The notes beneath the pieces were generated by a model. The model did no database searches, was not told the origin of the DNA, and saw only the letters and a list, made by a program, of their open reading frames with translations. A DNA stretch of 64,000 nucleotides. Source: Actinomycetospora succinea. Lineage in GTDB: Bacteria; Actinomycetota; Actinomycetes; Mycobacteriales; Pseudonocardiaceae. Below, piece by piece: positions 1 through 64,000 of this stretch (within the stretch, counting starts at the first letter, position 1; each line of letters starts with the position of its first letter). Where the stretch lies: positions 1 to 64,000 of the forward strand of contig NZ_SNYO01000003.1 of the NCBI RefSeq assembly GCF_004363095.1, read 5' to 3'. The translations under genes were made by a program, and so were the position numbers.

Positions 1-1
1 T

Positions 2-85
2 CAACCATCTGGGATCCGGTTCGGACAGTGCTCACCGGCCGGCGGCTCGGACACCGGAGTCTGGACCACGACCACGCCGGTGTAG
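2..85 (+). CDS. possible 3' end of a gene entering from the left
   Basis: Frame 2 is open from the window edge to a TAG at 83-85 and would give a 27-residue C-terminal tail ending TTTTPV. It would converge on the TetR gene whose stop lies 6 bp further on, a spacing common in this window. G or C ends about 21 of the 27 codons, which is compatible with coding but not decisive on so short a piece. No family can be named. It may be non-coding. Confidence 0.25.
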   Translation, partial: QPSGIRFGQCSPAGGSDTGVWTTTTPV

Positions 86-90
86 CCCCA

Positions 91-1251
91 TTAGGTCCGC
101 AGCACGGCCCCGGCCAGCGCCGCGGTCCGGGCGCGCGCACCGGGCCGGACCGCGAGGTGGTGCACGCGCGCCAGGCTGTTGACCAGCGCGAGCGCGGCGT
201 GGACGAGCACCCGGGCCTCGGCGGCGGGGAGCTCCGGGCGCGCGGCGGTGAGCAGCGCGACCCACTCGGCGAGGTAGGCGCGCTGGGAGCGGCGCAGGTC
301 GTCACGCGGCTCCGTGGGCAGGTGGATGGTCTGCGACACGAGCACGCTGACGATCTCGGGGTTCTCGGCGACGAAGGCCGTGTAGTCGGCGGCGAGGAGG
401 GTCAGCGCGTCGTCGGCGTCGCTCGCCCGGGCGAGCGCGTGGTGCAGGCCGAGCCACAGCGCCTCGTTGCCGCGGGACAGGGCGGCGAGCAGCAGGTCGG
501 TCTTGGTCGCGAAGTGCCGGTAGACGCTCGGGCCGGCGATCCCGGCCGCCGCGCCGATGTCGCCGAGGCCGACCGCCGGGTAGCCGTGCTCGCCGAAGAG
601 CCGGGTCGCGGCCGCGAGCAGGGCCTCGCGACGGGAGGCGGGCGCGAGCCCGCGGGGTCGTCCCGACGCGGCGGGCGGCCCGGTCGCCGGCGGCAGCGGC
701 GCGGTCAGCACCGCGCGCGCGGCCCCGGCGAGCAGGTCGCCGAACCGGTCGCCCGCGAGCGTCCAGCGGTGGTGCGACGGGCTGTCGACCACCGAGAGGG
801 CGGCCCACCCGCGCAGCTCGGCCGTCGCCGGGTCGGGCTCGGCGCTCGCGGCGGCGACGACCGCGGCCACCGCGCGCAGGCGGTGGCGGATCGCACGGAC
901 CTCGTCGGCGGGCAGGTGCCCGGCCTCGCGCTCCCAGAGCAGGCCGAACTCCCGGCGCTCGAGGGTGAGGGCGGTGAGGCCGCCGAGGAGGTCGTCGGGG
1001 GGCGCGGCGACCAGCGCCTCGATGCGGGCGAGGTGCTCGTCGAGGACCGCGAGCAGGAGCTCCTGCTTGCCGCGGACGTGGCGGTAGAGGGCGCTCGGGG
1101 CGATGCCGACCGCCGTGGCGACGTCCGCCATCCCGACGCGGTGGTACCCCTCGGACCAGAACAGCGCCGCCGCGGCCGCGAGGATCTGCCGGCGCCGGTC
1201 GCGCGGACGGCGACGGGGTGTGAACGACGATTCGCGCGCCGTGGCGGTCAC
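91..1251 (-). CDS. tandem-domain TetR/AcrR family regulator
   Basis: DNA-binding regulator made of two complete TetR units in one 386-residue chain. The first helix-turn-helix is at about residues 39-62 (ending SALYRHVRGK), the second at about 208-256 (ending PSVYRHFATK). Each is followed by a helical ligand-pocket-like region. Usual TetR proteins are about 200 residues, so this is an internal duplication or fusion. The frame runs back to a GTG at 1320. GTG 1251 is preferred because it begins MTATARESS, the normal lead-in length before the first helix, and has GGCGGC just upstream. It is divergent from an acyl-CoA ligase gene with an inverted repeat between them, so it probably controls that gene. 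The ligand is unknown; an acyl-CoA is a guess. Confidence 0.85.
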   Translation of the reverse strand: MTATARESSFTPRRRPRDRRRQILAAAAALFWSEGYHRVGMADVATAVGIAPSALYRHVRGKQELLLAVLDEHLARIEALVAAPPDDLLGGLTALTLERREFGLLWEREAGHLPADEVRAIRHRLRAVAAVVAAASAEPDPATAELRGWAALSVVDSPSHHRWTLAGDRFGDLLAGAARAVLTAPLPPATGPPAASGRPRGLAPASRREALLAAATRLFGEHGYPAVGLGDIGAAAGIAGPSVYRHFATKTDLLLAALSRGNEALWLGLHHALARASDADDALTLLAADYTAFVAENPEIVSVLVSQTIHLPTEPRDDLRRSQRAYLAEWVALLTAARPELPAAEARVLVHAALALVNSLARVHHLAVRPGARARTAALAGAVLRT

Positions 1252-1330
1252 GCCGCCGGCCCGTCGCCGAACGCCCGGATCATCCCGGTCTCCTCCCGCC
1301 GGACGCTTCCGCGAAGCCACGTGACGTGCT

Positions 1331-1349
1331 TCACTGACGCCGCCAGTGA
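1331..1349. promoter_or_regulatory. inverted repeat between divergent tetR and ligase genes
   Basis: A perfect 6-bp inverted repeat, TCACTG and CAGTGA around a 7-bp spacer, in the gap between the TetR gene and the acyl-CoA ligase gene. Its position and size suit a TetR operator. The assignment is inferred from position only. Confidence 0.45.
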
Positions 1350-1398
1350 GCTAATCACGGTTCACATAGCGCGGCAAGCACCGAGGGAAGGACCGACC

Positions 1399-2946
1399 GT
1401 GGAGATCACCCAGGCACTGCACCGCGCTGCCCAGCAGACCCCCGACCGTCCCGCGACGATCGCGGGCGACCGGGTCCGGACGTGGGCCGAGTGCCGCGAC
1501 CGCGTGGCCCGGCTCGCCGGCGCCCTGCAGGGCCTCGGGGTCGGGCCCGGCGACCGGGTCGCGATGCTCTCGCTGAACTCCGACCGCTTCCACGAGTACC
1601 TGTTCGCGGTGCCGTGGGCCGGCGGCGTCGTCACCCCGGTCAACATCCGCTGGAGCCCGGCGGAGATCGCGTTCTCGCTGGAGGACGCGCAGGTCGCGAT
1701 CCTGGTCGTCGACGACGCGTTCGTCCCCGCGGTGGCGGCGATCCGCGCGGAGGCCCCGGTGCTGCGCACCGTCGTCTACAGCGGCGACGGCGAGGTGCCC
1801 GAGGGCATGGTCGGCTTCGAGGCGCTCGTCGCCGACCACGAGCCCGTCCCCGACGCGCGCCGCGGCGGCGACGACCCGTACGGCATCTACTACACCGGCG
1901 GCACCACGGGGACGCCGAAGGGCGTGGTGCTCAGCCACACGAACCTGCTCGCGTCGGCCCTGGGCAGCACCGCGTCCGGGGCGTTCACCGAGCCCGGCGG
2001 GCGCTACCTGCACGCCGCGCCGATGTTCCACCTCGCCGACGGCGCCGCCTGGGTCGCGCGCAACGTCGTCGGCGGCACCCACGTGATCGTCCCGATGTTC
2101 ACGCCGGTGGGCGTGGCCGCGGCGATCGCGCAGCACGAGGTCACCGACGTCCTGCTCGTGCCGACGATGATCCAGTTGCTGGTCGACTCCCCCGAGGCCG
2201 CCGACGCCGACCTCACGAGCCTGCGCCACCTGCTCTACGGCGCCTCGCCGATCTCCGAGGCCGTCCTCGAGCGCGCCGCCAAGCGCCTGCCCGCCGCCGA
2301 GTTCACCCAGGCCTACGGGATGACCGAGCTCTCGCCGGTCGCGACCCTGCTCCTGCCCGCCGACCACGGCGTCGACCGGCTGCGGCGCTCGGCCGGACGC
2401 GCGGCGCCGCACTCCGAGGTGCGGATCATCGACGAGAACGACGACGAGGTCCCGTACGGCACCGTCGGCGAGATCGTCAGCCGCGGCCCGCACGTGATGC
2501 TCGGCTACTGGAACCGCCCCGAGGAGACCGCGAGCGCGCTGCGCGGCGGGTGGATGCACACCGGCGACGGGGGCCGGATGGACGACGAGGGCTACGTCTA
2601 CGTCGTCGACCGGATCAAGGACATGATCGTCTCGGGCGGCGAGAACGTGTACTCGGTCGAGGTCGAGAACGCGCTGGCCAAGCACCCGGACGTCGCGTCC
2701 TGCGCGGTGATCGGCGTGCCCGACGAGGAGTGGGGCGAGCGCGTGCACGCGGTCGTCGTCGCCGTCCCCGGCGCCGCGCCGACGAGCGAGGAGCTGCGCG
2801 AGCACGTCAAGGGCCTCATCGCGGGCTACAAGGCCCCGCGCACCGTGGAGCTCCGCGACGCGCTCCCGATCTCCGGCGCCGGGAAGATCCTCAAGCGCGA
2901 CCTGCGCGCGGAGCACTGGTCGGCCGCCGACCGCGGGGTGTCCTGA
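1399..2946 (+). CDS. acyl-CoA synthetase (AMP-forming, class I adenylate-forming)
   Basis: Activates a carboxylic acid to its acyl-AMP and then its CoA thioester in the cytoplasm. The 515-residue protein has the P-loop-like motif YYTGGTTGTPKG at about 164, AYGMTE at about 305, the GWMHTGD adenylate motif near 385, the hinge IKDMIVSGGENVYSVEVE and the C-terminal lysine in GAGKILKRDL, so it looks complete and active. The GTG start at 1399 follows a good GGGAAGGA ribosome site at 1385-1392. The frame is open far upstream, but that stretch is antisense to the TetR gene and is not coding. It is probably repressed by the divergent TetR protein. Chain length cannot be read from the sequence; FadD-type or short aromatic acids are both possible. 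Confidence 0.92.
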   Translation: MEITQALHRAAQQTPDRPATIAGDRVRTWAECRDRVARLAGALQGLGVGPGDRVAMLSLNSDRFHEYLFAVPWAGGVVTPVNIRWSPAEIAFSLEDAQVAILVVDDAFVPAVAAIRAEAPVLRTVVYSGDGEVPEGMVGFEALVADHEPVPDARRGGDDPYGIYYTGGTTGTPKGVVLSHTNLLASALGSTASGAFTEPGGRYLHAAPMFHLADGAAWVARNVVGGTHVIVPMFTPVGVAAAIAQHEVTDVLLVPTMIQLLVDSPEAADADLTSLRHLLYGASPISEAVLERAAKRLPAAEFTQAYGMTELSPVATLLLPADHGVDRLRRSAGRAAPHSEVRIIDENDDEVPYGTVGEIVSRGPHVMLGYWNRPEETASALRGGWMHTGDGGRMDDEGYVYVVDRIKDMIVSGGENVYSVEVENALAKHPDVASCAVIGVPDEEWGERVHAVVVAVPGAAPTSEELREHVKGLIAGYKAPRTVELRDALPISGAGKILKRDLRAEHWSAADRGVS

Positions 2947-2956
2947 CGCGTCCCCG

Positions 2957-3030
2957 GTACGAGCGATGCGGCATCGCTGGCGTCCAGCACCAGGATCGCC
3001 ACATGCTCGCTGCGCGACACGCCGGAGTGC
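2957..3030 (+). repeat. dispersed 74-bp structured repeat, copy 1
   Basis: About 88% identical to 59166-59240 in the same orientation. It lies in the 114-bp gap between convergent genes. It contains AGCGATG-CGG-CATCGCT (a 7-bp hairpin), and just beyond its end arms GCGCGACAC and GTGTCGCGC bracket about 30 bp. It may act as a bidirectional terminator here. The two-copy match is visible directly; membership of a larger genomic family is inferred. Confidence 0.75.
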
Positions 3031-3060
3031 GCTCGAACGTGCGCTGCGGTGTCGCGCGCC

Positions 3061-4521
3061 TCAGACCGACGTCGGGCGGTGCTGATACCGGCCGGTGGGC
3101 GCCCCCTCGACCTTGCCGTCGGCCCACACGCGCTGCCCGCGCACGAACGTCGCGTCGACGGTCGAGCCGATCTCGAGGCCGCGGAACGGCGTGTACTCCT
3201 GGGTCGACTCCGACTGGGCCGCGTCGACGGTCCACGAGCGGTCGGGGTCGACGAGCACGACGTCGGCGTCGTAGCCCGGTGCGAGGTCGCCCTTGGAGCC
3301 CAGGCCGAAGCGCTGGGCCGGGTTCCACGACGTCAGCGCGGCCACGGCGCCGAGCGGCAGGCCGCGCTTCCGCCCCTCGCCGACGAGTCCCGGCAGCAGG
3401 TACTCGGTGCCGCCGAAGCCCGACTTCGCGGCGAAGATGTCCGCCGGGTCGTCGCCGAACTTCGTCGCCTCCTTGCAGCAGGCGTGGTCGGAGACGACCC
3501 ACGACACCTCGCCGGCGAGCACGTGGCGCCACAGCGCCTCGACGTCCTCGCGCGGGCGCAGCGGCGGGTTGACCTTGCCGCCCACCCCGTCGGCGGTGGA
3601 CACGTCGGCCAACAGGTGCCCGATCGTCACCTCGCGGCGGAAGTCGACGTGCGGGAACGTGCCGGCCATCAGCAGCGCCGCCTCGAGGGCCTTCGCCGAC
3701 GAGAGGTGCAGCAGGTTGATCGTCGGCAGCCCGGTCTCGTGGGCGAGGTACGACGCGATCGTGACCGCGAGCCCCTCGGAGTGCGGCGGGCGCGAGGCGC
3801 TGTAGGCCTCGAGGCCGGTCAGCCTCCCCTCCTGCTCGACGATCCGCGTGTACGCCGTCATGATCTCGGCGGTCTCGCAGTGCAGCGAGAGCGAGATGCG
3901 GTCGGCGATGTCGGGGCGCTGCTCGCGGACGCGCTGGATGCCGCGCATGACGAACTCGAAGTGCGCGATGTCGTAGCGCTCGCCCTCGGGGATCATGAGG
4001 AACGCGTTCTGGTCGTTCGAGCGCCCGTGCAGGCCGTGGCTGCCGTAGAACATGAAGATCTTGAACGACGTGACGCCGTGCTCGTCGACGAGCATCGGGA
4101 TCTCGTCGATGTGCGAGGCCTGCATCGGCGCGAGGTGGAACGCGTAGTCGACGTACGAGCGGCCCTCGGCGGCGGCGAGCACCTCGGGGAACAGGTCGGC
4201 GTAGTCGCCGCCCTTGTTCAGGTAGTACTGCCCCGAGCGCATGTAGGTCAGCGAGGTCGTCACGCCGCCCTGCGCGCAGGCGCGGCTCTCGGTCTCGGCG
4301 TCCTGGGACAGCGGGTTGTAGATGCCCCAGTGCTGGTGGGCGTCGACGACGCCGGGGAAGGCGAGGCGACCGCGACCCTCCTCGACCCGCGCGGCGTCCG
4401 CGCCGAGGTCCGGCCCGACGGCGGTGATGCGCCCGTCGTCGACGGCGATGTCGGCGTGCGCGACCTCCTCGACGCCCGGACGGACGACGCGCACGTCGCG
4501 GATGATCAGGTCGTGGCTCAC
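3061..4521 (-). CDS. hydantoinase/dihydropyrimidinase-like amidohydrolase
   Basis: Metal-dependent cyclic-amide hydrolase of the D-hydantoinase/allantoinase/dihydroorotase superfamily (486 residues). Visible ligands are H62 and H64 in DAHQHWG, a candidate carboxylated Lys154 in TSFKIFMF, H214 in LHCETAE, H272 in HLSS and the catalytic D345 in SDHACC. The KVNPPLRP loop at about 316-323 is typical of the family. The GTG start at 4521 overlaps the stop of the upstream FAD gene by 4 nt (GTGA), so the pair is translationally coupled. The substrate is unknown: hydantoin, dihydropyrimidine or another cyclic imide. The neighbours suggest a catabolic role whose product feeds the divergent CoA-transferase operon. 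Confidence 0.9.
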   Translation of the reverse strand: MSHDLIIRDVRVVRPGVEEVAHADIAVDDGRITAVGPDLGADAARVEEGRGRLAFPGVVDAHQHWGIYNPLSQDAETESRACAQGGVTTSLTYMRSGQYYLNKGGDYADLFPEVLAAAEGRSYVDYAFHLAPMQASHIDEIPMLVDEHGVTSFKIFMFYGSHGLHGRSNDQNAFLMIPEGERYDIAHFEFVMRGIQRVREQRPDIADRISLSLHCETAEIMTAYTRIVEQEGRLTGLEAYSASRPPHSEGLAVTIASYLAHETGLPTINLLHLSSAKALEAALLMAGTFPHVDFRREVTIGHLLADVSTADGVGGKVNPPLRPREDVEALWRHVLAGEVSWVVSDHACCKEATKFGDDPADIFAAKSGFGGTEYLLPGLVGEGRKRGLPLGAVAALTSWNPAQRFGLGSKGDLAPGYDADVVLVDPDRSWTVDAAQSESTQEYTPFRGLEIGSTVDATFVRGQRVWADGKVEGAPTGRYQHRPTSV

Positions 4522-5894
4522 GGGGAGACCTCCTGCAGTCGTGGGGTGGCCGCGAGGTGGTCCGCGGCCAGGTGGGCGAGCCCGAGGGCGGGGAGCAGGC
4601 CGTTGCCGGCGAGGTAGCCGGCGGCGCCGTGGCCGGACATGCCGACCGCCGCGCCGCCGGAGGCGTAGACGGGGCCGAGCGGGCGCTCGTCCGCGTCGAG
4701 CACGCGGGCGTGCTCGTCGACCCGCAGTCCGCCCTGGGTGTGGAACAGGGCGGGGACGATCTCGACCGCGGCCAGCGGCGCCGCGAGCGGCGCCTCCACC
4801 GAGGTCCGGCCGACGCGGTCGGCGTCCTGCTCGCCGCGGGCGACCGCGGCGGCGTCGGCGAGCTCGCCGGCCAGGACGCTCGTCGGCACGCCGAGGAGGC
4901 CGGCCAGGTCGGCGACGTTCCCCGCCCAGCGCAGCGCTCCGGAGTCGACGACGTCGCGGTAGTCGCCGAACGCCCGGGACAGGGCGTCGATCCGCTGGTC
5001 GAGCACGACCCAGCCCCGCGCCCCGGGACGGGCCGCGAGCCACGCGGCGAACTCCGAGTAGCCGGCGGTCTCGTCGGCGAAGCGCCGGCCGTCGGCGTCG
5101 ACGACGACCGCGCCGTGCATGACGGTCGTCCAGGTCACCAGCGTCCGCGCGGCCGCCGAGAGCGCCGCGTGGCCCTGGTAGGCGTCGAGACACCCGGTCG
5201 CCGCGCCCAGGGCCGTGCCCAGGCGCAGCGCGTCGCCGCGGGCGTACTCGCTGCCGTGGTAGGTCGCGCCGGCGATCTCGCCGACGTGCTCGGCCACCAG
5301 CGAGGCGTCGGCGCCGAAGCCGTTGGTGGCGAGCAGGACGGCGCGCGCGGTGATGACCTCGGTCGCGCCGGAGGGGTCGGAGACGGTGACGACGGCGCCA
5401 TCGCGCAACTGGACGTCGACCGCCCGCGACGGACACAGCAGGTCGATCCGGTCCGACGCCGCCACCGCGTCGGCGAGCCCGCGCAGCAGCGACGACCCGT
5501 GCCGGCCGGGCACCGTGTGCACGCGGCGGGCCGAGTGCCCGGGGTAGTCCATGTCGACCGGCAGCTCGATCGGCAGCCCGACCCCGTCGGCGAGCCACTC
5601 CACGAGGCTGGCGCTCACGGTCGTCAGCGCCCGGGCGACGCGACGGTCCGCGGCGCCGGCGGTCTTCGCCTCGACGTCGGCGAGGAAGAGCTCGGGCGAG
5701 TCGTCGATGCCCGCCGCGCGCTGGAAGCGGCTGCCCGCGCCCGGGACCATCGCCGTGGACATGGCGGTGTTGTTGCCCCGCCGGAAGTGCTCGTCGGCCT
5801 CCACCACGACGACGTCCAGACCGTGCTCGGCGGCGCGCAGCGCGCCGGCCAGGCCCCCGCCCGCGCCGACCACCACGAGGTCGGTGTCCACCAC
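4518..5894 (-). CDS. FAD-dependent oxidoreductase (fumarate reductase/ketosteroid dehydrogenase-like)
   Basis: Flavoprotein of the FAD_binding_2 family, about 458 residues. The N-terminus carries the Rossmann motif DLVVVGAGGGLAG followed by the acidic end of beta-2 (VVVEADEH). A C-terminal GGLRVDEHARVLD...GPVYASGGA...GHGAAGYLAGNG section closes the FAD site. Several GTG codons could start it (5903, 5894, 5891). 5894 is chosen because GAGGTGG lies about 5 nt upstream. First gene of a two-gene operon with the amidohydrolase. It probably introduces a C=C bond or reduces one in the same substrate series, but this is inference. It is divergent from the IclR gene, which may regulate both sides. Confidence 0.85.
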   Translation of the reverse strand: MVDTDLVVVGAGGGLAGALRAAEHGLDVVVVEADEHFRRGNNTAMSTAMVPGAGSRFQRAAGIDDSPELFLADVEAKTAGAADRRVARALTTVSASLVEWLADGVGLPIELPVDMDYPGHSARRVHTVPGRHGSSLLRGLADAVAASDRIDLLCPSRAVDVQLRDGAVVTVSDPSGATEVITARAVLLATNGFGADASLVAEHVGEIAGATYHGSEYARGDALRLGTALGAATGCLDAYQGHAALSAAARTLVTWTTVMHGAVVVDADGRRFADETAGYSEFAAWLAARPGARGWVVLDQRIDALSRAFGDYRDVVDSGALRWAGNVADLAGLLGVPTSVLAGELADAAAVARGEQDADRVGRTSVEAPLAAPLAAVEIVPALFHTQGGLRVDEHARVLDADERPLGPVYASGGAAVGMSGHGAAGYLAGNGLLPALGLAHLAADHLAATPRLQEVSP

Positions 5895-5905
5895 CGCGAC
5901 CACCT

Positions 5906-5924
5906 CGTTTCGCTGGAAGAAACG
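5906..5924. promoter_or_regulatory. inverted repeat upstream of the FAD gene
   Basis: CGTTTC and GAAACG form a perfect 6-bp inverted repeat around 7 bp, just upstream of the leftward operon. Its size and symmetry fit an operator for the divergently encoded IclR regulator. The assignment rests on position. Confidence 0.4.
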
Positions 5925-5993
5925 CCTCTGACGAGCTCGCGACTCGCATGACAGCAGCTCAAAGGGCAGCTGGCAAGAGAACGACGGCGCCGG

Positions 5994-6027
5994 TTGACAC
6001 ACCGGGCGGAACGCCCCGAAGGTGTGT
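5994..6027 (+). promoter_or_regulatory. -35 like box and inverted repeat before the iclR operon
   Basis: TTGACA at 5994-5999 resembles a -35 box, though no good -10 is visible 16-18 bp further. It overlaps a 7-bp inverted repeat, ACACACC (5997-6003) and GGTGTGT (6021-6027). The repeat would cover the promoter and is a candidate autoregulatory site. Confidence 0.4.
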
Positions 6028-6056
6028 TCCGTCGAGCGAGACGGGAGGTCGGCGTC

Positions 6057-6869
6057 ATGGCGGACGCGACGGGGGGCACGGAGTCCACCTCACGGGTGGC
6101 CGACGTGCTGCTGCTGTTCGTCGAGGGGCCCTCGACGCTCGGGGTCTCGCGCATCGCGCGGGACCTGGGCCTGTCGAAGGCCGTGGTGCACCGGATCCTG
6201 CAGTCCCTGGCGGCGCGCGACATGGTCGCGCTCGACCCCGCCAGCCGCGAGTACCGGCTCGGCGGGGCCGCCGCGGCGCTCGGCGCCCGGGCGCTGCGCG
6301 ACTCGGATCTGCGCTCCGCAGCCCTGCCGCTGCTGCGGGGCCTGCGCGACGAGACGCGGGAGACCGCGACGCTCTCGACGCCGGTCCCCCACGGCCGCGT
6401 CTACCTCGACCAGGTCGTCGGCCTGCACGAGATCAAGATGACCGTGGAGCTCGGCCGCCGGTTCCCGCTGCACGCCGGCAGCTCGGGCAAGTGCATGCTC
6501 GCCCACCTCGACCCGGAGCACCGCGAGGAGGCGCTCGCCGAGCCGCTCGAGGCGCTGACCCCGCACACCCCGGTCGACGCCGTGGCCCTGCGCGGCGAGC
6601 TCGACGACATCGTCGCCCGCGGCTGGGCGGTCTCGGCCGGCGAGCGCCAGGCCGACGCCGGATCGGTCGCCGCGCCCGTCTTCGGCGTCTCCGGCGAGGT
6701 GCTGGGCGCGATCTCCGTGTGCGGCCCGCGCTACCGGATGACCGACGAGCTCGTCGCCGGCCTCGGCCCGCGCGTCGCCGCGGTCGCCGCCCAGATCTCC
6801 CGGCGCCTGGGTGGCGATCCGGGACACCCCAGCAGCGCCGCCCCCGTCGCGGCGGGAAGGAACGCCTGA
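6057..6869 (+). CDS. IclR family transcriptional regulator
   Basis: A 270-residue regulator with an N-terminal winged helix (LGVSRIARDLGLSKAVVHRILQSL, about 26-50) and a C-terminal effector domain containing GRVYLDQVVG, LHAGSSGKCMLAHL and the closing GAISVCGPRYRMTDE segment, the standard IclR layout and length. The ATG at 6057 follows GGGAGG at 6043-6048. Its stop overlaps the next start by one base, so it is the first gene of the operon it probably controls (CoA-transferase to MFS). The effector is likely a pathway acid or intermediate. Confidence 0.9.
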   Translation: MADATGGTESTSRVADVLLLFVEGPSTLGVSRIARDLGLSKAVVHRILQSLAARDMVALDPASREYRLGGAAAALGARALRDSDLRSAALPLLRGLRDETRETATLSTPVPHGRVYLDQVVGLHEIKMTVELGRRFPLHAGSSGKCMLAHLDPEHREEALAEPLEALTPHTPVDAVALRGELDDIVARGWAVSAGERQADAGSVAAPVFGVSGEVLGAISVCGPRYRMTDELVAGLGPRVAAVAAQISRRLGGDPGHPSSAAPVAAGRNA

Positions 6870-8059
6870 TGACGGCCCCCGACGCCCTCGCCGGCCTCAA
6901 GGTCCTCGACGTCGCCACGCTCTTCGCCGGCCCGCTGGCGGCGACGATGTTCGGCGACCACGGCGCCGAGGTCATCAAGATCGAGCACCCGCGCGGCGAC
7001 CCCTCGCGCACCCACGGCGCGCAGCGCGACGGCGTCGGCCTGTGGTGGAAGATGCTCGGCCGCAACAAGCAGGCGATCACGCTGAACCTGTCGTCGCCCG
7101 AGGGCCAGGAGGTCTTCCGCGCGCTCGCGGCCGACGCCGACGTCGTCATCGAGAACTTCCGCCCCGGCACGCTCGAGCGCTGGGGCGTCGGGTGGGACGT
7201 GCTCTCGGAGGCCAACCCCGGCCTCGTCCTCGCCCGCGTCACCGGGTTCGGCCAGTTCGGGCCGTACTCGTCGCGGCCCGGGTTCGGCACGCTCGCCGAG
7301 GCCATGAGCGGGTTCGCCGCGATCACCGGCGAGCCCGACGGGCCGCCGACCCTGCCGCCGTTCGGTCTCGCCGACGGGGTCGCCGCGCTGACCACGGCGT
7401 TCGGGATCATGACCGCGCTGCGCGCCCGCGAGCAGACGGGCCGCGGGCAGGTGCTCGACATGGCGATCATCGAGCCGCTGCTCACCGTGCTGGGCCCGCA
7501 GGTCATCGCCTACGACCAGCTCGGCGAGCTCCAGCCGCGCCACGGCAACCGCTCCTCGAACAACGCGCCGCGCAACACCTACGAGTGCGCCGACGGCCGC
7601 TGGGTCGCCGTGTCGACGAGCGCGCAGTCGATCGCCGAGCGCGTGATGCGGCTGGTCGGGCGCCCGGAGCTCATCGACGAGCCGTGGTTCGCGACCGGCG
7701 CCGAGCGCGCGCGCCACGCCGACGTCCTCGACGAGGCCGTCGGGTCGTGGATCGCGGCGCGCGACCGCGAGGAGGTCGTCGCCGCGTTCGAGAAGGCCGA
7801 GGCCGCGGTGGCGCCGATCTACACCGCGGCCGACGTGCTCGACGACCCGCAGTACGCGGCCCTGGGCAGCATCGTCTCGGTCGACGACGACGAGCTCGGC
7901 CCGGTGCGCTTCCAGAACGTGCCCTTCCGGCTCTCCGAGACCCCGGGCCGCGTCCGCACCACCGGCCCGCGCCTCGGCGAGCACACCGCCGAGGTGCTCG
8001 CCCGCCACGGCGTCGACGACGCGCGCCTCGCCGAGCTGCGGGCCGCGGGAGCAGTGTGA
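6869..8059 (+). CDS. CaiB/BaiF family (type III) CoA-transferase
   Basis: Moves CoA between carboxylic acids in the cytoplasm (396 residues, normal for the family). The N-terminal GLKVLDVATLFAGPLAATMFGD fold, AEVIKIEHPRGD and ENFRPGTLERWG are classic. The catalytic aspartate is D169 in FGLADGVAALTTA, and GRGQVLDMAIIEP follows. It starts at ATG 6869, sharing one base with the IclR stop, after a GGCGGGAAGGAA ribosome site. The CitE-like lyase follows with a 4-nt overlap. That pairing recalls the transferase/lyase pair of itaconate or citramalate degradation, although no itaconyl-CoA hydratase is seen here. Confidence 0.92.
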   Translation: MTAPDALAGLKVLDVATLFAGPLAATMFGDHGAEVIKIEHPRGDPSRTHGAQRDGVGLWWKMLGRNKQAITLNLSSPEGQEVFRALAADADVVIENFRPGTLERWGVGWDVLSEANPGLVLARVTGFGQFGPYSSRPGFGTLAEAMSGFAAITGEPDGPPTLPPFGLADGVAALTTAFGIMTALRAREQTGRGQVLDMAIIEPLLTVLGPQVIAYDQLGELQPRHGNRSSNNAPRNTYECADGRWVAVSTSAQSIAERVMRLVGRPELIDEPWFATGAERARHADVLDEAVGSWIAARDREEVVAAFEKAEAAVAPIYTAADVLDDPQYAALGSIVSVDDDELGPVRFQNVPFRLSETPGRVRTTGPRLGEHTAEVLARHGVDDARLAELRAAGAV

Positions 8060-8904
8060 GACCGGGTCCGGGGCGGGCGCGCAGCTGGCTCTACGTCCCC
8101 GCGCACCGCCCCGAGCTGCTCGACAAGGCGCTCGCCGGGCCCGCGGACGCGGTGGTGCTCGACCTCGAGGACGCCGTGCCCGCCGACGCCAAGGACGCCG
8201 CGCGCGACGCCGCGGTCGCGGCGGCGGCGACCCCGCGCGAGAAGCAGCTCTGGGTGCGGATGAACGCCGTCGACACGCCGTGGTGCGCCGACGACGTCGC
8301 CGCACTGGCCGGCACCGCGCTCGACGGCGTCCGCCTGCCCAAGGCCGGCGAGCCCGACACCGTCGCGGCGCTCGCGGACCGGCTCGACCTGCCGCTGCAC
8401 CTGCTCCTCGAGTCGGCGCTGGGCGTCGAGCAGGCGTTCGCCCTGGCCCGGGCGCACCCGCGCGTCGTCGCGGTCTCGCTCGGCGAGGCCGACCTCGCCG
8501 CCGACCTCGGCGTCCGCCGCCCGGACGCGCTCGCGTGGGCACGTCAGCGGGTCGTCGTCGCCGCGCGGGCCGCCGGGCTCGCCGCGCCGGTGACCAGCGT
8601 GTGGACCGACCTCGCCGACCCCGACGGGCTCGAGCGCGACAGCCGCGAGGCCCGTGACCAGGGCTTCTTCGGGCGCTCGGTGATCCACCCCCGCCAGGTC
8701 GAGCCCGTGCACCGGGCCTTCACGCCCACCGGCGACGAGGTCGGCGCCGCCCGCGCGCTGCTCGACTCGCTCAGCGACGCCGCCGGGCGCGGCGAGAGCG
8801 CCTGGGTCGACGAGCGGGGGCGCTTCGTCGACGCCGCCGTCGTCGCGGGCGCGGTCCGCGTGCTCGAGCAGGCCCACCCGACCGGAGTCCAGGAGGACCG
8901 ATGA
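8056..8904 (+). CDS. CitE-like HpcH/HpaI-family acyl-CoA lyase
   Basis: Mg2+-dependent C-C lyase of the citrate lyase beta-subunit family, 282 residues. Motifs seen are RSWLYVPAHRPELLDKAL, VVLDLEDAVPADAK, VRMNAVDTPW, LLLES with the metal-binding Glu, SLGEADLAADLG and the C-terminal GFFGRSVIHPRQVEP. Relatives cleave citramalyl-CoA, malyl-CoA or citryl-CoA. It lacks the multi-subunit citrate lyase context, so a stand-alone acyl-CoA lyase acting on the product of the CoA-transferase is likely. The GTG start at 8056 overlaps the upstream stop (GTGA). Confidence 0.88.
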   Translation: MRPGPGRARSWLYVPAHRPELLDKALAGPADAVVLDLEDAVPADAKDAARDAAVAAAATPREKQLWVRMNAVDTPWCADDVAALAGTALDGVRLPKAGEPDTVAALADRLDLPLHLLLESALGVEQAFALARAHPRVVAVSLGEADLAADLGVRRPDALAWARQRVVVAARAAGLAAPVTSVWTDLADPDGLERDSREARDQGFFGRSVIHPRQVEPVHRAFTPTGDEVGAARALLDSLSDAAGRGESAWVDERGRFVDAAVVAGAVRVLEQAHPTGVQEDR

Positions 8905-9728
8905 CGACCGCCACGAGCACGCGCGCGCTGATCGACGCCGTCACCGCGGGCACCCGCACCGTCGAGCTCGGGCAGCCGCTGTTCACCGGCATGCCGACCT
9001 CGCCCAACCACCCGGGCTTCCGGATGACGCTGATCCGCCGCCACGGCGACGCGGTGCGCCCCGACGGTGGGTCGGCCTCCAACGAGATCCTCGTGACCGG
9101 CGGGCACGTCGGCACCCACGTCGACGCCCTGTCCCACGTCAGTCACGACGGGCTGCTGCACGGCGGCGTCGACGCCGAGGCCGCGCAGCGCGGCGGCCTC
9201 CACACCGAGCACGGCGCCGAGCGCATCCCGCCGATGATCACGCGGGGCGTGCTGCTGGACATCCCCGCCGTCCGCGGGACCTCCGCGCTCGAGCCCGGCG
9301 AGGGCGTCAGCGCGGCCGACCTCGCGACCGCCGCCGAGCGCGCCGGTGCGGAGCCGGGACCGGGCGACGCGGCGCTCGTGCGCACGGGCTGGGCGCAGCG
9401 CTTCGACGACGCGGCGTCCTACCTCGGGCACGACACCGGCGTCCCCGGCGTCACCGAGGACGGCGCCCGCTGGCTCGCCGAGCGGCGCGTGGTCGCCGCG
9501 GGCGCGGACACCACGGCGTTCGAGCGCATCCCGCCGGGCGACGGCCACCGCGTGCTGCCGGTGCACCGCATCCTGCTCGTCGAGCACGGCATCCACATCG
9601 TCGAGCACATGGCGCTCGAGGAGGCCGCCGCGCAGGGCCTCACCGAGTTCCTCTTCGTCCTCACGCCGCTGCGGATCGTCGGCGGCACGGGCTCCCCGGT
9701 CCGCCCGGTGGCGGTGGTCGGGGCATGA
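8901..9728 (+). CDS. cyclase family protein (kynurenine formamidase/isatin hydrolase-like)
   Basis: Metal-dependent hydrolase of the cyclase family (275 residues). The diagnostic HVGTHVDALSH motif (about 73-83) supplies the metal-binding residues, and TVELGQPLFTGMP marks the N-terminus. Members hydrolyse N-formylkynurenine, isatin or lactone/amide substrates. The ATG at 8901 overlaps the CitE stop by 4 nt, and CCAGGAGG lies just upstream. Its place between a lyase and an MmgE/PrpD protein suggests it opens a ring or amide in the same catabolic route. The substrate is not deducible. Confidence 0.88.
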   Translation: MTTATSTRALIDAVTAGTRTVELGQPLFTGMPTSPNHPGFRMTLIRRHGDAVRPDGGSASNEILVTGGHVGTHVDALSHVSHDGLLHGGVDAEAAQRGGLHTEHGAERIPPMITRGVLLDIPAVRGTSALEPGEGVSAADLATAAERAGAEPGPGDAALVRTGWAQRFDDAASYLGHDTGVPGVTEDGARWLAERRVVAAGADTTAFERIPPGDGHRVLPVHRILLVEHGIHIVEHMALEEAAAQGLTEFLFVLTPLRIVGGTGSPVRPVAVVGA

Positions 9729-11134
9729 GCGCCACGCCCGCCCAGGCGATCGCCGCCTTCGCCGCGCGCGCCGCCGCCGAGGGCCTGCCGTCCGAGCTGC
9801 GCGCCGACCTCGTGGCGCGCACCGCCGACGTCCTCGGCAACTCGCTCGCCGCCCGGGACGCCGAGCCGGCCCGGGTGGCCGCCGCGGTGGTCGCGGAGTG
9901 GGGCGGGACGGGTGCGGCGACCTCGCTCGCCGACGGCCGCCGGCTCCCGGCCCCCTCCGCGGCGCTGGTCAACGGCACGCTGGCCCACAGCCTCGACTTC
10001 GACGACACCCACCTGCCCTCGGTGCTCCACCCGTCGGCGGCGGTCCTGCCCGCCGCGCTGGCCGCGGCCGAGGCCGTCGGCGCCTCGGGCACCGCGTACC
10101 TCGACGCCGCCGCGGTCGGGGTCGAGCTGACGTGCCGGCTGGGCATGGCCGGCTACGACGAGGAGCTCGGCAACTCCGTGTTCTTCGAGCACGGCCAGCA
10201 CGCGACGGCGATCTGCGGGGCGGTCGGCGCCGCGGTCGCCGCCGGGATGCTGCGCGGCCTCGACGCCGACGCGCTGACCTCGGCGATCGGGATCGCGGCG
10301 AGCACCGGCGCGGGCGTCATCGAGGCCAACCGCACCGGCGGCACCGTCAAGCGCGTGCACTGCGGCTGGGCGGCGCACGCCGGCGTGGCCGCGGCCGACC
10401 TCGCGCGGCACGGGCTCACCGGCCCGCCGACCGTGCTCGAGGGCCGCTTCGGCTTCCTGCGGGCGTTCTGCGGCGAGCGCTTCCACGTCGACCGCGTCAC
10501 CGACGGGCTCGGCGAGCACTGGGAGACGCTGCGCGTGTTCACCAAGCCCTACCCGTGCAACCACTTCACCCACGCCGGGGTCGACGCGGCCCTGCGGATG
10601 CGCGACGCCGGCGTGGCGCCGGAGCGCATCACCGAGCTGACCCTCGGCGCGCCGGCGCCCGTGCTGCGCACCATCGCCGAGCCGGCCGCGGAGAAGGCCC
10701 GCCCCCGCTCGGGGTACCACGCGGCGTTCAGCGGCCCCTACACCGTCGCGGCGGCGCTGCTCGGCGGCGGCGGGCTGGGTCTCTCGCACGACGACTTCAC
10801 CGACGCCGCGGCCGCCGACCCCGGCCGGCTCGCGCTCGCCGAGCGCGTCCGCTGCGTGCCCGACGAGGAGTCGACCGCGATCTTCCCCCGGCAGTTCCCC
10901 GCGGTGCTCACCGTGCGCCTCGAGAACGGGGAGTCGCGGACCGAGCGGATCCGGGAGAACCGGGGCGGGCCCGAACGCCCGCTCTCCCCCGGCGAGGTCG
11001 CCGAGAAATTCCGCACCAACGCGGTCCGGTCGATCTCCGCCGACGAGGTGCCGACCGTCGTCGACGCCGTCCGGGAACTGCAGGGCGGGCGCCCGGTCGC
11101 CGATCTCCTGACCGATCTGGGCCGACGTCTCTGA
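9725..11134 (+). CDS. MmgE/PrpD family protein
   Basis: A 469-residue member of the family that includes 2-methylcitrate dehydratase (PrpD), MmgE and cis-aconitate decarboxylase. Family features are the N-terminal all-helical domain with SLDFDDTHLPSVLHPSAAV at about 92-110, EANRTGGTVKRVHCGWAAHAG, and the C-terminal KPYPCNHFTHAGVDAALRM segment. It starts at ATG 9725, overlapping the cyclase stop by 4 nt. It probably dehydrates or decarboxylates a tricarboxylic or branched dicarboxylic acid in this pathway. No methylcitrate synthase lies nearby, so it is unlikely to be the housekeeping PrpD. Confidence 0.88.
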   Translation: MSATPAQAIAAFAARAAAEGLPSELRADLVARTADVLGNSLAARDAEPARVAAAVVAEWGGTGAATSLADGRRLPAPSAALVNGTLAHSLDFDDTHLPSVLHPSAAVLPAALAAAEAVGASGTAYLDAAAVGVELTCRLGMAGYDEELGNSVFFEHGQHATAICGAVGAAVAAGMLRGLDADALTSAIGIAASTGAGVIEANRTGGTVKRVHCGWAAHAGVAAADLARHGLTGPPTVLEGRFGFLRAFCGERFHVDRVTDGLGEHWETLRVFTKPYPCNHFTHAGVDAALRMRDAGVAPERITELTLGAPAPVLRTIAEPAAEKARPRSGYHAAFSGPYTVAAALLGGGGLGLSHDDFTDAAAADPGRLALAERVRCVPDEESTAIFPRQFPAVLTVRLENGESRTERIRENRGGPERPLSPGEVAEKFRTNAVRSISADEVPTVVDAVRELQGGRPVADLLTDLGRRL

Positions 11135-11161
11135 CCATTGTTCCTCTCACCGGAACAATGG
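11135..11161. promoter_or_regulatory. perfect 10-bp inverted repeat after the PrpD gene
   Basis: CCATTGTTCC and GGAACAATGG flank a 7-bp spacer, starting directly after the PrpD stop codon and 110 bp before the MFS start. The arms are not GC-rich and no T-run follows, so an operator fits better than a terminator. It may bind the IclR protein encoded at 6057 and allow separate control of the transporter. Confidence 0.55.
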
Positions 11162-11270
11162 TGAATTCGATGGCACGGCGACCTGACGAGCCCTTGACCT
11201 GCACAGGTAGGGCGCGACAAGCTCGACTCAACAGCCAGGAAATCCCGTTTCTCCGAACGGAACACCACCG

Positions 11271-12545
11271 ATGCAGACACGGTTCCGCTGGGCGACCATC
11301 GCACTGATCGTCGCCCTCATCATCATCAACTACATCGACCGCTCGGCGGTCTCCTACGCTGTGGAGCCGCTCCAGCGCGAATTCGGGATCTCGACGGCGC
11401 AGTACGGGATCATCTCGAGTGCGTTCGCCATCGGGTACATGGTCTTCGCATTCCTGTCGGGCCCGCTGGTCGACCGTTTCGGCCCCCGCAAGGTCCTGCT
11501 CGTCGCGATCACCATCTTCTCGCTCGCGACCGCGCTCATCCCGCTCGCCGGCGGCTTCATCGGCCTCCTGCTGATCCGCATCATCCTCGGCGCGGGCGAG
11601 GCCCCGGCGTTCCCCGCCGCGACGCGGACCGTGAGCCGCTGGCTGCCGCGCGCCGAGCGCGGGTTCGCCCTCGCGCTCATCGGCGGCGTCGCGGTCTCGG
11701 GCAGCCTGCTCATCGCCGGCCCGGTGCTCACCAACCTCATCGGCGCCGTCGGCTGGCGCGGCACGTTCTGGGTCATGGCCGTCCTGGGCATCGCCTGGGC
11801 GGTCGTCGCGATCGGGCTGCTGCGCAACACGCCGAACGAGTCGCCGCGGGTCAACGAGGCCGAGCGCGCCCACATCGCCGCGGGCCAGGACGTCGAGGAG
11901 GCCGAGAACCGGTCCGGCGGCGTCGACTGGCGCTCGCTGCTGACCAACCGCAACCTCTGGATCGTCGCGGCCGGCTACTTCGCCTGGGGCTTCATGTTCT
12001 GGGGCTTCATGTACTGGCTGCCGCAGTTCCTCTCGACCAACTACGGCCTGAGCATCAAGGCCGTCGGCGCCTTCTCGGTCGCGCCCTGGGCGGCCGGCGT
12101 GGTCGGCGCGCTCGTCGGCGGCGTGCTCGTCGACCGCGTCTACCGGCGCACGCAGAGCATCCGCAGCCGCTTCACGATCATGGGGTGCGCGCTGCTGCTC
12201 TCCGGCGCGTCGCTCATCCCCGTCTTCCTCGACCCGACGCTCACCGTCGCCCTGATCTTCATCTCCCTCGGCGTCGGCTTCGGGTTCGTCACCGGCGGCA
12301 TCTGGTGGGTCGCGTCGATCGACGCCGAGCCCGGCCAGCCGGGCAGCGCGGCCGGGTTCGCCGACGCCGCGTTCGCGCTCGCCGGCATCGTCGCGCCGGC
12401 CGCCATGGGCTTCATCGTGCAGTCGACAGGCACGTTCACCAGCGGGTTCGTGCTGATGAGCGCCCTGACCGTGATCGGCGCGCTGCTGATGCTGTTCGTG
12501 ACGCGGGAGCCCGCACGGCAGTCCACGCCGTCGGTGGAGGTCTGA
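11271..12545 (+). CDS. MFS transporter, anion:cation symporter type
   Basis: Inner-membrane permease of 424 residues with 12 predicted hydrophobic segments. The first (RWATIALIVALIIINYIDRSAVSYA) and the motif-A loop GPLVDRFGPRKVLL at about 64-77 place it with the ACS family of organic-anion permeases (glucarate, phthalate and similar acids). It is last in the IclR-headed catabolic run, 137 bp after PrpD, with a separate promoter possible in that gap (TTGACC near 11194). It probably imports the acid degraded by the upstream enzymes. The ribosome site is weak (ACGGAA). Confidence 0.9.
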   Translation: MQTRFRWATIALIVALIIINYIDRSAVSYAVEPLQREFGISTAQYGIISSAFAIGYMVFAFLSGPLVDRFGPRKVLLVAITIFSLATALIPLAGGFIGLLLIRIILGAGEAPAFPAATRTVSRWLPRAERGFALALIGGVAVSGSLLIAGPVLTNLIGAVGWRGTFWVMAVLGIAWAVVAIGLLRNTPNESPRVNEAERAHIAAGQDVEEAENRSGGVDWRSLLTNRNLWIVAAGYFAWGFMFWGFMYWLPQFLSTNYGLSIKAVGAFSVAPWAAGVVGALVGGVLVDRVYRRTQSIRSRFTIMGCALLLSGASLIPVFLDPTLTVALIFISLGVGFGFVTGGIWWVASIDAEPGQPGSAAGFADAAFALAGIVAPAAMGFIVQSTGTFTSGFVLMSALTVIGALLMLFVTREPARQSTPSVEV

Positions 12546-12548
12546 CGC

Positions 12549-13847
12549 TCACGCCCCGTCGAGGCCGGCGATCTTGCGCCGGAGCAGGCCCCGTTCCCGC
12601 TCGTTGCCGCAGCGCGCGACCGCGAGCTCCAGGGCCTGCCGTGCCTCGGCGGGGCGTCCGAGCCGGGTGAGCAGCTCCCCGCGGACGCTCGGCAGCAGGT
12701 GCGAGCCCGCGAGGACCTCCGAGCCCTCCAGCCCGTCGACGATCGGCAGCGCGGCCGCCGGGCCCTGCGCCATCGACACGGCCACCGCGCGGTTGAGGTC
12801 GACCACCGGGGAGGGCGCGAGCCGCCCGAGTGCCGCGTAGAGCAGGACGATGCGCTCCCAGTCGGTGGCCTCGACCGACGGCGCGACGGCATGGCACTCC
12901 GCGATCGCGGCCTGCAGCCCGTAGGCGCCGAGGCCCCGGCCCACCTCGTGGGCGCGGGCCAGCGCGGCCCGTCCGCGGCCGATCGCGGCGACGTCCCAGC
13001 GCCGCCGGTCCTGGTCCTCGAGCAGCACCGGCTCGCCGTCGGGCCCGGTCCGCGCCGGGAAGCGCGCGGCGGTGAGCTCGAGGAGGGCGAGCAGGCCGTG
13101 GACGTCGGAGTGGTCGGGGGCGAGGCGGGCCAGGACCCGCGCCAGGCGCTGGGCCTCGGCGGCGAGGTCGAAGCGGATGAGGTCGTCGCCGGAGCTCGCC
13201 GACGACCCCTCGGTGAAGACCAGGTAGACCACGTTGAGGACCGACCCGAGGCGCTCGCCGCGCTCGTCGGCCGGCGGCACCCCGAACGGCACCCCGGCGG
13301 CCCCGAGCGCCTTCTTGGCGCGGGTGATCCGCGCCTGCACGGTCGCGGTCGGGACGAGGAACGCCCGCGCGATCTCGTCGCTGGTCAGGCCGCCGACCAC
13401 CCGCAGCGTCAGCGCCACCCGGGCCTCGCGCGAGAGCACCGGGTGGCACGACACGAAGATCAGCGACAGGACGTCGTCGTCGATCCGGTCGGGGTCGAAG
13501 AGCAGGTCGTCGGCCTCGGGCACCGGGTCACCTCCCGTGGCCGCGCCGCCCTCGCCCAGCTCGTGGGCGAGGGCGGCGTAGCGCTCGTCGCGCCCGGCGC
13601 GACGGCGGAACGCGTCGATCGCGCGTCGCCGCCCCACCGTGAGCAGCCATCCCGCGGGCTCGCGCGGCACGCCGTCGCGGGACCACGTCACGAGCGCCTC
13701 GGCGAGGGCCTCCTGGGCGAGGTCCTCGGCGAGCGCGAAGTCGCCGGTGTAGCGCGCGAGCGCGCCGACGATGCGCGGGGACTCGATGCGCCAGACCGCC
13801 GCGACGGCCTCGCGGCCGCTCAGAGCTGCCCGGTCGCCTCGCGCCAC
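12549..13847 (-). CDS. ECF42-type RNA polymerase sigma factor
   Basis: A 432-residue extracytoplasmic-function sigma factor. Region 2 (YTGDFALAEDLAQEALAEAL) and region 4 (GLTSDEIARAFLVPTATVQARITRAKKAL) are followed by a long C-terminal extension with GSVLNVVYLVFTEGSSASSG and TPR-like helices (DUF6596), the layout of group ECF42. GTG 13847 is chosen because AAGGAG sits 6 nt upstream. This start overlaps the DGPF gene by 28 nt. ECF42 factors are typically encoded beside DGPF/YCII proteins and have no anti-sigma factor; the C-terminal extension is thought to control activity. Confidence 0.88.
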   Translation of the reverse strand: MARGDRAALSGREAVAAVWRIESPRIVGALARYTGDFALAEDLAQEALAEALVTWSRDGVPREPAGWLLTVGRRRAIDAFRRRAGRDERYAALAHELGEGGAATGGDPVPEADDLLFDPDRIDDDVLSLIFVSCHPVLSREARVALTLRVVGGLTSDEIARAFLVPTATVQARITRAKKALGAAGVPFGVPPADERGERLGSVLNVVYLVFTEGSSASSGDDLIRFDLAAEAQRLARVLARLAPDHSDVHGLLALLELTAARFPARTGPDGEPVLLEDQDRRRWDVAAIGRGRAALARAHEVGRGLGAYGLQAAIAECHAVAPSVEATDWERIVLLYAALGRLAPSPVVDLNRAVAVSMAQGPAAALPIVDGLEGSEVLAGSHLLPSVRGELLTRLGRPAEARQALELAVARCGNERERGLLRRKIAGLDGA

Positions 13848-14239
13848 GCCCGCTCCTTCTGGATCCACTCGTTGTCCTGGGGGAACTCGTCGATCGTCGA
13901 GACGCGGCGGATCTCGGTCTTGAAGCCGGGACCGGTGCCGGGCGCGCGCTTGGCCCACTCGACGGCCTCCTCGCGCGAGGCCACGTTGAGCAGGTAGAAG
14001 CCGCCGAAGAGCTCCTTGGTCTCGCCGTAGGGGCCGTCGGTGACCACCGGCGGCTCGGAGCCGTGGTCGACGACGACCGTCTCCGCCGGGTCCTCGAGCC
14101 CCTCCGCGGCGAGCAGCACGCCGGCCCGGAGCATCTCCTCCTGGAACCGGCCCATCTTCTCGATCATCTCGTCCATGCTCACGTCCGCCATCCCGGCGTA
14201 GGCCTCGTCGTTCGCGCGCATGATCAGCATGTACTTCAC
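13820..14239 (-). CDS. DGPF/YCII-related domain protein partnered with ECF42 sigma
   Basis: A 139-residue protein starting VKYMLIMRANDEAY and carrying the signature VTDGPYGETKELFGGF at about 74-89, which defines the DGPF/YCII-related family. GTG 14239 is chosen over the longer frame because GGGAG lies 5-6 nt upstream and family members begin at this point. It is cotranscribed with the downstream sigma factor, whose ribosome site lies inside this gene. Such proteins are usual targets or partners of ECF42 sigma factors; the biochemical role is not established. Confidence 0.88.
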   Translation of the reverse strand: MKYMLIMRANDEAYAGMADVSMDEMIEKMGRFQEEMLRAGVLLAAEGLEDPAETVVVDHGSEPPVVTDGPYGETKELFGGFYLLNVASREEAVEWAKRAPGTGPGFKTEIRRVSTIDEFPQDNEWIQKERAWREATGQL

Positions 14240-14400
14240 GGCTGTCTCCCTGAGGTGTCGTGGGCCCGTGCGGACCCTGGCACCCACAGGTCGACCGGCG
14301 AGGCACCGGATCGACATCGACCCCGAGAAATTCTCCCGTCACCCGAATGATCACCATGCGTCACCGGAATCGCTCCCTGTCCGGGCGGCCACGCGGCCGT

Positions 14401-14406
14401 TAGTCT
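14401..14406 (+). promoter_or_regulatory. -10 element of a candidate leaderless promoter
   Basis: TAGTCT matches the TANNNT -10 form, and the GTG at 14414 begins 7 nt after it with no ribosome site between. That spacing puts the transcription start on the start codon, so the SpoIIE operon is probably leaderless. Confidence 0.5.
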
Positions 14407-14413
14407 CCCGCGG

Positions 14414-16273
14414 GTGACGGCCAAGACGGACGAGCTACTTTCCGTAGCCACGTCCGTGCTCGACGCCAGCACGGCCCGGGCGGCGGGGATCCAGCAGCTG
14501 ACCGAGCAGCTCTCCCGCGCCCTCACCCCCGCGGACATCGGCCGGCTCACGGCCACGACGGCGGCCGCGCTCATCGGCGCCGACGCCTGCGCCGCCTACA
14601 GCCGCCGCGACGACGCCGAGGTCATGGAGTCGCTGCACACGCACGGCTGGCCGGGCGACACGCACCAGTTCGCCCGGATCCCGCTGCACCGCGGCCGCCC
14701 GATGTCCGACGCCGTCCTCACCGGCGAACCGGTCTGGCTCGAGGACGCCGGGCAGTGGCGCACGCGCTATCCGGAGATGGCCCCGCTCGGGGTGTCGATG
14801 GGGCACGAGGCGTCGGCGGTGCTGCCCCTGCGCGTCGACGACCGCGTCCTCGGCGCCGTGGTCTTCAGCTTCTACCGGCCCCGGGCCTTCGACCCCGCCG
14901 ACCGCGAGTTCCTCCTGACCGTCGCCTCGCTCTGCTCCCAGGCGCTCGACCGCGCGCGCCTCTACGCCGCCGAGCGCGACGCCCGCGCCGTCGCCGAGCG
15001 CGAGCGCGACCGGATGGCGTTCCTGGCGCAGGCGGGCCGCCTGATGGAGGCGCCGCTGTCGGTGGAGGAACGGCTGCGCCAGCTCGCCGACCTCGCCGTC
15101 ACGGGCATCGCCGACTGGTCGGCCGTGCACCTCGTCCGCGGCTCCCGCGTGGAGAAGGTCGCCGTCGCGCACCTCGACCCCGAGAAGATCGAGTTCGTCG
15201 AGCGGCTCGAGCGCCGCTACCCGCGCGACCCCGACGCCCGCGGCGGAGCCGTCGACGTGGCGCGCACCGGGATCCCCGTCGTCCTGCCCGACGTCCCCGA
15301 CGAGCTCCTCGTCGCCTCCGCCGTCGACGCGACCCACCTCGCGCTGCTCCGGGAGCTCGGGATGCGCTCGGCGATCGTGGTGCCGCTGCTGGTGCGGGGG
15401 CGCAGCCTCGGGGCGCTCACGCTGGTGCACGCCGAGTCGGGGCGGCGCTTCACCGAGGAGGACCTGACGTTCGTCGGGCAGCTCGCCGCCGCGGCCGCGC
15501 TCGCCCTCGACAACGCCGCGCTCTACGAGCAGCAGCGCCTGGTCGCGCGCACCCTGCAGACGGCCCTGCTGCCGAGCGAGCTGCCCGACGTCCCCGGGGT
15601 GTCGTGCGCCGGGCGCTACCGTCCGCCGGACCCGGACCTCACCGACGTCTACGTCGGCGGCGACCTCTACGACGTCCACCTCGACGAGGACCGCGAGCGG
15701 TGGGCGCTGACCGTCGCCGACGTGTGCGGCAAGGGCCCGCAGGCGGCGGCGCTGACCTCGTTGATCCGCCACACCGTGCACGCCGAGGTGCGCCACGGGC
15801 TGCGGCCGGCGGAGGTGCTGCGCCGGGTCAACGCCGCGATGCTGCGCCACCACGGCGAGGCACGGGCGCGGTTCGCGACGATGGCGCACGGCGTCATGAC
15901 CCGGGACGCCGAGGGCGTCACGGTGACGCTGGTGAACGGTGGCCACCCGCCGGGTCTCGTGCTCCGGGGGCACGACGTCGAGTGGATCGACATCCCCGGC
16001 ACGCTCGTCGGGGTCTTCGCCGACCTCGTCCTCCCGGAGACCGAGGTCCGTCTCGGTCCCGGCGACGCCCTGGTGCTCTACACCGACGGGGTCACCGAGG
16101 CCCGCGGGCCGGCCGGGTTCTTCGGGCCCGAGCGGCTCGCGGCCGTCGTGGCGGGTCTCGCCGGACGGTCGGCCGACGCCCTCGCCGACGGCCTGCTCGC
16201 CGCCGTCACGGACTTCCAGCGCGACCGGCTCCGCGACGACGTCGCGCTGCTCGTGGTGCGGGTCGAGCGATGA
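14414..16273 (+). CDS. GAF-GAF-SpoIIE PP2C-type serine phosphatase
   Basis: A 619-residue soluble signalling phosphatase. Two GAF domains (about 30-185 and 215-360) precede a SpoIIE-type PP2C domain (about 395-615) with the metal-binding sites VGGDLYDV, TVADVCGKGPQAAAL, NGGHPPGL, YTDGVTEARG and RDDVALLVV. It should dephosphorylate the phospho-serine of the STAS antagonist encoded next and so release a sigma factor. The GAF domains would sense a small ligand or redox state; no membrane segment is seen. The next gene overlaps it by 4 nt. Confidence 0.92.
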   Translation: MTAKTDELLSVATSVLDASTARAAGIQQLTEQLSRALTPADIGRLTATTAAALIGADACAAYSRRDDAEVMESLHTHGWPGDTHQFARIPLHRGRPMSDAVLTGEPVWLEDAGQWRTRYPEMAPLGVSMGHEASAVLPLRVDDRVLGAVVFSFYRPRAFDPADREFLLTVASLCSQALDRARLYAAERDARAVAERERDRMAFLAQAGRLMEAPLSVEERLRQLADLAVTGIADWSAVHLVRGSRVEKVAVAHLDPEKIEFVERLERRYPRDPDARGGAVDVARTGIPVVLPDVPDELLVASAVDATHLALLRELGMRSAIVVPLLVRGRSLGALTLVHAESGRRFTEEDLTFVGQLAAAAALALDNAALYEQQRLVARTLQTALLPSELPDVPGVSCAGRYRPPDPDLTDVYVGGDLYDVHLDEDRERWALTVADVCGKGPQAAALTSLIRHTVHAEVRHGLRPAEVLRRVNAAMLRHHGEARARFATMAHGVMTRDAEGVTVTLVNGGHPPGLVLRGHDVEWIDIPGTLVGVFADLVLPETEVRLGPGDALVLYTDGVTEARGPAGFFGPERLAAVVAGLAGRSADALADGLLAAVTDFQRDRLRDDVALLVVRVER

Positions 16274-16623
16274 TCGAACCCCCTGCCGTCCTGGAGGTGG
16301 ACCGCACGTCCTACGACGACCGCACGGAGCTCGCCCTGCGGGGCGAGCTGGACAACGACACCCTCGCCGTCGCGCAGGACCAGGTCGCGGCGGCCGAGGC
16401 CGACGCGCCGCCGGTCCTCGTCCTCGACCTCTCCGGGCTCGAGTACGTCGGGTCGTGCGGGGTGCGGCTGGTCCTGCTCGCCCAGCACGGCGCCGACGCG
16501 GCGAACCGCCGCCTCGCGGTGCGCCTCGGCCACGGGCAGACCCGTCGCATGTTCGACATCCTCGGGCTCACGACCCGCCTCGAGGTGCTCGACCGCGACA
16601 CCCCCGAGGACCCGACGACGTGA
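16270..16623 (+). CDS. STAS-domain anti-sigma factor antagonist
   Basis: A 117-residue single STAS domain. The phosphorylation site is the serine of VLDLSGLEYVGSCGVRLV (about 55-72), aligned with the DSSG serine of SpoIIAA/RsbV though here it reads GSCG. The unphosphorylated form would bind the kinase/anti-sigma protein and free a sigma factor. The ATG at 16270 overlaps the phosphatase stop, and its stop overlaps the next GTG, so the three proteins should be made in fixed ratio. Confidence 0.9.
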   Translation: MIEPPAVLEVDRTSYDDRTELALRGELDNDTLAVAQDQVAAAEADAPPVLVLDLSGLEYVGSCGVRLVLLAQHGADAANRRLAVRLGHGQTRRMFDILGLTTRLEVLDRDTPEDPTT

Positions 16624-17594
16624 CCGCCGCCCCCGACCGTTCCGCCCCGCCGTCCGGCGGGGCGCCGGACCCGTTCCGCCACCTCGCGATCACCTACCGG
16701 GACGCCGACGCCCTCGTCGCGACCCTCGCCCCCGCGCTCGAGGAGGCGCTGGCCCGCGGGGACGTCGTGCTGGCCGTCGTCGACGACGTGGTCCGCGCGG
16801 CCCTCGAGCGGTACCTCGGCGACATGGTCGCGGGGATCGTCTTCGGCGAGCCGGCGCAGCCCTACACCTACAGCGGGCAGACGACGGCGGCGCGCCGTGC
16901 CGCGACGCTGCGCGAGATGACGGCGGGCGGACGCGCCGCCCTGGTCCTGTCCGACAGCTCGTCCGCCGGCGCCCCGGCCGCCTGGAGCGTGCTGGACGCG
17001 AGCTCGAACCTCGCCCTGCGCGGCCTCCCGGTGACGCTGGTCTGCCTGCGCGACGACGCCCGCGACGTCGAGGACAGCGACCGCTTCCTGCACTGGAACC
17101 ACCCCGAGCTCTACGTCGGGGCGACGGCGAGCCCGAACCCGCGCTACCTCACCCCCGACCAGGTGCTGACGGAGGTCCCCGCGCCGCCGGCGCCCGAGCT
17201 CGGCCCGCCGGACCGGACCACGGCGTTCGACGGCGTCGCCGCGCTGCGCGACATCCGGCGCGAGACGCACCGCCGCGGCGAGGAGGCCGGCCTCGACGAC
17301 GACCAGGTCGACGGCCTCGTCCTCGCGGTCGGCGAGCTGGTCAGCAACAGCATCGAGCACGGTCCGGGGCACGGCACGCTGTCGTGGTGGTCGCGGCCCG
17401 GACGGCTGATCGCCCAGATCAGCGATCCCGGGCGGATGACGACGACGACACCGGGGCTGCGCTGCCCGGAGACGCGGTCGGTGCGCGGCCGCGGCGTGTG
17501 GCTCGCGCGCCAGCTCACCGACGTGCTGCACCTCTGGACCGGCGCCGCCGGCACCCACGTCCGCCTCGAGATCGGCGACAGCGCCGGAAATTAG
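16620..17594 (+). CDS. MEDS-domain and HATPase anti-sigma kinase
   Basis: A 324-residue protein. The N-terminal MEDS-like sensory domain (about 16-175, RHLAITYRDADALVATLAPAL) is joined to a C-terminal GHKL ATPase (about 205-320) with an N-box ELVSNSIEHG, a D-box QISDPG and a G-box RGRGVWLARQLTD, as in RsbA/RsbW-type serine kinases. It would bind a sigma factor and phosphorylate the STAS partner encoded just before it. The GTG at 16620 overlaps the STAS stop (GTGA). The cognate sigma factor is not in the operon; the ECF42 factor next door is not of the class known to use this switch. Confidence 0.88.
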   Translation: MTAAPDRSAPPSGGAPDPFRHLAITYRDADALVATLAPALEEALARGDVVLAVVDDVVRAALERYLGDMVAGIVFGEPAQPYTYSGQTTAARRAATLREMTAGGRAALVLSDSSSAGAPAAWSVLDASSNLALRGLPVTLVCLRDDARDVEDSDRFLHWNHPELYVGATASPNPRYLTPDQVLTEVPAPPAPELGPPDRTTAFDGVAALRDIRRETHRRGEEAGLDDDQVDGLVLAVGELVSNSIEHGPGHGTLSWWSRPGRLIAQISDPGRMTTTTPGLRCPETRSVRGRGVWLARQLTDVLHLWTGAAGTHVRLEIGDSAGN

Positions 17595-17641
17595 TTCCCC
17601 GATTGCTCCCCCCACGCGCGGCTCCATGAGGTCTGCTCAGC

Positions 17642-17673
17642 CGCGCAGTCGTCGAGAACCCGACGGCTGCGCG
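17642..17673 (+). terminator. hairpin after the partner-switching operon
   Basis: CGCGCAGTCGTCG and CGACGGCTGCGCG form a 13-bp stem with one T-G wobble and a 6-nt loop, 48 bp after the last operon stop. No T-run follows, as is common for actinobacterial terminators. It separates the operon from the small gene at 17730. Confidence 0.6.
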
Positions 17674-17729
17674 ACACGTGTCGGCCGGGTGCCGCGCAAA
17701 CGGCCCCGCGCCACCAAGGAGGCCCATCG

Positions 17730-17885
17730 GTGATCATCCTCGGCGTCATCCTCATCATCCTGGGCTACGTGCTCGGGATCTCGATCCTCTACACGATCGG
17801 CGCGATCCTGCTCGTCGTCGGGCTGATCCTCACCATCCTCGGTGCGGTCGGCCGGGGGGTCGGTGGACGCAAGACCTACTTCTGA
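17730..17885 (+). CDS. DUF6131-like small membrane protein
   Basis: A 51-residue protein that is almost entirely two hydrophobic stretches (MIILGVILIILGYVLGISIL, then a TIGAILLVVGLILTILGAV stretch) with a short basic tail ending GGRKTYF. It matches the small actinobacterial DUF6131 family by length and pattern. The GTG start at 17730 is set by a near-perfect AAGGAGG at 17716-17722. It ends 5 bp before a long perfect hairpin that terminates it and the convergent dehydrogenase gene. Function unknown. Confidence 0.8.
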   Translation: MIILGVILIILGYVLGISILYTIGAILLVVGLILTILGAVGRGVGGRKTYF

Positions 17886-17890
17886 TGCTC

Positions 17891-17940
17891 CGCACGTGAG
17901 TGATCCGGGTCGTCCCGACGACCCGGATCACTCACGTGCG
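17891..17940. terminator. bidirectional hairpin, family A copy 1
   Basis: A perfect inverted repeat with 24-bp arms (17891-17914 and 17917-17940) around CC. The arms begin CGCACGTGAGTGATC and end GGGTCGTC. It sits between convergent genes, and the stop codon of the leftward dehydrogenase (17928-17930) lies inside the right arm. A covarying relative is at 50731-50782. Confidence 0.85.
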
Positions 17941-19007
17941 CGCAGCGCATGGGTCACGACCACCCGGTGCGGCTCCTCGGTCTTCTCGTGCAGGACCCGC
18001 AGGGCGGTGTTCACGTCGTCGAGCGCGAAGGTGTGCGTGATCGAGCGGCTCAGGTCGAGCCGGCCGGACTCGACGAGCCCCAGCACCTGCCGGATCGTCG
18101 AGACGGTGAACCCGTAGGAGCCGAGCAGCGCGAGCTGCTTGCGCACGAACGTCGTCGGCGGCACCACCGTGATCGGGTCGGCACCCAGGCCGGCGACCAC
18201 CGTGCGGCCCCCGATCCGCAGGACGTCCACCGCCTGCGCGATCGACTCGCGGCGCCCCACGAACTCGGCGGCGACGTCGACGCCCCGCCCGCCGGTGGCC
18301 GCGTGGACGTCGTCGAGCACGGTGCCGGACCCCGGGTCGAGCGCCACGTCGGCGCCCTGCTCGAGCGCGCGGTCGCGCTGGGTCGGCCGCGGGTCGACGG
18401 CGATCACGGGGAAGGCGCCGAGGAGGCGGGCGATCTGCACCGCGTGCAGGCCCAGGCCTCCGACCCCGATCACCGCCACCGACTCGCCCGCCCGGACGCG
18501 GCCGACGTCGACCAGCGCGTGGAACGGCGTCGCGACGGCGTCGGTGACGACCGCGCCCACCTCGAACGGCACGGACCCCGGGAGCCGGCAGAGGTTGCGG
18601 GCGGGGACGACGACGTACTCGCCGAGCCCGCCGTCGACATGGATGCCGATCCCGCGCCGGTGCAGGCAGACCTCGGCGTGCCCCGCCAGACAGTTCACGC
18701 ACGTGCCGTCGAAGACGAGCGGGGCGACCGCCACCCGGTCACCGGGCGCCCAGTCCCGGACCTCGGCGCCGACCTGTTCCACCGTTCCCGCGATCTCGTG
18801 GCCGAGGGCGATCGGCTGGAATCCGGTGGGCGTGATCCCCTCGATCGCGATGTGGATGTCCGACCCGCACAGGCCGACCGCGGCCACCCTGACCAGCACG
18901 TCGTCGTCGTGCCACAGCCGCGGGCGCGGCACCGTCTCGACCCGCAGCGGTTCCCCCCACGCGTAGAACCGCGCCGCCCGCATCGTCGCGTTCGCTGACT
19001 CCACCAC
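17928..19007 (-). CDS. zinc-dependent medium-chain alcohol dehydrogenase
   Basis: A 359-residue NAD(P)-dependent alcohol or polyol dehydrogenase. Catalytic zinc residues are visible in GLCGSDIH and ALGHEIAG. The lobe with CVNCLAGHAEVC carries three structural-zinc cysteines. The nucleotide fold shows VAVIGVGGLGLHAVQIA and then D in IAVDPRPTQRD, favouring NAD. The GTG at 19007 follows AAGGAGGGGG at 6 nt, a very strong ribosome site. It is monocistronic, ending inside the family A hairpin. The substrate is not identified; sorbitol- or threonine-dehydrogenase-like enzymes are closest in layout. Confidence 0.9.
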   Translation of the reverse strand: MVESANATMRAARFYAWGEPLRVETVPRPRLWHDDDVLVRVAAVGLCGSDIHIAIEGITPTGFQPIALGHEIAGTVEQVGAEVRDWAPGDRVAVAPLVFDGTCVNCLAGHAEVCLHRRGIGIHVDGGLGEYVVVPARNLCRLPGSVPFEVGAVVTDAVATPFHALVDVGRVRAGESVAVIGVGGLGLHAVQIARLLGAFPVIAVDPRPTQRDRALEQGADVALDPGSGTVLDDVHAATGGRGVDVAAEFVGRRESIAQAVDVLRIGGRTVVAGLGADPITVVPPTTFVRKQLALLGSYGFTVSTIRQVLGLVESGRLDLSRSITHTFALDDVNTALRVLHEKTEEPHRVVVTHALRARE

Positions 19008-19102
19008 GGCCGCCCCCTCCTTCGTGTCAGCAGTGTGGCGCCGTGGCTGCGTGCCCGGAATCTGGCGAACGGAGGCGACGGTGGGGCGAACGGCGTGGCG
19101 GG

Positions 19103-19399
19103 TCAGGCGGGGGCGATCCCGATGGGCGGGGTCGGCATCCAGCGCGGCGTCGTGTCGGGGCGGGTGGGCGCCGGCGGGACCGACACCGGGCCGCGGGGCG
19201 CGGGGATCCGGTCGTAGGGGATGGGCGGCGGGTAGCCCCAGGGCGTCCAGGTCGGCTCGCCCCGCCAGCCCGCCGCGATCGCGACGGCGTGGTGCCAGGC
19301 GGTGGCCGCCCAGGGCTCACCGAGCTCGGCCACGTCGGCCAGCCCGGCCGGCGCCTCGACCCGCGGCGGCGCGGGGTGCCGGATCATCTGTCGCTCCAT
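19103..19399 (-). CDS. small proline-rich hypothetical protein
   Basis: A 98-residue frame starting MERQMIRHPAPPRVEAPAGL, with a central GEPWAATAWHHAVAIAAGWRG segment and a proline-rich C-terminal half (WTPWGYPPPIPYDRIPAP). No family recognised. It overlaps the end of the DUF2238 gene by 16 nt on the same strand, suggesting coupling. No hydrophobic helix long enough to span a membrane is seen. Coding is supported by codon bias and position only. Confidence 0.5.
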   Translation of the reverse strand: MERQMIRHPAPPRVEAPAGLADVAELGEPWAATAWHHAVAIAAGWRGEPTWTPWGYPPPIPYDRIPAPRGPVSVPPAPTRPDTTPRWMPTPPIGIAPA

Positions 19400-20043
19400 G
19401 CTGCTGTGACGGTCCGGGGACCCGGAAGTGTTCCCACGTTCTGTCCTCTCGTGAGGTCGGCGAGGTCTCGGTCGTGTCGGCGGGCGAGCAGCAGCTGGGC
19501 GAGGAGCGCCCCGCACAGGCAGAGCGCCATGTCCCACTGCGTGTCCCAGACGTCGCCCTGGGTCGCGAGGTAGGCGTCGGCGCCCTGGCCCAGCGCCAGC
19601 GCGGACCACCACTCGAGGAGCTCGAAGAACGCGCTGAAGGCGAGGCAGGAGGCGGTGACCAGGGCGACGAGCAGCAGGCCGCGCCGCAGCGGACTGCGAC
19701 GGAGCAGCAGCTCGCGCACGGCGATCGCGGGGACGACGCCCTGGACGAGGTGGCCGAGCCGGTCGTACGGGTTGCGCGACAGGTCGAACGTCGCGCGCAC
19801 CCACTCGCCGAGCGGCGTCGCGGCGTACGTGTGGTGGCCGCCGTAGATCAGCACCAGGGCGTGCACGGCGAGCAGGACCGCCAGCAGCGGCGTCAGCGGG
19901 AAGCGGCGCCGGAGCACGATCACCACCGGCAGGAGCACCAGCACCCACGCGACCTCGAGCAGCCAGGTCAGGCGGTCGACGGGCGACACCGCGGACCACG
20001 CGAGCGCCGCCAGCACGACGGCGACGAGGGCCTTGTTGCGCAT
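19384..20043 (-). CDS. DUF2238 (YjdF-like) integral membrane protein
   Basis: A 219-residue polytopic membrane protein of the DUF2238/YjdF family, with about six hydrophobic segments. Conserved family pieces are IYGGHHTYA, NPYDRLGHLVQG and SAFFELLEWWSAL...GQGADAYLATQGDVWDTQWDM. The frame is open further upstream, but ATG 20043 gives the usual short N-terminus (MRNKALVAVVLAALAW). GGAGG abuts that ATG with no spacing, so the exact start is uncertain. Function unknown. Confidence 0.82.
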   Translation of the reverse strand: MRNKALVAVVLAALAWSAVSPVDRLTWLLEVAWVLVLLPVVIVLRRRFPLTPLLAVLLAVHALVLIYGGHHTYAATPLGEWVRATFDLSRNPYDRLGHLVQGVVPAIAVRELLLRRSPLRRGLLLVALVTASCLAFSAFFELLEWWSALALGQGADAYLATQGDVWDTQWDMALCLCGALLAQLLLARRHDRDLADLTRGQNVGTLPGPRTVTAAWSDR

Positions 20044-20359
20044 CCTCCGACGCTCACAGGAATCGCGCCGCGCGTCGTCGGTACTTCTACGTGGTCGTGG
20101 CGCTGGCAACGAGAAGATCACCGGGCGTCGACGGCTCATGATCGTGGTCTCGGTGACGAAACCCCTCGAAACTGCGGGCGGACGTCACCGAGACGGCGAT
20201 CAAGGCGAGGCGGTCGGTGTCGCCGGTCTGATCGATCTTCGTCGTGAGAACCGTTGACTGCGCGTCCCGGCTCGACCTGAGCGGTGCGCTCGAGGCGCAT
20301 CCGCTCGGACCTGCCGTGGCGGTCGCGGTCACCGCCCTCGCGGGCGTCCGACTCGGCGC
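20044..20359. other. 316-bp gap without a convincing gene
   Basis: Both flanking genes run leftward. Short frames here have no family match or ribosome site. The stretch has a perfect 12-bp inverted repeat at 20147-20194 and is otherwise featureless to me. It probably holds the promoter of the DUF2238 gene near 20050-20100. Confidence 0.5.
20147..20194. repeat. 12-bp inverted repeat element
   Basis: GTCTCGGTGACG (20147-20158) and CGTCACCGAGAC (20183-20194) are perfect inverted arms around a 24-nt spacer that contains GAAACCCCTCGAAACTGC across its left edge. It lies in a gene-free gap and could be a dispersed palindromic element or an operator. Only one copy is seen in this window. Confidence 0.5.
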
Positions 20360-21010
20360 TCAGTCGCCGTGGCGCAGCACCCCGCGCACCGCATACGACG
20401 CGAGGCCCTCGGCGAGGCGGCGGGTGCGGTCGTCGGTGTCGTGCGCGCTCGGGCGGTACCAGACCGTCGACCAGTTCAACGCCCCGAGCACGGCGCGGAC
20501 GGCGAGGTCGGGGTCGGGCGCGTCGAAGGCGCCGGTCGCGACACCGTCCGCCATCACCGCGCGCCAGAGCTCCTCGTAGGCGTCGCGCGCCTCGACGATG
20601 TAGCGGAACGGGTTGGCCTCGCCGGGCTCGCTCGCGCGCCCGGTGACGAGGTGGATGGTGTGCAGGGTGACCGCCTGGACGTCGTTCTGGCGCATGAGGA
20701 CCAGCGCGTGCTCGACGGCCATCTCCTCGAGCCGGGCCGCGGGATCGAGCCCCGGCCGGCCCGCCACCGGCTCGACGGCCTCGCGCAGCGTGCGGGCGCC
20801 GAGCAGCAGGATGTCCTCGAGGACGCGGGCCTTGCTCCGGTAGTAGTGGTAGACCCGGCCCTTGGTCGCGCCGAGCTCGTCGGCGATGTCGTCCATGCTC
20901 GAGCCGGCGTAGCCGCGGCCGGCGAAGGTCTTGGCCGCCGCGGCCAGCACCGCGGACCGGCCCTGGTCACCGGGCCCCGGCCGTCCCTGGCTGATCGCGG
21001 TCACGCTCAC
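20360..21010 (-). CDS. TetR family transcriptional repressor
   Basis: A 216-residue TetR regulator. The helix-turn-helix is at about residues 30-65 (SSMDDIADELGATKGRVYHYYRSK), followed by a C-terminal helical ligand domain. The GTG at 21010 has GGAGGGG about 5 nt upstream. It is divergent from the nitroreductase operon. A palindrome at 21063-21084 overlaps the promoter there, so it very probably represses that operon and perhaps itself. The GRVYHYYRSK recognition end is common in TetR proteins that respond to CoA thioesters, which would fit the ligase in the operon; this is inference. Confidence 0.88.
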   Translation of the reverse strand: MSVTAISQGRPGPGDQGRSAVLAAAAKTFAGRGYAGSSMDDIADELGATKGRVYHYYRSKARVLEDILLLGARTLREAVEPVAGRPGLDPAARLEEMAVEHALVLMRQNDVQAVTLHTIHLVTGRASEPGEANPFRYIVEARDAYEELWRAVMADGVATGAFDAPDPDLAVRAVLGALNWSTVWYRPSAHDTDDRTRRLAEGLASYAVRGVLRHGD

Positions 21011-21043
21011 CCGATCCCCTCCGGAACTGCTCCGACGTGACCC

Positions 21044-21084
21044 TTGACACTAGGCGACGAGCCAACATACTACTGCGTAGGTTG
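21044..21084 (+). promoter_or_regulatory. promoter with overlapping TetR-type operator
   Basis: TTGACA at 21044-21049 is followed 17 bp later by ATACTA, a fair -10 box. A 22-bp interrupted palindrome, CAAC-x-TAC and GTA-x-GTTG, spans 21063-21084 and covers the -10. This is the expected arrangement for repression by the divergent TetR protein. Confidence 0.65.
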
Positions 21085-21104
21085 CCCGAAGGGAGCACGA
21101 CGCC

Positions 21105-21773
21105 GTGGCTCTGCCTGCCGACACCGACCTCGGTCTCTCCGCCGAGGACGTCCTCACCACCACCCGCAGCGTGCGCAAGCGCCTCGACTTCGAGCGGCCC
21201 GTGCCCAAGGAGCTGCTCACCGACTGCGTCCGGGTCGCCCTGCAGGCCCCGTCGGGGTCGAACCGGTGGCTCATGCAGTTCGTGATCGTCACCGACCGGG
21301 AGCGGCGCGAGGCGCTCGCCGCCGTCTACCGGGAGGCCTACGAGCAGTACCGGCAGATCCCGACCTACATCGGGGCGGTCGACAAGGGCACGCCCGAGCG
21401 CAACGCCAGCCAGCAGCGCACGTCGGGCTCGGCCGACTACCTCGCCGAGAACATGCACCGCGCGCCCGCGCTCGTCCTCGCCTGCGCCATGGGGCGGCCG
21501 GACAACGGGCCGTCGATCGCGAAGACCACGCTGCTCGGCAGCGTCATGCCCGGCATGTGGTCGTTCATGCTCGCCGCCCGCGCCCGCGGGCTCGGCACCG
21601 CGTGGACGTCCGTCTCGCTGTTCCGTGAGCAGGAGACCGCGGACGTCGTCGGCATCCCGATCGACGAGGTGACGATCGCGGCGCTCTCGCCGGTCGCGTA
21701 CACCCTGGGCACCGACTTCCGTCCGGCCCTGCGCCCGGACCCGGAGGAGGTCATCCACTGGGAGCAGTGGTGA
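21105..21773 (+). CDS. nitroreductase family flavoprotein
   Basis: A 222-residue FMN-dependent oxidoreductase. TTRSVRKRLDF near the N-terminus and LQAPSGSNRWLMQFVIV (about 46-62) form the FMN phosphate pocket. The AARARGLGTAWTSVSLF segment and a C-terminal PVAYTLGTDFRPALR match the family. The GTG start at 21105 follows GAAGGGAG. First gene of a four-gene operon with nitronate monooxygenase, EthD and acyl-CoA ligase. It may reduce a nitro group, quinone or enone on the pathway substrate. Confidence 0.9.
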   Translation: MALPADTDLGLSAEDVLTTTRSVRKRLDFERPVPKELLTDCVRVALQAPSGSNRWLMQFVIVTDRERREALAAVYREAYEQYRQIPTYIGAVDKGTPERNASQQRTSGSADYLAENMHRAPALVLACAMGRPDNGPSIAKTTLLGSVMPGMWSFMLAARARGLGTAWTSVSLFREQETADVVGIPIDEVTIAALSPVAYTLGTDFRPALRPDPEEVIHWEQW

Positions 21774-22687
21774 TCTCGGTGTCTCTTCGGGATCGCCTGC
21801 GCCTACCGCTCGTCGCCGCCCCGATGCTGACGGTCTCGGGCCCGGACGTCGTCGCCGCGGCGTGCTCCGCCGGGGTGATCGGCGCGTTCCCGACCGCGAA
21901 CTGCCGGTCGGTGGACGAGCTCGACGACTGGCTCGGCCTGCTCGACGGGAAGCTCGACGCCGCGCACGCCCCCATCGCGGCCAACCTCATCGTCCACCGC
22001 TCGAACCGCCGTCTCGAGGCCGATCTCGAGGTCCTCGTCCGCCGCCGCTGCGAGCTGGTGATCACGAGCGTGGGCTCGCCCGCCGGGGTGGTCGACGACC
22101 TGCACGGCGCGGGCACCACGGTCTGGTCGGACGTGGCGACGATCCGCCACGCCGAGCGCGCGATCGAGGCCGGCGCCGACGGCCTGATCCTGCTCACCGC
22201 CGGCGCGGGCGGGCAGACGGGCGCGATGAACCCGTTCGCGTTCGTCCGCGAGGTCCGCCGCCGGTACGCCGGCACGGTGGTGCTCGCCGGCGGCATCGGC
22301 GACGGCGCGTCCCTGGCGGCGGCCCGGGTGCTCGGCGCCGACCTGGGCTACGCCGGCACCCGCTTCCTCGCGACCCGCGAGAGCCTGGCCGCGCCCGAGT
22401 ACAAGGCCATGGTCACGGCCGCGACCAGCGGCGACATCGTCCTCACCGACGCCGTCACCGGCCTGCCCGCCTCGTTCCTGCGCGCGACCCTCCCCGAGGG
22501 GGACGCCGAGTCCGCCGGCTTCGACGTCGCGACCACCCTCGCCGGCGCCAACGGCGGGCGCCGTTCCCGCTGGCAGGACGCCTGGAGCGCCGGCCACGTC
22601 ACCGGCGTCGTCGACGACGTCCCGACCGTCGCCGAGCTCGTCGACCGCCTCGCCCTCGAGTACGCCGCCGCCGGCGGCCCCGCCTGA
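21770..22687 (+). CDS. nitronate monooxygenase/2-nitropropane dioxygenase-like enzyme
   Basis: A 305-residue FMN TIM-barrel protein. Typical pieces are LPLVAAPMLTVSGPDVVAAA, ITSVGSP, EAGADGLILLTAGAGGQTG with the FMN-binding glycines, VVLAGGIGDGASLAAARVLGADLGYAGTRFLAT split over about 165-200, and EYKAMV. GTG 21770 overlaps the nitroreductase stop as GTGA; GTG 21767 would add one residue. Members oxidise nitronates or act as enoyl reductases. Pairing with a nitroreductase suggests nitro-compound metabolism, but several homologues serve other flavin chemistry. Confidence 0.88.
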   Translation: MISVSLRDRLRLPLVAAPMLTVSGPDVVAAACSAGVIGAFPTANCRSVDELDDWLGLLDGKLDAAHAPIAANLIVHRSNRRLEADLEVLVRRRCELVITSVGSPAGVVDDLHGAGTTVWSDVATIRHAERAIEAGADGLILLTAGAGGQTGAMNPFAFVREVRRRYAGTVVLAGGIGDGASLAAARVLGADLGYAGTRFLATRESLAAPEYKAMVTAATSGDIVLTDAVTGLPASFLRATLPEGDAESAGFDVATTLAGANGGRRSRWQDAWSAGHVTGVVDDVPTVAELVDRLALEYAAAGGPA

Positions 22688-22714
22688 CCGATCCCGCAAC
22701 CCCTGGAGGACACC

Positions 22715-23053
22715 GTGTACAAGCTCTACGCCTTCTGGTCCGCGCCGAAGCCCGAGGACCGCGAGGCCTTCGAGGAGTACTACGCCAGCACGCACGTCCC
22801 GCGCGCGGCCGCCGTCCCGCACCTCGAGTCGATCGTCACGACGCTGACGACCGACGGCCTCGGCGACGCGCAGCCGGTGACCTACCGGATCGCCGAGATG
22901 GCGTTCGCCGACCGCGCCGCGTTCGAGGCCAGCACCCAGTCGCCCGAGTGGGCCGAGATGCGCGGCTGCTCCGGCGACATCATCGAGCGCTTCGGGGTGA
23001 GCCTCACCGTCTCGATGGGCGAGGAGGTCGTCGGGAAGCCGACGAACCGCTGA
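22715..23053 (+). CDS. EthD family protein
   Basis: A 112-residue alpha/beta ferredoxin-like protein beginning VYKLYAFWSAPKPEDREAFEEYY, with STHVPRAAAVPHLESI carrying the conserved His, the EthD family pattern. It starts with GTG 22715 after CTGGAGGA. EthD proteins accompany ether and aromatic degradation operons as small dimeric accessory or ring-modifying proteins. Here it sits between the monooxygenase and the CoA ligase genes. Confidence 0.85.
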   Translation: MYKLYAFWSAPKPEDREAFEEYYASTHVPRAAAVPHLESIVTTLTTDGLGDAQPVTYRIAEMAFADRAAFEASTQSPEWAEMRGCSGDIIERFGVSLTVSMGEEVVGKPTNR

Positions 23054-23085
23054 CCGCCGGCCGACCGCGACCCCGGAGGAAGTCG

Positions 23086-24693
23086 ATGAGCACCCCCGGC
23101 CTGATGATGGACGTCCCGCTCACCACGTCCCACCTGCTGTGGCGGATGCGCGCGGTGCACCCGGACGCCCGCGTCAGCACGGTGACGGACGCGTCCGGGG
23201 CGTGCCGCACGACGACCTTCGGGGCCGTGGCCGAGCGGGTCGAGCGCCTGGCCGCGGCGCTGGCCGACCTCGGTGTCGGGGCCGGCACGCGCGTCGGCTC
23301 GTTCGCGTGGAACACCCAGGAGCACCTCGAGTGCTACTACGCCGTGATGGGCATGGGCGCGGTGCTCCACACGATCAACCTGCGCCTGCACGAGGACACG
23401 ATCGCCTACACCGTCGAGCACGCCCGTGACGAGGTGATCCTGCTCGACGCCTCGCTGGCCGAGCGCTTCCTGCCGGTGCTCGCGCGGGTCCGCGGAGTGC
23501 GGCACGTCGTGGTGATCGGCGCGCTGCCCGACGGCGTGGAGGTCCCGGACGCCCTCGACTACGACGCGCTCCTGGCCTCGGCCGGCCCGTTCACCTGGCC
23601 CGAGCTGGACGAGCGCAGCGCCGCCTCGCTCTGCTACACGTCGGGCACCACCGGACACCCCAAGGGCGTCCTCTACTCCCACCGCTCGATCGTGCTCCAC
23701 GCGCTCGCGATGGCGGGCACCGACGCGTACGGCATCTCCGGGCGCGACCGCGTGCTCTCGATCGTCCCGATGTTCCACGCCATGGGGTGGGGCCTGCCGT
23801 TCGTCTGCGCCGTCGCGGGCGCCGACCTCGTCATGCCGGCCTCCCACCTGCAGCCCGGACCGGTCAGCCGGGTGGTCGACGAGCAGGGCGTGACCTGGTC
23901 GTGCGGGGTGCCGACGGTCTGGATGGACGTGCTGCGCCACGCCGACGAGACGGCGCAGGCCGGCGGGCCGCCGGTCACGCTCGCGACGCTGCGCACCGTG
24001 ATCTCGGGCGGCACCCAGGTCCCCGAGACCCTCATGCGCGCCTACGAGGAACGCTTCGGCGTCGACCTCGTCCAGGGCTGGGGCATGACCGAGATCTTCC
24101 CGGGCGCGACGCTGAGCATGGACCAGGGCGCCGCCGACCCGGAGCGCTGGTCGCACCGCGGCGCCGCCGGGCGCGTCAGCCCGCTCTACGAGCTGCGCAT
24201 CACGGGTGAGGACGGGACCGCGCTGCCCGCCGACGGCACCGAGGTCGGCGAGGTCGAGGTCCGCGGGCCCGCCGTCGCCGGCGCCTACTTCGCGCCGGAG
24301 GTCGACACCGCCGACCGCTTCCACGACGGCTGGCTGCGCACCGGCGACGTCGGCACCCTCGACCGGCACGGGTGGCTGCGGATCACCGACCGGTCCAAGG
24401 ACGCGATCAAGTCCGGCGGCGAGTGGATCTCGTCGGTCGATCTCGAGGCCGAGCTCATGGCGCACGACGCGGTCCGCGAGGCCGCCGTCGTCGGGCGCCC
24501 CGACCCGCGCTGGAGCGAACGCCCCTTCGCCTACGTCGTCGCCGACGCCCCGGTGACGGTGGACGAGCTGCGCGACTTCCTCGCCGCCCGCGTCGCGCGG
24601 TGGTGGGTGCCGGACGGCTACGCCTTCGTCGAGGCGATCCCGCGCACGAGCACGGGGAAGTTCGACAAGAAGGTGCTCCGCGCCCGGCTATAG
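23086..24693 (+). CDS. medium/long-chain acyl-CoA ligase
   Basis: A 535-residue AMP-forming ligase with CYTSGTTGHPKGVLYSH at about 183-199, the GWGMTEIF adenine motif near 331, GWLRTGDVG, DRSKDAIKSGGEWISSVDLE and the catalytic lysine in RTSTGKFDKKVLR. The KSGGEWISSVDLE hinge is typical of the FadD/AlkK medium-chain type. The ATG at 23086 follows GGAGGAAG. It ends the TetR-controlled operon. Its TAG stop lies in a CTATAG palindrome that also supplies the TAG stop of the convergent VOC gene. Confidence 0.92.
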   Translation: MSTPGLMMDVPLTTSHLLWRMRAVHPDARVSTVTDASGACRTTTFGAVAERVERLAAALADLGVGAGTRVGSFAWNTQEHLECYYAVMGMGAVLHTINLRLHEDTIAYTVEHARDEVILLDASLAERFLPVLARVRGVRHVVVIGALPDGVEVPDALDYDALLASAGPFTWPELDERSAASLCYTSGTTGHPKGVLYSHRSIVLHALAMAGTDAYGISGRDRVLSIVPMFHAMGWGLPFVCAVAGADLVMPASHLQPGPVSRVVDEQGVTWSCGVPTVWMDVLRHADETAQAGGPPVTLATLRTVISGGTQVPETLMRAYEERFGVDLVQGWGMTEIFPGATLSMDQGAADPERWSHRGAAGRVSPLYELRITGEDGTALPADGTEVGEVEVRGPAVAGAYFAPEVDTADRFHDGWLRTGDVGTLDRHGWLRITDRSKDAIKSGGEWISSVDLEAELMAHDAVREAAVVGRPDPRWSERPFAYVVADAPVTVDELRDFLAARVARWWVPDGYAFVEAIPRTSTGKFDKKVLRARL

Positions 24694-25122
24694 CTCCTCG
24701 GCCAGCGCGACGATGATCCCCGACGGTCCGCGCAGGTAGCAGAGCAGGAACATCTCCTCGAACTGCGCGATCTCGCCGACCAGCTCGCCGCCGTGGGCGC
24801 GCAGGCGCTCGACCGTGTCGTGGATGTCGTCGACCGCGAACATCAGCCGGCGCAGGCCGATCGTGTTGGCCGGCGCGCTCGGCTCGGCCGTCGTCGCCGT
24901 CGGTGTCCGGAAGGTCGTCAGCTCCAGCTTGCTGTGGCCGTCCGGCGTCCGCACCATCGCGATCTCGACGCTGACGTCGTCGAGTCCGACGACCCGGTCG
25001 ACCCACGTTCCCTCGGCGGGCATCCGGGCCTCGAGCTCCATGCCGAGCTCGAGGAAGAACGCGATCGCCGCGTCGAGGTCGTCGACGACGACGCCGACGT
25101 GGTCCATCCGCTTGAGTCCCAT
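24688..25122 (-). CDS. VOC superfamily (glyoxalase-like) protein
   Basis: A 144-residue vicinal-oxygen-chelate protein with two beta-alpha-beta units. MDHVGVVVDDLDAAIAFFLELGMELE opens the fold and GLRRLMFAVDDIHDTVERLRAHGGELVG is the second unit. Metal-ligand candidates are the His of DHVGVV, a Glu in SKLELTTF and the C-terminal acidic end. It resembles methylmalonyl-CoA epimerase/lactoylglutathione-lyase-like enzymes. ATG 25122 (MGLKRMDHV) is preferred over the ATG at 25158. It converges on the ligase gene with a 6-bp overlap. Confidence 0.85.
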   Translation of the reverse strand: MGLKRMDHVGVVVDDLDAAIAFFLELGMELEARMPAEGTWVDRVVGLDDVSVEIAMVRTPDGHSKLELTTFRTPTATTAEPSAPANTIGLRRLMFAVDDIHDTVERLRAHGGELVGEIAQFEEMFLLCYLRGPSGIIVALAEEL

Positions 25123-25213
25123 GCCCCGGGGACGGAGCCGGTTCGGAGTTCTCGACATGTCCCGGCGAGAAAGTCGGATGCGTCGGCCCGACGCCGGACG
25201 TCATGGTGCAAGC

Positions 25214-25606
25214 ATGTTGCGACGACGAGCAGGGCGGCACACCCAGCTGCCGCGCACCGCTCTCGCCGTCGCCCGCGCGCTGGTCGACGCGGGACCGCCG
25301 ACGGCCGAGCTGGTCCGCGAGCATGCCGAGCAGTTCGACGAGGTGCTGCCGACGGTGCTGCTCGGCGACCTCGCGCGGTGGTACGTCGCGGCGTCCGTCG
25401 GCCCGGTGGCGGGCTCCCGGGCGGTCGCCGACCGTGTCGTCGTCGCCCTGGCGGAGGAGTTCCGCCGAGGCGACGACGTGATGCGCGCGGTCGTCGCGAC
25501 CGGCTTCCTCGACGCCCTCCCCGGGCCCGGCGAGATGGGGCACGAGGTCGTCGCGCGGCTGCCGCGGCGACTGGGTCGGGAACTGGCGGCGATGCAGGAC
25601 GCGTGA
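25214..25606 (+). CDS. hypothetical protein
   Basis: A 130-residue, Arg- and Ala-rich, probably all-helical cytoplasmic protein starting MLRRRAGRHTQLPRTALAVAR. The central part reads LLGDLARWYVAASVGPV and then EEFRRGDDVMRAVVATGFLDAL. That late pattern resembles small helical proteins of the DUF7674 kind, but I would not assign it. No signal peptide. It stands alone, ends before hairpin 25627-25659 and has no clear ribosome site, so the start is uncertain. Confidence 0.6.
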   Translation: MLRRRAGRHTQLPRTALAVARALVDAGPPTAELVREHAEQFDEVLPTVLLGDLARWYVAASVGPVAGSRAVADRVVVALAEEFRRGDDVMRAVVATGFLDALPGPGEMGHEVVARLPRRLGRELAAMQDA

Positions 25607-25626
25607 GGTCGCGTCGGCCCGCCGAC

Positions 25627-25659
25627 CGTCGACCCGTGTCCCGAGGACACGGGTCGACG
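25627..25659. terminator. bidirectional hairpin, family B copy 1
   Basis: Perfect 15-bp arms (CGTCGACCCGTGTCC and its complement) around a CGA loop, between convergent genes ending at 25606 and 25687. The same core, GACCCGTGTCC, recurs at 55464-55494 with different but still paired outer bases. Confidence 0.85.
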
Positions 25660-25686
25660 CGACGAACGCGCGGGCGGAGGACCGGC

Positions 25687-27048
25687 TCAGCGGCGGAAGC
25701 TGCCCGCGACGTGCGTCTCGGGGATGCGGGTCTCGCCGAAGAGCTTCTCCCGGAAGGTGCCGGGCGCGTACTCGGTCTTGTAGCGGCCGCGCTCCTGGAG
25801 GATCGGGACGACGAGGTCGATGAACTTCTCGTACGTCTCGTGGGCCACGATGCGTGCGATGTTGAACCCGTCGAGGTCGGTCTCGTCCATCCAGCGGATG
25901 AGCTCGTCGGCGACGTGCTGGGCGCTGCCGACCAGGGCCATGTTGGTCCCGCACAGCGCCTTCTCGTCGAGCACCTGACGCAGGGTCCAGCTGTTGTTGC
26001 GGGTGAACATCTCCAGCGCGGTGCGGTTGGAGTCGTTCTCCTCGTAGACGATCGGCTCGTCGAGCGGGTACTGCGACAGGTCGATGCCCATGATCCCGGA
26101 CATCGTCGAGATCAGGCCCTCGAGGCTGGACCACTGCAGGTAGTCGTTGTACGTGGCGCGGGCGAGCTCGTCGGTCTCGTCGACGAACACCGAGACGCCG
26201 GCGAAGAACTTCACCGAGTCGCGCGAGCGCCCGAGGCTCTCGAGCTCCTTGGTCATCGTGGCGATCTTGTCGCGGACGATCTCGATCGTGGTGCCGTTGA
26301 GGTAGATGCCCTCGGCGTGGGTGGCCGCGAACTGCCGGCCGCGCGAGGACCCGCCCGCCTGGAACAGCACCGGCGTGCGCTGCGGGGACGGCTCCGTGGC
26401 GTGGATGGCGCTGAAGCGGTGGAACTCGCCGTCGAAGTCGATCCTCTTGATCCTCGACGGGTCGGCGTAGACGCGGGTGGCCTTGTCCTTCTGCAGCGCA
26501 CCCTCGCCCCAGCTCTCCTCCCAGAGCCGGTAGACGCCCTCGCAGAACTCGTCGGCCATCTCGTAGCGGCGGTCGTGCGGGATGAGGCCGTCGAGCCCCA
26601 TCGCGCGGGCGCCGCTGCCGAGGTAGCTCGTGACGATGTTCCAGCCCAGGCGGCCCTCGAGCAGGTGGTCGAGCGTCGAGATGCGCCGCGCGAACTGGTA
26701 CGGCCGCTCGTAGGTGGCGCTGCCGGTCATCGTGAAGCACAGGTTCTCGGTGACCGCGGCCATGCCGGGCAGCAGCAGCGCGGGGTCGACGCTCGGGGCC
26801 TGCGACCCGTTGCGCAGCGCGCCGTCGGAGTTGCCGCGGTAGACGTCCGGCATGCCGTAGACGTCCGCGATGAACAGGTTGTCGAACAGGCCGCGCTCGA
26901 GCAGCCGCGCGTAGTCGGCCCAGTAGCGCTGCGACGTGTAGTCGATGGCCTTGTCGCGCGGGTGCGCCCACAGCCCGAAGGACTGGAAGCTCGGGTTGCC
27001 CTGCTCCAGGGCGTTGAAGCGGATCTCCTTGGGGCGGGCAGCGGTCAC
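25687..27048 (-). CDS. LLM-class flavin monooxygenase, NtaA/SnaA/DszA type
   Basis: A 453-residue FMNH2-dependent monooxygenase. Family marks are ALEQGNPSFQSFGLWAHP, YWADYARLLERGLFDNLFIAD, RPYQFARRISTLDHLLEGR, GWNIVTSYLGSGARAMGL (about 141-158) and VLFQAGGSSRGRQFAATHAE. This is the nitrilotriacetate monooxygenase component A subgroup. It needs a separate flavin reductase; none is adjacent. The GTG at 27048 follows GAGGAGGAG. It is divergent from the YCII/beta-propeller/isomerase genes and probably oxidises an amine, thioether or similar compound; the substrate is unknown. Confidence 0.92.
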   Translation of the reverse strand: MTAARPKEIRFNALEQGNPSFQSFGLWAHPRDKAIDYTSQRYWADYARLLERGLFDNLFIADVYGMPDVYRGNSDGALRNGSQAPSVDPALLLPGMAAVTENLCFTMTGSATYERPYQFARRISTLDHLLEGRLGWNIVTSYLGSGARAMGLDGLIPHDRRYEMADEFCEGVYRLWEESWGEGALQKDKATRVYADPSRIKRIDFDGEFHRFSAIHATEPSPQRTPVLFQAGGSSRGRQFAATHAEGIYLNGTTIEIVRDKIATMTKELESLGRSRDSVKFFAGVSVFVDETDELARATYNDYLQWSSLEGLISTMSGIMGIDLSQYPLDEPIVYEENDSNRTALEMFTRNNSWTLRQVLDEKALCGTNMALVGSAQHVADELIRWMDETDLDGFNIARIVAHETYEKFIDLVVPILQERGRYKTEYAPGTFREKLFGETRIPETHVAGSFRR

Positions 27049-27061
27049 GCCAGCTCTCCTC

Positions 27062-27089
27062 CTCGACGTCGAGTATCGCTCAGTGAGCG
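27062..27089. promoter_or_regulatory. two palindromes in the divergent promoter region
   Basis: CTCGACGTCGAG (27062-27073) is a perfect 12-bp palindrome overlapping the ribosome-site side of the monooxygenase gene. CGCTCA-G-TGAGCG (27077-27089) is a perfect 13-bp one beside it. They lie between divergent catabolic genes, so they are candidate operators, perhaps for the IclR protein encoded at 29316-30038. Confidence 0.4.
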
Positions 27090-27162
27090 TAACCGCCATT
27101 CTCTGAGATTGGGAAGCGCCAGAGTCTGGACGCGGTGACGGCTCGCGTGGACGATCAGCCGC

Positions 27163-27453
27163 ATGTTCGTGTGCCTGCTGACCTACCACCGCGAGATCGA
27201 CCGGGACGGCCCGCTGTTCGCCGCGCACAAGGCGTTCGTGGAGGAGCACGTGGCCGGCCACCGGTTCCTGTGCTCGGGACCGCGGGTGGGCGTGGCCGGC
27301 GGCGTGATCGTCGCCCGCGGGACGGACGCGGAGGAGGCGCGGGCCCTCTTCGACGCCGACCCGTTCGTCGTCGACGGCACCGCGACCTACGAGCTCGTCC
27401 AGTTCACCGCCGGCCTGGCCGACCCCACGTCCGGGATCGAGGTGCCCGCGTGA
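27163..27453 (+). CDS. YciI/YCII family protein
   Basis: A 96-residue ferredoxin-like protein beginning MFVCLLTYHREIDRDGPLFAAH, with EEHVAGHRFLCSGPRVG and DADPFVVDGTATYELVQF, the normal YciI pattern. The His in AAHKAF and the Asp in DADPF correspond to the conserved His-Asp pair of YciI. The next gene overlaps it by 4 nt (GTGA). Possibly a small hydrolase/lyase or dehalogenase-like accessory enzyme for the monooxygenase product. Confidence 0.85.
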   Translation: MFVCLLTYHREIDRDGPLFAAHKAFVEEHVAGHRFLCSGPRVGVAGGVIVARGTDAEEARALFDADPFVVDGTATYELVQFTAGLADPTSGIEVPA

Positions 27454-28517
27454 GCGACGACGTGCTGATGGTCGCCAGCCAGTTCGGCTGCACGCTGGAC
27501 TTCTTCGACGCCACCACGCTCGAGAAGCTGCACACGGTGCCCGACCTGGTCGCGCAGCCCCACGAGATGGTCTACGACGCCGGCCGCAGGCTCGCCTACC
27601 TCGCCCACACCTACCGCGCGGGCGCGTACAACGAGGGCAAGCCGAAGGCCCACGAGATCTCGGTGATCGACGCCGACGCCCGCGAGGTCGTCGACGTGAT
27701 CGACCTGGCGCCGTACGAGGCGCCGCACGACATCGAGTACGACCCCGCCGCCGACCTCATCTACACCGGCGTCGAGTCGGGGGACGCGGGCAACGGGATC
27801 GTGGTCGTCGACGCCGGGTCGCGGAAGATCGTGGACACGATCCCACTGCGGGCGCGCAACGCGCACTGGATGTGCCTGACCCCCGACGGGTCCAAGGCGT
27901 ACGTGGCGCACAAGGAGGCGCCGGTGCTGTCGGTGGCCGACCTGCACGCCCGCCGCCAGCTCGGCGAGATCGCCTCCCCGGGCGGCGCCGAGGAGATCGA
28001 CTGCTCCCCCGACGGCCGGTACGTCTTCGCCGCCACGCCGATGATGAGCCTGGTCATCAACGTCGCGCAGGGCCAGCTCAACAAGGCGACGCCGCCCCAG
28101 GGCACCCCGTCCCCGAGGCTCCTGAAGATCGACACCGAGACCGACGAGATCGTCGGGCAGCTCGACTTCGCCGAGTACCTCTCGGCCCTGCGCGTCGCCC
28201 CGGACGGCCGCGTCCTCGTCACCGAGTTCCGCTTCCCGGAGCCGGGCACCACGCCCGACGGCCCGGTGCCCGGACGGGTGCACGTCGTCGACCCGGACTC
28301 GCTCGAGCTCCTGGCCTCGGTCGAGGTGGAGGAGCTCCCGTTCACCACGCGGTTCTCCGCCGACGGCGGCACGGCGTTCGTCGCGAACCTGAAGACGGGC
28401 TCGGTGAGCGTCGTCGACCTGGCCTCCTACGCGGTCGTCGCGACGCTGGACAACAACATCGGCCCGGGCTTCGGCGGCACGCACGGGATGTGCCTGGTGC
28501 CCGGGAAGGACGCCTGA
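27450..28517 (+). CDS. YncE-like beta-propeller protein
   Basis: A 355-residue cytoplasmic beta-propeller with recurring blade ends such as HEISVIDADAREVVDVIDL, GIVVVDAGSRKIVDTIPL, RLLKIDTETDEIVGQLDF and VSVVDLASYAVVATL, as in YncE/YVTN repeat proteins. No signal peptide is present, unlike many family members. It is translationally coupled to the YCII gene and ends 1 bp before the isomerase gene. The role is unknown; it might be a lactonase or a binding protein in the monooxygenase pathway. Confidence 0.85.
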   Translation: MSDDVLMVASQFGCTLDFFDATTLEKLHTVPDLVAQPHEMVYDAGRRLAYLAHTYRAGAYNEGKPKAHEISVIDADAREVVDVIDLAPYEAPHDIEYDPAADLIYTGVESGDAGNGIVVVDAGSRKIVDTIPLRARNAHWMCLTPDGSKAYVAHKEAPVLSVADLHARRQLGEIASPGGAEEIDCSPDGRYVFAATPMMSLVINVAQGQLNKATPPQGTPSPRLLKIDTETDEIVGQLDFAEYLSALRVAPDGRVLVTEFRFPEPGTTPDGPVPGRVHVVDPDSLELLASVEVEELPFTTRFSADGGTAFVANLKTGSVSVVDLASYAVVATLDNNIGPGFGGTHGMCLVPGKDA

Positions 28518-28518
28518 C

Positions 28519-29328
28519 GTGGGCCTGCGCGAGCGCACCGACCTCGTCGCCAGCTACTACACGCTCACCGGCGCGCACCTGTCGCACCCACCGCGCCACA
28601 CGCTCGCGGACCGGGCGCGGGCGGCCGCGGCCGCGGGCTTCACCGGCATGGCGCTGGCCCCCGCCGAGGCCGCCGGAGGTGTCGACGCCGTCGTCGCGGC
28701 GCTCGACGGCTTGCCGGCGCCGGAGATCGAGCCGCTGAAGGGCTGGGACTCGGGCGGGCGCGACGACGAGGCCGCGGTGTTCGCGCTGGCCGGCGCGTTC
28801 TCCAGCCGTCAGGTGACCACGATCCAGCTGGTCGACGACGTCCCCGACGACCTGCTCGCCGAGCGCTTCGCCGGCCTGTGCGCCCGCGCCGCCGAGCACG
28901 GGCTCACCGTGGGGTTCGAGCCGCGGGCGAACTCGGTGGTGTCGACGCCCGCGCAGGCCGCGGCGCTGATCGAGGCGTCGGGGGCGGCCCACGCCGGGAT
29001 CGTCCTGGACGCCTACCACGTCCACCGCGCCGGCGTGAGCCTCGACGACCTCGCCCCGCACGCCGCGCGGGTGGTGTCGATCCAGCTCAACGACGCCCTC
29101 GCCCGGCCCCGGCCCGATCCCGGGGAGGACGCGACCGAGTTCCGCCTCGTGCCCGGCGAGGGCGCGATCGACCTGCCCGCCTGGCTCGACGGCCTCGACC
29201 GGCTGGGCATCGACGTGCCGCTCGCCGTCGAGGCGCTGTCGCGCGAGAACAACGCGCGGTCGCTGGCCGACGCAGCCGTGCGGGCGTTCGCCGGGGCGCG
29301 GGCAGTGCTGGCGGGTCAGGAAGGCTGA
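28519..29328 (+). CDS. sugar phosphate isomerase/epimerase-like TIM barrel
   Basis: A 269-residue AP endonuclease 2-type TIM barrel. Metal-binding positions are suggested by GFEPRANSVVSTP, AGIVLDAYHVHRAGV, RVVSIQLNDAL and PLAVEALSREN. The GTG start at 28519 comes immediately after the propeller stop. It overlaps the convergent IclR gene by 13 bp. Enzymes of this fold isomerise or dehydrate sugar- or inositol-like compounds; the substrate here is undetermined. Confidence 0.82.
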   Translation: MGLRERTDLVASYYTLTGAHLSHPPRHTLADRARAAAAAGFTGMALAPAEAAGGVDAVVAALDGLPAPEIEPLKGWDSGGRDDEAAVFALAGAFSSRQVTTIQLVDDVPDDLLAERFAGLCARAAEHGLTVGFEPRANSVVSTPAQAAALIEASGAAHAGIVLDAYHVHRAGVSLDDLAPHAARVVSIQLNDALARPRPDPGEDATEFRLVPGEGAIDLPAWLDGLDRLGIDVPLAVEALSRENNARSLADAAVRAFAGARAVLAGQEG

Positions 29329-30038
29329 GGGACCCACGGCGCCAGACGCCGCGCGGCCTCCTCGATGTCCGGCACGATCTTCTCGACGACCTCGGCCGGC
29401 ATCCGCGACGTCGGGCCCGACAGCGTCACAGCGGCGAGGACCCTGTCGCCCGCGCGCACCGGCACGGCCACGCCCGTCACCCCGGTGAGCAGCCCGTCGG
29501 CCTGCACCGCCCAGCCGCGCTCGGCGGTCTCGCGCAGCTGGCTCAGCAGCTCGACCCGCGAGCCCGCGGCGCGTGACCGGTCGATCAGCGCGGTCTGCTC
29601 GGCCGCGCCGAGCTCCGCCATGAGGACGTGCCCGGTCGCCGTGCCGACCAGCGGGATCGCGTCCCCGACGGGCACCACGCGGCGCAGCTCATGGCGGCTG
29701 TCGACCGATGCGATGCACACCCGGGTGTCGTCGCGGCGCACGTTGAGCGACGCGGTCTCCCCCGTGCGGTCCCGCAGCTCGCCGAGCACCCGGTGGATCG
29801 TCGCCATCGCGTCGCCGCCGGAGCGGGCGTCGCGGACCAGCTTGAACAGCCGCGAGCCGAGCAGGTAGGAGCCGTCGTCGAGCCGGTCGAGCATCTGCTC
29901 CTCGGCCAGGTCGCGCATGATCCGCGACACCGTGGAGAGCGACAGCTCGATCTCCGCGCTGACCCGCGCGGGCGTCGCCGGCCCCCGGGTGGCGACCACC
30001 GACTCGAGGATCGCGACCACCCGCTGCATCGAGCGCAC
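29316..30038 (-). CDS. IclR family transcriptional regulator
   Basis: A 240-residue IclR protein. The winged helix is at about residues 3-60 (TPARVSAEIELSLSTVSRIMRDL), and the effector domain shows RVCIASVDSRHELRR, PLVGTATGHVLMAEL and a closing AAVTLSGPTSRMP. The GTG at 30038 follows AGGGGGG; an ATG three codons later is an alternative. It is divergent from a CoA-transferase operon with a well-formed promoter between, and convergent with the isomerase gene, so it probably controls the whole 25.7-33.1 kb catabolic block. Confidence 0.9.
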   Translation of the reverse strand: MRSMQRVVAILESVVATRGPATPARVSAEIELSLSTVSRIMRDLAEEQMLDRLDDGSYLLGSRLFKLVRDARSGGDAMATIHRVLGELRDRTGETASLNVRRDDTRVCIASVDSRHELRRVVPVGDAIPLVGTATGHVLMAELGAAEQTALIDRSRAAGSRVELLSQLRETAERGWAVQADGLLTGVTGVAVPVRAGDRVLAAVTLSGPTSRMPAEVVEKIVPDIEEAARRLAPWVPQPS

Positions 30039-30088
30039 CGTCGACCCCCCTCTGCGACGTCGTCAGCCTACGGGCCGGGACGACTCCC

Positions 30089-30142
30089 TTGACGCGCTCC
30101 CGCGACGTTCCTAGCGTTGTCCCACAGAGCAGGAGCAACGCT
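30089..30142 (+). promoter_or_regulatory. sigma70-type promoter and inverted repeat
   Basis: TTGACG (30089-30094), a 17-bp spacer and TAGCGT (30112-30117) form a good promoter for the CoA-transferase operon. AGCGTTG (30113-30119) and CAACGCT (30136-30142) are 7-bp inverted arms that overlap the -10 and the likely start of transcription, a plausible IclR site. Confidence 0.65.
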
Positions 30143-30175
30143 CATCAGATGATAGTCGGGCGAGAGGAAGACCGC

Positions 30176-31390
30176 GTGCGGACACGGGCACTGGACGGCC
30201 TGACGGTCATCGACCTGACGCAGGTCGTCAGCGGCGCCGTCACGAGCATGATGCTCGCGGACTTCGGCGCCGAGGTGATCAAGATCGAGCCCATCGGCGG
30301 CGAGACCTACCGCAAGGCGGGGTACGAGCTGCACGGCCCGGGCGGCTCCACGAACCTCAACATCCTGCGCTTCAGCCGCGGAAAGAAGTCGGTCGAGCTG
30401 GACCTCAAGTCCGAGCGCGGGGCCGCGATGCTCGCCGAGCTCGTGACCCAGGCCGACGTCCTCGTCGAAAACTTCCGACCCGGCGTGCTCGACCGCCTCG
30501 GGTTCGGCTGGGAGCGCCTGCACGAGCTCAACCCGCGCCTGGTCTACACCTCGATCAGCGGCTTCGGGCACGACGACGTCCTGCCCAGCCCGTACCAGGA
30601 CCTGCCCGCCTACGCGATCATCGCCGAGGCGATGGCCGGGCTGACGCACCTCGCCGGCGAGGCCGACCGGCCGCCGGCGTGGATGGGCTTCGCGATGTCG
30701 GACATCTTCTCCGGCACCTGCGCCTTCGCCGGCACGATGATCGCGCTGCGCGATCGGGACCGCACCGGCGAGGGCACCCGCGTCGACCTCGGCATGTTCG
30801 ACGCGTCGCTGTTCATGAACGACCTGCCGATGGCCTACCAGGAGCACCTCGGCGAGTCGATGGGCCGCGGGCAGTACGCGCTGCAGTCGCCGTGGGGGCC
30901 GTTCGCCACCCGCGACGGCTACGTGATCATCGCCGTGCTGAACGGCCGCGAGTGGGCGGCGCTGTGCCGCTGCATCGACCGTCCCGACCTCGTCGACCAC
31001 CCCGATCTCGCCACGGGTCACCTGCGGTCGAAGGCGCACGAGGCGCTCGTCCGGCCCGCGGTGGAGGCGTGGACGTCCGCGCGTACGCGGGCCGAGGCCG
31101 TCGCCGCGCTGCAGGCGGCGCGCGTGCCGTCGGCGCCGGTCAACACCACCGAGGACCTGCTGGAGGACCCGCAGGTCGACGCCCGTCAGATGCGCCAGGA
31201 GACGGCGAGCCGCGACCTGGGGACGATCCGCACCATCGGCAACCCGATCAAGGTCGCCAGCTCGCTGGTCGGCCAGGAGCCCACGTCGCTGCCCGGCCTC
31301 GGGGAGCACACCGACGAGGTGCTGCGCTCCCGGCTCGGCCTCGAGGACACGACGATCGCGGCCCTGCGCGAGTCCAAGGTGATCGGCTGA
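30176..31390 (+). CDS. CaiB/BaiF family (type III) CoA-transferase
   Basis: A 404-residue CoA-transferase with LDGLTVIDLTQVVSGAVTSM, AEVIKIEPIGGE and VENFRPGVLDRLGFG. The catalytic aspartate is D176 in GFAMSDIFSGTCAF. GTG 30176 is chosen because AGAGGAAG lies 7 nt upstream; the earlier ATG at 30149 has no ribosome site. First gene of a three-gene operon ending in a thiolase, so it probably activates an acid that is then thiolysed. It is only distantly like the CaiB-type protein at 6869. Confidence 0.9.
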   Translation: MRTRALDGLTVIDLTQVVSGAVTSMMLADFGAEVIKIEPIGGETYRKAGYELHGPGGSTNLNILRFSRGKKSVELDLKSERGAAMLAELVTQADVLVENFRPGVLDRLGFGWERLHELNPRLVYTSISGFGHDDVLPSPYQDLPAYAIIAEAMAGLTHLAGEADRPPAWMGFAMSDIFSGTCAFAGTMIALRDRDRTGEGTRVDLGMFDASLFMNDLPMAYQEHLGESMGRGQYALQSPWGPFATRDGYVIIAVLNGREWAALCRCIDRPDLVDHPDLATGHLRSKAHEALVRPAVEAWTSARTRAEAVAALQAARVPSAPVNTTEDLLEDPQVDARQMRQETASRDLGTIRTIGNPIKVASSLVGQEPTSLPGLGEHTDEVLRSRLGLEDTTIAALRESKVIG

Positions 31391-31971
31391 TGCCGTACCC
31401 CCACGCCGACGACCCGCGCGTCCGGCCCGTCGAGGACCCGGAGCCCGAGGTCGCCGAGATGCTGGCGAAGACCATGGGCGACGGCCGCGGGCAGCCGCTC
31501 GCGATCTTCCGCACGATGGCCCGCCACCCGCGCCTGATGAAGCGCTTCAACGTCCTCGGCGGGTTCTTCCTGACCCGCGGCGAGCTGCCGGCGCGCGAGC
31601 GCGAGCTGGTCGTGCTGCACACGGCCCGGCGCAGCGGCTGCCTCTACGAGTGGGCCCAGCACGTGATCATCGGCGGTCGCTCCGGGCTCACCGACGACGA
31701 GATCGCGCGCGTGGCGACGCCGGATCGCCGGGGCGAGTGGTCACCCCAGGACGAGGTCCTGCTCCGCGCCGCCGACGAGGTGCTCGCGGAGGCCGACCTC
31801 ACCGACACGACCTGGGCCGAGCTCGGTGCCCGGTGGACCGACGAGCAGCGCATCGAGCTGGTGATGCTGGTCGGCTTCTACCGGATGACCGCCGGCTTCC
31901 TGAACGCCACCGGAGTCGAGAAGGACGACGACCTGCCCGGATGGCCCGAGACCACGGAGGACCCCTCATGA
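31390..31971 (+). CDS. carboxymuconolactone decarboxylase (CMD) family protein
   Basis: A 193-residue all-helical CMD/AhpD-like protein. The family core is LPARERELVVLHTARRSGCLYEWAQHVIIG at about 69-98, with one cysteine (in SGCLYEW) and a His eight residues on, not the CxxC of true AhpD peroxidases. The ATG at 31390 shares a base with the upstream stop. It may be a decarboxylase, a hydrolase accessory or a redox protein for the operon. Confidence 0.85.
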   Translation: MPYPHADDPRVRPVEDPEPEVAEMLAKTMGDGRGQPLAIFRTMARHPRLMKRFNVLGGFFLTRGELPARERELVVLHTARRSGCLYEWAQHVIIGGRSGLTDDEIARVATPDRRGEWSPQDEVLLRAADEVLAEADLTDTTWAELGARWTDEQRIELVMLVGFYRMTAGFLNATGVEKDDDLPGWPETTEDPS

Positions 31972-33122
31972 GCCTGCGCGAGGTGGCCGTCACCGGCATC
32001 GCCACGACGCCGTTCGGCAAGCACCTGGACCGCTCGCTCGGGTCGCTGGCGTCGGAGGCGGTCGCGGCCGCGCTCGACGACGCCGGTGTCGGGCCGGGCG
32101 ACGTCGAGCAGGCGGTGTTCTCCAACGCCGCAGAAGGCGTGCTGACCGGCCAGGAGATGATCCGCGGCCAGGTCGCCCTCAAGGGCACCGGGCTCGCCGG
32201 CATCCCGATCCTCAACACCGAGAACGCGTGCGCCTCCGGCAGCGCCGCGGCCCACCTCGCCTGGCTCGCCGTGGCGTCCGGGCAGGTCGACGTCGCGATC
32301 GCCGTCGGCGCGGAGAAGCTGTTCCACCCCGACAAGCAGCGGTCCTTCTTCGCCATCGAGTCCGGCACCGACCGCTCGCTCACCCGCGAGGGCGAGGACG
32401 TCGAGGGCGGCTCGGTGATGATGGGCGCCTACGCCGCCGGCGCGCGGGCCTACGCCGAGGCGCACGGCGACGTCCGCGAGGCCCTCGCCGCCGTCGCCGT
32501 GAAGAACCGCGCGTACGCCGCCGACAACCCGCACGCCCAGTTCCGCACGCCGATCACGGCCGACGACGTCGAGGCGAGCCGCCCGGTCGCCGACCCGTTG
32601 CGGCTGCTCACGTGCTCCCCGCTCACCGACGGCGCCGCGGCGCTGGTCTTCACCGCCGCGCAGCCGGGCGACCGGGTCCGCGTCGCGGTGTCGACCCTCG
32701 TCAGCTACCGCGAGGGCAGCTCCGTCGTGGAGCGCGCCGCGAGCGAGGCCTACCGGCGCAGCGGCCTCGGGCCGACCGAGATCGACGCGTTCCAGCTGCA
32801 CGACGCCTGCGCGTTCGCCGAGCTGGCGCAGTACGAGCAGGTCGGGATCGCCGAGCCGGGCAAGGGGGCGGCGGCGGTCCTCGAGGGCCGGACCGGGCCG
32901 GGCGGCGACGCCCCGGTCAACACCGACGGCGGGCTCCTCAGCCGCGGCCACGCCCTCGGCGCGACCGGGCTCGCCCAGCTCGCCGAGCTCGGTCGTCAGC
33001 TGCGCGGCACGGCCGGCGCCCGCCAGGTGGCGGACCCGCGGCACGTGCTGTCGGTCAACTCGGGCGGCTGGATGGGCGGGGACTACGCGACGTCGGTCGC
33101 GACGCTGCTCGTGGGGGGGTAG
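31968..33122 (+). CDS. thiolase-like (SCP-x/non-decarboxylating) acetyl-CoA acyltransferase
   Basis: A 384-residue thiolase-fold enzyme with the nucleophile C88 in LNTENACASGSAAAHLA, HDACAFAEL and the C-terminal LSRGHALGATG with the catalytic His. The second cysteine region reads SVNSGGWMGGDYA, where canonical thiolases have a CxG motif, so the general-base cysteine is absent. That is typical of the SCP-x/lipid-transfer subgroup used in steroid and aromatic side-chain degradation. The ATG at 31968 overlaps the CMD stop by 4 nt. Aldol or retro-aldol chemistry is an alternative to thiolysis, as some relatives need a DUF35 partner, which is missing here. Confidence 0.88.
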   Translation: MSLREVAVTGIATTPFGKHLDRSLGSLASEAVAAALDDAGVGPGDVEQAVFSNAAEGVLTGQEMIRGQVALKGTGLAGIPILNTENACASGSAAAHLAWLAVASGQVDVAIAVGAEKLFHPDKQRSFFAIESGTDRSLTREGEDVEGGSVMMGAYAAGARAYAEAHGDVREALAAVAVKNRAYAADNPHAQFRTPITADDVEASRPVADPLRLLTCSPLTDGAAALVFTAAQPGDRVRVAVSTLVSYREGSSVVERAASEAYRRSGLGPTEIDAFQLHDACAFAELAQYEQVGIAEPGKGAAAVLEGRTGPGGDAPVNTDGGLLSRGHALGATGLAQLAELGRQLRGTAGARQVADPRHVLSVNSGGWMGGDYATSVATLLVGG

Positions 33123-33129
33123 GGCGCGC

Positions 33130-34041
33130 TCACTCCCACGGCGGCTCCTCCTCCTCGTCCTTGGCGATGCGCTCGCCCTGCTCGATCAGGTCCCGGTGGA
33201 GCTCGAGGAGCAGGCGGGCCTGCTCGGCCTCGGAGTCGTCGCCGTCGACGACGTGGCGGATCCAGTGGTGGGCCATCACCGGGTCGAGCTCGGCGATCGC
33301 GATCTGCGCGAGCCGCAGCTGCGCGCGTCGGGGCCAGCTCCCCGGCGCCTTCATCGCCCCGCCCAAGTTCGTCTCGGCCGCGGCCAGGTCCCCGCGCCAG
33401 AACGCGATCTCGCCACGGATCGCGTATTCCCAGGAGCGCTGGAACTCCGACCCCGCGGTGAAGCCGGTGAGCTCGCGCTCCGCGCCGTCGAGGTCGTCGG
33501 CGCGCAGGCGCTCCTCGGCGAGGACCAGCACGCCCTCCCCCGAGCGCGCGCGGCGGAAGGCGGCGTCGGCGTCCGTCCGCTCCCCGTGCTTCTCCAGCAG
33601 CCGCCCGACGGCCAGGGACGCCTCGCGGATCCCGGCCAGGTCGGCCTGCCGCAGGAGCGGCAGCGCGTCGTCCGGGCGCCCGCCCCGGAGGTCGGCCCGC
33701 CCCGCGCGCCAGGCGGCGAGGGCGGCGAGGTCCGGGTCGGGCCCGGCGGCGGCCTGCACCCACCAGCCCCGGGCGGTGCGGCCGTTGCGCAGCCACGTGT
33801 CGATGTCGCCGAGCGCGATCAGCGCGCGCTGGTCGGGCACGGCGGCCTCGAACACGGGACGGAGCGCGTCCCGGATGTCGGCGTCGGTGGACCAGCCGGC
33901 CAGCAGCACGGCGGCGATGCGGACCTGTGTCGACGTGAACCCCACGGGGTCACCGGCGGTCGGCGCGTCGCGCCCGAGCAGCCGGGCGACGCTCAGCGCC
34001 TCCCCGCGCGCGAGCTCCTGCTCCAGGTCCTTCGAGGTCAC
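33130..34041 (-). CDS. hypothetical protein with TPR-like repeats
   Basis: A 303-residue helical protein with repeated Ala-rich helix pairs, for example RAGRADLRGGRPDDALPLLR, AVGRLLEKHGERTDADAAFR and IRGEIAFWRGDLAAAETNLG, which look like tetratricopeptide or Sel1-type units. The C-terminus is acidic (DEEEEPPWE). No signal peptide or membrane helix. GTG 34041 is the likely start. Not linked by overlap to a neighbour. Function unknown; a protein-interaction scaffold is likely. Confidence 0.7.
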   Translation of the reverse strand: MTSKDLEQELARGEALSVARLLGRDAPTAGDPVGFTSTQVRIAAVLLAGWSTDADIRDALRPVFEAAVPDQRALIALGDIDTWLRNGRTARGWWVQAAAGPDPDLAALAAWRAGRADLRGGRPDDALPLLRQADLAGIREASLAVGRLLEKHGERTDADAAFRRARSGEGVLVLAEERLRADDLDGAERELTGFTAGSEFQRSWEYAIRGEIAFWRGDLAAAETNLGGAMKAPGSWPRRAQLRLAQIAIAELDPVMAHHWIRHVVDGDDSEAEQARLLLELHRDLIEQGERIAKDEEEEPPWE

Positions 34042-34089
34042 GGACCCATGGTCGTCGTCCTTCTCGTCATCGGCGACGGATTTCGGAGG

Positions 34090-34422
34090 TCAGGTCCCCG
34101 GCTCGCGGTAGGTGCCCTGGACGGCGGCGGCCCGCTCGAGAACGGCCGGCAGGTCGGAGCTGGCGAAGATCTCGTGAGTCTCGAGTGCTCGTATCGCGCC
34201 CGTGCTGGACACCGCGATCGACAGGCCGGCCGCCCTCCCCGAGTCCGGGAGGTCGGTGATGACGAAGCCGTCGTGCGCCCCGAACATGAAGTACGCCGCG
34301 TCGACGCTCCCGCCCAGCGACTCGGCGGCGGCCTGGACCGCCGCCCTCCGGTCGCTCGGGTTCGCGATCATCTTCGCCCACGTCTCGGCGGTGTAGCTGA
34401 AGAAGGTGACGTACTTGGCCAT
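34090..34422 (-). CDS. GYD domain-containing protein
   Basis: A 110-residue protein starting MAKYVTFFSYTAETWAKMI, with SVDAAYFMFGAHDGFVITDLPD matching the GYD family (small ferredoxin-like proteins related to EthD/YciI types). ATG 34422 is chosen over the longer frame because GGGGGTG lies upstream and family proteins start here. Monocistronic. Function unknown. Confidence 0.82.
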   Translation of the reverse strand: MAKYVTFFSYTAETWAKMIANPSDRRAAVQAAAESLGGSVDAAYFMFGAHDGFVITDLPDSGRAAGLSIAVSSTGAIRALETHEIFASSDLPAVLERAAAVQGTYREPGT

Positions 34423-34697
34423 GGCGCACCCCCGGCGCGTGTCGAGCGCCGACGCCGCCCCGGTGGAGACGTGACGCCGAGTCACTGTCCCGCCGGCGCC
34501 GATGCGGACGGGTGTCGGAACGGGCGCGGTCTCGTCACGCGGCGAGAGAACTGCATCGAGTAGCGGCGCGAGGACGTCGAGTCGCGGTGCGCCGCAGCGT
34601 CGTTCGATCAGCGGTAGAACCGGCTAGGACACGCGTCCACGCTGTCCCACACCTCGGGGCGCGCGGCGTCGGGGACGGCGCACTCTCGGGAGTCGGA

Positions 34698-35897
34698 ATG
34701 AACATTCGTGGTCGCTCGGTGAACTGCATCCTCCCTCCGCACATCCTGAACGCGCTCCTCGACAGCGACGACCGCGAGATCCGCCGCACGGCCATCGCCA
34801 CGCTGACCAGCACGTCCCGCCTGCGCGGCGAGCGGACCGCCCGCTCCATCGCCGCCGTCGCGGCGCCGGCGGGCGGCCGCCGCACGATCTCCGACTGCCA
34901 CCAGAGCAAGGTCCTGGCGCAGGCGACGGTGGAACGCGGAGAGGACGACCCCGCGGTGGCGGACGGCTCGGTGAACGCGGCGTTCGACGGCCTGGGCACG
35001 ACCCGCGACTTCTACGCGCAGGTCCTGCAGCGCAATTCCATCGACGGTCGGGGAATGCGACTGAACGGATACGTGCACTACGGCCAGGCGTTCAACAACG
35101 CGTTCTGGGACAGCCGCGAGATGGTGTTCGGCGACGGCGACGGCCGCGTGTTCAGCGATTTCACCGGCGCGCTGGACGTCATCGCGCACGAGCTCACCCA
35201 CGGCGTCACCGAGCACACCGCCGGGCTGGAGTACCACAACCAGTCGGGAGCGCTGAACGAGTCCGTCTCCGACGTGTTCGGCTCCGTGGTGAAGCAGTGG
35301 AAGCTCGGGCAGACCGCCGAGCAGGCCGACTGGCTGATCGGCGAGAAGATCTTCACCCCGGGCGTCGACGCGGACGCGCTGCGCTCGATGAAAGCGCCCG
35401 GCACCGCCTACGACACCCCGCTGCTCGGCGGGAAGGACCCCCAGCCCGACCGCATGAGCAAGTTCGTCAACCTCCCCGACACCGACGAGGACGACAACGG
35501 CGGCGTCCACATCAACTCCGGCATCCCGAACAAGGCCTTCTACCTCGCGGCCACCGGCATCGGCGGGAACTCCTGGGGCGCCCCGGGCGCCATCTGGTAC
35601 GAGGCGCTCAAGGCCTCGTCGCCGGACACCGACTTCCAGGCGTTCGCCGACACCACCTTCGCGAAGGCGGGCCAGCTCTTCGGGACGGGCAGCCCCGAGC
35701 AGCAGGCGGTCTTCGCCGCGTGGCAGGGAGTCGAGATCAAGATCAGCGGTGCGTCGCCCCTGAGCGTGCGGCTGAGCGCGTCGAGCAACGGCACGGGCGC
35801 CGCCGCGGCGTCGTTGCCGAGCCGCGTCGACGAGCTCGCCGGCCAGATCAAGGCGCTGACCAAAGAGGTCAACGGACTGCGGAAGGCCCGCACGTGA
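34698..35897 (+). CDS. protealysin-like M4 (thermolysin family) metallopeptidase
   Basis: A 399-residue zinc endopeptidase. HELTH (H164, E165, H168) and E188 of GALNESVSD bind zinc, and H271 of GGVHINSGIPNKAF is the transition-state His. There is no signal peptide. Instead a short propeptide (about 60-65 residues) carries CILPPHILNALLDS, matching the PPxIL motif of protealysin precursors, so this is a non-secreted or non-Sec protealysin-like enzyme that matures by autoprocessing. A C-terminal tail (about 350-399) ends in a predicted coiled coil (DELAGQIKALTKEVNGLR). ATG 34698 follows GGGAG. The next gene, a likely inhibitor, overlaps by 4 nt. Confidence 0.9.
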   Translation: MNIRGRSVNCILPPHILNALLDSDDREIRRTAIATLTSTSRLRGERTARSIAAVAAPAGGRRTISDCHQSKVLAQATVERGEDDPAVADGSVNAAFDGLGTTRDFYAQVLQRNSIDGRGMRLNGYVHYGQAFNNAFWDSREMVFGDGDGRVFSDFTGALDVIAHELTHGVTEHTAGLEYHNQSGALNESVSDVFGSVVKQWKLGQTAEQADWLIGEKIFTPGVDADALRSMKAPGTAYDTPLLGGKDPQPDRMSKFVNLPDTDEDDNGGVHINSGIPNKAFYLAATGIGGNSWGAPGAIWYEALKASSPDTDFQAFADTTFAKAGQLFGTGSPEQQAVFAAWQGVEIKISGASPLSVRLSASSNGTGAAAASLPSRVDELAGQIKALTKEVNGLRKART

Positions 35898-36217
35898 AGA
35901 TCACCGTGACGGAGCGGGGCGGGTTCGCCGCCCCCGTCCTCCGCCGGCGGCCCGACACGGTCGTCGACACCGCGGAGCTCGGGTCCGCGGACGCTGCCGA
36001 GCTCGAGGGCGCCGCCCGCACCGCAGTGGCGCGGGCGGCCGACCACGGCGGGACGGAACACCGCGCCCGTCCCGACGAGCAGAACTACCGCATCGTCGTC
36101 GACGACCACGGGGACCAGAGCGTCATCAAGGCCTACGACTCGACGATGGACCCTGCGGTCGCCCACCTCCTCGACCGGGTCCGCCGACACCCCGCGAACG
36201 CGGACGACGACGGGTAG
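35894..36217 (+). CDS. emfourin-like protealysin inhibitor
   Basis: A 107-residue acidic protein beginning VKITVTERGGFAAPVLRRRP, with a central ELEGAARTAV helix and YRIVVDDHGDQSVIKAYDSTM. It starts with a GTG inside the stop of the M4 peptidase gene (GTGA). Emfourin, the slow tight-binding inhibitor of Serratia protealysin, has the same size, the same KITV/RxGGFAG-type opening and the same position directly after the peptidase gene. The assignment rests on that context and on the N-terminal pattern; the inhibitory activity is inferred. Confidence 0.78.
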   Translation: MKITVTERGGFAAPVLRRRPDTVVDTAELGSADAAELEGAARTAVARAADHGGTEHRARPDEQNYRIVVDDHGDQSVIKAYDSTMDPAVAHLLDRVRRHPANADDDG

Positions 36218-36218
36218 G

Positions 36219-37013
36219 TCAGCCCCGCAGGTGCCGCGACGCGGACTCGTCGGAGACGTTCCAGACGGTGGTCGCGATCGGCTGCGCGAGCTCCTCACGC
36301 AGGTGCCCGACGAGCCCGATCGTGCGGGCGATGACCCCCATCCCCCGGGCGATGCGCCAGTCCACGCCGAGCAGCACGACGCAGGCACCGATGGCCCCGG
36401 TGACGTTGACCGGCAGGTGCCGTCCGGACGCCTCGCTCGCGGCCGCCGCGACCGCACGCACGAGACGACCGGCCGTGCCCGGGAACCCGAGCCGGTCGGC
36501 GAGACCCAGCAGCGCCTCGGCCCTCGGGTCGACGGGCGTGTGGACCGGGTGCCCGACACCGGGGACGTGGGCGCGCTGCTCGCGGAACCCCGCGACGATC
36601 CTCGCGGCCTCGGCGCGCACCGCGTCGTCGGTCGCCTCCGGACCGAGCGCGACCAGGCCGTCGGCGAGGTAGCGGGCGGAGCCCTCGATCGTCCCGACGA
36701 AGCGGGTGCCGAGGCCGAGCAGACCGGCCGCGACGGCGCTCTGCAGGGACTCCGGCGCCCCGAGGTAGGTCATCCGGGTGGCCAGCACGTTGGGCGTGAC
36801 GCCGTGCTCGACGAGGCTGACGAGGGCCGCGTTGAACAGGGCGGCCTCGGCCTCGGACGGCATCCGCTCGGTGAGCAGCAGGTACGCGAACGTCCCGAGG
36901 TCCACCGAGCCGATCAGGTCCTCGCAGAGGTCGCGGCCGAGCACGGTCACCGAGGTCTCGTCGCTCCAGCAGATGTCGCTGCGGATGTCGAGAGCGGGGG
37001 CGGGGTGGGTCAC
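36219..37013 (-). CDS. citrate-synthase-fold protein (citryl-CoA lyase-like)
   Basis: A 264-residue short member of the citrate synthase superfamily. LGRDLCEDLIGSVDLGTFAYLLLTERMP opens the fold, HVPGVGHPVHTPVDPR (about 167-182) carries the catalytic His, and SGRHLPVNVTGAIGACVVLLG follows. The C-terminus stops at SDESASRHLRG. True citrate synthases are 370-430 residues, so this is the short citryl-CoA lyase type that cleaves rather than makes citryl-CoA-like thioesters. The GTG at 37013 overlaps the upstream ligase stop (GTGA). It probably cleaves the CoA thioester made by that ligase. Confidence 0.85.
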   Translation of the reverse strand: MTHPAPALDIRSDICWSDETSVTVLGRDLCEDLIGSVDLGTFAYLLLTERMPSEAEAALFNAALVSLVEHGVTPNVLATRMTYLGAPESLQSAVAAGLLGLGTRFVGTIEGSARYLADGLVALGPEATDDAVRAEAARIVAGFREQRAHVPGVGHPVHTPVDPRAEALLGLADRLGFPGTAGRLVRAVAAAASEASGRHLPVNVTGAIGACVVLLGVDWRIARGMGVIARTIGLVGHLREELAQPIATTVWNVSDESASRHLRG

Positions 37014-38545
37014 GGGCGGCTTCCTTCGGTCGGGGACAGGAGCCGTTCCACCTCGTGGCGGAGCAGCTTTCCGGAGGTGTTGCGCGGCATCAGCCCGGGG
37101 GCGACGAGCCGGATCTCCTTCGGCACCTTGTGTCCGGGGAGCACCGCGCGGCAGTGCGCGAGCAGGTCGTCCGTGGAGCCGGCCTTGCGGGCCACGAACG
37201 CGACCGGCACCTCGCCCCACGTCGCGTCCGGCCGGCGGACGACGCAGGCCTCGACCACGCCGGGGACCTGTTGCAGGACCCGTTCGATCTCGACCGGGTA
37301 GACGTTCTCCCCGCCGCTCTTGATCATGTACTTGACGCGGTCGACGAACGAGAGCGTGCCGTCCGGGTGGCGGACGAGGACGTCGCCCATGTGGAACCAG
37401 CCGTCGCGGAAGTCGGCGGCCGTCGTGGCGTCCTCGTCGAAGTAGCCGCTGAACAGCGTCGGGCCCCGCATGCAGATCTCGCCCGGGGTGCCGTCCGGGA
37501 CGTCGTGGCCCTCCGGGTCCACGAGGCGGACCTCGCAGAACGCGCTCTGCACCTTGCGGAAGGTGCCCGGCGCCTCGCCGATGGGGATCACCCCGGCCGA
37601 GCAGGGTGGGCAGCCGGTCTCGGTGGAACCGAAGGTGTCGGCGTAGGGCGCGTCCAGCAGGGTGGTCAGTGCGGCGATCTCCGCGGGCGGCACGAGGTCC
37701 GGCATGACCCCGCAGAGCCGCACACCGGCCGGTCGCGTGCCCGACTCCCGCAGGCCCGCGGCCAGCCGGCCCACCGTGCCCGGCATGACGAGCAGCCACC
37801 CGATCCGCTCGGTGGCCAGCACCGCGAGCAGCTCGTCGACCCGGAACCCGTCGACCAGCACGACCGTGCCGCCGGAGACGAGCGTGCAGAGCGAGTTGTC
37901 CAGCGCTCCCATGTGGTGCAGCGGGGACCACGCGACGAAGGCGTCCTCGCCGGGCAGGTTGAGATCGGCCCGGGTCGCCATCGCCCGCGCGATCTCGGCG
38001 CGATGGCTCACGCACGCGCCCTTCGGCCGGCCGGTGGTGCCGCTCGTGTAGAGGATCACCGCGATGTCCTCCGGCTCCGCCTGCGGGGCGCCGGGGAACG
38101 GGTCGGCGGCCGCGAGCCGGGCCTCGTACTCCGGGCCGAAGGTCCACACCGGGCGCTCGGCGAGGACGTCGCCCTGCCGCGCGTGTTGCTGCGGGGAGCA
38201 GATCACGAGGTGCGGCGCGACGAGGTCGAGGCACCCGGCGAGCTCGTCCTGTGTAGCCCGGGTGCTCTGCGTGGCGACGGCCGCGCCGAGGCGTGCCGCG
38301 GCAAGCACGACCTCGAGGTACTCGATCCGGTTCTCCGAGAGCAGGGCGACCCGGTCGCCCCGTCCGACGCCGCTCGCGGCCAGGAGCCCGGCGAGGCGCC
38401 GGGTGCGGTCCTCCAGGTCGGCGTAGGTGACGCGGACCGAGCCGTGCCGCAAGGCGGTCCGCCCGGGATGCATCCGGGCCCGGGCGTCGACGAGGCCGGC
38501 GAGCGTGCTGCCGGCCGCTCGGGTGACGAGGTCGGTCGCGCTCAC
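37010..38545 (-). CDS. acyl-CoA synthetase (AMP-forming)
   Basis: A 511-residue adenylate-forming ligase with ILYTSGTTGRPKGACVSH at about 165-182, DTFGSTETGCPP in place of the usual YGxTE, GWFHMGDVL, DRVKYMIKSGGENVYPVEIE and the catalytic Lys in PRNTSGKLLRHEV. The FGSTETG variant of motif A5 is seen in crotonobetaine/carnitine-CoA-ligase-like enzymes. The GTG at 38545 overlaps the stop of the MFS gene, and its own stop overlaps the lyase start, so three genes are coupled. The substrate is probably the acid imported by the MFS protein. Confidence 0.9.
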   Translation of the reverse strand: MSATDLVTRAAGSTLAGLVDARARMHPGRTALRHGSVRVTYADLEDRTRRLAGLLAASGVGRGDRVALLSENRIEYLEVVLAAARLGAAVATQSTRATQDELAGCLDLVAPHLVICSPQQHARQGDVLAERPVWTFGPEYEARLAAADPFPGAPQAEPEDIAVILYTSGTTGRPKGACVSHRAEIARAMATRADLNLPGEDAFVAWSPLHHMGALDNSLCTLVSGGTVVLVDGFRVDELLAVLATERIGWLLVMPGTVGRLAAGLRESGTRPAGVRLCGVMPDLVPPAEIAALTTLLDAPYADTFGSTETGCPPCSAGVIPIGEAPGTFRKVQSAFCEVRLVDPEGHDVPDGTPGEICMRGPTLFSGYFDEDATTAADFRDGWFHMGDVLVRHPDGTLSFVDRVKYMIKSGGENVYPVEIERVLQQVPGVVEACVVRRPDATWGEVPVAFVARKAGSTDDLLAHCRAVLPGHKVPKEIRLVAPGLMPRNTSGKLLRHEVERLLSPTEGSRP

Positions 38546-39849
38546 CGCGCGACCACGGCCGAGGGCTCCGCGTCACGGACCGGGCGGACCAGGAGCACCC
38601 CGGCCACCCCGACCAGGCTCGTGAGCACCATCCAGCCGGCGATGGCCCACGGCGTCCCGTCCTGCCAGGCCAGCAGCGCGGCGGCGATGAGCGGGGCGAG
38701 CCCGCCCCCGACCACCGTCCCGCCCTCGCGGCCGATCGAGACGGCGCTGAACCGGCTCTGCGGGCCGAACAGCCCGGTGAAGTAAGCCGGCTGGATGGCG
38801 TCGGCGGCAGCGGCTCCGCCGCCGATGCCGATGGTCACCGCGACGACGACGAGGGCGAGGTCGCGTGACTCGGTCAGCCAGAAGAAGGGGAACGCGAAGA
38901 GCGCCTGGAACGTCAGGGCCGCCAGCATCACGGTCCGGAACCCGATCCGGTCGCCGAGCAGCCCGTAGAACGGGCAGAGCACACAGGCCAGCACCGCGCC
39001 GATGACCGTCGCGGTCAGCACGGACGCCCTCGGCAGGTCGAGCGTCGTCGTCGCGTAGGTCAACACGAAGACGGACACGATGTTGAATGTGGTGTTCTGT
39101 CCGAGCCGCATCAGGAAGATCGCGATGACGTTCCGCGGCCGCCGCAGCGCCGCGATGATCGGCGCCTGCTCGCGGTCGCCGCGCTCGGTCACCTCCCGGA
39201 ACTCCGCCGTCTCCGGCAGGCTGCGCCGGATCCAGAGGCCGATCCCGACCAGCGCGAGGCTCACCAGGAAGGGGATGCGCCAGCCCCAGCCCAGGAGCTG
39301 CTCGTCGGTCAGGAGCGCGGAGAGCCCGGTGAAGGCGAGGGAGCCGAGGATCAGTCCGGCGAACACCGCGCTGGACAGGAAGCCGCCGACGAACCCGGGC
39401 CGGCGGGCGCCGTTCTCCTTCGTCATGAGGGCCGCACCGCCCCACTCGCCGCCGGTGCCGAGGCCCTGCACGATCCGCAGCACGACCAGCGCCACCGGAG
39501 CGACGATCCCCGCCGCGGCGTAGCTCGGGAGCAGCCCCACGCCGGCTGTCGCGGCGCCCATGATCACGAGGGTCGCGACGAGGACCGCCTTGCGACCGAT
39601 CCGGTCGCCGAGGTGCCCGAACAGGAGGCCGCCCACCGGCCGGGCGGCGAACCCGGTCGCGAACGTCGCGAACGACAGCAGCGACGCCGTCGTCGGGTCG
39701 CCGGCCGGGAAGAAGACCTTGGGGAAGATCAGCGCGGCGGCGGTGCCGTAGAGGAAGAAGTCGTACCACTCGACGACCGTGCCGATCGTGACCGCCGTGG
39801 CGATCCGCCGCGTCGAGGCGGGGCGCTCCGCCTGCTCCACATCGCTCAT
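38542..39849 (-). CDS. MFS transporter, metabolite:H+ symporter (MHS) family
   Basis: A 435-residue permease with 12 hydrophobic segments. GTVVEWYDFFLYGTAAAL in TM1, GHLGDRIGRKAVLV in the 2-3 loop and RIVQGLGTGGEWGGAAL in TM4 are hallmarks of the MHS family (ShiA, ProP, citrate and alpha-ketoglutarate permeases). The ATG at 39849 follows GGGAG. First gene of the leftward operon, so it probably imports the organic acid handled by the ligase and the lyase. Divergent from the IclR regulator. Confidence 0.92.
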   Translation of the reverse strand: MSDVEQAERPASTRRIATAVTIGTVVEWYDFFLYGTAAALIFPKVFFPAGDPTTASLLSFATFATGFAARPVGGLLFGHLGDRIGRKAVLVATLVIMGAATAGVGLLPSYAAAGIVAPVALVVLRIVQGLGTGGEWGGAALMTKENGARRPGFVGGFLSSAVFAGLILGSLAFTGLSALLTDEQLLGWGWRIPFLVSLALVGIGLWIRRSLPETAEFREVTERGDREQAPIIAALRRPRNVIAIFLMRLGQNTTFNIVSVFVLTYATTTLDLPRASVLTATVIGAVLACVLCPFYGLLGDRIGFRTVMLAALTFQALFAFPFFWLTESRDLALVVVAVTIGIGGGAAAADAIQPAYFTGLFGPQSRFSAVSIGREGGTVVGGGLAPLIAAALLAWQDGTPWAIAGWMVLTSLVGVAGVLLVRPVRDAEPSAVVAR

Positions 39850-39878
39850 CGCTGCTCCCGGTGCCTCGTCGTCGAGAC

Positions 39879-39907
39879 TTGACGGATTCGCTGAGCGAAA
39901 CTAATGT
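39879..39907 (+). promoter_or_regulatory. promoter with palindromic operator before iclR-type gene
   Basis: TTGACG (39879-39884), 17 bp and TAATGT (39902-39907) form one of the best promoters in the window. Between the two boxes lies TTCGC-TGA-GCGAA (39887-39899), a perfect 13-bp palindrome. A regulator bound there would block RNA polymerase, which suggests autoregulation by the IclR protein and possible control of the divergent operon. Confidence 0.65.
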
Positions 39908-39952
39908 CGCTCTACGAAGAACTCGGCTGAGACTGCGCCGCGGGGGTTTCGG

Positions 39953-40753
39953 GTGTCAAGCCCCGACAAGGAGCAGTACGTGACCTCGCTGGCGCGGGGG
40001 CTCGCGGTGCTGCGGTCCTTCGGGCCCGACCGTCCCGAGCAGACGATCGGCCAGGTCGCCGAGGCCACCGGCCTCAGCCCGGCCGTGGCGCGCCGCTTCC
40101 TGCTGACGCTCGTCCATCTCGGGTACCTCACGCAGGTCGACCGCAGGTTCGTCCTGACACCGCAGGTCCTGGAGCTCGGCGCGTCCTACGCGGACTCGAT
40201 GAACCTGGCCGAGGTGGCCCAGCCGCACCTGCAGCACATCCGTGACGAGACGGGCGACAGCATCTCGCTCACGACGCTCTCCGGCACCGACGTGATGCAC
40301 CTCGTGCACCTGCAGACCGAACGGCTGCTCCGTTTCGCGGTGACGCAGGGCAGCCGGGTGCCCGCCTACGTGTCGGCGACGGGGCGCGCGATGCTCGCGA
40401 CGCTGCCCGACGCGCGTCTCGACGAGTACTTCGCCGCGGCGGAGCTCGCCGCGCGCACCCCGCACACCGTGGCGGACGAGAGCGGGTTGCGGGAGCAGCT
40501 GGTCCGGGTGCGGCACGAGGGCTACGCGCTCGTCGTCGACGAGCTCGACGTGGGCATCACCGTCCTCGGCGTGCCGGTGATCCCCGCCGGTTCCACCGCC
40601 GCGGCCGGGGTCAGCTGCGCGATCGCCTCCGGGCTGTGCACGCCCGAGGCGTTCGTCGCCTCCCGACTGCCTCTGCTCCAGCGCGCCGCCGACACCCTCG
40701 CCCGGCAGATCGCCCGCTCACCGGCGTTGCGGGCGTCGCTCGTCCCGACCTGA
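39953..40753 (+). CDS. IclR family regulator, PcaR/PobR-like
   Basis: A 266-residue IclR protein starting MSSPDKEQYVTSLARGLAVL. The run SLARGLAVLRSFGPDRPEQT with GLSPAVARRFLLTLVHLGYL and FVLTPQVLELGASY is characteristic of the PcaR/PobR/PcaU subgroup, which governs beta-ketoadipate or hydroxybenzoate genes. The effector domain includes GSRVPAYVSATGRAMLA and a closing GVSCAIASG. GTG 39953 is chosen at the natural N-terminus. It probably controls the divergent transporter/ligase/lyase operon in response to an aromatic-acid or dicarboxylic effector. Confidence 0.9.
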   Translation: MSSPDKEQYVTSLARGLAVLRSFGPDRPEQTIGQVAEATGLSPAVARRFLLTLVHLGYLTQVDRRFVLTPQVLELGASYADSMNLAEVAQPHLQHIRDETGDSISLTTLSGTDVMHLVHLQTERLLRFAVTQGSRVPAYVSATGRAMLATLPDARLDEYFAAAELAARTPHTVADESGLREQLVRVRHEGYALVVDELDVGITVLGVPVIPAGSTAAAGVSCAIASGLCTPEAFVASRLPLLQRAADTLARQIARSPALRASLVPT

Positions 40754-40763
40754 CGCGGCGTTC

Positions 40764-41273
40764 TCAGGTCCCGGCGTGCCCCCGCAGCAGACGGACCGCC
40801 TTCGGTCCCACGCCGTGGATGGCGAGCAGCTCGCGGTCGGACATGGTCGCGACGCGATCCATGGTCGTGATCCCGAGGTCGGCCAGCGCTCGGGTCGCCG
40901 CCCGGCCGATGGCTCGCGGGAGGTCACCCACCTCCCCCGGCTGCGCTGACGGCGCCGCGTCGGCGTTCTCCGCGATCGCCGCCGGCGCCTGAGCAGCCCA
41001 GGCCCGACGGACCCAGGCGTTGAGCTGCTGGCCGTCGATCTCGGCGAGGGCGAGACGGACACCGGTCCCGTCGACCCTCTGCGCCGCTGGACATGCGGTA
41101 ATCAGCTCCTCGGCCTCGACCGGAGGGAGCGTCAGGACCACGACCTGACCGGCCTCGAGAACCGCGAACGGCCGACCGTCGACGACGAAGGCGGGACGTC
41201 CTTGGCCGTCGGTTGTCTCCTCGGCATGTCGCAGACCGAGAGCTGTCTTCCGCAGCTGCCGCTGTGTGGTCAC
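40764..41273 (-). CDS. MmcQ/YjbR-like protein with C-terminal helix-hairpin-helix
   Basis: A 169-residue two-part protein. The first about 95 residues (LRKTALGLRHAEETTDGQGRP, then FVVDGRPFAVLEAGQVVVLTLPP and LNAWVRRAWAAQAP) resemble the MmcQ/YjbR fold. After a linker, the last about 45 residues (ALADLGITTMDRVATMSDRELLAIHGVGPKAVRLLRG) form a helix-hairpin-helix DNA-binding-type unit. The frame is open further, but GTG 41273 has TACGTT six bases upstream and no ribosome site, suggesting a leaderless start. The function is unknown; nucleic-acid binding is likely. Confidence 0.7.
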   Translation of the reverse strand: MTTQRQLRKTALGLRHAEETTDGQGRPAFVVDGRPFAVLEAGQVVVLTLPPVEAEELITACPAAQRVDGTGVRLALAEIDGQQLNAWVRRAWAAQAPAAIAENADAAPSAQPGEVGDLPRAIGRAATRALADLGITTMDRVATMSDRELLAIHGVGPKAVRLLRGHAGT

Positions 41274-41531
41274 CGGACGAACGTAGAGCTGGTAGCGGTC
41301 AGCTCCGGTCCGCCACAGAGCAATCCCGGCGGCCTGCTGCTCCCACCTGGGGCGCCGTGTCCCGACCGAGCCCTCGTCTCCGCGATGAACCAGTGCATCT
41401 CGATCACCGCTGGCCGGCGAACGCACGCTCGTCGCCGCGACGCTGTGGATCTCCGGTGGGAGGCCGTAGCGTCACGACCTTGCCGAGAGCCGCATTGTGG
41501 ATCTCTGGAGGACGAGCGCTGGGGGGCGGCT

Positions 41532-41699
41532 GTGGGTCTGGGGACACTTGCGGTGCTGTTCATCGCCGGGCGGCGATCGTGGAACCGTTCCGCCGCCGCA
41601 TCGGCGGGGGCGGGTGGCGGCGCGGAGAAGGCCAGCGTCGGGGTGACGTGGTTCCTCGTCGCGATCTTCCTCGGCATCCTGGTGGCGACCGCGTACTGA
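41532..41699 (+). CDS. possible small membrane protein
   Basis: A 55-residue frame with a hydrophobic N-terminus (GLGTLAVLFIAG), a Gly/Ala-rich middle and a clear C-terminal transmembrane helix (SVGVTWFLVAIFLGILVATAY). GTG 41532 has GGGGGGCGG about 6 nt upstream. It lies in the islet of small membrane-linked proteins before tRNA-Thr. No family recognised; coding is supported by the hydrophobic pattern and ribosome site only. Confidence 0.4.
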   Translation: MGLGTLAVLFIAGRRSWNRSAAASAGAGGGAEKASVGVTWFLVAIFLGILVATAY

Positions 41700-41781
41700 T
41701 CGTGTGGCGCTCTCTCCTCAGGGACTCGGCCGAGAATTCGAGAAAAGGATTCGACGGGGACGGGATTCGCGCGCCGGGGCG

Positions 41782-41806
41782 TTGACAGAGTCGATCTCAC
41801 TATCGT
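41782..41806 (+). promoter_or_regulatory. possible promoter of the 41906 gene
   Basis: TTGACA at 41782-41787 and TATCGT at 41801-41806 resemble -35 and -10 boxes but are only 13 bp apart, shorter than usual. TATCGT alone fits the TANNNT form, with transcription then starting about 93 bp before the ATG. Confidence 0.35.
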
Positions 41807-41905
41807 GCCGAGAACGAGGTCCCTCACCCGATCGGGTCGTAACGAGCGGGCGCCCAGCGCGATGGATGGAGCACACGCTCACTGACGTCGGGGGACAGGA
41901 ACAGC

Positions 41906-42379
41906 ATGTCGAAGTGGGATCGTCGGAATTATCAGGCCACCGTCGAGCACGACCGTTACGTGCGGAACGCCGACCGTGACCGCTGGCTCGTCGAGCACGC
42001 GGGCGTCCCGTTCCCTCCGAGCATGCTGACCGCTGCAGAGGTCCGCGCCGAGATCCACATCCGTCGACTGCACGACCAGACCTGGGAGCAGGTCCGCAAC
42101 CTCCTGATCGCCAAGTGGATTCTCGTGGCGGTGTTCTCGGGCATGTTCCTCGCGTCCGGTGTTCCGGGCCTGTTGATCGCGGGGGCAGCCGTCGCCGCCA
42201 TGTGTGTCCACCACTCGCGGGAGCGCCGCGTGTGGCACGAGCTCCACGAGCCCATGTCCGTGTCGCTGGCGCCGATTGCGGCGGACGAGGCCGCACGGAT
42301 CATCGCCGAGTGGGAGCCGCCGACGGTCGTCATCCCGGCGCAGCCTGTGGTGTCGGGGCGGGGCCGCCACGCGGCCTGA
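41906..42379 (+). CDS. hypothetical membrane protein
   Basis: A 157-residue protein. The charged N-terminal half (MSKWDRRNYQATVEHDRYVR) is followed by two adjoining hydrophobic helices (LLIAKWILVAVFSGMFLASG and VPGLLIAGAAVAAMCVHH) and a polar C-terminus. The ATG is preceded by CAGGAAC. Codons end in A or T more often than in most neighbours, suggesting acquisition from a different background. No family recognised. Confidence 0.65.
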   Translation: MSKWDRRNYQATVEHDRYVRNADRDRWLVEHAGVPFPPSMLTAAEVRAEIHIRRLHDQTWEQVRNLLIAKWILVAVFSGMFLASGVPGLLIAGAAVAAMCVHHSRERRVWHELHEPMSVSLAPIAADEAARIIAEWEPPTVVIPAQPVVSGRGRHAA

Positions 42380-42444
42380 TGAACGCCTCGAACGGGCATG
42401 GCATCCGACCTGAGCGCTGACGAGCCGTCACCAGCATCTGCTCG

Positions 42445-42975
42445 TCACGATGGCCTCTCGTCCGCCGAGGTGACGGGTGGCCGTCGCTCCGCCTGACGGT
42501 TCGGGTCCGCAAGTTCCGAGCGCATGGCCTCCCGGAGCTCGCGCCGCGGTGTGCGGGCTTGCTCTTCCGCATCGTCGAATACCGCATGTCCGGCGGGAAC
42601 CGCGCGGACGACCTCCCACAGAGCCGCGGTCGCTCGTCGCGCCGCAGCCAGCGTCGCCGTCTGCTCAGCGGTGATGAGGAGTTCGTTGTAGGCCCGGGTG
42701 AACAGCTCTCGTTCTTCGTCCCCGAACCGCCCGTCCTGGTCGGGATCGGCCTCCACAGCTTCGAGCGCGCGGGCGAGCAGTGCCTGGTACGCGACGAAGT
42801 AGCCGACGAATGTGGCTCGTCGCTCTTCCCGCAACCGCGCCCAGACCTCGTGTGCTCGTTGGGACTCGGAAGCATCCCGTTGGGCGCGCTGCGTCTGGCG
42901 AGCGCTGAGCAGGCTCGCGATCGCCGTGATGAGCACTCCACCCAAGGTTCCGACAACAGCGATCCACGCGCTCAT
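42445..42975 (-). CDS. hypothetical membrane-anchored helical protein
   Basis: A 176-residue protein with one N-terminal transmembrane helix (WIAVVGTLGGVLITAIASLL) and a long charged helical cytoplasmic region (SARQTQRAQRDASESQRAHE, then RAYNELLITAEQTATLAAARR) likely to form a coiled coil. Proteins of this layout are widespread in actinomycetes without a known role. It converges with the 41906 gene; TGACGAG/CTCGTCA (42418-42447) is a weak hairpin between them. Confidence 0.65.
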   Translation of the reverse strand: MSAWIAVVGTLGGVLITAIASLLSARQTQRAQRDASESQRAHEVWARLREERRATFVGYFVAYQALLARALEAVEADPDQDGRFGDEERELFTRAYNELLITAEQTATLAAARRATAALWEVVRAVPAGHAVFDDAEEQARTPRRELREAMRSELADPNRQAERRPPVTSADERPS

Positions 42976-43093
42976 CGGGGCTTATCCCACCCGATCCCCG
43001 TCACTGCGGCAAGAAGCCGCCGTGCCGCTCGACCGGGCTCACAGCACGCTCATCTCTGCCGGGGGTCAGGCGCGACGGTTCACACCGAGACGG

Positions 43094-43121
43094 AAAAGGC
43101 AGGCCCGGAGTGTTCCGGACC
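43094..43121 (-). terminator. intrinsic terminator after tRNA-Thr
   Basis: Read on the minus strand, GGTCCGGA-ACAC-TCCGGGCC forms an 8-bp stem (one T-G wobble) and is followed by TGCCTTTT. It lies 16 nt past the 3' end of the tRNA and is a proper rho-independent terminator. Confidence 0.75.
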
Positions 43122-43136
43122 GGCCCTCACCTGCGG

Positions 43137-43210
43137 AGCCGCCTTCGGGATTCGAACCCGAGACCTACGCATTACGAGTGCGTTGCTCTGGCCATCTGAG
43201 CTAAGGCGGC
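43137..43210 (-). tRNA. tRNA-Thr (anticodon CGT)
   Basis: A 74-nt cloverleaf on the minus strand: acceptor GCCGCCT pairs with AGGCGGC, the D arm is GCTC...GAGC, the anticodon stem ACGCA/TGCGT carries loop CTCGTAA with anticodon CGT (complement of 43174-43176), and the T arm is TCGGG-TTCGAAT-CCCGA. The discriminator is T. CCA is not encoded. It reads ACG codons, which are common in this GC-rich genome. The islet on its 3' side makes it a possible integration point, but no duplicated 3' end or integrase was found. Confidence 0.97.
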
Positions 43211-43258
43211 AGCAGGCCCGAGTCTAGGACAGGGCCCCACCGAGACGGTCGGGTGGGT

Positions 43259-43675
43259 CTACGCCGCCACGAGGAGCAGGACACCGAGCCAGACGAGCGC
43301 GACGACCTTGGCGCCCTCCAGGCCGATGTAGGCCAGGTGCGCGCGGGAGCGGGGCGCGTCCTCGCCGGCCAGGACGCGGTCGGAGCGGCGGTTGAGCACC
43401 GGCCGGACGAGGGCCAGCTGCACGATCAGGAGCACGACGAGGACGGCGGCGAGCACGCCGGGCCCCGCGGGGACGCCGGCCAGCACCAGGCCCACGATCA
43501 CCACGACCGCCAGCACGACCTCGGCGACGTTCAGCGCGCGGAAGACCAGGCGGCCGATGCCGAGGCCGATCACCGTCGTGACGCCCGGCGCGCGGAACTT
43601 CAGCGGCGCCTCGAGGAACGAGATCGCCAGCACCATGCCGAGCCACACGAAGGTCGCCGCGGTCGCCAGAGCCAC
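43259..43675 (-). CDS. small integral membrane protein
   Basis: A 138-residue protein with four hydrophobic helices: ATFVWLGMVLAISFLEAPLK, LNVAEVVLAVVVIVGLVLAG, VLAAVLVVLLIVQLALVRPV and VVALVWLGVLLLVAA. FLEAPLKFRAPGVT in the first loop is conserved in a family of actinobacterial and proteobacterial DUF proteins of this size. GTG 43675 is 2 bp after the NAT stop, so it is cotranscribed with NAT. Function unknown. Confidence 0.75.
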   Translation of the reverse strand: MALATAATFVWLGMVLAISFLEAPLKFRAPGVTTVIGLGIGRLVFRALNVAEVVLAVVVIVGLVLAGVPAGPGVLAAVLVVLLIVQLALVRPVLNRRSDRVLAGEDAPRSRAHLAYIGLEGAKVVALVWLGVLLLVAA

Positions 43676-43677
43676 GG

Positions 43678-44424
43678 TCAGGCGTCCGGTGGGTGCAGGG
43701 CCGGTGGGACGGCGTCGAGGACGATGCCGAAGGTGTCGCGGTAGATCGCGAGCTGCTCGTCGGCCGGCACGGTGCGCTCGGTGCGGGTCCCGTCGTCGTC
43801 GGTCTCGATGAGCTTCGGGCCGGAGATCGTGACGCGGCCGGTCGGGGTGAGGCGCGAGCACGTCACCTCGCGGGTGAACGGCGAGGTCGGCGACGTGCGG
43901 TGCCACCACGCCATCGGCGTGAAGTCCGCCAGCGTCCGCGGTCGCGGGTCGAGGCGGTACTGGGTCTTCTCGCCCCAGACCACGTCGAGCTCGCCGTCGG
44001 GGGCGTCGCGGACGGTGAAGACGCCGGAGCGGTCGTGCTGCTCGTCGCGGGAGTCGAGGTCGAGCGGCCCGACCGCGAACCGGCCGAAGCCGACGTCGAC
44101 GAGGACGCCGTCGACGATCAGCCCCATGTGGTCGCCGGGGAACGACAGCCCGTCGGGGGTGGCGACGCGGGCCGAGAAGCGCGTGACCCTGTAGCCGAGA
44201 CGGCCCAGCAGCCAGGCGAACGCGCCGTTGAGCTCGTAGCAGAACCCGCCGCGGCGCCGGTCGACGACCTTCTCGACCAGCGCCTCGTCCTCCAGCCGCA
44301 CGTTGTCGCGCTCGTGGATCGAGACGTTCTCGAAGGGAACGGTCTCGAGGTGACGGCGCATGAGCACGTCGAGCGGGTCGTCGGCCGTCGCACCGATCCG
44401 CGTCAGGTAGTCCGTGACGTCCAC
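43678..44424 (-). CDS. arylamine N-acetyltransferase
   Basis: Transfers acetyl from acetyl-CoA to arylamines or hydrazines. The 248-residue enzyme begins MDVTDYLTRIGATADDPL, as NATs do. The catalytic cysteine is C62 in RRRGGFCYELNGAFAWLL, the His is H99 in GDHMGL and the Asp is D110 in LVDVGFG. The frame extends to 44439, but GTG 44424 fits the family start and lies 6 nt after TATACC, as expected for a leaderless gene. It shares a palindromic -10 with the divergent nitrilase-like gene. In actinomycetes NAT genes often sit with cholesterol or aromatic catabolism; none adjoins here. Confidence 0.93.
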   Translation of the reverse strand: MDVTDYLTRIGATADDPLDVLMRRHLETVPFENVSIHERDNVRLEDEALVEKVVDRRRGGFCYELNGAFAWLLGRLGYRVTRFSARVATPDGLSFPGDHMGLIVDGVLVDVGFGRFAVGPLDLDSRDEQHDRSGVFTVRDAPDGELDVVWGEKTQYRLDPRPRTLADFTPMAWWHRTSPTSPFTREVTCSRLTPTGRVTISGPKLIETDDDGTRTERTVPADEQLAIYRDTFGIVLDAVPPALHPPDA

Positions 44425-44431
44425 CCGCCCG

Positions 44432-44438
44432 GTATACA
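44432..44438. promoter_or_regulatory. shared palindromic -10 of two divergent leaderless genes
   Basis: GTATAC (44432-44437) reads TATACA on the plus strand (44433-44438), 6 nt before ATG 44445, and TATACC on the minus strand (44436-44431), 6 nt before GTG 44424. One palindrome therefore supplies both -10 boxes, and only one polymerase could occupy it at a time. Confidence 0.6.
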
Positions 44439-44444
44439 CGGGTC

Positions 44445-45233
44445 ATGCGCGTCGCCCTCGCACAAATCCTCGCCACCGACGACCCGTCGGCGAACCTCGA
44501 GATCGTCGCCGACCACGCCGCCCTCGCCGCCCAGCAGGGCGCGACGGTCGTCGTGTTCCCCGAGGCGACGATGTGCCGGTTCGGGGTGTCGCTGACGCCG
44601 ATCGCCGAGTCGCTCGACGGCCCGTGGGCGAGCGAGGTGCGGCGCATCGCGCAGCGCAACGACGTGCTCGTCGTCGCGGGCATGTTCACCCCGACCTCGG
44701 ACGGGCGGATCACCAACACGCTGCTCGCGACCGGCCGGGGCATCGACACGGCCTACGACAAGATCCATCTGTACGACGCGTTCGGGTTCCGGGAGTCGGA
44801 CACGGTCGCGCCGGGCGCGAAGCCGACGACGGTCACCGTCGACGGGACCACCCTCGGCCTCGCGACCTGCTACGACATCCGCTACCCCGAGCTCTTCCGG
44901 GCCCTCGCCGACCAGGGCGCCACGGTAACGGTCCTGCCGGCGAGCTGGGGTGCCGGGCCGGGCAAGCTCGAGCAGTGGCAGCTGCTGGTGCGCGCCCGGG
45001 CGCTCGACGCGACGACCTTCGTGCTCGCCGCCGACCAGGCCGACCCGACGAGCCGCGGCATCGACCCGGGCAAGGCTCCCCGGGGCGTCGGCCACAGCCT
45101 GGCCGCGTCACCGTTCGGCGTGACGATCGACGAGCTGGGCGCGGAGCCGGGGCTGCTCGTGGTCGATGTCGACCCCGGGCAGATCCCCGACGTCCGCGCG
45201 ACCCTGCCGGTCCTCGCGAACCGCCGGCTCTAG
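44445..45233 (+). CDS. carbon-nitrogen hydrolase (nitrilase superfamily, Nit1/omega-amidase-like)
   Basis: A 262-residue amidase. The catalytic triad is E40 in VVVFPEATMCRFG, K106 in AYDKIHLYDAFGFRES and C142 in LATCYDIRYPELFR. The DKIHLYDAFGFRESD and TCYDIRYPEL segments are close to the Nit/deaminated-glutathione amidase and omega-amidase branch. The ATG at 45 nt after the minus-strand NAT frame has no ribosome site but a -10 six bases upstream. It ends exactly against the convergent gene at 45234. Probably metabolite repair or amide hydrolysis in the cytoplasm. Confidence 0.92.
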   Translation: MRVALAQILATDDPSANLEIVADHAALAAQQGATVVVFPEATMCRFGVSLTPIAESLDGPWASEVRRIAQRNDVLVVAGMFTPTSDGRITNTLLATGRGIDTAYDKIHLYDAFGFRESDTVAPGAKPTTVTVDGTTLGLATCYDIRYPELFRALADQGATVTVLPASWGAGPGKLEQWQLLVRARALDATTFVLAADQADPTSRGIDPGKAPRGVGHSLAASPFGVTIDELGAEPGLLVVDVDPGQIPDVRATLPVLANRRL

Positions 45234-45599
45234 TCAGGCCGGGCGGCTCAGCCAGCTCACGCGGTCCTGGTACGGCGCCAGCTGGCTGAGCAGGTGGCGG
45301 CGTGAGGCCGGGTCGGCCGTGGCCGTGAAGGCGCGGTCGCGGGTCATCCGCGCGCGCATCGCACCGGGATCGAGAACGACCACCGTCGACGCCTCGCGCA
45401 CGGCGGCGTCGAGTCCCGTCGCGCCGGCGTGGGTGGCTTCGCCTCCGACGCGGTCGGCATAGACCTGCGCGGCGGCGAGACCGGTCTCGTCGGGGCGGGC
45501 GGCCACGACGAGGACGCGTTCGGCGTCGGGGGTCTCTCGGGGGGAGGGGACGGGCAGGGCAGTCGCTGCCGGGGTGCGACCGGCGGCGCGGGTGGTCAT
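45234..45599 (-). CDS. hypothetical protein
   Basis: A 121-residue protein starting MTTRAAGRTPAATALPVPSP, with a Pro/Ala-rich N-terminus, an alternating segment AERVLVVAARPDETGLAAAQ and VREASTVVVLDPGAMRARM, and a polar tail. The hydrophobic strands followed by PDETG and DPGAM suggest a small Rossmann-like domain, but no family is recognised. ATG 45599 follows GGAG at 7 nt. It converges on the nitrilase gene with no gap. Confidence 0.6.
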   Translation of the reverse strand: MTTRAAGRTPAATALPVPSPRETPDAERVLVVAARPDETGLAAAQVYADRVGGEATHAGATGLDAAVREASTVVVLDPGAMRARMTRDRAFTATADPASRRHLLSQLAPYQDRVSWLSRPA

Positions 45600-45705
45600 C
45601 GTGAGCTCCAAGATCGTGCGCCTCGGAAGGGTCCGGCGGCGCTGTTCGTCGTACGTCCTCATAGACGCATGGGTGGCGGTTCGGTGTCGTGTGATGTCCC
45701 GCACC

Positions 45706-46536
45706 TCAGGGCAATGTGCGGTTGAGTAGATCGATCAAGGTGTCGGACGCCTCCTCGGGGAGGAAGTGGCCGGCGCCGGGCACGATGTGCAGTTGCGCCC
45801 CTGGCAACGCGTTGCGCAAAGTGCTGCCCGCCGTGCGCGGGATCCAGGTGTCCTCGGCGCCCCAGACGACGTCGGTGGGCACGGCGACCTCGCCGAGGCG
45901 GGCGACGACGTCGCGGGTGTCGTCCTCGGTGAAGCCGGCGACCTGGTCGAGGTAGCGCTGCTGCCCCTCGGGGCCGGCGTAGCGGGCGAGGTAGGCCCAC
46001 TCCGCGTCGTCCGCGAGGGCGCCGGCCACCGTCGTGCGGAGGTGGGCGGTGATCATCGCCGTGAACAGGTGGTTCGGCATCTCGCGGTAGGTGTCGAGGT
46101 GGGCGCGAACATGCTGCGTCGCCCCCGTCACCCACGGCGAGAGGACGGCGGCGTCGACGAGGACGAGCGCGCCGGCCGGGGTGCCGTGGACCAGGTGGGC
46201 GCGCAGCGTGGTCGCCGCGCCGATGTCGTGCCCGACGAGGACCGGCGCGTCGACCCCCCAGTGGTCGACGAGGGCCGCCAGCGTCCTCGCGTGGCCGTCG
46301 ACGGAGGGCCGCTCGCCGGTGGAGTCGCCGTAGGTCGGCAGGTCCCACAGGTGGACGGGGCGGTCCTGCGCGAGCGCCGGCGCGACGTGGCGCCAGAGGT
46401 ACGACCAGGACGGGGTGCCGTGCGTGAGCACGACGGGGACGCCGGGACGGTCGGCGCCGAGGACGTCGACGGCGATGGTGCCGGTGGGCAGAGCCACGCG
46501 GTCGCGCAGCGCCCAGGTCGCGAGATCGGTGGCCAC
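45706..46536 (-). CDS. alpha/beta hydrolase, haloalkane dehalogenase/epoxide hydrolase-like
   Basis: A 276-residue alpha/beta hydrolase. HGTPSWSYLWRHVAP (about 39-53) holds the oxyanion region, D104 of LVGHDIGAATTL is an aspartate nucleophile, an acid lies in VWGAEDTWIP, and the His is in GAGHFLPEE. An Asp nucleophile means an ester-intermediate enzyme such as a haloalkane dehalogenase or epoxide hydrolase rather than a serine esterase. GTG 46536 follows GAGGAGGGTCC. It is divergent from the CGNR regulator, which may control it. Confidence 0.88.
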   Translation of the reverse strand: MATDLATWALRDRVALPTGTIAVDVLGADRPGVPVVLTHGTPSWSYLWRHVAPALAQDRPVHLWDLPTYGDSTGERPSVDGHARTLAALVDHWGVDAPVLVGHDIGAATTLRAHLVHGTPAGALVLVDAAVLSPWVTGATQHVRAHLDTYREMPNHLFTAMITAHLRTTVAGALADDAEWAYLARYAGPEGQQRYLDQVAGFTEDDTRDVVARLGEVAVPTDVVWGAEDTWIPRTAGSTLRNALPGAQLHIVPGAGHFLPEEASDTLIDLLNRTLP

Positions 46537-46557
46537 GGACCCTCCTCGACAGGGTTG

Positions 46558-46598
46558 TAGTATCTGTATGAGCCTTACTCTACGAGGAGTGCGTAAGG
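46558..46598 (+). promoter_or_regulatory. promoter and leader hairpin of the CGNR gene
   Basis: TAGTAT (46558-46563) fits a -10 box. The leader CCTTACTC-TACGAG-GAGT-GC-GTAAGG (46573-46598) can fold with CCTTAC/GTAAGG and ACTC/GAGT pairing, placing the GAGGAG ribosome site partly in the stem, 2 nt before the ATG. It could equally be an operator (6-bp arms) for the divergent pair. Confidence 0.45.
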
Positions 46599-46599
46599 G

Positions 46600-47157
46600 A
46601 TGCAAGCCATCTTTGACGATTACGTCGCGGCGGCCGGGCTGACGACCGATCTCGTCAACACCGCGCCCGGCGTATGGCACGGCGAGGACCAGCTGCCGGA
46701 CGACGCCGCGGTGGCCGCCTTCGTCGGCGCCTACGGGCTGACCGGCGAGGACGACCTGGCCGGGGTGCACGAGCTCCGCGACCGGCTGCGCGCGGTGCTC
46801 GACCTGCGAGACCCGGAGGCGATCGAGCGCAGCGCGTCGGTGCTGGTCGCGCGGGGGCTGGGCTCGGTGGGCCTCGAGCCCGACGAGCGCGGGCGCCTGC
46901 AGTGGATCGCGCGGCCCGGGGCGGACGCGTCGCTCGTCGACCGGCTGGCGCTCGTCGGTGGGATCGGCGTGCTCGGGGCGCTGCGGGCGCTGGGGCCCGA
47001 GCGGTTCCGCGACTGCGCGTCGGACACGTGCTCGGGGGTCTTCATCGACACCAGCCGCCCCGGGCGGCGGCGGTACTGCATGCCCGACCTCTGCGGGAAC
47101 CGCGCCAACGTCGCGGCCTACCGCGCGCGGCAGAAGGCGAGCGGGGGGATTTCCTGA
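46600..47157 (+). CDS. CGNR zinc-finger (ABATE domain) regulator
   Basis: A 185-residue protein with an N-terminal ABATE-type helical domain (DLVNTAPGVWHGEDQLP) and a C-terminal zinc finger, FRDCASDTCSGVFIDTS then RRYCMPDLCGNRANV, giving CxxxxC...C...CGNR. This family is taken to be stress-linked transcription factors. ATG 46600. It is divergent from the dehalogenase-like hydrolase gene, which is its likely target. Confidence 0.88.
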   Translation: MQAIFDDYVAAAGLTTDLVNTAPGVWHGEDQLPDDAAVAAFVGAYGLTGEDDLAGVHELRDRLRAVLDLRDPEAIERSASVLVARGLGSVGLEPDERGRLQWIARPGADASLVDRLALVGGIGVLGALRALGPERFRDCASDTCSGVFIDTSRPGRRRYCMPDLCGNRANVAAYRARQKASGGIS

Positions 47158-47222
47158 CGTTCAACGTCAGCATGGCCCCCACGCTGGAACACGCCGGGCG
47201 ACGCTTTTGCGCAGGGCGACGG

Positions 47223-47705
47223 TCAGCGCAGGGTGCCCGCGAGGTCGGCGGCGGCGAGGAGGGCGACGAGGACCGGGACGACGCCACTGTCGGGGACGCG
47301 GTAGGTGCGGCCGTCCTGCTCGACGACGCGGGCGGCGGTGAGCGTGCGCAGGTGGTGGTAGAGCTGGCCCGACGAGGAGAGATCCGCGGCCTCCACCAGC
47401 TCGCTCGTCCCCGCCGGACCGACGAGCAGGCGGCGCACCAGCGCCAGGCGCACGGGGTGGCCGAGGGCGGCGAGGACCTCGGACACGGGCCCGGCGGCGA
47501 GCCCCAGCGAGGCGGCGGCGTCGTACCCGATCGTCCAGGTGATCGGGCCGGCGCCCTCCTGCAGGCGCACGCTGCCGTGGTAGCCGATCTCGCCCGCCTC
47601 GCCGGTCCGCTGCGCCGCCGGAGACGCCGCCCCGGACGCTTCCTCCAGCGCGGCGACGCGCGCCTCGAGGGCGTCGAGGCGGGCGCCGGTGTCGGGGCTG
47701 GTCAC
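47223..47705 (-). CDS. ArsR-like helix-turn-helix regulator
   Basis: A 160-residue protein. A coiled-coil-like N-terminus (DALEARVAALEEASG) and a beta segment precede a winged helix, VLAALGHPVRLALVRRLLVG then ELVEAADLSSSGQLYHHLRTLTAARVVEQDGRTYRV, of the ArsR/Lrp-like class. GTG 47705 lies 3 bp after the stop of the lipoprotein gene, so it is probably cotranscribed with it and may regulate it. Metal-binding cysteines are absent; the signal is unknown. Confidence 0.8.
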   Translation of the reverse strand: MTSPDTGARLDALEARVAALEEASGAASPAAQRTGEAGEIGYHGSVRLQEGAGPITWTIGYDAAASLGLAAGPVSEVLAALGHPVRLALVRRLLVGPAGTSELVEAADLSSSGQLYHHLRTLTAARVVEQDGRTYRVPDSGVVPVLVALLAAADLAGTLR

Positions 47706-47708
47706 GGC

Positions 47709-48893
47709 TCAGGCCACGCAGAGCACGCGGGACCGGGCGGCCGGGTCCTCCACCGCCTGCACCAGCAGGCGCAGCTGCGCCAGGCCGACGTCGTTCAGGT
47801 CGGTGGTCGGCGTGAAGCCCCTCCCGAGCAGCACGCCGACGCCGATCGTGCCGTCGGGCCTGCGGACGCTGACCGCCATCGTCCCGACCCCCGGGAACGA
47901 GCCGCCCTTGACGGCGCGGACCTGGCCGTCGGGACGCGGCGCGTCGGGCTCGAGCTCGTTGCGCGCGACGTCGGCGCCCGCACCGAACGACCCGCTGATC
48001 ACCGCCCGCCACAACCCGGCGAGCTGCGCGGCGGAGCCCGTCGACGTCGAGCGCGCCCACCGCTCGCTCTCCAGCAGGTAGGCCTCGACGTCCTCGGCCT
48101 GGGCGACGAGGCGGCGCCGGGAGTCCTCGCGGAAGGCGGGGTCGGCGGCGAAGCGCTGCGCCAGCGCGAGCTCCGCGGGACCCCGGACGGAGCGCGGCGC
48201 GGACAGCGGCGGCGCCTCCTGCGGGCGGACGAGCGCGAGCTGGGCGCCGAGCTCCGAGGGCAGGTCCAGGTCGCGCCACCCGCCGGCCGCCGCGGCATCG
48301 ATCAGCGCCTGGTCGCCGAGGCGGTCGCGCAGGTAGTCGGCGGCGGCGTTGTCGCTGAACTGCACCATCGACGCGACCATCTGCTGCAGGGTCACCGTGC
48401 GGTTCGGGTCGAGAGCCGTGCCCTCCGGGCTCCTGGGGATGCCGAGGGCGTCCAGCGCACCCGGGTGGGCGCCCGCGTCGGAGGCCAGGTACCAGTTCTC
48501 CCAGTCGCCGACGCGGACCTGCTCGTCGGGACGCAGCCGCCCCTCGGCCACCGCGCGCCCGTAGGCCGCGACGTGCACGATCTTGGCCGCCGACGCGATG
48601 GGCATCTGCGCGTCGGGGGCGTGCGAGACGACCGAGCCGCGGCCGTCGTCGACCACGAGGCCGACGTCGTCGGGTTTCGTGGCCGTGATGCCGAGCCACC
48701 CGTCGGCCGTCGTCGGGGCGGCGCGGGGCACGGGCGCGCAGTCCGCGGGGCGCGGCGGGTTCGCGGGGACCGTCGCCGCGGGCACGTCCACCGCGGCTCC
48801 CCCGGTCTCGCCGCCCGACGAGCAGGCGGCCGGCAGGAGCAGCGCGAAGGCGAGAGCCGTCGCCGTGATTCCGTTTTTTCGAAATTCCGGCAT
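47709..48893 (-). CDS. class A beta-lactamase-fold serine hydrolase lipoprotein
   Basis: A 394-residue lipoprotein: a signal peptide with lipobox LLPAACSS (lipid-bearing C24), then a penicillin-binding fold. The nucleophile is S101 of PIASAAKIVHV (SxxK), S180-D181-N182 is the SDN motif of VQFSDNAAADYL, and VKGGSFPGVG supplies the KTG-like triad. It acts outside the membrane on peptidoglycan or beta-lactams. The WENWYLASDAGAHPGALDAL insertion and the TVTLQQMVASM pattern suit secreted actinobacterial beta-lactamase-like hydrolases. ATG 48893 lacks a good ribosome site; TACGGT six bases upstream suggests a leaderless mRNA. Confidence 0.85.
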   Translation of the reverse strand: MPEFRKNGITATALAFALLLPAACSSGGETGGAAVDVPAATVPANPPRPADCAPVPRAAPTTADGWLGITATKPDDVGLVVDDGRGSVVSHAPDAQMPIASAAKIVHVAAYGRAVAEGRLRPDEQVRVGDWENWYLASDAGAHPGALDALGIPRSPEGTALDPNRTVTLQQMVASMVQFSDNAAADYLRDRLGDQALIDAAAAGGWRDLDLPSELGAQLALVRPQEAPPLSAPRSVRGPAELALAQRFAADPAFREDSRRRLVAQAEDVEAYLLESERWARSTSTGSAAQLAGLWRAVISGSFGAGADVARNELEPDAPRPDGQVRAVKGGSFPGVGTMAVSVRRPDGTIGVGVLLGRGFTPTTDLNDVGLAQLRLLVQAVEDPAARSRVLCVA

Positions 48894-48968
48894 GGCGACA
48901 CCGTAACCTGATCACTTGGCGTCGCGCCACCCGTATCCGATGAACGACGCGGGCGCGAGGATGGCGCG

Positions 48969-49517
48969 GTGGGTCTCGTCGACGCCGTCGCCGCCACCGA
49001 CGCCGAGGTGCGCGAGCCGCGCCGCGGCGACGGTCTCGTCGTGCCCGCCGACATCGTCATGGACCGCGCGTTCACCCTCGCCCACGAGCCCGACGTCGTC
49101 TGGCCGTGGATCGTCCAGCTCGGCAAGCGCCGCGCGGGGTGGTACCTGCCCGCCCGCGCCGAGCGCCTCGTCCCGCGCCGGCGGCACGCCGCCGTGCGGA
49201 TCGTCGAGCGCTGGCAGCACCTCGCCCCCGGCGACGTCATCCCGGACTACGGCGGCCGCGACGAGGTCTTCGTCGTCGACGAGATCGACCCGCCGCACGT
49301 GCTCGTGTACCGGTCGCGGCGGGGGCGGACCGACGTGTCCTGGTCGATCACGCTCCGGCCAGTGTCCGGCGGCACGCGGGTCCTGCTGCGGCTGCGCCTC
49401 GGGCCGGTGCGTCACGTCCGGCTCGCGGAGACGGTCGGCGGTGCGTTCGACGCCCTGACGATCGCCGGCCTGGCCGCGGGGCTGCGGGAGAGGCTCAGCC
49501 GGCCCGCAGCGCCGTGA
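48969..49517 (+). CDS. SRPBCC (START-like) family protein
   Basis: A 182-residue single-domain protein. DIVMDRAFTLAHEPDVVWPWIVQLG is the usual opening strand-helix, GWYLPARAERLVPRRRHAAV and HLAPGDVIPDYGGRDEVFVV follow, and the long C-terminal helix (AETVGGAFDALTIAGLAAGL) closes the pocket. It probably binds a lipid or polyketide-like ligand. GTG 48969 follows GAGGATG. It overlaps the end of holB by 23 bp in convergent orientation. Confidence 0.82.
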   Translation: MGLVDAVAATDAEVREPRRGDGLVVPADIVMDRAFTLAHEPDVVWPWIVQLGKRRAGWYLPARAERLVPRRRHAAVRIVERWQHLAPGDVIPDYGGRDEVFVVDEIDPPHVLVYRSRRGRTDVSWSITLRPVSGGTRVLLRLRLGPVRHVRLAETVGGAFDALTIAGLAAGLRERLSRPAAP

Positions 49518-50697
49518 CGAGCGCGTCGATGGCGATCTCGGGCTTCACGTTCGCGGCGAGGGCGTCGCGGCAGGCCAGGATTGCCTCGAGGCGGCGCAGG
49601 GACGACTCGGGCGTGTTGTCGCGGGCGGCGTTGCCGATCTCGGTGGCGCGGTCGGGGTGGGTCGAGGTGACCGACGCGCCGACGCCGCGGACGAGGACGT
49701 CGCGGTAGTAGCCGGCGAGGTCGACGAGGGCGCGGTCGAGAGCGTCGCGCTTGGTGCGGGTCAGGCGCGACTTCTGCTTCTTCTCGAGGTCCTTCTCCGC
49801 CGCGCGCGCCGACCGCTGGGCCTGCGCGGTGCCCTTGCCCGTGCCGCCGGCGCCCAGGGAGACGGCGAGCTCCTCGCGCTCGGCCTCGTCGCGGGAGGCC
49901 GCGAGGGCAGCCGCCTCGGTCTCGGCCGCGCCGACCATGGCGTCCGACGCCGCGAAGGCGTCGGCGGGCGAGCGCAGCGCGCGGGGCAGGGCGAGGACGG
50001 CGTCGCGCTCCTCGCGGGCCTCGGGCACGCGCGCGAGGCGCCGCGCCCGGCCGATGTGGCCGCCGCACACCGAGGCCGCCCACGTCGCGTCGGCCTCGGG
50101 GATGCCGTCGCGCTCGACGAGCACCGCGGCGATCGCCTCCGGCGCCGGACTGCGCAGACGGACGATGCGACAGCGGGAGCGGATGGTCACCGAGATGTCG
50201 TCGGGGTGCTCCGACGGGCAGCAGAGCAGGAAGACCGTGCGCTCCGCGGGCTCCTCCACCGACTTGAGCAGCGCGTTCGAGGCCTGCTCGGTGAGGCGGT
50301 CGGCGTCCTCGACGATGACGATCTGCCAGCGCGCGGTGGTGGGGCGGCGAGCGGCGATGTCGATGGTGGTCCGCACCTCGTCGACCTTGATCGACAGACC
50401 CTCGGGGACGATCTCGCGGACGTCGGCGTGGGTGCCGGCCATGACCGTGTGGCAGGCGGAGCACTCGCCGCAGCCCTGGTGGGGGCACTGCAACGCCGCC
50501 GCGAACGCCCGCGCCGCCACCGACCGTCCCGAGCCGGGCGGGCCGGTGAAGAGCCAGGAGTGCGTCATGCCGGCGCCGGGCCCGGCCGCGCCGTCGTCGA
50601 GCTCGTCGGAGAAGCGCACCCCGGCGGCGCGCTCGGCCGCGGCCTGCAGCTCGGCCACCGCGGCGGGCTGACCGACGACCTGCGACCACACGCTCAC
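49495..50697 (-). CDS. holB: DNA polymerase III subunit delta'
   Basis: Clamp-loader subunit, 400 residues. VVGQPAAVAELQAAA opens the AAA+ module, and GPPGSGRSVAAR (about 52-63) is a Walker A in which the lysine is replaced by Arg, as expected because delta' does not hydrolyse ATP. A four-cysteine zinc motif, CPHQGCGECSACH, follows, then VDEVRTTIDIAARRP, EDADRLTEQASNALLKSVEEP and the IRSRCRIV arginine-finger region. GTG 50697 is the first in-frame start before VWSQVVGQ. It is preceded by the family A hairpin, which separates it from the reductase gene. Confidence 0.93.
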   Translation of the reverse strand: MSVWSQVVGQPAAVAELQAAAERAAGVRFSDELDDGAAGPGAGMTHSWLFTGPPGSGRSVAARAFAAALQCPHQGCGECSACHTVMAGTHADVREIVPEGLSIKVDEVRTTIDIAARRPTTARWQIVIVEDADRLTEQASNALLKSVEEPAERTVFLLCCPSEHPDDISVTIRSRCRIVRLRSPAPEAIAAVLVERDGIPEADATWAASVCGGHIGRARRLARVPEAREERDAVLALPRALRSPADAFAASDAMVGAAETEAAALAASRDEAEREELAVSLGAGGTGKGTAQAQRSARAAEKDLEKKQKSRLTRTKRDALDRALVDLAGYYRDVLVRGVGASVTSTHPDRATEIGNAARDNTPESSLRRLEAILACRDALAANVKPEIAIDALVTALRAG

Positions 50698-50730
50698 GCC
50701 GTCGATGATGCCCCACCGGCCCGACGGCTT

Positions 50731-50782
50731 CGCCACGTGAGTGATCTGGGTCGTCATGACGACCCAGATCACTCACGTGGCG
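50731..50782. terminator. hairpin, family A copy 2
   Basis: A perfect inverted repeat with 25-bp arms (50731-50755 and 50758-50782) around AT. The shared part reads CACGTGAGTGATC-T-GGGTCGTC, differing from copy 1 by C-to-T with the matching G-to-A in the other arm. The stop of the leftward reductase gene (50773-50775) lies in the right arm. It should terminate that gene before holB. Confidence 0.85.
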
Positions 50783-51297
50783 GCAGCCCTCAGCGTCGCG
50801 AGGACGTCGCCGATGCGGGCGCGCAGCTCCGGGTCGGTGACGAGCCCGTCCGTCCCGACCGCGTCGCGCCCGACCGGGATGCGGACGCACGCGTCGGCGA
50901 CGACGTCGGCGCCGACGTAGCCCAGGACGGTCGCGAGGGAGTCGTGGGCACCGCGCGCACCGGTCCCGGAGGAGGACGCGTTGATCCACGCCACCGGCTT
51001 GCGGTAGATCGAGCCGGGCGTGGCGTCGCCGACCGTCCAGTCGAGCAGGTTCTTGAACGAGCCGGGCAGCGCGCCCGCGTACTCCGGGGTGCAGAACAGG
51101 ACGGCGTCGGCGGCGTGGATCGCCGCGCGCAGCCGCTCCACCGTGGGCGGCAGGGGCTCGCGGTCGTCGTCGGGGTCGAAGTGGGGAAGGGCGGTGAGCT
51201 CGTCGTAGAGCACCGCGCCCGCGTCGAGGTCGCGGGCGGTCCGCAGGACCGCGGAGGTGGTCGACGCGGCGCGGGTGCTGCCGCCGATCAGGAGCAC
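50773..51297 (-). CDS. NADPH-dependent FMN reductase
   Basis: A 174-residue flavodoxin-like reductase. MLLIGGSTRAASTTSAVLRTA is the FMN phosphate loop, and LFCTPEYAGALPGSFKNLLDW (split at about 70-90) is the family signature; WINASSSGTGARGAHDSL follows. The GTG at 51297 lies 7 bp after the stop of the TetR gene. It could supply reduced flavin to monooxygenases or reduce quinones. It ends inside the family A hairpin. Confidence 0.9.
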   Translation of the reverse strand: MLLIGGSTRAASTTSAVLRTARDLDAGAVLYDELTALPHFDPDDDREPLPPTVERLRAAIHAADAVLFCTPEYAGALPGSFKNLLDWTVGDATPGSIYRKPVAWINASSSGTGARGAHDSLATVLGYVGADVVADACVRIPVGRDAVGTDGLVTDPELRARIGDVLATLRAAAT

Positions 51298-51304
51298 CCG
51301 GGCA

Positions 51305-51916
51305 TCATCCGGGGTCGACGAGGAGCCCGTCGAGGAGTCGCAGCAGCACCTCGCGGACCTCGCGGCGGGCGCGCTCCTCGTCGTCGGCGTCGGCGATCAC
51401 CATGGCTCCCTCGTCGAGCGCACCGATGAGGACGTGGGCGAGCGGGCGCAACGGCTGGTCCGCGAGCTGGCCGGCGTCGACCGCGGCGCGCAGGAGCTGT
51501 TCGGTCATGCCGAGGCTGTAGTGCGCGGTGAGCTCGCGGAAGCGCCGCCAGCCCAGCACGCTCGGCGCGTCGAGCAGGACCAGTTGGCGCACCTCGGGGT
51601 CGACGCAGATGGTCAGCCAGGCGTCGAGCGCTGCGCGCAGGGCCGACGCCGGGGTCCGGGCCCCCGCCGCGACGACGGCCTCGGCGAGGTCGGCCATCAC
51701 GCGCTCCTCGACGTCCTCGAGGACGGCGAGGAAGAGCGCGGTCTTGTCGGCGAACTGGTGGTACATCGCGCCGCGCGTCACCCCGGCCTCGGCGGCGATC
51801 TCGGGCGTGCCGACGTCGACGTACCCGCGCGCGGCCCACAGGTGCCGGGCGGCCGCCTTCAGGGCCTCGCGGGTCGCCGTGGACCGCTCCTCCTGCGTGC
51901 GCCTCTTCACTTCCAT
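51305..51916 (-). CDS. TetR family regulator
   Basis: A 203-residue repressor: the helix-turn-helix is at about residues 33-62 (VGTPEIAAEAGVTRGAMYHQFADKTALF), with an AefR-like C-terminal domain containing VRQLVLLDAPSVLGWRRFREL and LAHVLIGALDEGAMVIAD. ATG 51916. It is divergent from an alpha/beta hydrolase and upstream of the FMN reductase, so it probably regulates both. Similar TetR plus hydrolase pairs respond to hydrophobic ligands. Confidence 0.9.
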   Translation of the reverse strand: MEVKRRTQEERSTATREALKAAARHLWAARGYVDVGTPEIAAEAGVTRGAMYHQFADKTALFLAVLEDVEERVMADLAEAVVAAGARTPASALRAALDAWLTICVDPEVRQLVLLDAPSVLGWRRFRELTAHYSLGMTEQLLRAAVDAGQLADQPLRPLAHVLIGALDEGAMVIADADDEERARREVREVLLRLLDGLLVDPG

Positions 51917-51952
51917 ACATCCTGCCGGTAAGTTTGCGTACAGCCTGCACGG
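51916..51952. promoter_or_regulatory. direct repeat between tetR and hydrolase genes
   Basis: TACATCCTGCCGG (51916-51928) and TACAGCCTGCACGG (51939-51952) repeat in the same orientation with a 23-bp period, about two helical turns, in the 53-bp divergent gap. They could bind two regulator dimers side by side. Confidence 0.35.
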
Positions 51953-51969
51953 AACTACGGGAGGACACC

Positions 51970-52806
51970 ATGCCCACCGTCGAGCTCGACCACACGACGA
52001 TCCACTACGACGAGACCGGACCCGACACCGGACGCCCCGTGGTGTTCGTCCACGGCTACGCGATGGGCCAGGAGCTCTGGGCCCCGCTCGCCGAGCGGCT
52101 GGCCGCCCGAGGACTGCGCTGCCTCGCCCCGACCTGGCCCCTCGGCGCCCACCGCACCCCGCTGCGCCCCGGCGCCGACGCCACGCTGCCCGGCGTCGCG
52201 GCCACCATCGGCGGGTTCCTCGAGGCGCTCGGCCTCTCCGACGTCGTGCTCGTCGGCAACGACACCGGCGGCCTCGTCTCCCAGCTCGTCGCCGTCCACC
52301 ACGGCGAGCGGCTCGGCGCCCTGGTGCTGACCAGCTGCGACGCGTTTGAGCACTTCCCGCCGCCGATCCTCAAGCCCTTCGTCCTGGCCTCGCGCAACCC
52401 GACGACCTGGCGCGCCGCCGTGAAGCCGCTCGCGCTCGAGATCGTCCGGCGCCGCGCGTACGGCGGCCTGGCCCACGCGGACGTCGAGCCCCTGGCCACC
52501 GAGTGGGTCCGCCCGGTGCTCGGCGACCCGGGCGTCGCCGAGGACCTGCGCCGCCTCACATTCTCGCTGGATCGGCAGACCTCGCTCGACGTCGCGGCCC
52601 GGCTCGGCGAGGTCACGGTGCCGGCGCTGATCGCGTGGTCGGCCGACGACGCCTTCTTCCCCCTCAACGACGCCCACCGGCTCGCGGCCGCGCTGCCCCG
52701 CGCCGAGGTGCGCGTCCTCCAGGGTGCCCGGACGTTCTCGATGCTCGACCGGCCCGACGAGCTCGCCGACGCCGTCACGGACATCGCGGTGCCGGCGACG
52801 TCGTAG
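51970..52806 (+). CDS. alpha/beta hydrolase with unusual catalytic end
   Basis: A 278-residue alpha/beta hydrolase. VVFVHGYAMGQELW holds the oxyanion motif, D98 in VLVGNDTGGLVSQL is an Asp nucleophile like that of haloalkane dehalogenases, and the acid is in WSADDAFFPL. Where the catalytic His is expected the sequence reads GARTFSMLDRP, with no His. Relatives with RTF at this place exist, so this may be a subgroup trait with altered or no hydrolysis. ATG 51970 follows GGGAGGA. It is divergent from the TetR gene. Confidence 0.82.
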   Translation: MPTVELDHTTIHYDETGPDTGRPVVFVHGYAMGQELWAPLAERLAARGLRCLAPTWPLGAHRTPLRPGADATLPGVAATIGGFLEALGLSDVVLVGNDTGGLVSQLVAVHHGERLGALVLTSCDAFEHFPPPILKPFVLASRNPTTWRAAVKPLALEIVRRRAYGGLAHADVEPLATEWVRPVLGDPGVAEDLRRLTFSLDRQTSLDVAARLGEVTVPALIAWSADDAFFPLNDAHRLAAALPRAEVRVLQGARTFSMLDRPDELADAVTDIAVPATS

Positions 52807-52807
52807 C

Positions 52808-54151
52808 TCAGGCCTGCGCGCGCTCCGCCGCCGGCAGCCGGTCGTTCATCTGGTGGTAGGCGAGCACGCCGACGGCCGCGGCGAGGAGCCCGGCGCCGAA
52901 GAGCACGAACCGCGTGCCGTCGACCTGTCCGGTCTCCCCGAACAGCGTCAGCGTCCGCGACTGCACGAGCCCGACCAGCAGCGGCACCACCGACATCGAC
53001 GCCAGCAGGTCGACGCGCACGATCGACTGCACGAACGCCACGACCCGGCCGCGCACCGCGTCCTCGACCTGCGCGCCGATGATCGTCAGCCCGGTGAGCA
53101 GCGCGGTGCCCGCGAAGACGCCGACGAGGACGACGGCGGCGAGGGCGAGGTAGAGGTGCCACGCCACGGCGACGGCGAGCAGCGAGGTCCCGGCGCCGAC
53201 GATGGCCACGCCGAACAGGCGGTGGTGGGGTATCCGCCGGGAGAACCGCGGCACCAGCGCCATCCCGAGCGCGAGCCCGGTGAACAGCGCGATGAACAGC
53301 ACCGAGTACGCCGCGTCCCCGCCGCCGAGGCTCGTCGCGTAGAGCCGGGCGCTCGCGATGACCGCCCCGCCGGCCGCGAAGGCCCCGACGATGCCGACCA
53401 CCAGGCCGCGCACCAGCGGCGTCGTGGACACGAACTGGGCGCCGTCGCGCAGCATCGCGAGCAGGCCCGGGGCGGCCGCGCGGCGCTCGGCGCTCCGTCC
53501 CGAGATCTCGGGGATGCGGAAGGCGACGGTGGCCGCGGTCAGCAGGGCGGCGAGGCCGTTGACGACGAGCGCGAGGTACACGGTGGCGGTGGGACTCGGG
53601 TGCCAGCCGAGGACGGCGCCCGACTTCGAGATCAGCGCGAACACCCCGGCGGCGCTGATGACGGCGACGCCGTAGGTCATCCCGAGGGAGAGCTGGTTGG
53701 CGGTCTCGACCTGGTCGGGACGCTTGAGCAGGTTGGGGACCGACGAGTCCTTGGCCGGGATCCAGCACAGCGCGCACAGCTCGATGAGGAACGTCGCCGC
53801 GAACAGCCACCACAGCGACCCGACCAGCGGGATCGACAGGAACAGCAGGGCCTTGAGGACGTCGCACGTGACCATCACCGTGCGCCGGTCGAACTTGTCG
53901 GCGAGCACCCCGCCGAGCGGGGCCATGAACAGCGCCGGCAGCAGCTTGGTGGCGACGACGCCGCCGAGCGCGAAGCTCTGGGCCTGGTAGCCGCTGGTCA
54001 GCTGGGTGGCGAGCGCGGTCAGGGCGAGCAGCGAGAGCCAGTCGCCGAAGCTCGCGACCGCGGTGACGGCCCACAGCCTGCGGAACGGGCGGATGGCGAG
54101 CACGCCGCGGATCCGGTGCGTCGCGGACGGCTGCTCGTCGATCCGGACCAC
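52808..54151 (-). CDS. MFS permease resembling the transporter half of MFS-dTMP kinase fusions
   Basis: A 447-residue, 12-helix MFS protein. FRRLWAVTAVASFGDWLSLLALTALA, APLGGVLADKFDRRTVMV (motif A), CWIPAKDSSVPNLLKRPDQV and ANQLSLGMTYGVAVI match the N-terminal transporter half of the bifunctional MFS/thymidylate kinase proteins found between topA and holB in many actinomycetes. Here the chain stops at NDRLPAAERAQA with no kinase domain, although it still lies between holB and topA. GTG 54151 follows CGCGGGGG. The transported compound is unknown. Confidence 0.85.
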   Translation of the reverse strand: MVRIDEQPSATHRIRGVLAIRPFRRLWAVTAVASFGDWLSLLALTALATQLTSGYQAQSFALGGVVATKLLPALFMAPLGGVLADKFDRRTVMVTCDVLKALLFLSIPLVGSLWWLFAATFLIELCALCWIPAKDSSVPNLLKRPDQVETANQLSLGMTYGVAVISAAGVFALISKSGAVLGWHPSPTATVYLALVVNGLAALLTAATVAFRIPEISGRSAERRAAAPGLLAMLRDGAQFVSTTPLVRGLVVGIVGAFAAGGAVIASARLYATSLGGGDAAYSVLFIALFTGLALGMALVPRFSRRIPHHRLFGVAIVGAGTSLLAVAVAWHLYLALAAVVLVGVFAGTALLTGLTIIGAQVEDAVRGRVVAFVQSIVRVDLLASMSVVPLLVGLVQSRTLTLFGETGQVDGTRFVLFGAGLLAAAVGVLAYHQMNDRLPAAERAQA

Positions 54152-54212
54152 CCCCCGCGTCGGCTCGTTCCGCAGGGTAGCGGGGGACGGCTCCCGTGCC
54201 GTGAAGCGCGAC

Positions 54213-54701
54213 TCAGCAGGTGCCGTCGCCCTGCATCTGCTGGATGTCGGCGGCCACCTGGCACGCGCTCGCGCCGTCGGCCCCGACGGCGAGGCGCTGG
54301 AGCAGCGAGCGCAGCTGGTCGCGCTCGGCGGGGTCGAGCGGCGCGAGCAGCTCGTCCTCAGCGCCGCGCAGACGGCGCTCCAGGTCGCACAGCCGTGCTC
54401 CGCCGACCTCGGTGAGCAGGACCTGGCGCGCGCGCCGGTCGGACGGGTCGGGGCGGCGTTCGACGAGGCCGGCGCCCTCGAGCTCGTCGAGGAGGTAGGT
54501 CATGACCGTCCGGTCGACGCCGAGCGTGCGCGCGAGCGCCAGCTGCGTGCGCGGCGGCCCTTCCGCCAGTCCCGCCAGCACCTGGTAGCCGCGCGGGCCG
54601 CCGGGCAGGCCGGAAACCACGTCCTGCGCGGTGCGCAGGTGGGCACGCGCCACCCGGCCCAGGGCCCAGCCCAGGTCGGCCTCGACGCGCGGAGTGGTCA
54701 T
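54213..54701 (-). CDS. MarR family regulator
   Basis: A 162-residue winged-helix regulator. TQLALARTLGVDRTVMTYLLDELEGAGLVERRPDPSDRRARQVLLTE is the classic MarR recognition helix and wing (spread over about 52-100), and flanking helices form the dimer. ATG 54701 lies 6 nt after TAGTCT, a -10 fit for leaderless transcription; GTG 54707 is the alternative. It is divergent from the azoreductase gene with repeats between, so it probably represses that gene until an electrophile or quinone appears. Confidence 0.88.
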   Translation of the reverse strand: MTTPRVEADLGWALGRVARAHLRTAQDVVSGLPGGPRGYQVLAGLAEGPPRTQLALARTLGVDRTVMTYLLDELEGAGLVERRPDPSDRRARQVLLTEVGGARLCDLERRLRGAEDELLAPLDPAERDQLRSLLQRLAVGADGASACQVAADIQQMQGDGTC

Positions 54702-54726
54702 GCGCACAGACTAGCGGCTGGCGAGC

Positions 54727-54785
54727 ACGTCTGTTGACAAGAACGTCTGTCGAGCAGAACATCTTGGTGACAGCTCGTTCTGCTC
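54727..54785. promoter_or_regulatory. operator region between marR and azoreductase genes
   Basis: ACGTCTGT recurs 16 bp apart (54727-54734 and 54743-54750), and GAGCAGAAC (54752-54760) pairs with GTTCTGCTC (54777-54785) as a perfect 9-bp inverted repeat. TTGACA at 54734-54739 may be the -35 of the azoreductase gene. The composite layout suits cooperative MarR binding. Confidence 0.5.
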
Positions 54786-54800
54786 ATCCCGGAGGATCCC

Positions 54801-55457
54801 GTGACCCTGTTCCGTCTCGACAGCAGCATCCGCGCCGAGGGCTCGGTGAGCCGCGAGGTCGCCGACACGCTCGAGCGGGCCTACCTCGACCAGCACCCCG
54901 AGGGCGCCGTCGTCCGCCGCGACCTGCGGACCGACCCCGTCCCCGCCGACGCCTGGCCGTCCGCCGCGCTCGCGGGCTTCACGCCGGAGGACCAGCGCAG
55001 CGACGACCAGCGCGCCGCCGTCGACCTCGCCGCGCGCCTCGCCGACGAGGTCGAGGAGGCGGACGCCCTGGTCATCGCGACGCCGCTCTACAACTTCGGG
55101 GTGTCGCAGCAGCTCAAGATGTGGATCGACCTGCTCATCACCGACCCCCGCTTCGCCCCGGGCACCTCGCCGCTGGCCGGCAAGCCGGTGACGCTGGTGA
55201 TCGCGCGCGGCGGCGGCTACGGCGAGGGCACCCCGCGCGAGGGCTGGGACCACGCCACCGGCTGGATCGTGCGCATCCTCGCCGACGTCTGGGGCGGCGA
55301 CGTCACCCTCGTCGAGGCCGAGCTGACGCTCGCCGAGACCGTGCCGGCGATGGCCGAGCTGCGCCCGCTCGCCGACCAGGTGCGCGCCCGCGCCCACGAG
55401 CTCGCCGGCGACGCCGGCCGGCAGATGGCGCGCAGCGGGGCCGCGCAGGTCGCCTGA
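54801..55457 (+). CDS. azoR: FMN-dependent NADH:azoreductase/quinone reductase
   Basis: A 218-residue flavodoxin-fold reductase. LFRLDSSIRAEGSVSREVADTL binds the FMN phosphate, ATPLYNFGVSQQLKMWIDLL (about 94-113) is the signature of the AcpD/AzoR family, and VIARGGGYGEGTPREGWDH follows. The GTG at 54801 follows CCGGAGGATCC. It detoxifies quinones and azo compounds. It is probably induced through the divergent MarR protein. It is terminated by the family B hairpin. Confidence 0.9.
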   Translation: MTLFRLDSSIRAEGSVSREVADTLERAYLDQHPEGAVVRRDLRTDPVPADAWPSAALAGFTPEDQRSDDQRAAVDLAARLADEVEEADALVIATPLYNFGVSQQLKMWIDLLITDPRFAPGTSPLAGKPVTLVIARGGGYGEGTPREGWDHATGWIVRILADVWGGDVTLVEAELTLAETVPAMAELRPLADQVRARAHELAGDAGRQMARSGAAQVA

Positions 55458-55463
55458 CGCGGA

Positions 55464-55494
55464 CCGGACCCGTGTCCTCGGGACACGGGTCCGG
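55464..55494. terminator. bidirectional hairpin, family B copy 2
   Basis: Perfect 14-bp arms CCGGACCCGTGTCC and complement around TCG. It shares the GACCCGTGTCC core with 25627-25659; the loop is the reverse complement of that copy and the outer base pairs differ but still match. It lies between the convergent azoR and topA genes. Confidence 0.85.
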
Positions 55495-55513
55495 CCTCGT
55501 CAGATCACGGGGA

Positions 55514-58500
55514 TCAGCTGGTGGGCGTGCCGCGCTTCGTGCCGGTGCCCGTCTTGGCCGTCGTCTTCTTGGCCGCCCCGCTCTTGGCGGGCGCCTTCTT
55601 CGCCGGGGCCTTCTTCGCCGGTGCCTTCTTGGCGCCCGGCTTCACGCCGTCCTTCGAGCGCTTCTCGGCCAGCAGCTCGGCGGCCCGCTCGTCGGTGAGC
55701 GTCTCGACGTCGTCACCCTTGCGCAGCGAGGCGTTCACGCCCGTGCCGTCGGTGACGTAGGGCCCGAACCGGCCGTCCTTGACGACCATCGGCTCACCCG
55801 AGGCCGGGTCCTTGCCGAGCTCCTTGAGCGGCGGCTTCGCCGCGGCCCGCCCGCGCTGCTTGGGCTGGGCGTAGAGCTTCTGGGCCTCCTCCAGAGTCAC
55901 CGTGAACAGCTTCTCCTCGCTGTCCAGCGACCGGGAGTCCTTGCCCTTCTTGAGGTAGGGCCCGTAGCGCCCGTTCTGGGCGGTGATCTCCTCGCCCGAG
56001 TCGGGGTCCTTGCCGACGACGCGCGGGAGGCTGAGCAGCTTCAGCGCGTCCTCGAGCGTGATCTCCGACAGCGTCATCGACTTGAACAGCGAGCCGGTGC
56101 GCGGCTTCTCCTTGGCGCCCTCGGGCAGCACCTCGGTGACGTAGGGCCCGAAGCGGCCCTCCTTGGCGAGGACCTCGTGGCCCGACTCGGGGTCGGTGCC
56201 GAGCGAGCGACCCTCCTGCGGGGTCGAGAACAGCTCCTCGGCGAGCGCCAGGTCGAGCTCGTCCGGCGGCAGGTCGTCCGGCAGGTTGGCCCGCTGCGAC
56301 TTCTCCTCACCGTCCTCGCTGACGATCCGCTCGAGGTAGGGCCCGTAGCGCCCGACGCGCACGACGACGTCGCGCCCCTGGTCGTCGGCGAACATCCGCA
56401 GCGAGTTGACCTCGCGGGCGTCGATGCCCTCAAGCTTGTCCCCGACGAGCTTCTTGAGCCCGCCGAGGTTCGACATCGACGCCTCGACGCCCTCGCCGTG
56501 CGAGCTCTTGCCGTTGCCGTTGCCGTTCGCGCCGTTGCCGTTCGCGCCGAAGTAGAAGTGCGACAGCCACGTCTCGCGCTGGGCGTCGCCGGCGGCGATG
56601 GCGTCGAGCTCGTCCTCGAGCGCGGCGGTGAAGTCGTAGTCGACGAGGCGCCCGAAGTGCTGCTCCATCAGCCCGATCACGGCGAACGCGATCCAGCTGG
56701 GGACGAGCGCGCTGCCCTTCTTCCAGACGTAGCCGCGTTCCTGGATCGTGTTGATGATCGACGCGTAGGTCGAGGGACGGCCGATGCCGCGCTCCTCGAG
56801 CGTCTTGACCAGGCTGGCCTCGGTGTAGCGCGCCGGCGGGTTGGTGCTGTGCCCCTCGGGGGTCAGCTCGTCGGCGGCGCAGGCGTCGCCCTCGGCCAGG
56901 CGCGGCAGGCGGCGCTCGGCGTCGTCGGCCTCGCCGCCGGCCTCCTCGTCGACGGTCTCGACGTAGGCGCGCAGGAACCCGGGGAAGGTGATGGTGCGCC
57001 CGGACGCGGAGAAGGTGCACTCCTCGCCGGTCGCGGCCGTGCCGGTGATCCGCACGCTCATCGTGGTGCCGCGCGCGTCGCGCATCTGGCTCGCGATCGT
57101 GCGCTGCCAGATCAGCTCGTAGACGCGGAACTCGTCTCCTGAGAGCTCGTTCGCGACCTGGCCCGGGGTCCGGAACGACTCCCCCGCCGGCCGGATCGCC
57201 TCGTGCGCCTCCTGCGCGTTCTTGACCTTGCGCGTGTACTGGCGCGGCTTCTCGGCGACGTTCTCCTGGCCGTAGAGGTCGCGGGCCTGGCTGCGCGCGG
57301 CGTTGATCGCCGTGTCGGACAGCGTCGTGGAGTCCGTGCGCATGTAGGTGATGTAGCCGTTCTCGTACAGGCGCTGCGCGGTGCGCATCGTCCGCTCGGC
57401 CGAGAACCGCAGCTTGCGCCCGCCCTCCTGCTGGAGGGTCGAGGTCATGAACGGCGGGTACGGCTTGCGCGTGTAGGGCTTCTCCTCGACCGACGCGACC
57501 GCGAGGTCCCGGCCGGTCAGCCCCTCGGCGAGACGACGGGCGCTGGCCTCGTCGAGGCGCAGGACGTCGTCGGTCTTGAGCACGCCGCGCGAGTCGAAGT
57601 CGCGCCCCGTCGCCACACGCTGGCCGGCGACGTTGGTCAGCGTCGCCTTGAAGGTGCGCGGGGCCTGGTCGTCCTTGCTCTCGGTCGCCCGCAGCTGCGC
57701 GTCGATGCCCCAGTAGCCGGCCGACACGAACGCCATCCGCTCGCGCTCGCGCTCGACGATGACGCGGGTCGCCACCGACTGCACCCGGCCCGCCGAGAGC
57801 TTCGGCATGACCTTCTTCCACAGCACGGGGCTGACCTCGTAGCCGTAGAGCCGGTCGAGGATGCGCCGGGTCTCCTGCGCGTCGACGAGGTCCTGGTCGA
57901 GGTCGCGGGGATTGGCGGCGGCCGCCTGGATCGCCGACTCGGTGATCTCGTGGAACACCATGCGCCGGACCGGCACCTTGGGCTTGAGCGTCTCGAGGAG
58001 GTGCCAGGCGATGGCCTCGCCCTCGCGGTCGCCGTCCGTCGCGAGGTAGAGCTCGTCGACCTCCTTGAGGGCCTCCTTGAGCTCGGTGACCGTCGACTTC
58101 TTGTCCGGCGTCACGATGTAGAGCGGCTCGAAGGAGTTGTCGACGTCGACGCCCAGCCGGGCCCACGCCTCGCCCTTGTACTTGGCCGGCACGTCGGCCG
58201 CGCCCCGCGGGAGGTCGCGGATGTGGCCGCGGCTGGACTCCACGATGTACCGCGAGCCCAGGTAGTCGGCGATCTTGCGGGCCTTCGCCGGGGACTCGAC
58301 GATCACCAGTCGGCGACCGCCGTCGCCGGCGGGCGTCGCGCCGCCGCGACCGGTCTTCTTGCCGCCCCCCGAGGACTTGGCGCCGGACTTCGCGCGCGTG
58401 CCACCGCCGGCCGTCGACCCGTTCTCGGTCGGGGTCTCGGCCTCGGTGGTCGCGCTGCGTGCCGTCGTCGAGCCCTTCGTCGGTGCCACGGGCATGCCTC

Positions 58501-58516
58501 GTCTCGTCGTACTCAT
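55514..58516 (-). CDS. topA: DNA topoisomerase I (type IA)
   Basis: Relaxes negative supercoils. The 1000-residue enzyme has a TOPRIM domain (LVIVESPAKARKIADYLG and ATDGDREGEAIAWHL), the catalytic Tyr391 in GYITYMRTDSTTLS, and the repeated C-terminal GRYGPYL/GRFGPYV units (five) typical of actinobacterial TopA, which lack zinc fingers. The first about 60 residues are a Ser/Thr/Gly/Lys-rich extension, an Asn-Gly run (GANGNGANGNGNGK) interrupts the body, and the tail is Lys/Ala-rich (KKAPAKKAPAKKAPAK), needed in mycobacterial TopA for fast, processive relaxation. ATG 58516 (MSTTRRG) is chosen; ATG 58495 is possible. Confidence 0.97.
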   Translation of the reverse strand: MSTTRRGMPVAPTKGSTTARSATTEAETPTENGSTAGGGTRAKSGAKSSGGGKKTGRGGATPAGDGGRRLVIVESPAKARKIADYLGSRYIVESSRGHIRDLPRGAADVPAKYKGEAWARLGVDVDNSFEPLYIVTPDKKSTVTELKEALKEVDELYLATDGDREGEAIAWHLLETLKPKVPVRRMVFHEITESAIQAAAANPRDLDQDLVDAQETRRILDRLYGYEVSPVLWKKVMPKLSAGRVQSVATRVIVERERERMAFVSAGYWGIDAQLRATESKDDQAPRTFKATLTNVAGQRVATGRDFDSRGVLKTDDVLRLDEASARRLAEGLTGRDLAVASVEEKPYTRKPYPPFMTSTLQQEGGRKLRFSAERTMRTAQRLYENGYITYMRTDSTTLSDTAINAARSQARDLYGQENVAEKPRQYTRKVKNAQEAHEAIRPAGESFRTPGQVANELSGDEFRVYELIWQRTIASQMRDARGTTMSVRITGTAATGEECTFSASGRTITFPGFLRAYVETVDEEAGGEADDAERRLPRLAEGDACAADELTPEGHSTNPPARYTEASLVKTLEERGIGRPSTYASIINTIQERGYVWKKGSALVPSWIAFAVIGLMEQHFGRLVDYDFTAALEDELDAIAAGDAQRETWLSHFYFGANGNGANGNGNGKSSHGEGVEASMSNLGGLKKLVGDKLEGIDAREVNSLRMFADDQGRDVVVRVGRYGPYLERIVSEDGEEKSQRANLPDDLPPDELDLALAEELFSTPQEGRSLGTDPESGHEVLAKEGRFGPYVTEVLPEGAKEKPRTGSLFKSMTLSEITLEDALKLLSLPRVVGKDPDSGEEITAQNGRYGPYLKKGKDSRSLDSEEKLFTVTLEEAQKLYAQPKQRGRAAAKPPLKELGKDPASGEPMVVKDGRFGPYVTDGTGVNASLRKGDDVETLTDERAAELLAEKRSKDGVKPGAKKAPAKKAPAKKAPAKSGAAKKTTAKTGTGTKRGTPTS
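55589..55636. repeat. 15-bp tandem repeat coding the TopA lysine tail
   Basis: The unit GCCTTCTTCGCCGG(G/T) repeats about three times head to tail and encodes the KKAPA units of the TopA C-terminus. Copy number of such tracts often varies between strains. Confidence 0.6.
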
Positions 58517-58699
58517 GGCGGGTCGCCACTCGCCGCCAGTGTGCCTCACGGTGTCCTCTGCGCCAGGCGCGACCGGTGTCGATGCCGTGGCACGAGGGTG
58601 GTGACGGTACTCATCGGATCTCCGAACGCCCCCGTTACGGGACCGATCGGTGCTGGTCGCGGGACCGTGCGGGTGGTTCGCGGGGCGGTGTCGCCGGGC

Positions 58700-59611
58700 T
58701 CACACCGGCCAGACGCCGTCGGCCAGATCGCGGGGCGGCCGACCCAGCAGCTCGCCGAGCCGACCGTGCCGTCGCCTCCCGACGATACGCAGGACCGGCG
58801 TCCGCGCCGCACCCGCCAGGGTCGCGCCGAGCCCCGCGTGACGACTCGCCGTGAGCAGACGGTCACCCGATCCCGGCGCGTCGGGGTCGAGCCCGAGCGT
58901 GTACGCCTTGCCGTCCAGCGCCCCGGCGGCCAGCACCCACAGCCGCAACCGGGGTCCGTCGAGCACGAACCCGTCGGGCACGTGCTTCATTCCCCCGCCG
59001 CAGGTCCAGGCCCTGGCGAGGTCCACCAGATCGGCGCGGAACGCCGTGCGCACCTCCGGTCGCCCGTCCTCGGCACGCCCGACCTCGGCGGGCACCCCGC
59101 GCGCCCGCAGCGCGCAGCACAGGGCCCGCACGCGCCACGTCACGAGGGGGTGGTCGGCCTCCGCCGTGCGAGCGATGCGGCTTCGCTGGCGTCCGACGCC
59201 AGGATCGCCACATGCTCGCTCCGGCGACACGCCGGCGTGCTCGGGGATGTCAGCCCGGCGGCCACGCTCGCGTTGGGTGTCAGGAAATCCGCCGGCTCGC
59301 CCCAGCAGGGCCGCGATCTCGTGGGGGTCGAGGTCGAGGTGGGCGAGCTCGTCCGGGTCGATGTCGGGCACCGGATCGAGGTCGTCGGGGACCGGATCGG
59401 GTTCGGGCGTGTCGTCCGAGGCCTCGGCGTCCCCGTCGTCCTCGTCCTCCTCCTCGGGCTCCGGCTCCGGTTCGGGCCCCAGCACGACCGTCAGCCGCGC
59501 CGCCGAGCCCCGGCCGAAGATCTCCGCGCGCCCCGGCCCGCAGAGCAGCCCCTCGAGATCCGTCAGGGCGCGCGGCAGGGCGTCCGCCGACCAGAACGAC
59601 AGCTGCCCCAC
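58700..59611 (-). CDS. hypothetical actinobacterial protein with acidic linker and repeat insertion
   Basis: A 303-residue protein. The N-terminus (MGQLSFWSADALPRALTDLE) and C-terminal half (VPDGFVLDGPRLRLWVLAAG, then LRIVGRRRHGRLGELLGRPP) look like a conserved actinobacterial family found near topA/hppA. Between them lie a strongly acidic low-complexity stretch (PEPEPEPEEEDEDDGD, then PDPVPDDLDPVPDIDPDEL) and about 25 residues (HAGVSPERACGDPGVGRQRS...) that are the translation of a dispersed DNA repeat. The frame is kept through both. Function unknown. The gene lies 183 bp from topA on the same strand. Confidence 0.75.
   Translation of the reverse strand: MGQLSFWSADALPRALTDLEGLLCGPGRAEIFGRGSAARLTVVLGPEPEPEPEEEDEDDGDAEASDDTPEPDPVPDDLDPVPDIDPDELAHLDLDPHEIAALLGRAGGFPDTQRERGRRADIPEHAGVSPERACGDPGVGRQRSRIARTAEADHPLVTWRVRALCCALRARGVPAEVGRAEDGRPEVRTAFRADLVDLARAWTCGGGMKHVPDGFVLDGPRLRLWVLAAGALDGKAYTLGLDPDAPGSGDRLLTASRHAGLGATLAGAARTPVLRIVGRRRHGRLGELLGRPPRDLADGVWPV
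59166..59240 (+). repeat. dispersed structured repeat, copy 2, inside a coding sequence
   Basis: 75 bp, about 88% identical to 2957-3030 in the same orientation, differing at about nine positions including one indel. It contains GGCGTC-C-GACGCC and CACGCCGGCGTG palindromes. It is read on the opposite strand as an in-frame part of the protein at 58700-59611 (about residues 124-148). Confidence 0.8.
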
Positions 59612-59659
59612 GGCCGCGGAGCCTAGAACATGCGTTCGAACGAACGGCGCAAGCGAGGC

Positions 59660-60515
59660 TCAGACGGTCTGCAGACCCACCACGCGCAGGAGGTCGAGCA
59701 GCTCCGCGTCGTGGCTGCCCGGGACCGCGGAGTAGACGACGAGGCGCTGGTCGTCGCCCGGGACATCGAGGGACTCGCAGTCGAGCGTGAGCCGGCCGAC
59801 GCCGGGCACCTCGAAGGACTTCCGGTCGACGCGCCGGTCCTCGACGGGACGCTGCGCCCACAGCTCGGCGAAGATCGGGTTCGTCCGCTTCAGCGAGTCG
59901 ACGAGACCCCGCAGGACGGCGTCGTCCGGGTAGCGGCCCAGCGCCGCCCGCGTGTGCGCGACGGACAGCCGGTCGAGGCGCTCGCGGCTGCCGTCCTCGT
60001 CGACCACGAGCGCGCGGGCCTCGCCGCCGCGGGGTCCGAAGCGCATCCAGGTCAGGTTGCGCCGGTCGCGCGGGATCGCCGAGAGGTCGCCGTACAGCGC
60101 CTCGAGCAGCGGGTTCCAGGCCAGCAGGGTGCTGCGGGCGTCGACGAGCATCGGCCGGCAGGTCGTGCATGCGGTCGAGCAGGCGCAGCACGCTCGGCCG
60201 CACGACGTCGACGATCTGGCCCGCGCCGGGCGTCTCGACGCCGGCGAGGTCGAACAGGTGCCGCGTCTCCGGCGTCGACAGCCGCAGCGCGCGGGCGAGC
60301 GCCCCCAGCACCGACGACGACGGGTGCGGGCCGCGGCCCTGCTCGAGGCGCACCACGTAGTCGACGGACACCCCGGCGAGCTGGGCCACCTCCTCGCGGC
60401 GCAGCCCCGGGGTGCGCCGGCGCGGCCCGGCCGGCACGCCCGCATCGGCCGGGGCGAGGCGCTCGCGCCACTGGCGCAGGGCCGCCGCGAGCTCGGTCGG
60501 GTCACCGCGGGACAT
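59660..60515 (-). pseudogene. XRE-family regulator with MmyB-like domain, frameshifted
   Basis: Two overlapping frames together make one full regulator of about 284 residues. The first (from ATG 60515) has the helix-turn-helix REEVAQLAGVSVDYVVRLEQG and then LARALRLSTPETRHLFDLAG, up to LLDRMHDLPA. The second continues MLVDARSTLLAWNPLLEALYGD, then PRDRRNLTWMRFG and the end QTV, the MmyB-like ligand-binding domain. They join only if one extra base near 60152 (the C after CAT) is ignored. It is either a real frameshift mutation or a sequencing error. It is divergent from the SDR gene, its probable target in relatives. Confidence 0.8.
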
Positions 60516-60615
60516 GGTTCCAGAGTGCCCCGATCGCCGCTGTCGATCCTGGTACCGCCGGTCCCCGGGTCCGCCCTCCCTGTCCGTCGACCACGGCGCG
60601 GCGCACCGTGGGCCC

Positions 60616-61305
60616 ATGAGCACCGCACTGATCACCGGAGCCTCGCGCGGCCTGGGCCTCGAGGCCGCCCGCCGGCTGGCCGAGCAGGGCTGGACGGTCC
60701 TCGCCGGCTGCCGCGAGCCGGCGTCGCTGGCGATCCCGGACGGGACGGACATCCGCCCGATCGCCCTCGACGTCACCGACGACGCGTCGGTCGCCGCGGC
60801 GGTGAAGGAGGTGCAGGACGCCGTCGAGACCCTCGACGTCCTGGTCAACAACGCGGGCATCGCCGGGGCCGAGCGCGAGATCGCGCCCGCCGACACCACG
60901 GCCGAGGACCTGCGCGCGGTGTACGAGACGAACGTGCTGGGGCCGGTGCGCGTCACCCACGCCTTCCTGCCGCTGCTGCGCCGGGGCACGCACCCGCGGC
61001 TGGTGATGGTCTCCTCGAGCCTCGGCTCGCTGCAGGACATGAACGCCGGACGGTGGGAGCGCTACCCGCACCTCGCGTACCCGTCGTCGAAGGCGGCGCT
61101 GAACATGATCTCGGTGCTCTACGCGAAGACGCTCGCCGACGTCGTCGTCACCGTCGTCAACCCCGGCTGGACCGCGACGAACCTCAACGCGTTCCAGGGC
61201 ACGCAGACCCTCGCGGAGGGGACCGACGCCATCGTCGCGGCCGTCACCGACACCACGGGACCGTCGGGACGCTTCCTCGACCGGGACGGCGAGATCCCGT
61301 GGTGA
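60616..61305 (+). CDS. short-chain dehydrogenase/reductase
   Basis: A 229-residue classical SDR: TGASRGLGLEAARRLAE binds the cofactor, LDVTDD and NNAG follow, and the active site is S of MVSSSLGS with YPSSK (Tyr-x-x-x-Lys). The NPGWTATNL segment and a short C-terminus match the C-factor/carbonyl-reductase-like group. An Arg in GCREP after beta-2 suggests NADP(H). ATG 60616. This SDR plus XRE/MmyB regulator pair is common in actinomycetes, with the SDR repressed by the regulator; here that regulator is frameshifted. Confidence 0.9.
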   Translation: MSTALITGASRGLGLEAARRLAEQGWTVLAGCREPASLAIPDGTDIRPIALDVTDDASVAAAVKEVQDAVETLDVLVNNAGIAGAEREIAPADTTAEDLRAVYETNVLGPVRVTHAFLPLLRRGTHPRLVMVSSSLGSLQDMNAGRWERYPHLAYPSSKAALNMISVLYAKTLADVVVTVVNPGWTATNLNAFQGTQTLAEGTDAIVAAVTDTTGPSGRFLDRDGEIPW

Positions 61306-61322
61306 GTCCCGCCCCGTGAGAC

Positions 61323-61373
61323 GAGCGAAGGGCCCCTCCGGTCGACCAGATCGACCGAAGGGGCCCTTCGCTC
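61323..61373. terminator. bidirectional terminator between SDR and hppA
   Basis: 23-nt arms (61323-61345 and 61351-61373, core GCGAAGGGCCCC) around a 5-nt loop, with one mismatch that forms a wobble pair in RNA. It lies between convergent genes and should end both transcripts. Confidence 0.88.
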
Positions 61374-61390
61374 AGTAACTGCCTCGCCCG

Positions 61391-63709
61391 TCAGGCCTGG
61401 GCGGGAGCCGCCGCGTCCTGGTTGGAGTCGGCGATCGCCGTCGAGCGGCGCTTCGACACGTAGATCGCGACCGCGATCCCGATGAGCGCGACGACGGCGA
61501 TGGTGATGCGGACCGCCGGGTTGGCGTCCACGCCGACCGAGAGGGCCACGACGGCCGGGGCGATCAGCACCGACACCAGGTTCATGACCTTGATCAGCGG
61601 GTTGATCGACGGGCCGGCGGTGTCCTTGAACGGGTCACCGACGGTGTCACCGATGATCGTCGCCTCGTGGGCGTCGGAGCCCTTGCCGCCGTGGTTGCCG
61701 TCCTCGACGAGCTTCTTGGCGTTGTCCCAGGCACCACCGGAGTTGGCCAGGAACACCGCCATCAGCGTGCCCGCGGCGATCGCGCCGCCGAGGTAGCCCG
61801 CGAGCGGGCCGACGCCGAGGCCGAAGCCGACGGCGATCGGGGCGAGGATGGCGAGCAGGCCGGGGGTGGCCAGCTCGCGCAGGGCGTCGCGCGTGCAGAG
61901 GTCGACGACCTTGCCGTATTCCGGACGACCCTCACCCTGGCCGCCGCGGTACTGCATGATCCCGGGGATCGAGTTGAACTGGCGGCGCACCTCGTACACC
62001 ACGGCGCCCGCCGCGCGGGACACGGCGTTGACCGCGAGACCCGAGAACATGAACACGACGGCCGCGCCGATGAGGACGCCGACCAGGATGTTCGGGGCGG
62101 TGATGTTGTAGATGTCGCCGATCGCCTGGCCCGCCTCGCTGTAGGCCTGGGTGATCGCGTCGTTGTACGACCCGAACAGCGCCGTCGCGGCGAGCACCGC
62201 GGTGGCGATGGCGATGCCCTTGGTGATCGCCTTGGTCGTGTTCCCGACCGCGTCCAGCTCGGTGAGGATGTCGGCGCCGGCGCCCTCGACGTCACCGGAC
62301 ATCTCGGCGATGCCCTGCGCGTTGTCGGAGACCGGACCGAAGGTGTCCATGGCGACGATGACGCCGACCGTGGTCAGCAGCCCGGTGCCCGCGAGGGCCA
62401 CGGCGAACAGGGCGACGAACACGGAGCCCGAGAGCAGGAACGCGCCGTACACGGCCGCGCCGATGACGATCGCGGTGTAGACCGCCGACTCGAAGCCGAC
62501 CGAGATGCCGGCGAGGATGACCGTCGCGGCACCGGTGAGCGAGCTCGTGCCGACGTCCTTGACCGGCTGGGTCTCGGTGCCGGTGTAGTAGCCCGTCAGC
62601 GACAGGATGATGATCGCGAGCACGATGCCGATGACCACGGCGACGGCGGCGATGACCTGCGGGTTGCCGGCGACGGCGAGGTCGCCGATGCGGTCGGCGT
62701 CGACGCCGGGCAGCTCCGCGAAGCTCGACGGCAGGTAGTAGAACGCCGCGAACGAGCAGGCGATGATCGAGATGATCGCCGAGATGTAGAAGCTGCGGTT
62801 GATGGCGCGCAGCGCGTTCTCGCCCTCGCGGGTGCGGGTGATGAACACACCGACGATGGCGGTGAGGACACCGATCGCCGGGATGATCAGCGGGAACGTC
62901 AGGCCCAGCGTGCCGAACGCGACCGAGCCCAGGATCAGCGCGGCGACCAGCGTGACGGCGTAGGACTCGAAGAGGTCCGCGGCCATGCCGGCGCAGTCAC
63001 CGACGTTGTCGCCCACGTTGTCCGCGATGGTGGCGGCGTTGCGGGGGTCGTCCTCGGGGATGTTCTGCTCGACCTTGCCGACGAGGTCGGCGCCGACGTC
63101 CGCGGCCTTGGTGAAGATGCCGCCGCCGACACGCATGAACATGGCGAGCAGGGCGGCACCGAGACCGAAGCCCTCGAGGACGCGCGGGGCCTCCTCGACG
63201 AAGATCAGCACGACGATCGCCGCGCCCAGGAGGCCGAGGCCGACGGTGGCCATGCCGACCACGCCGCCGGTGCGGAACGCGATCTTCGCGCCCTTGTCGC
63301 GCCCGCCGGGCTCGTTGGCCGCCGCGGCGACGCGGATGTTGGCCTGGGTCGCGAGGTTCATGCCCAGCGCGCCGATGGCCATGGAGAACAGGGCGCCGAC
63401 GACGAAGGCCACCGACCGCCCGATCAGCTCGCCCGTGCTGTTCGCCGGCAGGGCGAAGAGCACGAGGAAGACCACGACGATGAACGGCGCGAGCGTCTTG
63501 AACTGGCGCGTGAGGAAGGCGCTCGCGCCCTCCTGCACCGCGCGGCCGATGTCACGCATCCCTTGCGTGCCCTCGTCGGCCGCCAGGACCTGCTGGCGCA
63601 GCACGACGCCGATGACCAGCGCGATGACGGCCACCACCGCCACCACGACGACCACGATGTTGTCGCCGGCGGAGAACGAGATCCCCGCGGCGAGGACGGA
63701 CGCTTGCAT
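61391..63709 (-). CDS. hppA: K+-independent membrane H+-translocating pyrophosphatase
   Basis: Couples PPi hydrolysis to proton pumping across the cytoplasmic membrane; 772 residues and about 16 membrane helices. The active site holds KAADVGADLVGKVEQNIPED and DNVGDNVGDCAGMAADLFES with the acidic metal sites; GDTVGDPFKDTAGPSINPLI is near the end. The determinant reads GNTTKAITKG with a Lys where K+-dependent enzymes have Ala, so this is a K+-independent H+ pump. ATG 63709 follows GGGAGG; the frame extends 45 codons further without family support. Confidence 0.96.
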   Translation of the reverse strand: MQASVLAAGISFSAGDNIVVVVVAVVAVIALVIGVVLRQQVLAADEGTQGMRDIGRAVQEGASAFLTRQFKTLAPFIVVVFLVLFALPANSTGELIGRSVAFVVGALFSMAIGALGMNLATQANIRVAAAANEPGGRDKGAKIAFRTGGVVGMATVGLGLLGAAIVVLIFVEEAPRVLEGFGLGAALLAMFMRVGGGIFTKAADVGADLVGKVEQNIPEDDPRNAATIADNVGDNVGDCAGMAADLFESYAVTLVAALILGSVAFGTLGLTFPLIIPAIGVLTAIVGVFITRTREGENALRAINRSFYISAIISIIACSFAAFYYLPSSFAELPGVDADRIGDLAVAGNPQVIAAVAVVIGIVLAIIILSLTGYYTGTETQPVKDVGTSSLTGAATVILAGISVGFESAVYTAIVIGAAVYGAFLLSGSVFVALFAVALAGTGLLTTVGVIVAMDTFGPVSDNAQGIAEMSGDVEGAGADILTELDAVGNTTKAITKGIAIATAVLAATALFGSYNDAITQAYSEAGQAIGDIYNITAPNILVGVLIGAAVVFMFSGLAVNAVSRAAGAVVYEVRRQFNSIPGIMQYRGGQGEGRPEYGKVVDLCTRDALRELATPGLLAILAPIAVGFGLGVGPLAGYLGGAIAAGTLMAVFLANSGGAWDNAKKLVEDGNHGGKGSDAHEATIIGDTVGDPFKDTAGPSINPLIKVMNLVSVLIAPAVVALSVGVDANPAVRITIAVVALIGIAVAIYVSKRRSTAIADSNQDAAAPAQA

Positions 63710-63918
63710 CCAGCCTCCCGGTTGGCACTTCCTACGACGCGCCTCGCCAGGCCTCGCGGCGGCTGCGGCGCGTGATGATTCAGGCCACCGACCCGACGAC
63801 ACCGGGTGGTGGACAGGTGCCGCAGTGTAGGAGGTGCGTGTCACCTGGTCGCACGGCAGTTCCCCCGGACGCTGTGAGGTGTGTTTCTTTCACGAACGAG
63901 AGCGGGGGTGGGAGGGCT

Positions 63919-64000
63919 GTGTCAGGGTCGGAGCGCGTGGGGCTCTCCGGTGACGTCGAGGTGCTCTCCGGCGAGACCCGCGGCGCCCAGCTGCTGCGTC
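63919..64000 (+). CDS. 5' end of a gene leaving the window
   Basis: GTG 63919 follows a GGGAGGG ribosome site and opens a frame with no stop to the edge (27 codons, MSGSERVGLSGDVEVLSGET and onward). It is divergent from hppA. Too little is present to name the product. Confidence 0.5.
   Translation, partial: MSGSERVGLSGDVEVLSGETRGAQLLR

Follow-up and report, generated by a model that had tools for sequence, protein, structure and literature searches.

A dispersed hairpin-forming repeat of Actinomycetospora, mostly found 3′ of genes, very probably also inserted in frame in four genes

Introduction

In the stretch of 64,000 nucleotides of Actinomycetospora succinea DNA analysed here (the window), a repeat that also occurs outside genes lies within a protein-coding gene. 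How does such a sequence come to be read as part of a protein, and has it been put to use there? The earlier note on this DNA had raised the possibility of a non-coding repeat domesticated into a protein, as with the palindromic elements of Rickettsia. Those elements (RPEs) are described as palindromes of 105–146 bp that lie in frame in Rickettsia genes, and one RPE-carrying protein has been demonstrated to be translated and active (PMC2229807). Orthologues of RPE-carrying genes are reported to have inserts at the same site, at times of different groups (PMC3767692), and intragenic REPs have been described in various other bacteria (PMC3733652).

Results

The window gene contains a two-part repeat in an open frame

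The segment 59166–59240 does lie inside an open reading frame of 303 codons, next to an acidic stretch, as had been claimed; the frame reads HAGVSPERACGDPGVGRQRSRIARTA there and is uninterrupted throughout, repeat included (Table 1). The description of the repeat itself has to be revised. What had been taken for a 75-bp sequence is a discrete unit of 69 bp (unit A), since information content falls sharply at both of its ends, and a related unit (unit B) extends the palindromic insert to ∼133 bp (59166–59298), or residues ∼105–149 of the protein in place of a segment of ∼25 residues. Nor is it the second copy of a pair: the fetched parts of its own genome hold 53 copies of unit A. The profile scores 69.5 bits for unit A at this site, and the repeat matches 2948–3014 of the window at 87% over 67 nt.

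Table 1. Positions of the window gene, its parts and the repeat units, with the loci of in-frame copies elsewhere.
Feature	Position or loci	Strand	Basis
Host gene, 303 aa, GTG start	58700..59611	(-)	ORF read; orthologues in 48/61 relatives
Residues 1–44, conserved across genera	59480..59611	(-)	orthologue alignment
Acidic genus-specific linker, residues ∼46–104, differs between species	59300..59476	(-)	orthologue alignment
Domain of residues 155–303, conserved across genera	58703..59149	(-)	orthologue alignment
Repeat unit A, 69 bp, residues ∼127–149, antisense in gene as GVSPERACGDPGVGRQRSRIART	59166..59234	(+)	repeat profile; genome matches
Repeat unit B, antisense in gene as GGFPDTQRERGRRAD	59251..59298	(+)	profile match
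Second unit A copy of the window, classed outside genes	2957..3024	(+)	profile; pairwise match to 2948–3014
FbiC/CofH copies passing the strict test	L177, L203, L220
MftF (mycofactocin glycosyltransferase) copies passing the strict test	L066, L182, L215
GT9 enzyme copies passing the strict test	L052, L191, L217
MftF second-site loci	L243, L247, L251, L252

The host protein matched no family in a search of Pfam and NCBIfam and represents an unannotated family that is present throughout the order; an ORF that we take to be topoisomerase I-like adjoins its gene. An AlphaFold model built from 16 sequences had a mean pLDDT of 71. The insert (residues 105–150) fell below a pLDDT of 50 between better-predicted parts, as did residues 1–9 and 75–80. 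When the model was compared with PDB structures, both matches at E ≤0.001 were WhiA (best 1.4e-4) and LAGLIDADG endonucleases ranked next; TM scores were low (about 0.3 of the query), and we describe the fold as predicted to be WhiA/LAGLIDADG-like. A relation of the domain to WhiA by sequence was not found among PDB sequences, where the best match (E 0.1) was not WhiA, so that the link to WhiA is one of fold alone. A search of Rfam returned two miRNA matches only, both sub-threshold and within the acidic stretch.

In other genera the insert is missing from the orthologues, a comparison that the earlier note had proposed: in 13 of 13 (L026–L038) the first conserved part runs straight into the second, and residues 45–157 are absent. 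The gene is not split, given that residues 1–44 and ∼158–302 are both conserved from genus to genus, share one open frame and lie in one modelled protein. All 17 congeneric orthologues (L009–L025) have an acidic or proline-rich linker; the profile detects repeat DNA in the linker of nine (L009–L017), some weakly, and the remaining eight (L018–L025) have no repeat insert. Four of the nine (L011, L015, L016 and L017) have another copy as well, inversely oriented and closer to the N-terminus. Two of the insert-free orthologues (L024 and L025, from genomes G013 and G015) have a different segment in the linker, DRPKGPFARND or DRPKGPLAQND, which is possibly repeat-derived.

The repeat is dispersed in one part of the genus and lies chiefly 3′ of genes

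Searching the genome of the window (G000) with the 75-base query returned 41 matches including itself (E 5.6e-33 to 4.5e-10), and the consensus query returned 43, with 40 of 89 candidates scored. The profile detected 173 copies of unit A in loci fetched from eight genomes; the loci were mostly fetched for holding a copy, and the counts of unit A are therefore lower bounds and not densities. Unit A begins GT(G/A/T)C and ends CGCCG; information drops from ∼1.9 to 0.2 bits on leaving it at the right and climbs from ∼0.2 to 1.5 bits on entering it from the left, with no conserved bases outside the ends and no long terminal inverted repeats seen. The related unit B often follows 1–40 nt after unit A. 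In three loci (L041, L043 and L065), downstream of A copies, another palindrome-like sequence, CCGCGGCACG...GCTGCCGCGCCGGAGGC, splits unit B between its two hairpins.

As single-stranded DNA the A consensus folds with a z-score of −3.6. Covariation did not bear out a single long hairpin, for which 84.9% of positions were paired against 85.1% in shuffles (84 of 128 distinct 69-bp copies). Read as two hairpins, unit A gave 31 doubly changed cells where shuffles gave 4.3, 29 of the 31 coming from one column pair, and covariation is thus weakly supportive of hairpin folding.

By crude gene calls, 15 of the 173 A copies lie inside a gene and 157 are flanked by a gene on either side; in 112 of these 157 the left gene reads towards the copy, which begins a median of 18 nt past the stop codon, and 70 lie between convergent genes.

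Unit A has matches in 14 of 18 congeneric genomes. There are more than 40 in each of G000, G006, G011 and G012, 30 weak ones in G015 (best E 1e-8), and none or one in each of G001, G003, G007, G010, G013, G014 and G016. Unit B has matches in 10 of the 18. Across the family, with three candidates scored per genome, 20 of 297 genomes match unit A, 14 of them the congeners; each of the six others has one weak partial match (E 2.3e-4 to 9.9e-4). This dispersed repeat family belongs to one part of Actinomycetospora, a genus of soil bacteria. No support emerged for its carriage on plasmids or viruses, in that plasmids held no match to unit A and viral contigs, searched with one exact 22-base pattern, held none either. 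The RAYT/IS200-type transposase domain (Y1_Tnp, PF01797) was absent from all 18 congeners and present in 5 of 14 control genomes; mobilisation by an enzyme of this type was accordingly rejected, and RAYT-driven movement is unlikely, at least now.

Three further genes carry the repeat in frame

We applied a strict in-gene test, in which the same frame had to be coding-like on both sides of a copy with no stop across the repeat. It was passed by 10 of the 173 A copies, located in the window gene, FbiC/CofH, MftF and a GT9 enzyme. MftF passes its NCBIfam cut-off and the GT9 enzyme its Pfam cut-off. The partial FbiC query exceeds the Pfam cut-off for CofH_C and falls below the NCBIfam ones.

The FbiC insert is found in 10 of 18 congeneric genomes and that at MftF site 1 in 9 of 17, and the DNA profile (A or B) confirms 9 of the 10 and 8 of the 9, respectively, some weakly. 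By DNA profile the GT9 insert is present in 8 of 16; G008 has extra residues without a profile match, and seven have no insert. The insert-free congeners form an identical set at the window gene, FbiC, MftF site 1 and GT9. FbiC from other genera had no insert in 22 of 22 aligned loci (58 of 60 family genomes had an FbiC match). The FbiC copies measure 68 bp, and the residues between fixed flanks vary from 15 to 61 by species with the frame kept; the length of the unit, put at 75 bp in the earlier note, thus does not account for the frame. In G004 the FbiC insert (L235) is extended, in frame, by a short tandem peptide repeat, GRAADDT.

Three frames are used: antisense in the window gene, FbiC and MftF site 2, sense in MftF site 1, and another sense frame in GT9. 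Of the six frames in which the A consensus can be read, five are free of stops and one holds a stop. A second site in MftF contains antisense A units in G011 and G012, and repeat-looking segments in G001, G003, G007 and G015, which have none of the other inserts. Unit A also lies apparently in frame near the end of a CoxG-like protein (L152, ∼2996–3064) and C-terminally in a CoA-ligase-like protein (L070, 2996–3064), as does unit B in a possible membrane protein (L056, 3269–3318). These three, and copies near the start of fbiC (L055, L177), are left out of the supported in-frame cases, which are those with orthologues compared.

Unit type varies by species, and coding copies resemble intergenic ones

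A tree built from conserved columns places the eight congeners that lack inserts in one supported clade (100/96). The branch joining the ten insert-bearing congeners has support of only 44/95, and a single origin of the inserts is for this reason compatible with the tree and not firm. Presence of the repeat and presence of the inserts are not fully matched, in that G015 has its weaker unit A matches yet none of the inserts at the window gene, FbiC, MftF site 1 or GT9.

The unit type at one site varies among species, being A, B or A+B. The one intergenic site compared between species holds A+B in G000, A in G006 and B in G005. At first sight A. lutea (G011) offered a clean empty site there; it holds a remnant of B, and no clean empty site with a target duplication was found at this site. 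An ancestral composite that was later lost in part would account for the mixture of A, B and A+B seen at FbiC and MftF site 1.

Of 16 coding A copies set against the intergenic copies of four genomes, 10 were on average nearest to those from their own genome, compared with 4.7 expected when species were shuffled within loci (p=0.004; copies inside called genes were removed from the intergenic set), and the other six run opposite. For 11 of the 16, the coding orthologues were more distant than the intergenic copies from the same genome. C at column 20 occurs in 24 of 38 intergenic copies in G012, 0 of 45 in G000, 1 of 40 in G011 and 2 of 14 in G006, and in three of five coding copies of G012 and none of the 11 others. 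The pattern suggests conversion or re-insertion between coding and intergenic copies.

Discussion

A dispersed hairpin-forming repeat that lies mostly 3′ of genes has, very probably, also been inserted in frame in four genes, where it is tolerated as an extra segment. The repeat (A of ∼69 bp, often with the related B) resides chiefly a short way 3′ of genes. Among the ancestors of the repeat-rich species it probably also entered the WhiA-like gene, fbiC, mftF and the GT9 gene at points where an extra 20–50 residues can be tolerated, presumably as an A+B composite from which A or B was later lost. Each insert would be read in whichever frame it landed; we infer that the inserts are translated and nearly neutral. 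The insert would probably add a floppy extra segment to each host protein, predicted in the window protein to be disordered and to leave the host fold undisturbed. The likeliest course is that a selfish or neutral repeat persists inside a gene only if the frame remains open and the protein can accommodate a flexible segment, and sequence may since have been exchanged between coding and intergenic copies.

Domestication in the stricter sense, in which the peptide encoded by the repeat, or the mRNA hairpin, is useful and maintained by selection for that reason, is improbable. The same sites are kept in the insert-bearing species at several genes, as such selection would predict, but A, B or A+B occupies one site depending on the species, the one protein modelled is predicted to be disordered at the insert, and three reading frames mean that the peptides are unrelated. 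The proposal of the earlier note therefore holds as far as a non-coding repeat lying in frame, in the window gene and in FbiC, MftF and GT9 as well; its implied usefulness is not borne out, given the predicted disorder, the varying unit type and the sufficiency of tolerance to explain the data.

It is less probable still that the genes are broken by frameshift or truncation, or that the insert is removed from RNA or protein in the manner of an intron or intein. Hairpin-forming DNA might invite such a reading; against it, the frame is open at every counted site and conserved residues flank the insert on either side, a picture repeated in several genes and species, and inserts of ∼20–50 residues are far smaller than inteins and introns. 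That an ordinary GC-rich linker resembles the repeat by chance or composition can be practically dismissed: the adjoining acidic linker is indeed of low complexity and variable among congeners, but the 75-base query has many distant matches at E below 1e-17, the profile score at the site is 69.5 bits, and the segment is absent from eight congeners and 13 orthologues of other genera.

We consider tolerated in-frame insertion to be RPE-like in arrangement, an analogy that is supported by three findings: the repeat is dispersed and hairpin-capable, it lies in frame in unrelated proteins, and orthologues carry inserts at the same locus that are lacking in outgroups, with the exception of MftF site 2. 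RPEs are likewise described as palindromic, both intergenic and in frame in unrelated conserved proteins, with same-site inserts in orthologues that sometimes belong to another group and with exposed or flexible positions predicted (PMC2229807, PMC3767692, PMC10969869). Unlike RPEs, the Actinomycetospora repeat inhabits a GC-rich free-living actinobacterium, its units are of ∼69 and ∼50 bp with composites of ∼130–150 bp, and few of the fetched A copies passed the in-gene test. REPs, which carry GTAG or CGTC tags, are also reported to lie mostly 3′ of genes or between convergent genes, often as dimers and in some cases in frame (PMC3733652), whereas the ends of unit A carry neither tag in their profiles and, unlike a REPtron, the repeat is accompanied by no RAYT-type transposase gene in the 18 congeners. 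Bacterial MITEs with open frames (ERIC, Correia/NEMIS) are similarly small, non-autonomous and able to fuse with genes in frame (PMC2229807); here, neither a target duplication nor a parent transposon was recognised, nor were long terminal inverted repeats. In the open-licence literature, which leaves out most subscription papers, we found no account of such elements from any actinobacterium, Actinomycetospora included, and the main text of PMC3733652 contains no mention of actino, mycobacter, streptomyces or frankia. By that literature the kind is known, as RPEs and intragenic REPs, and the Actinomycetospora family seems to be undescribed.

The repeat segments of these unrelated proteins might even evolve in concert, being overwritten from the non-coding pool by gene conversion or same-site re-insertion, an idea that we put forward tentatively, at rather less than even chances. 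If it is true, parts of FbiC, MftF, the GT9 enzyme and the WhiA-like protein would shift together toward each species' repeat type. Rickettsia is the best-known setting for in-frame palindromic inserts; Actinomycetospora, a GC-rich, free-living actinobacterium, adds a rich example, with inserts in well-defined cofactor genes (F420 and mycofactocin). It allows one to ask how inserts originate without a RAYT, how proteins tolerate them, and whether coding and non-coding copies exchange sequence; and because FbiC can be assayed, the cost or benefit of an insert would be measurable.
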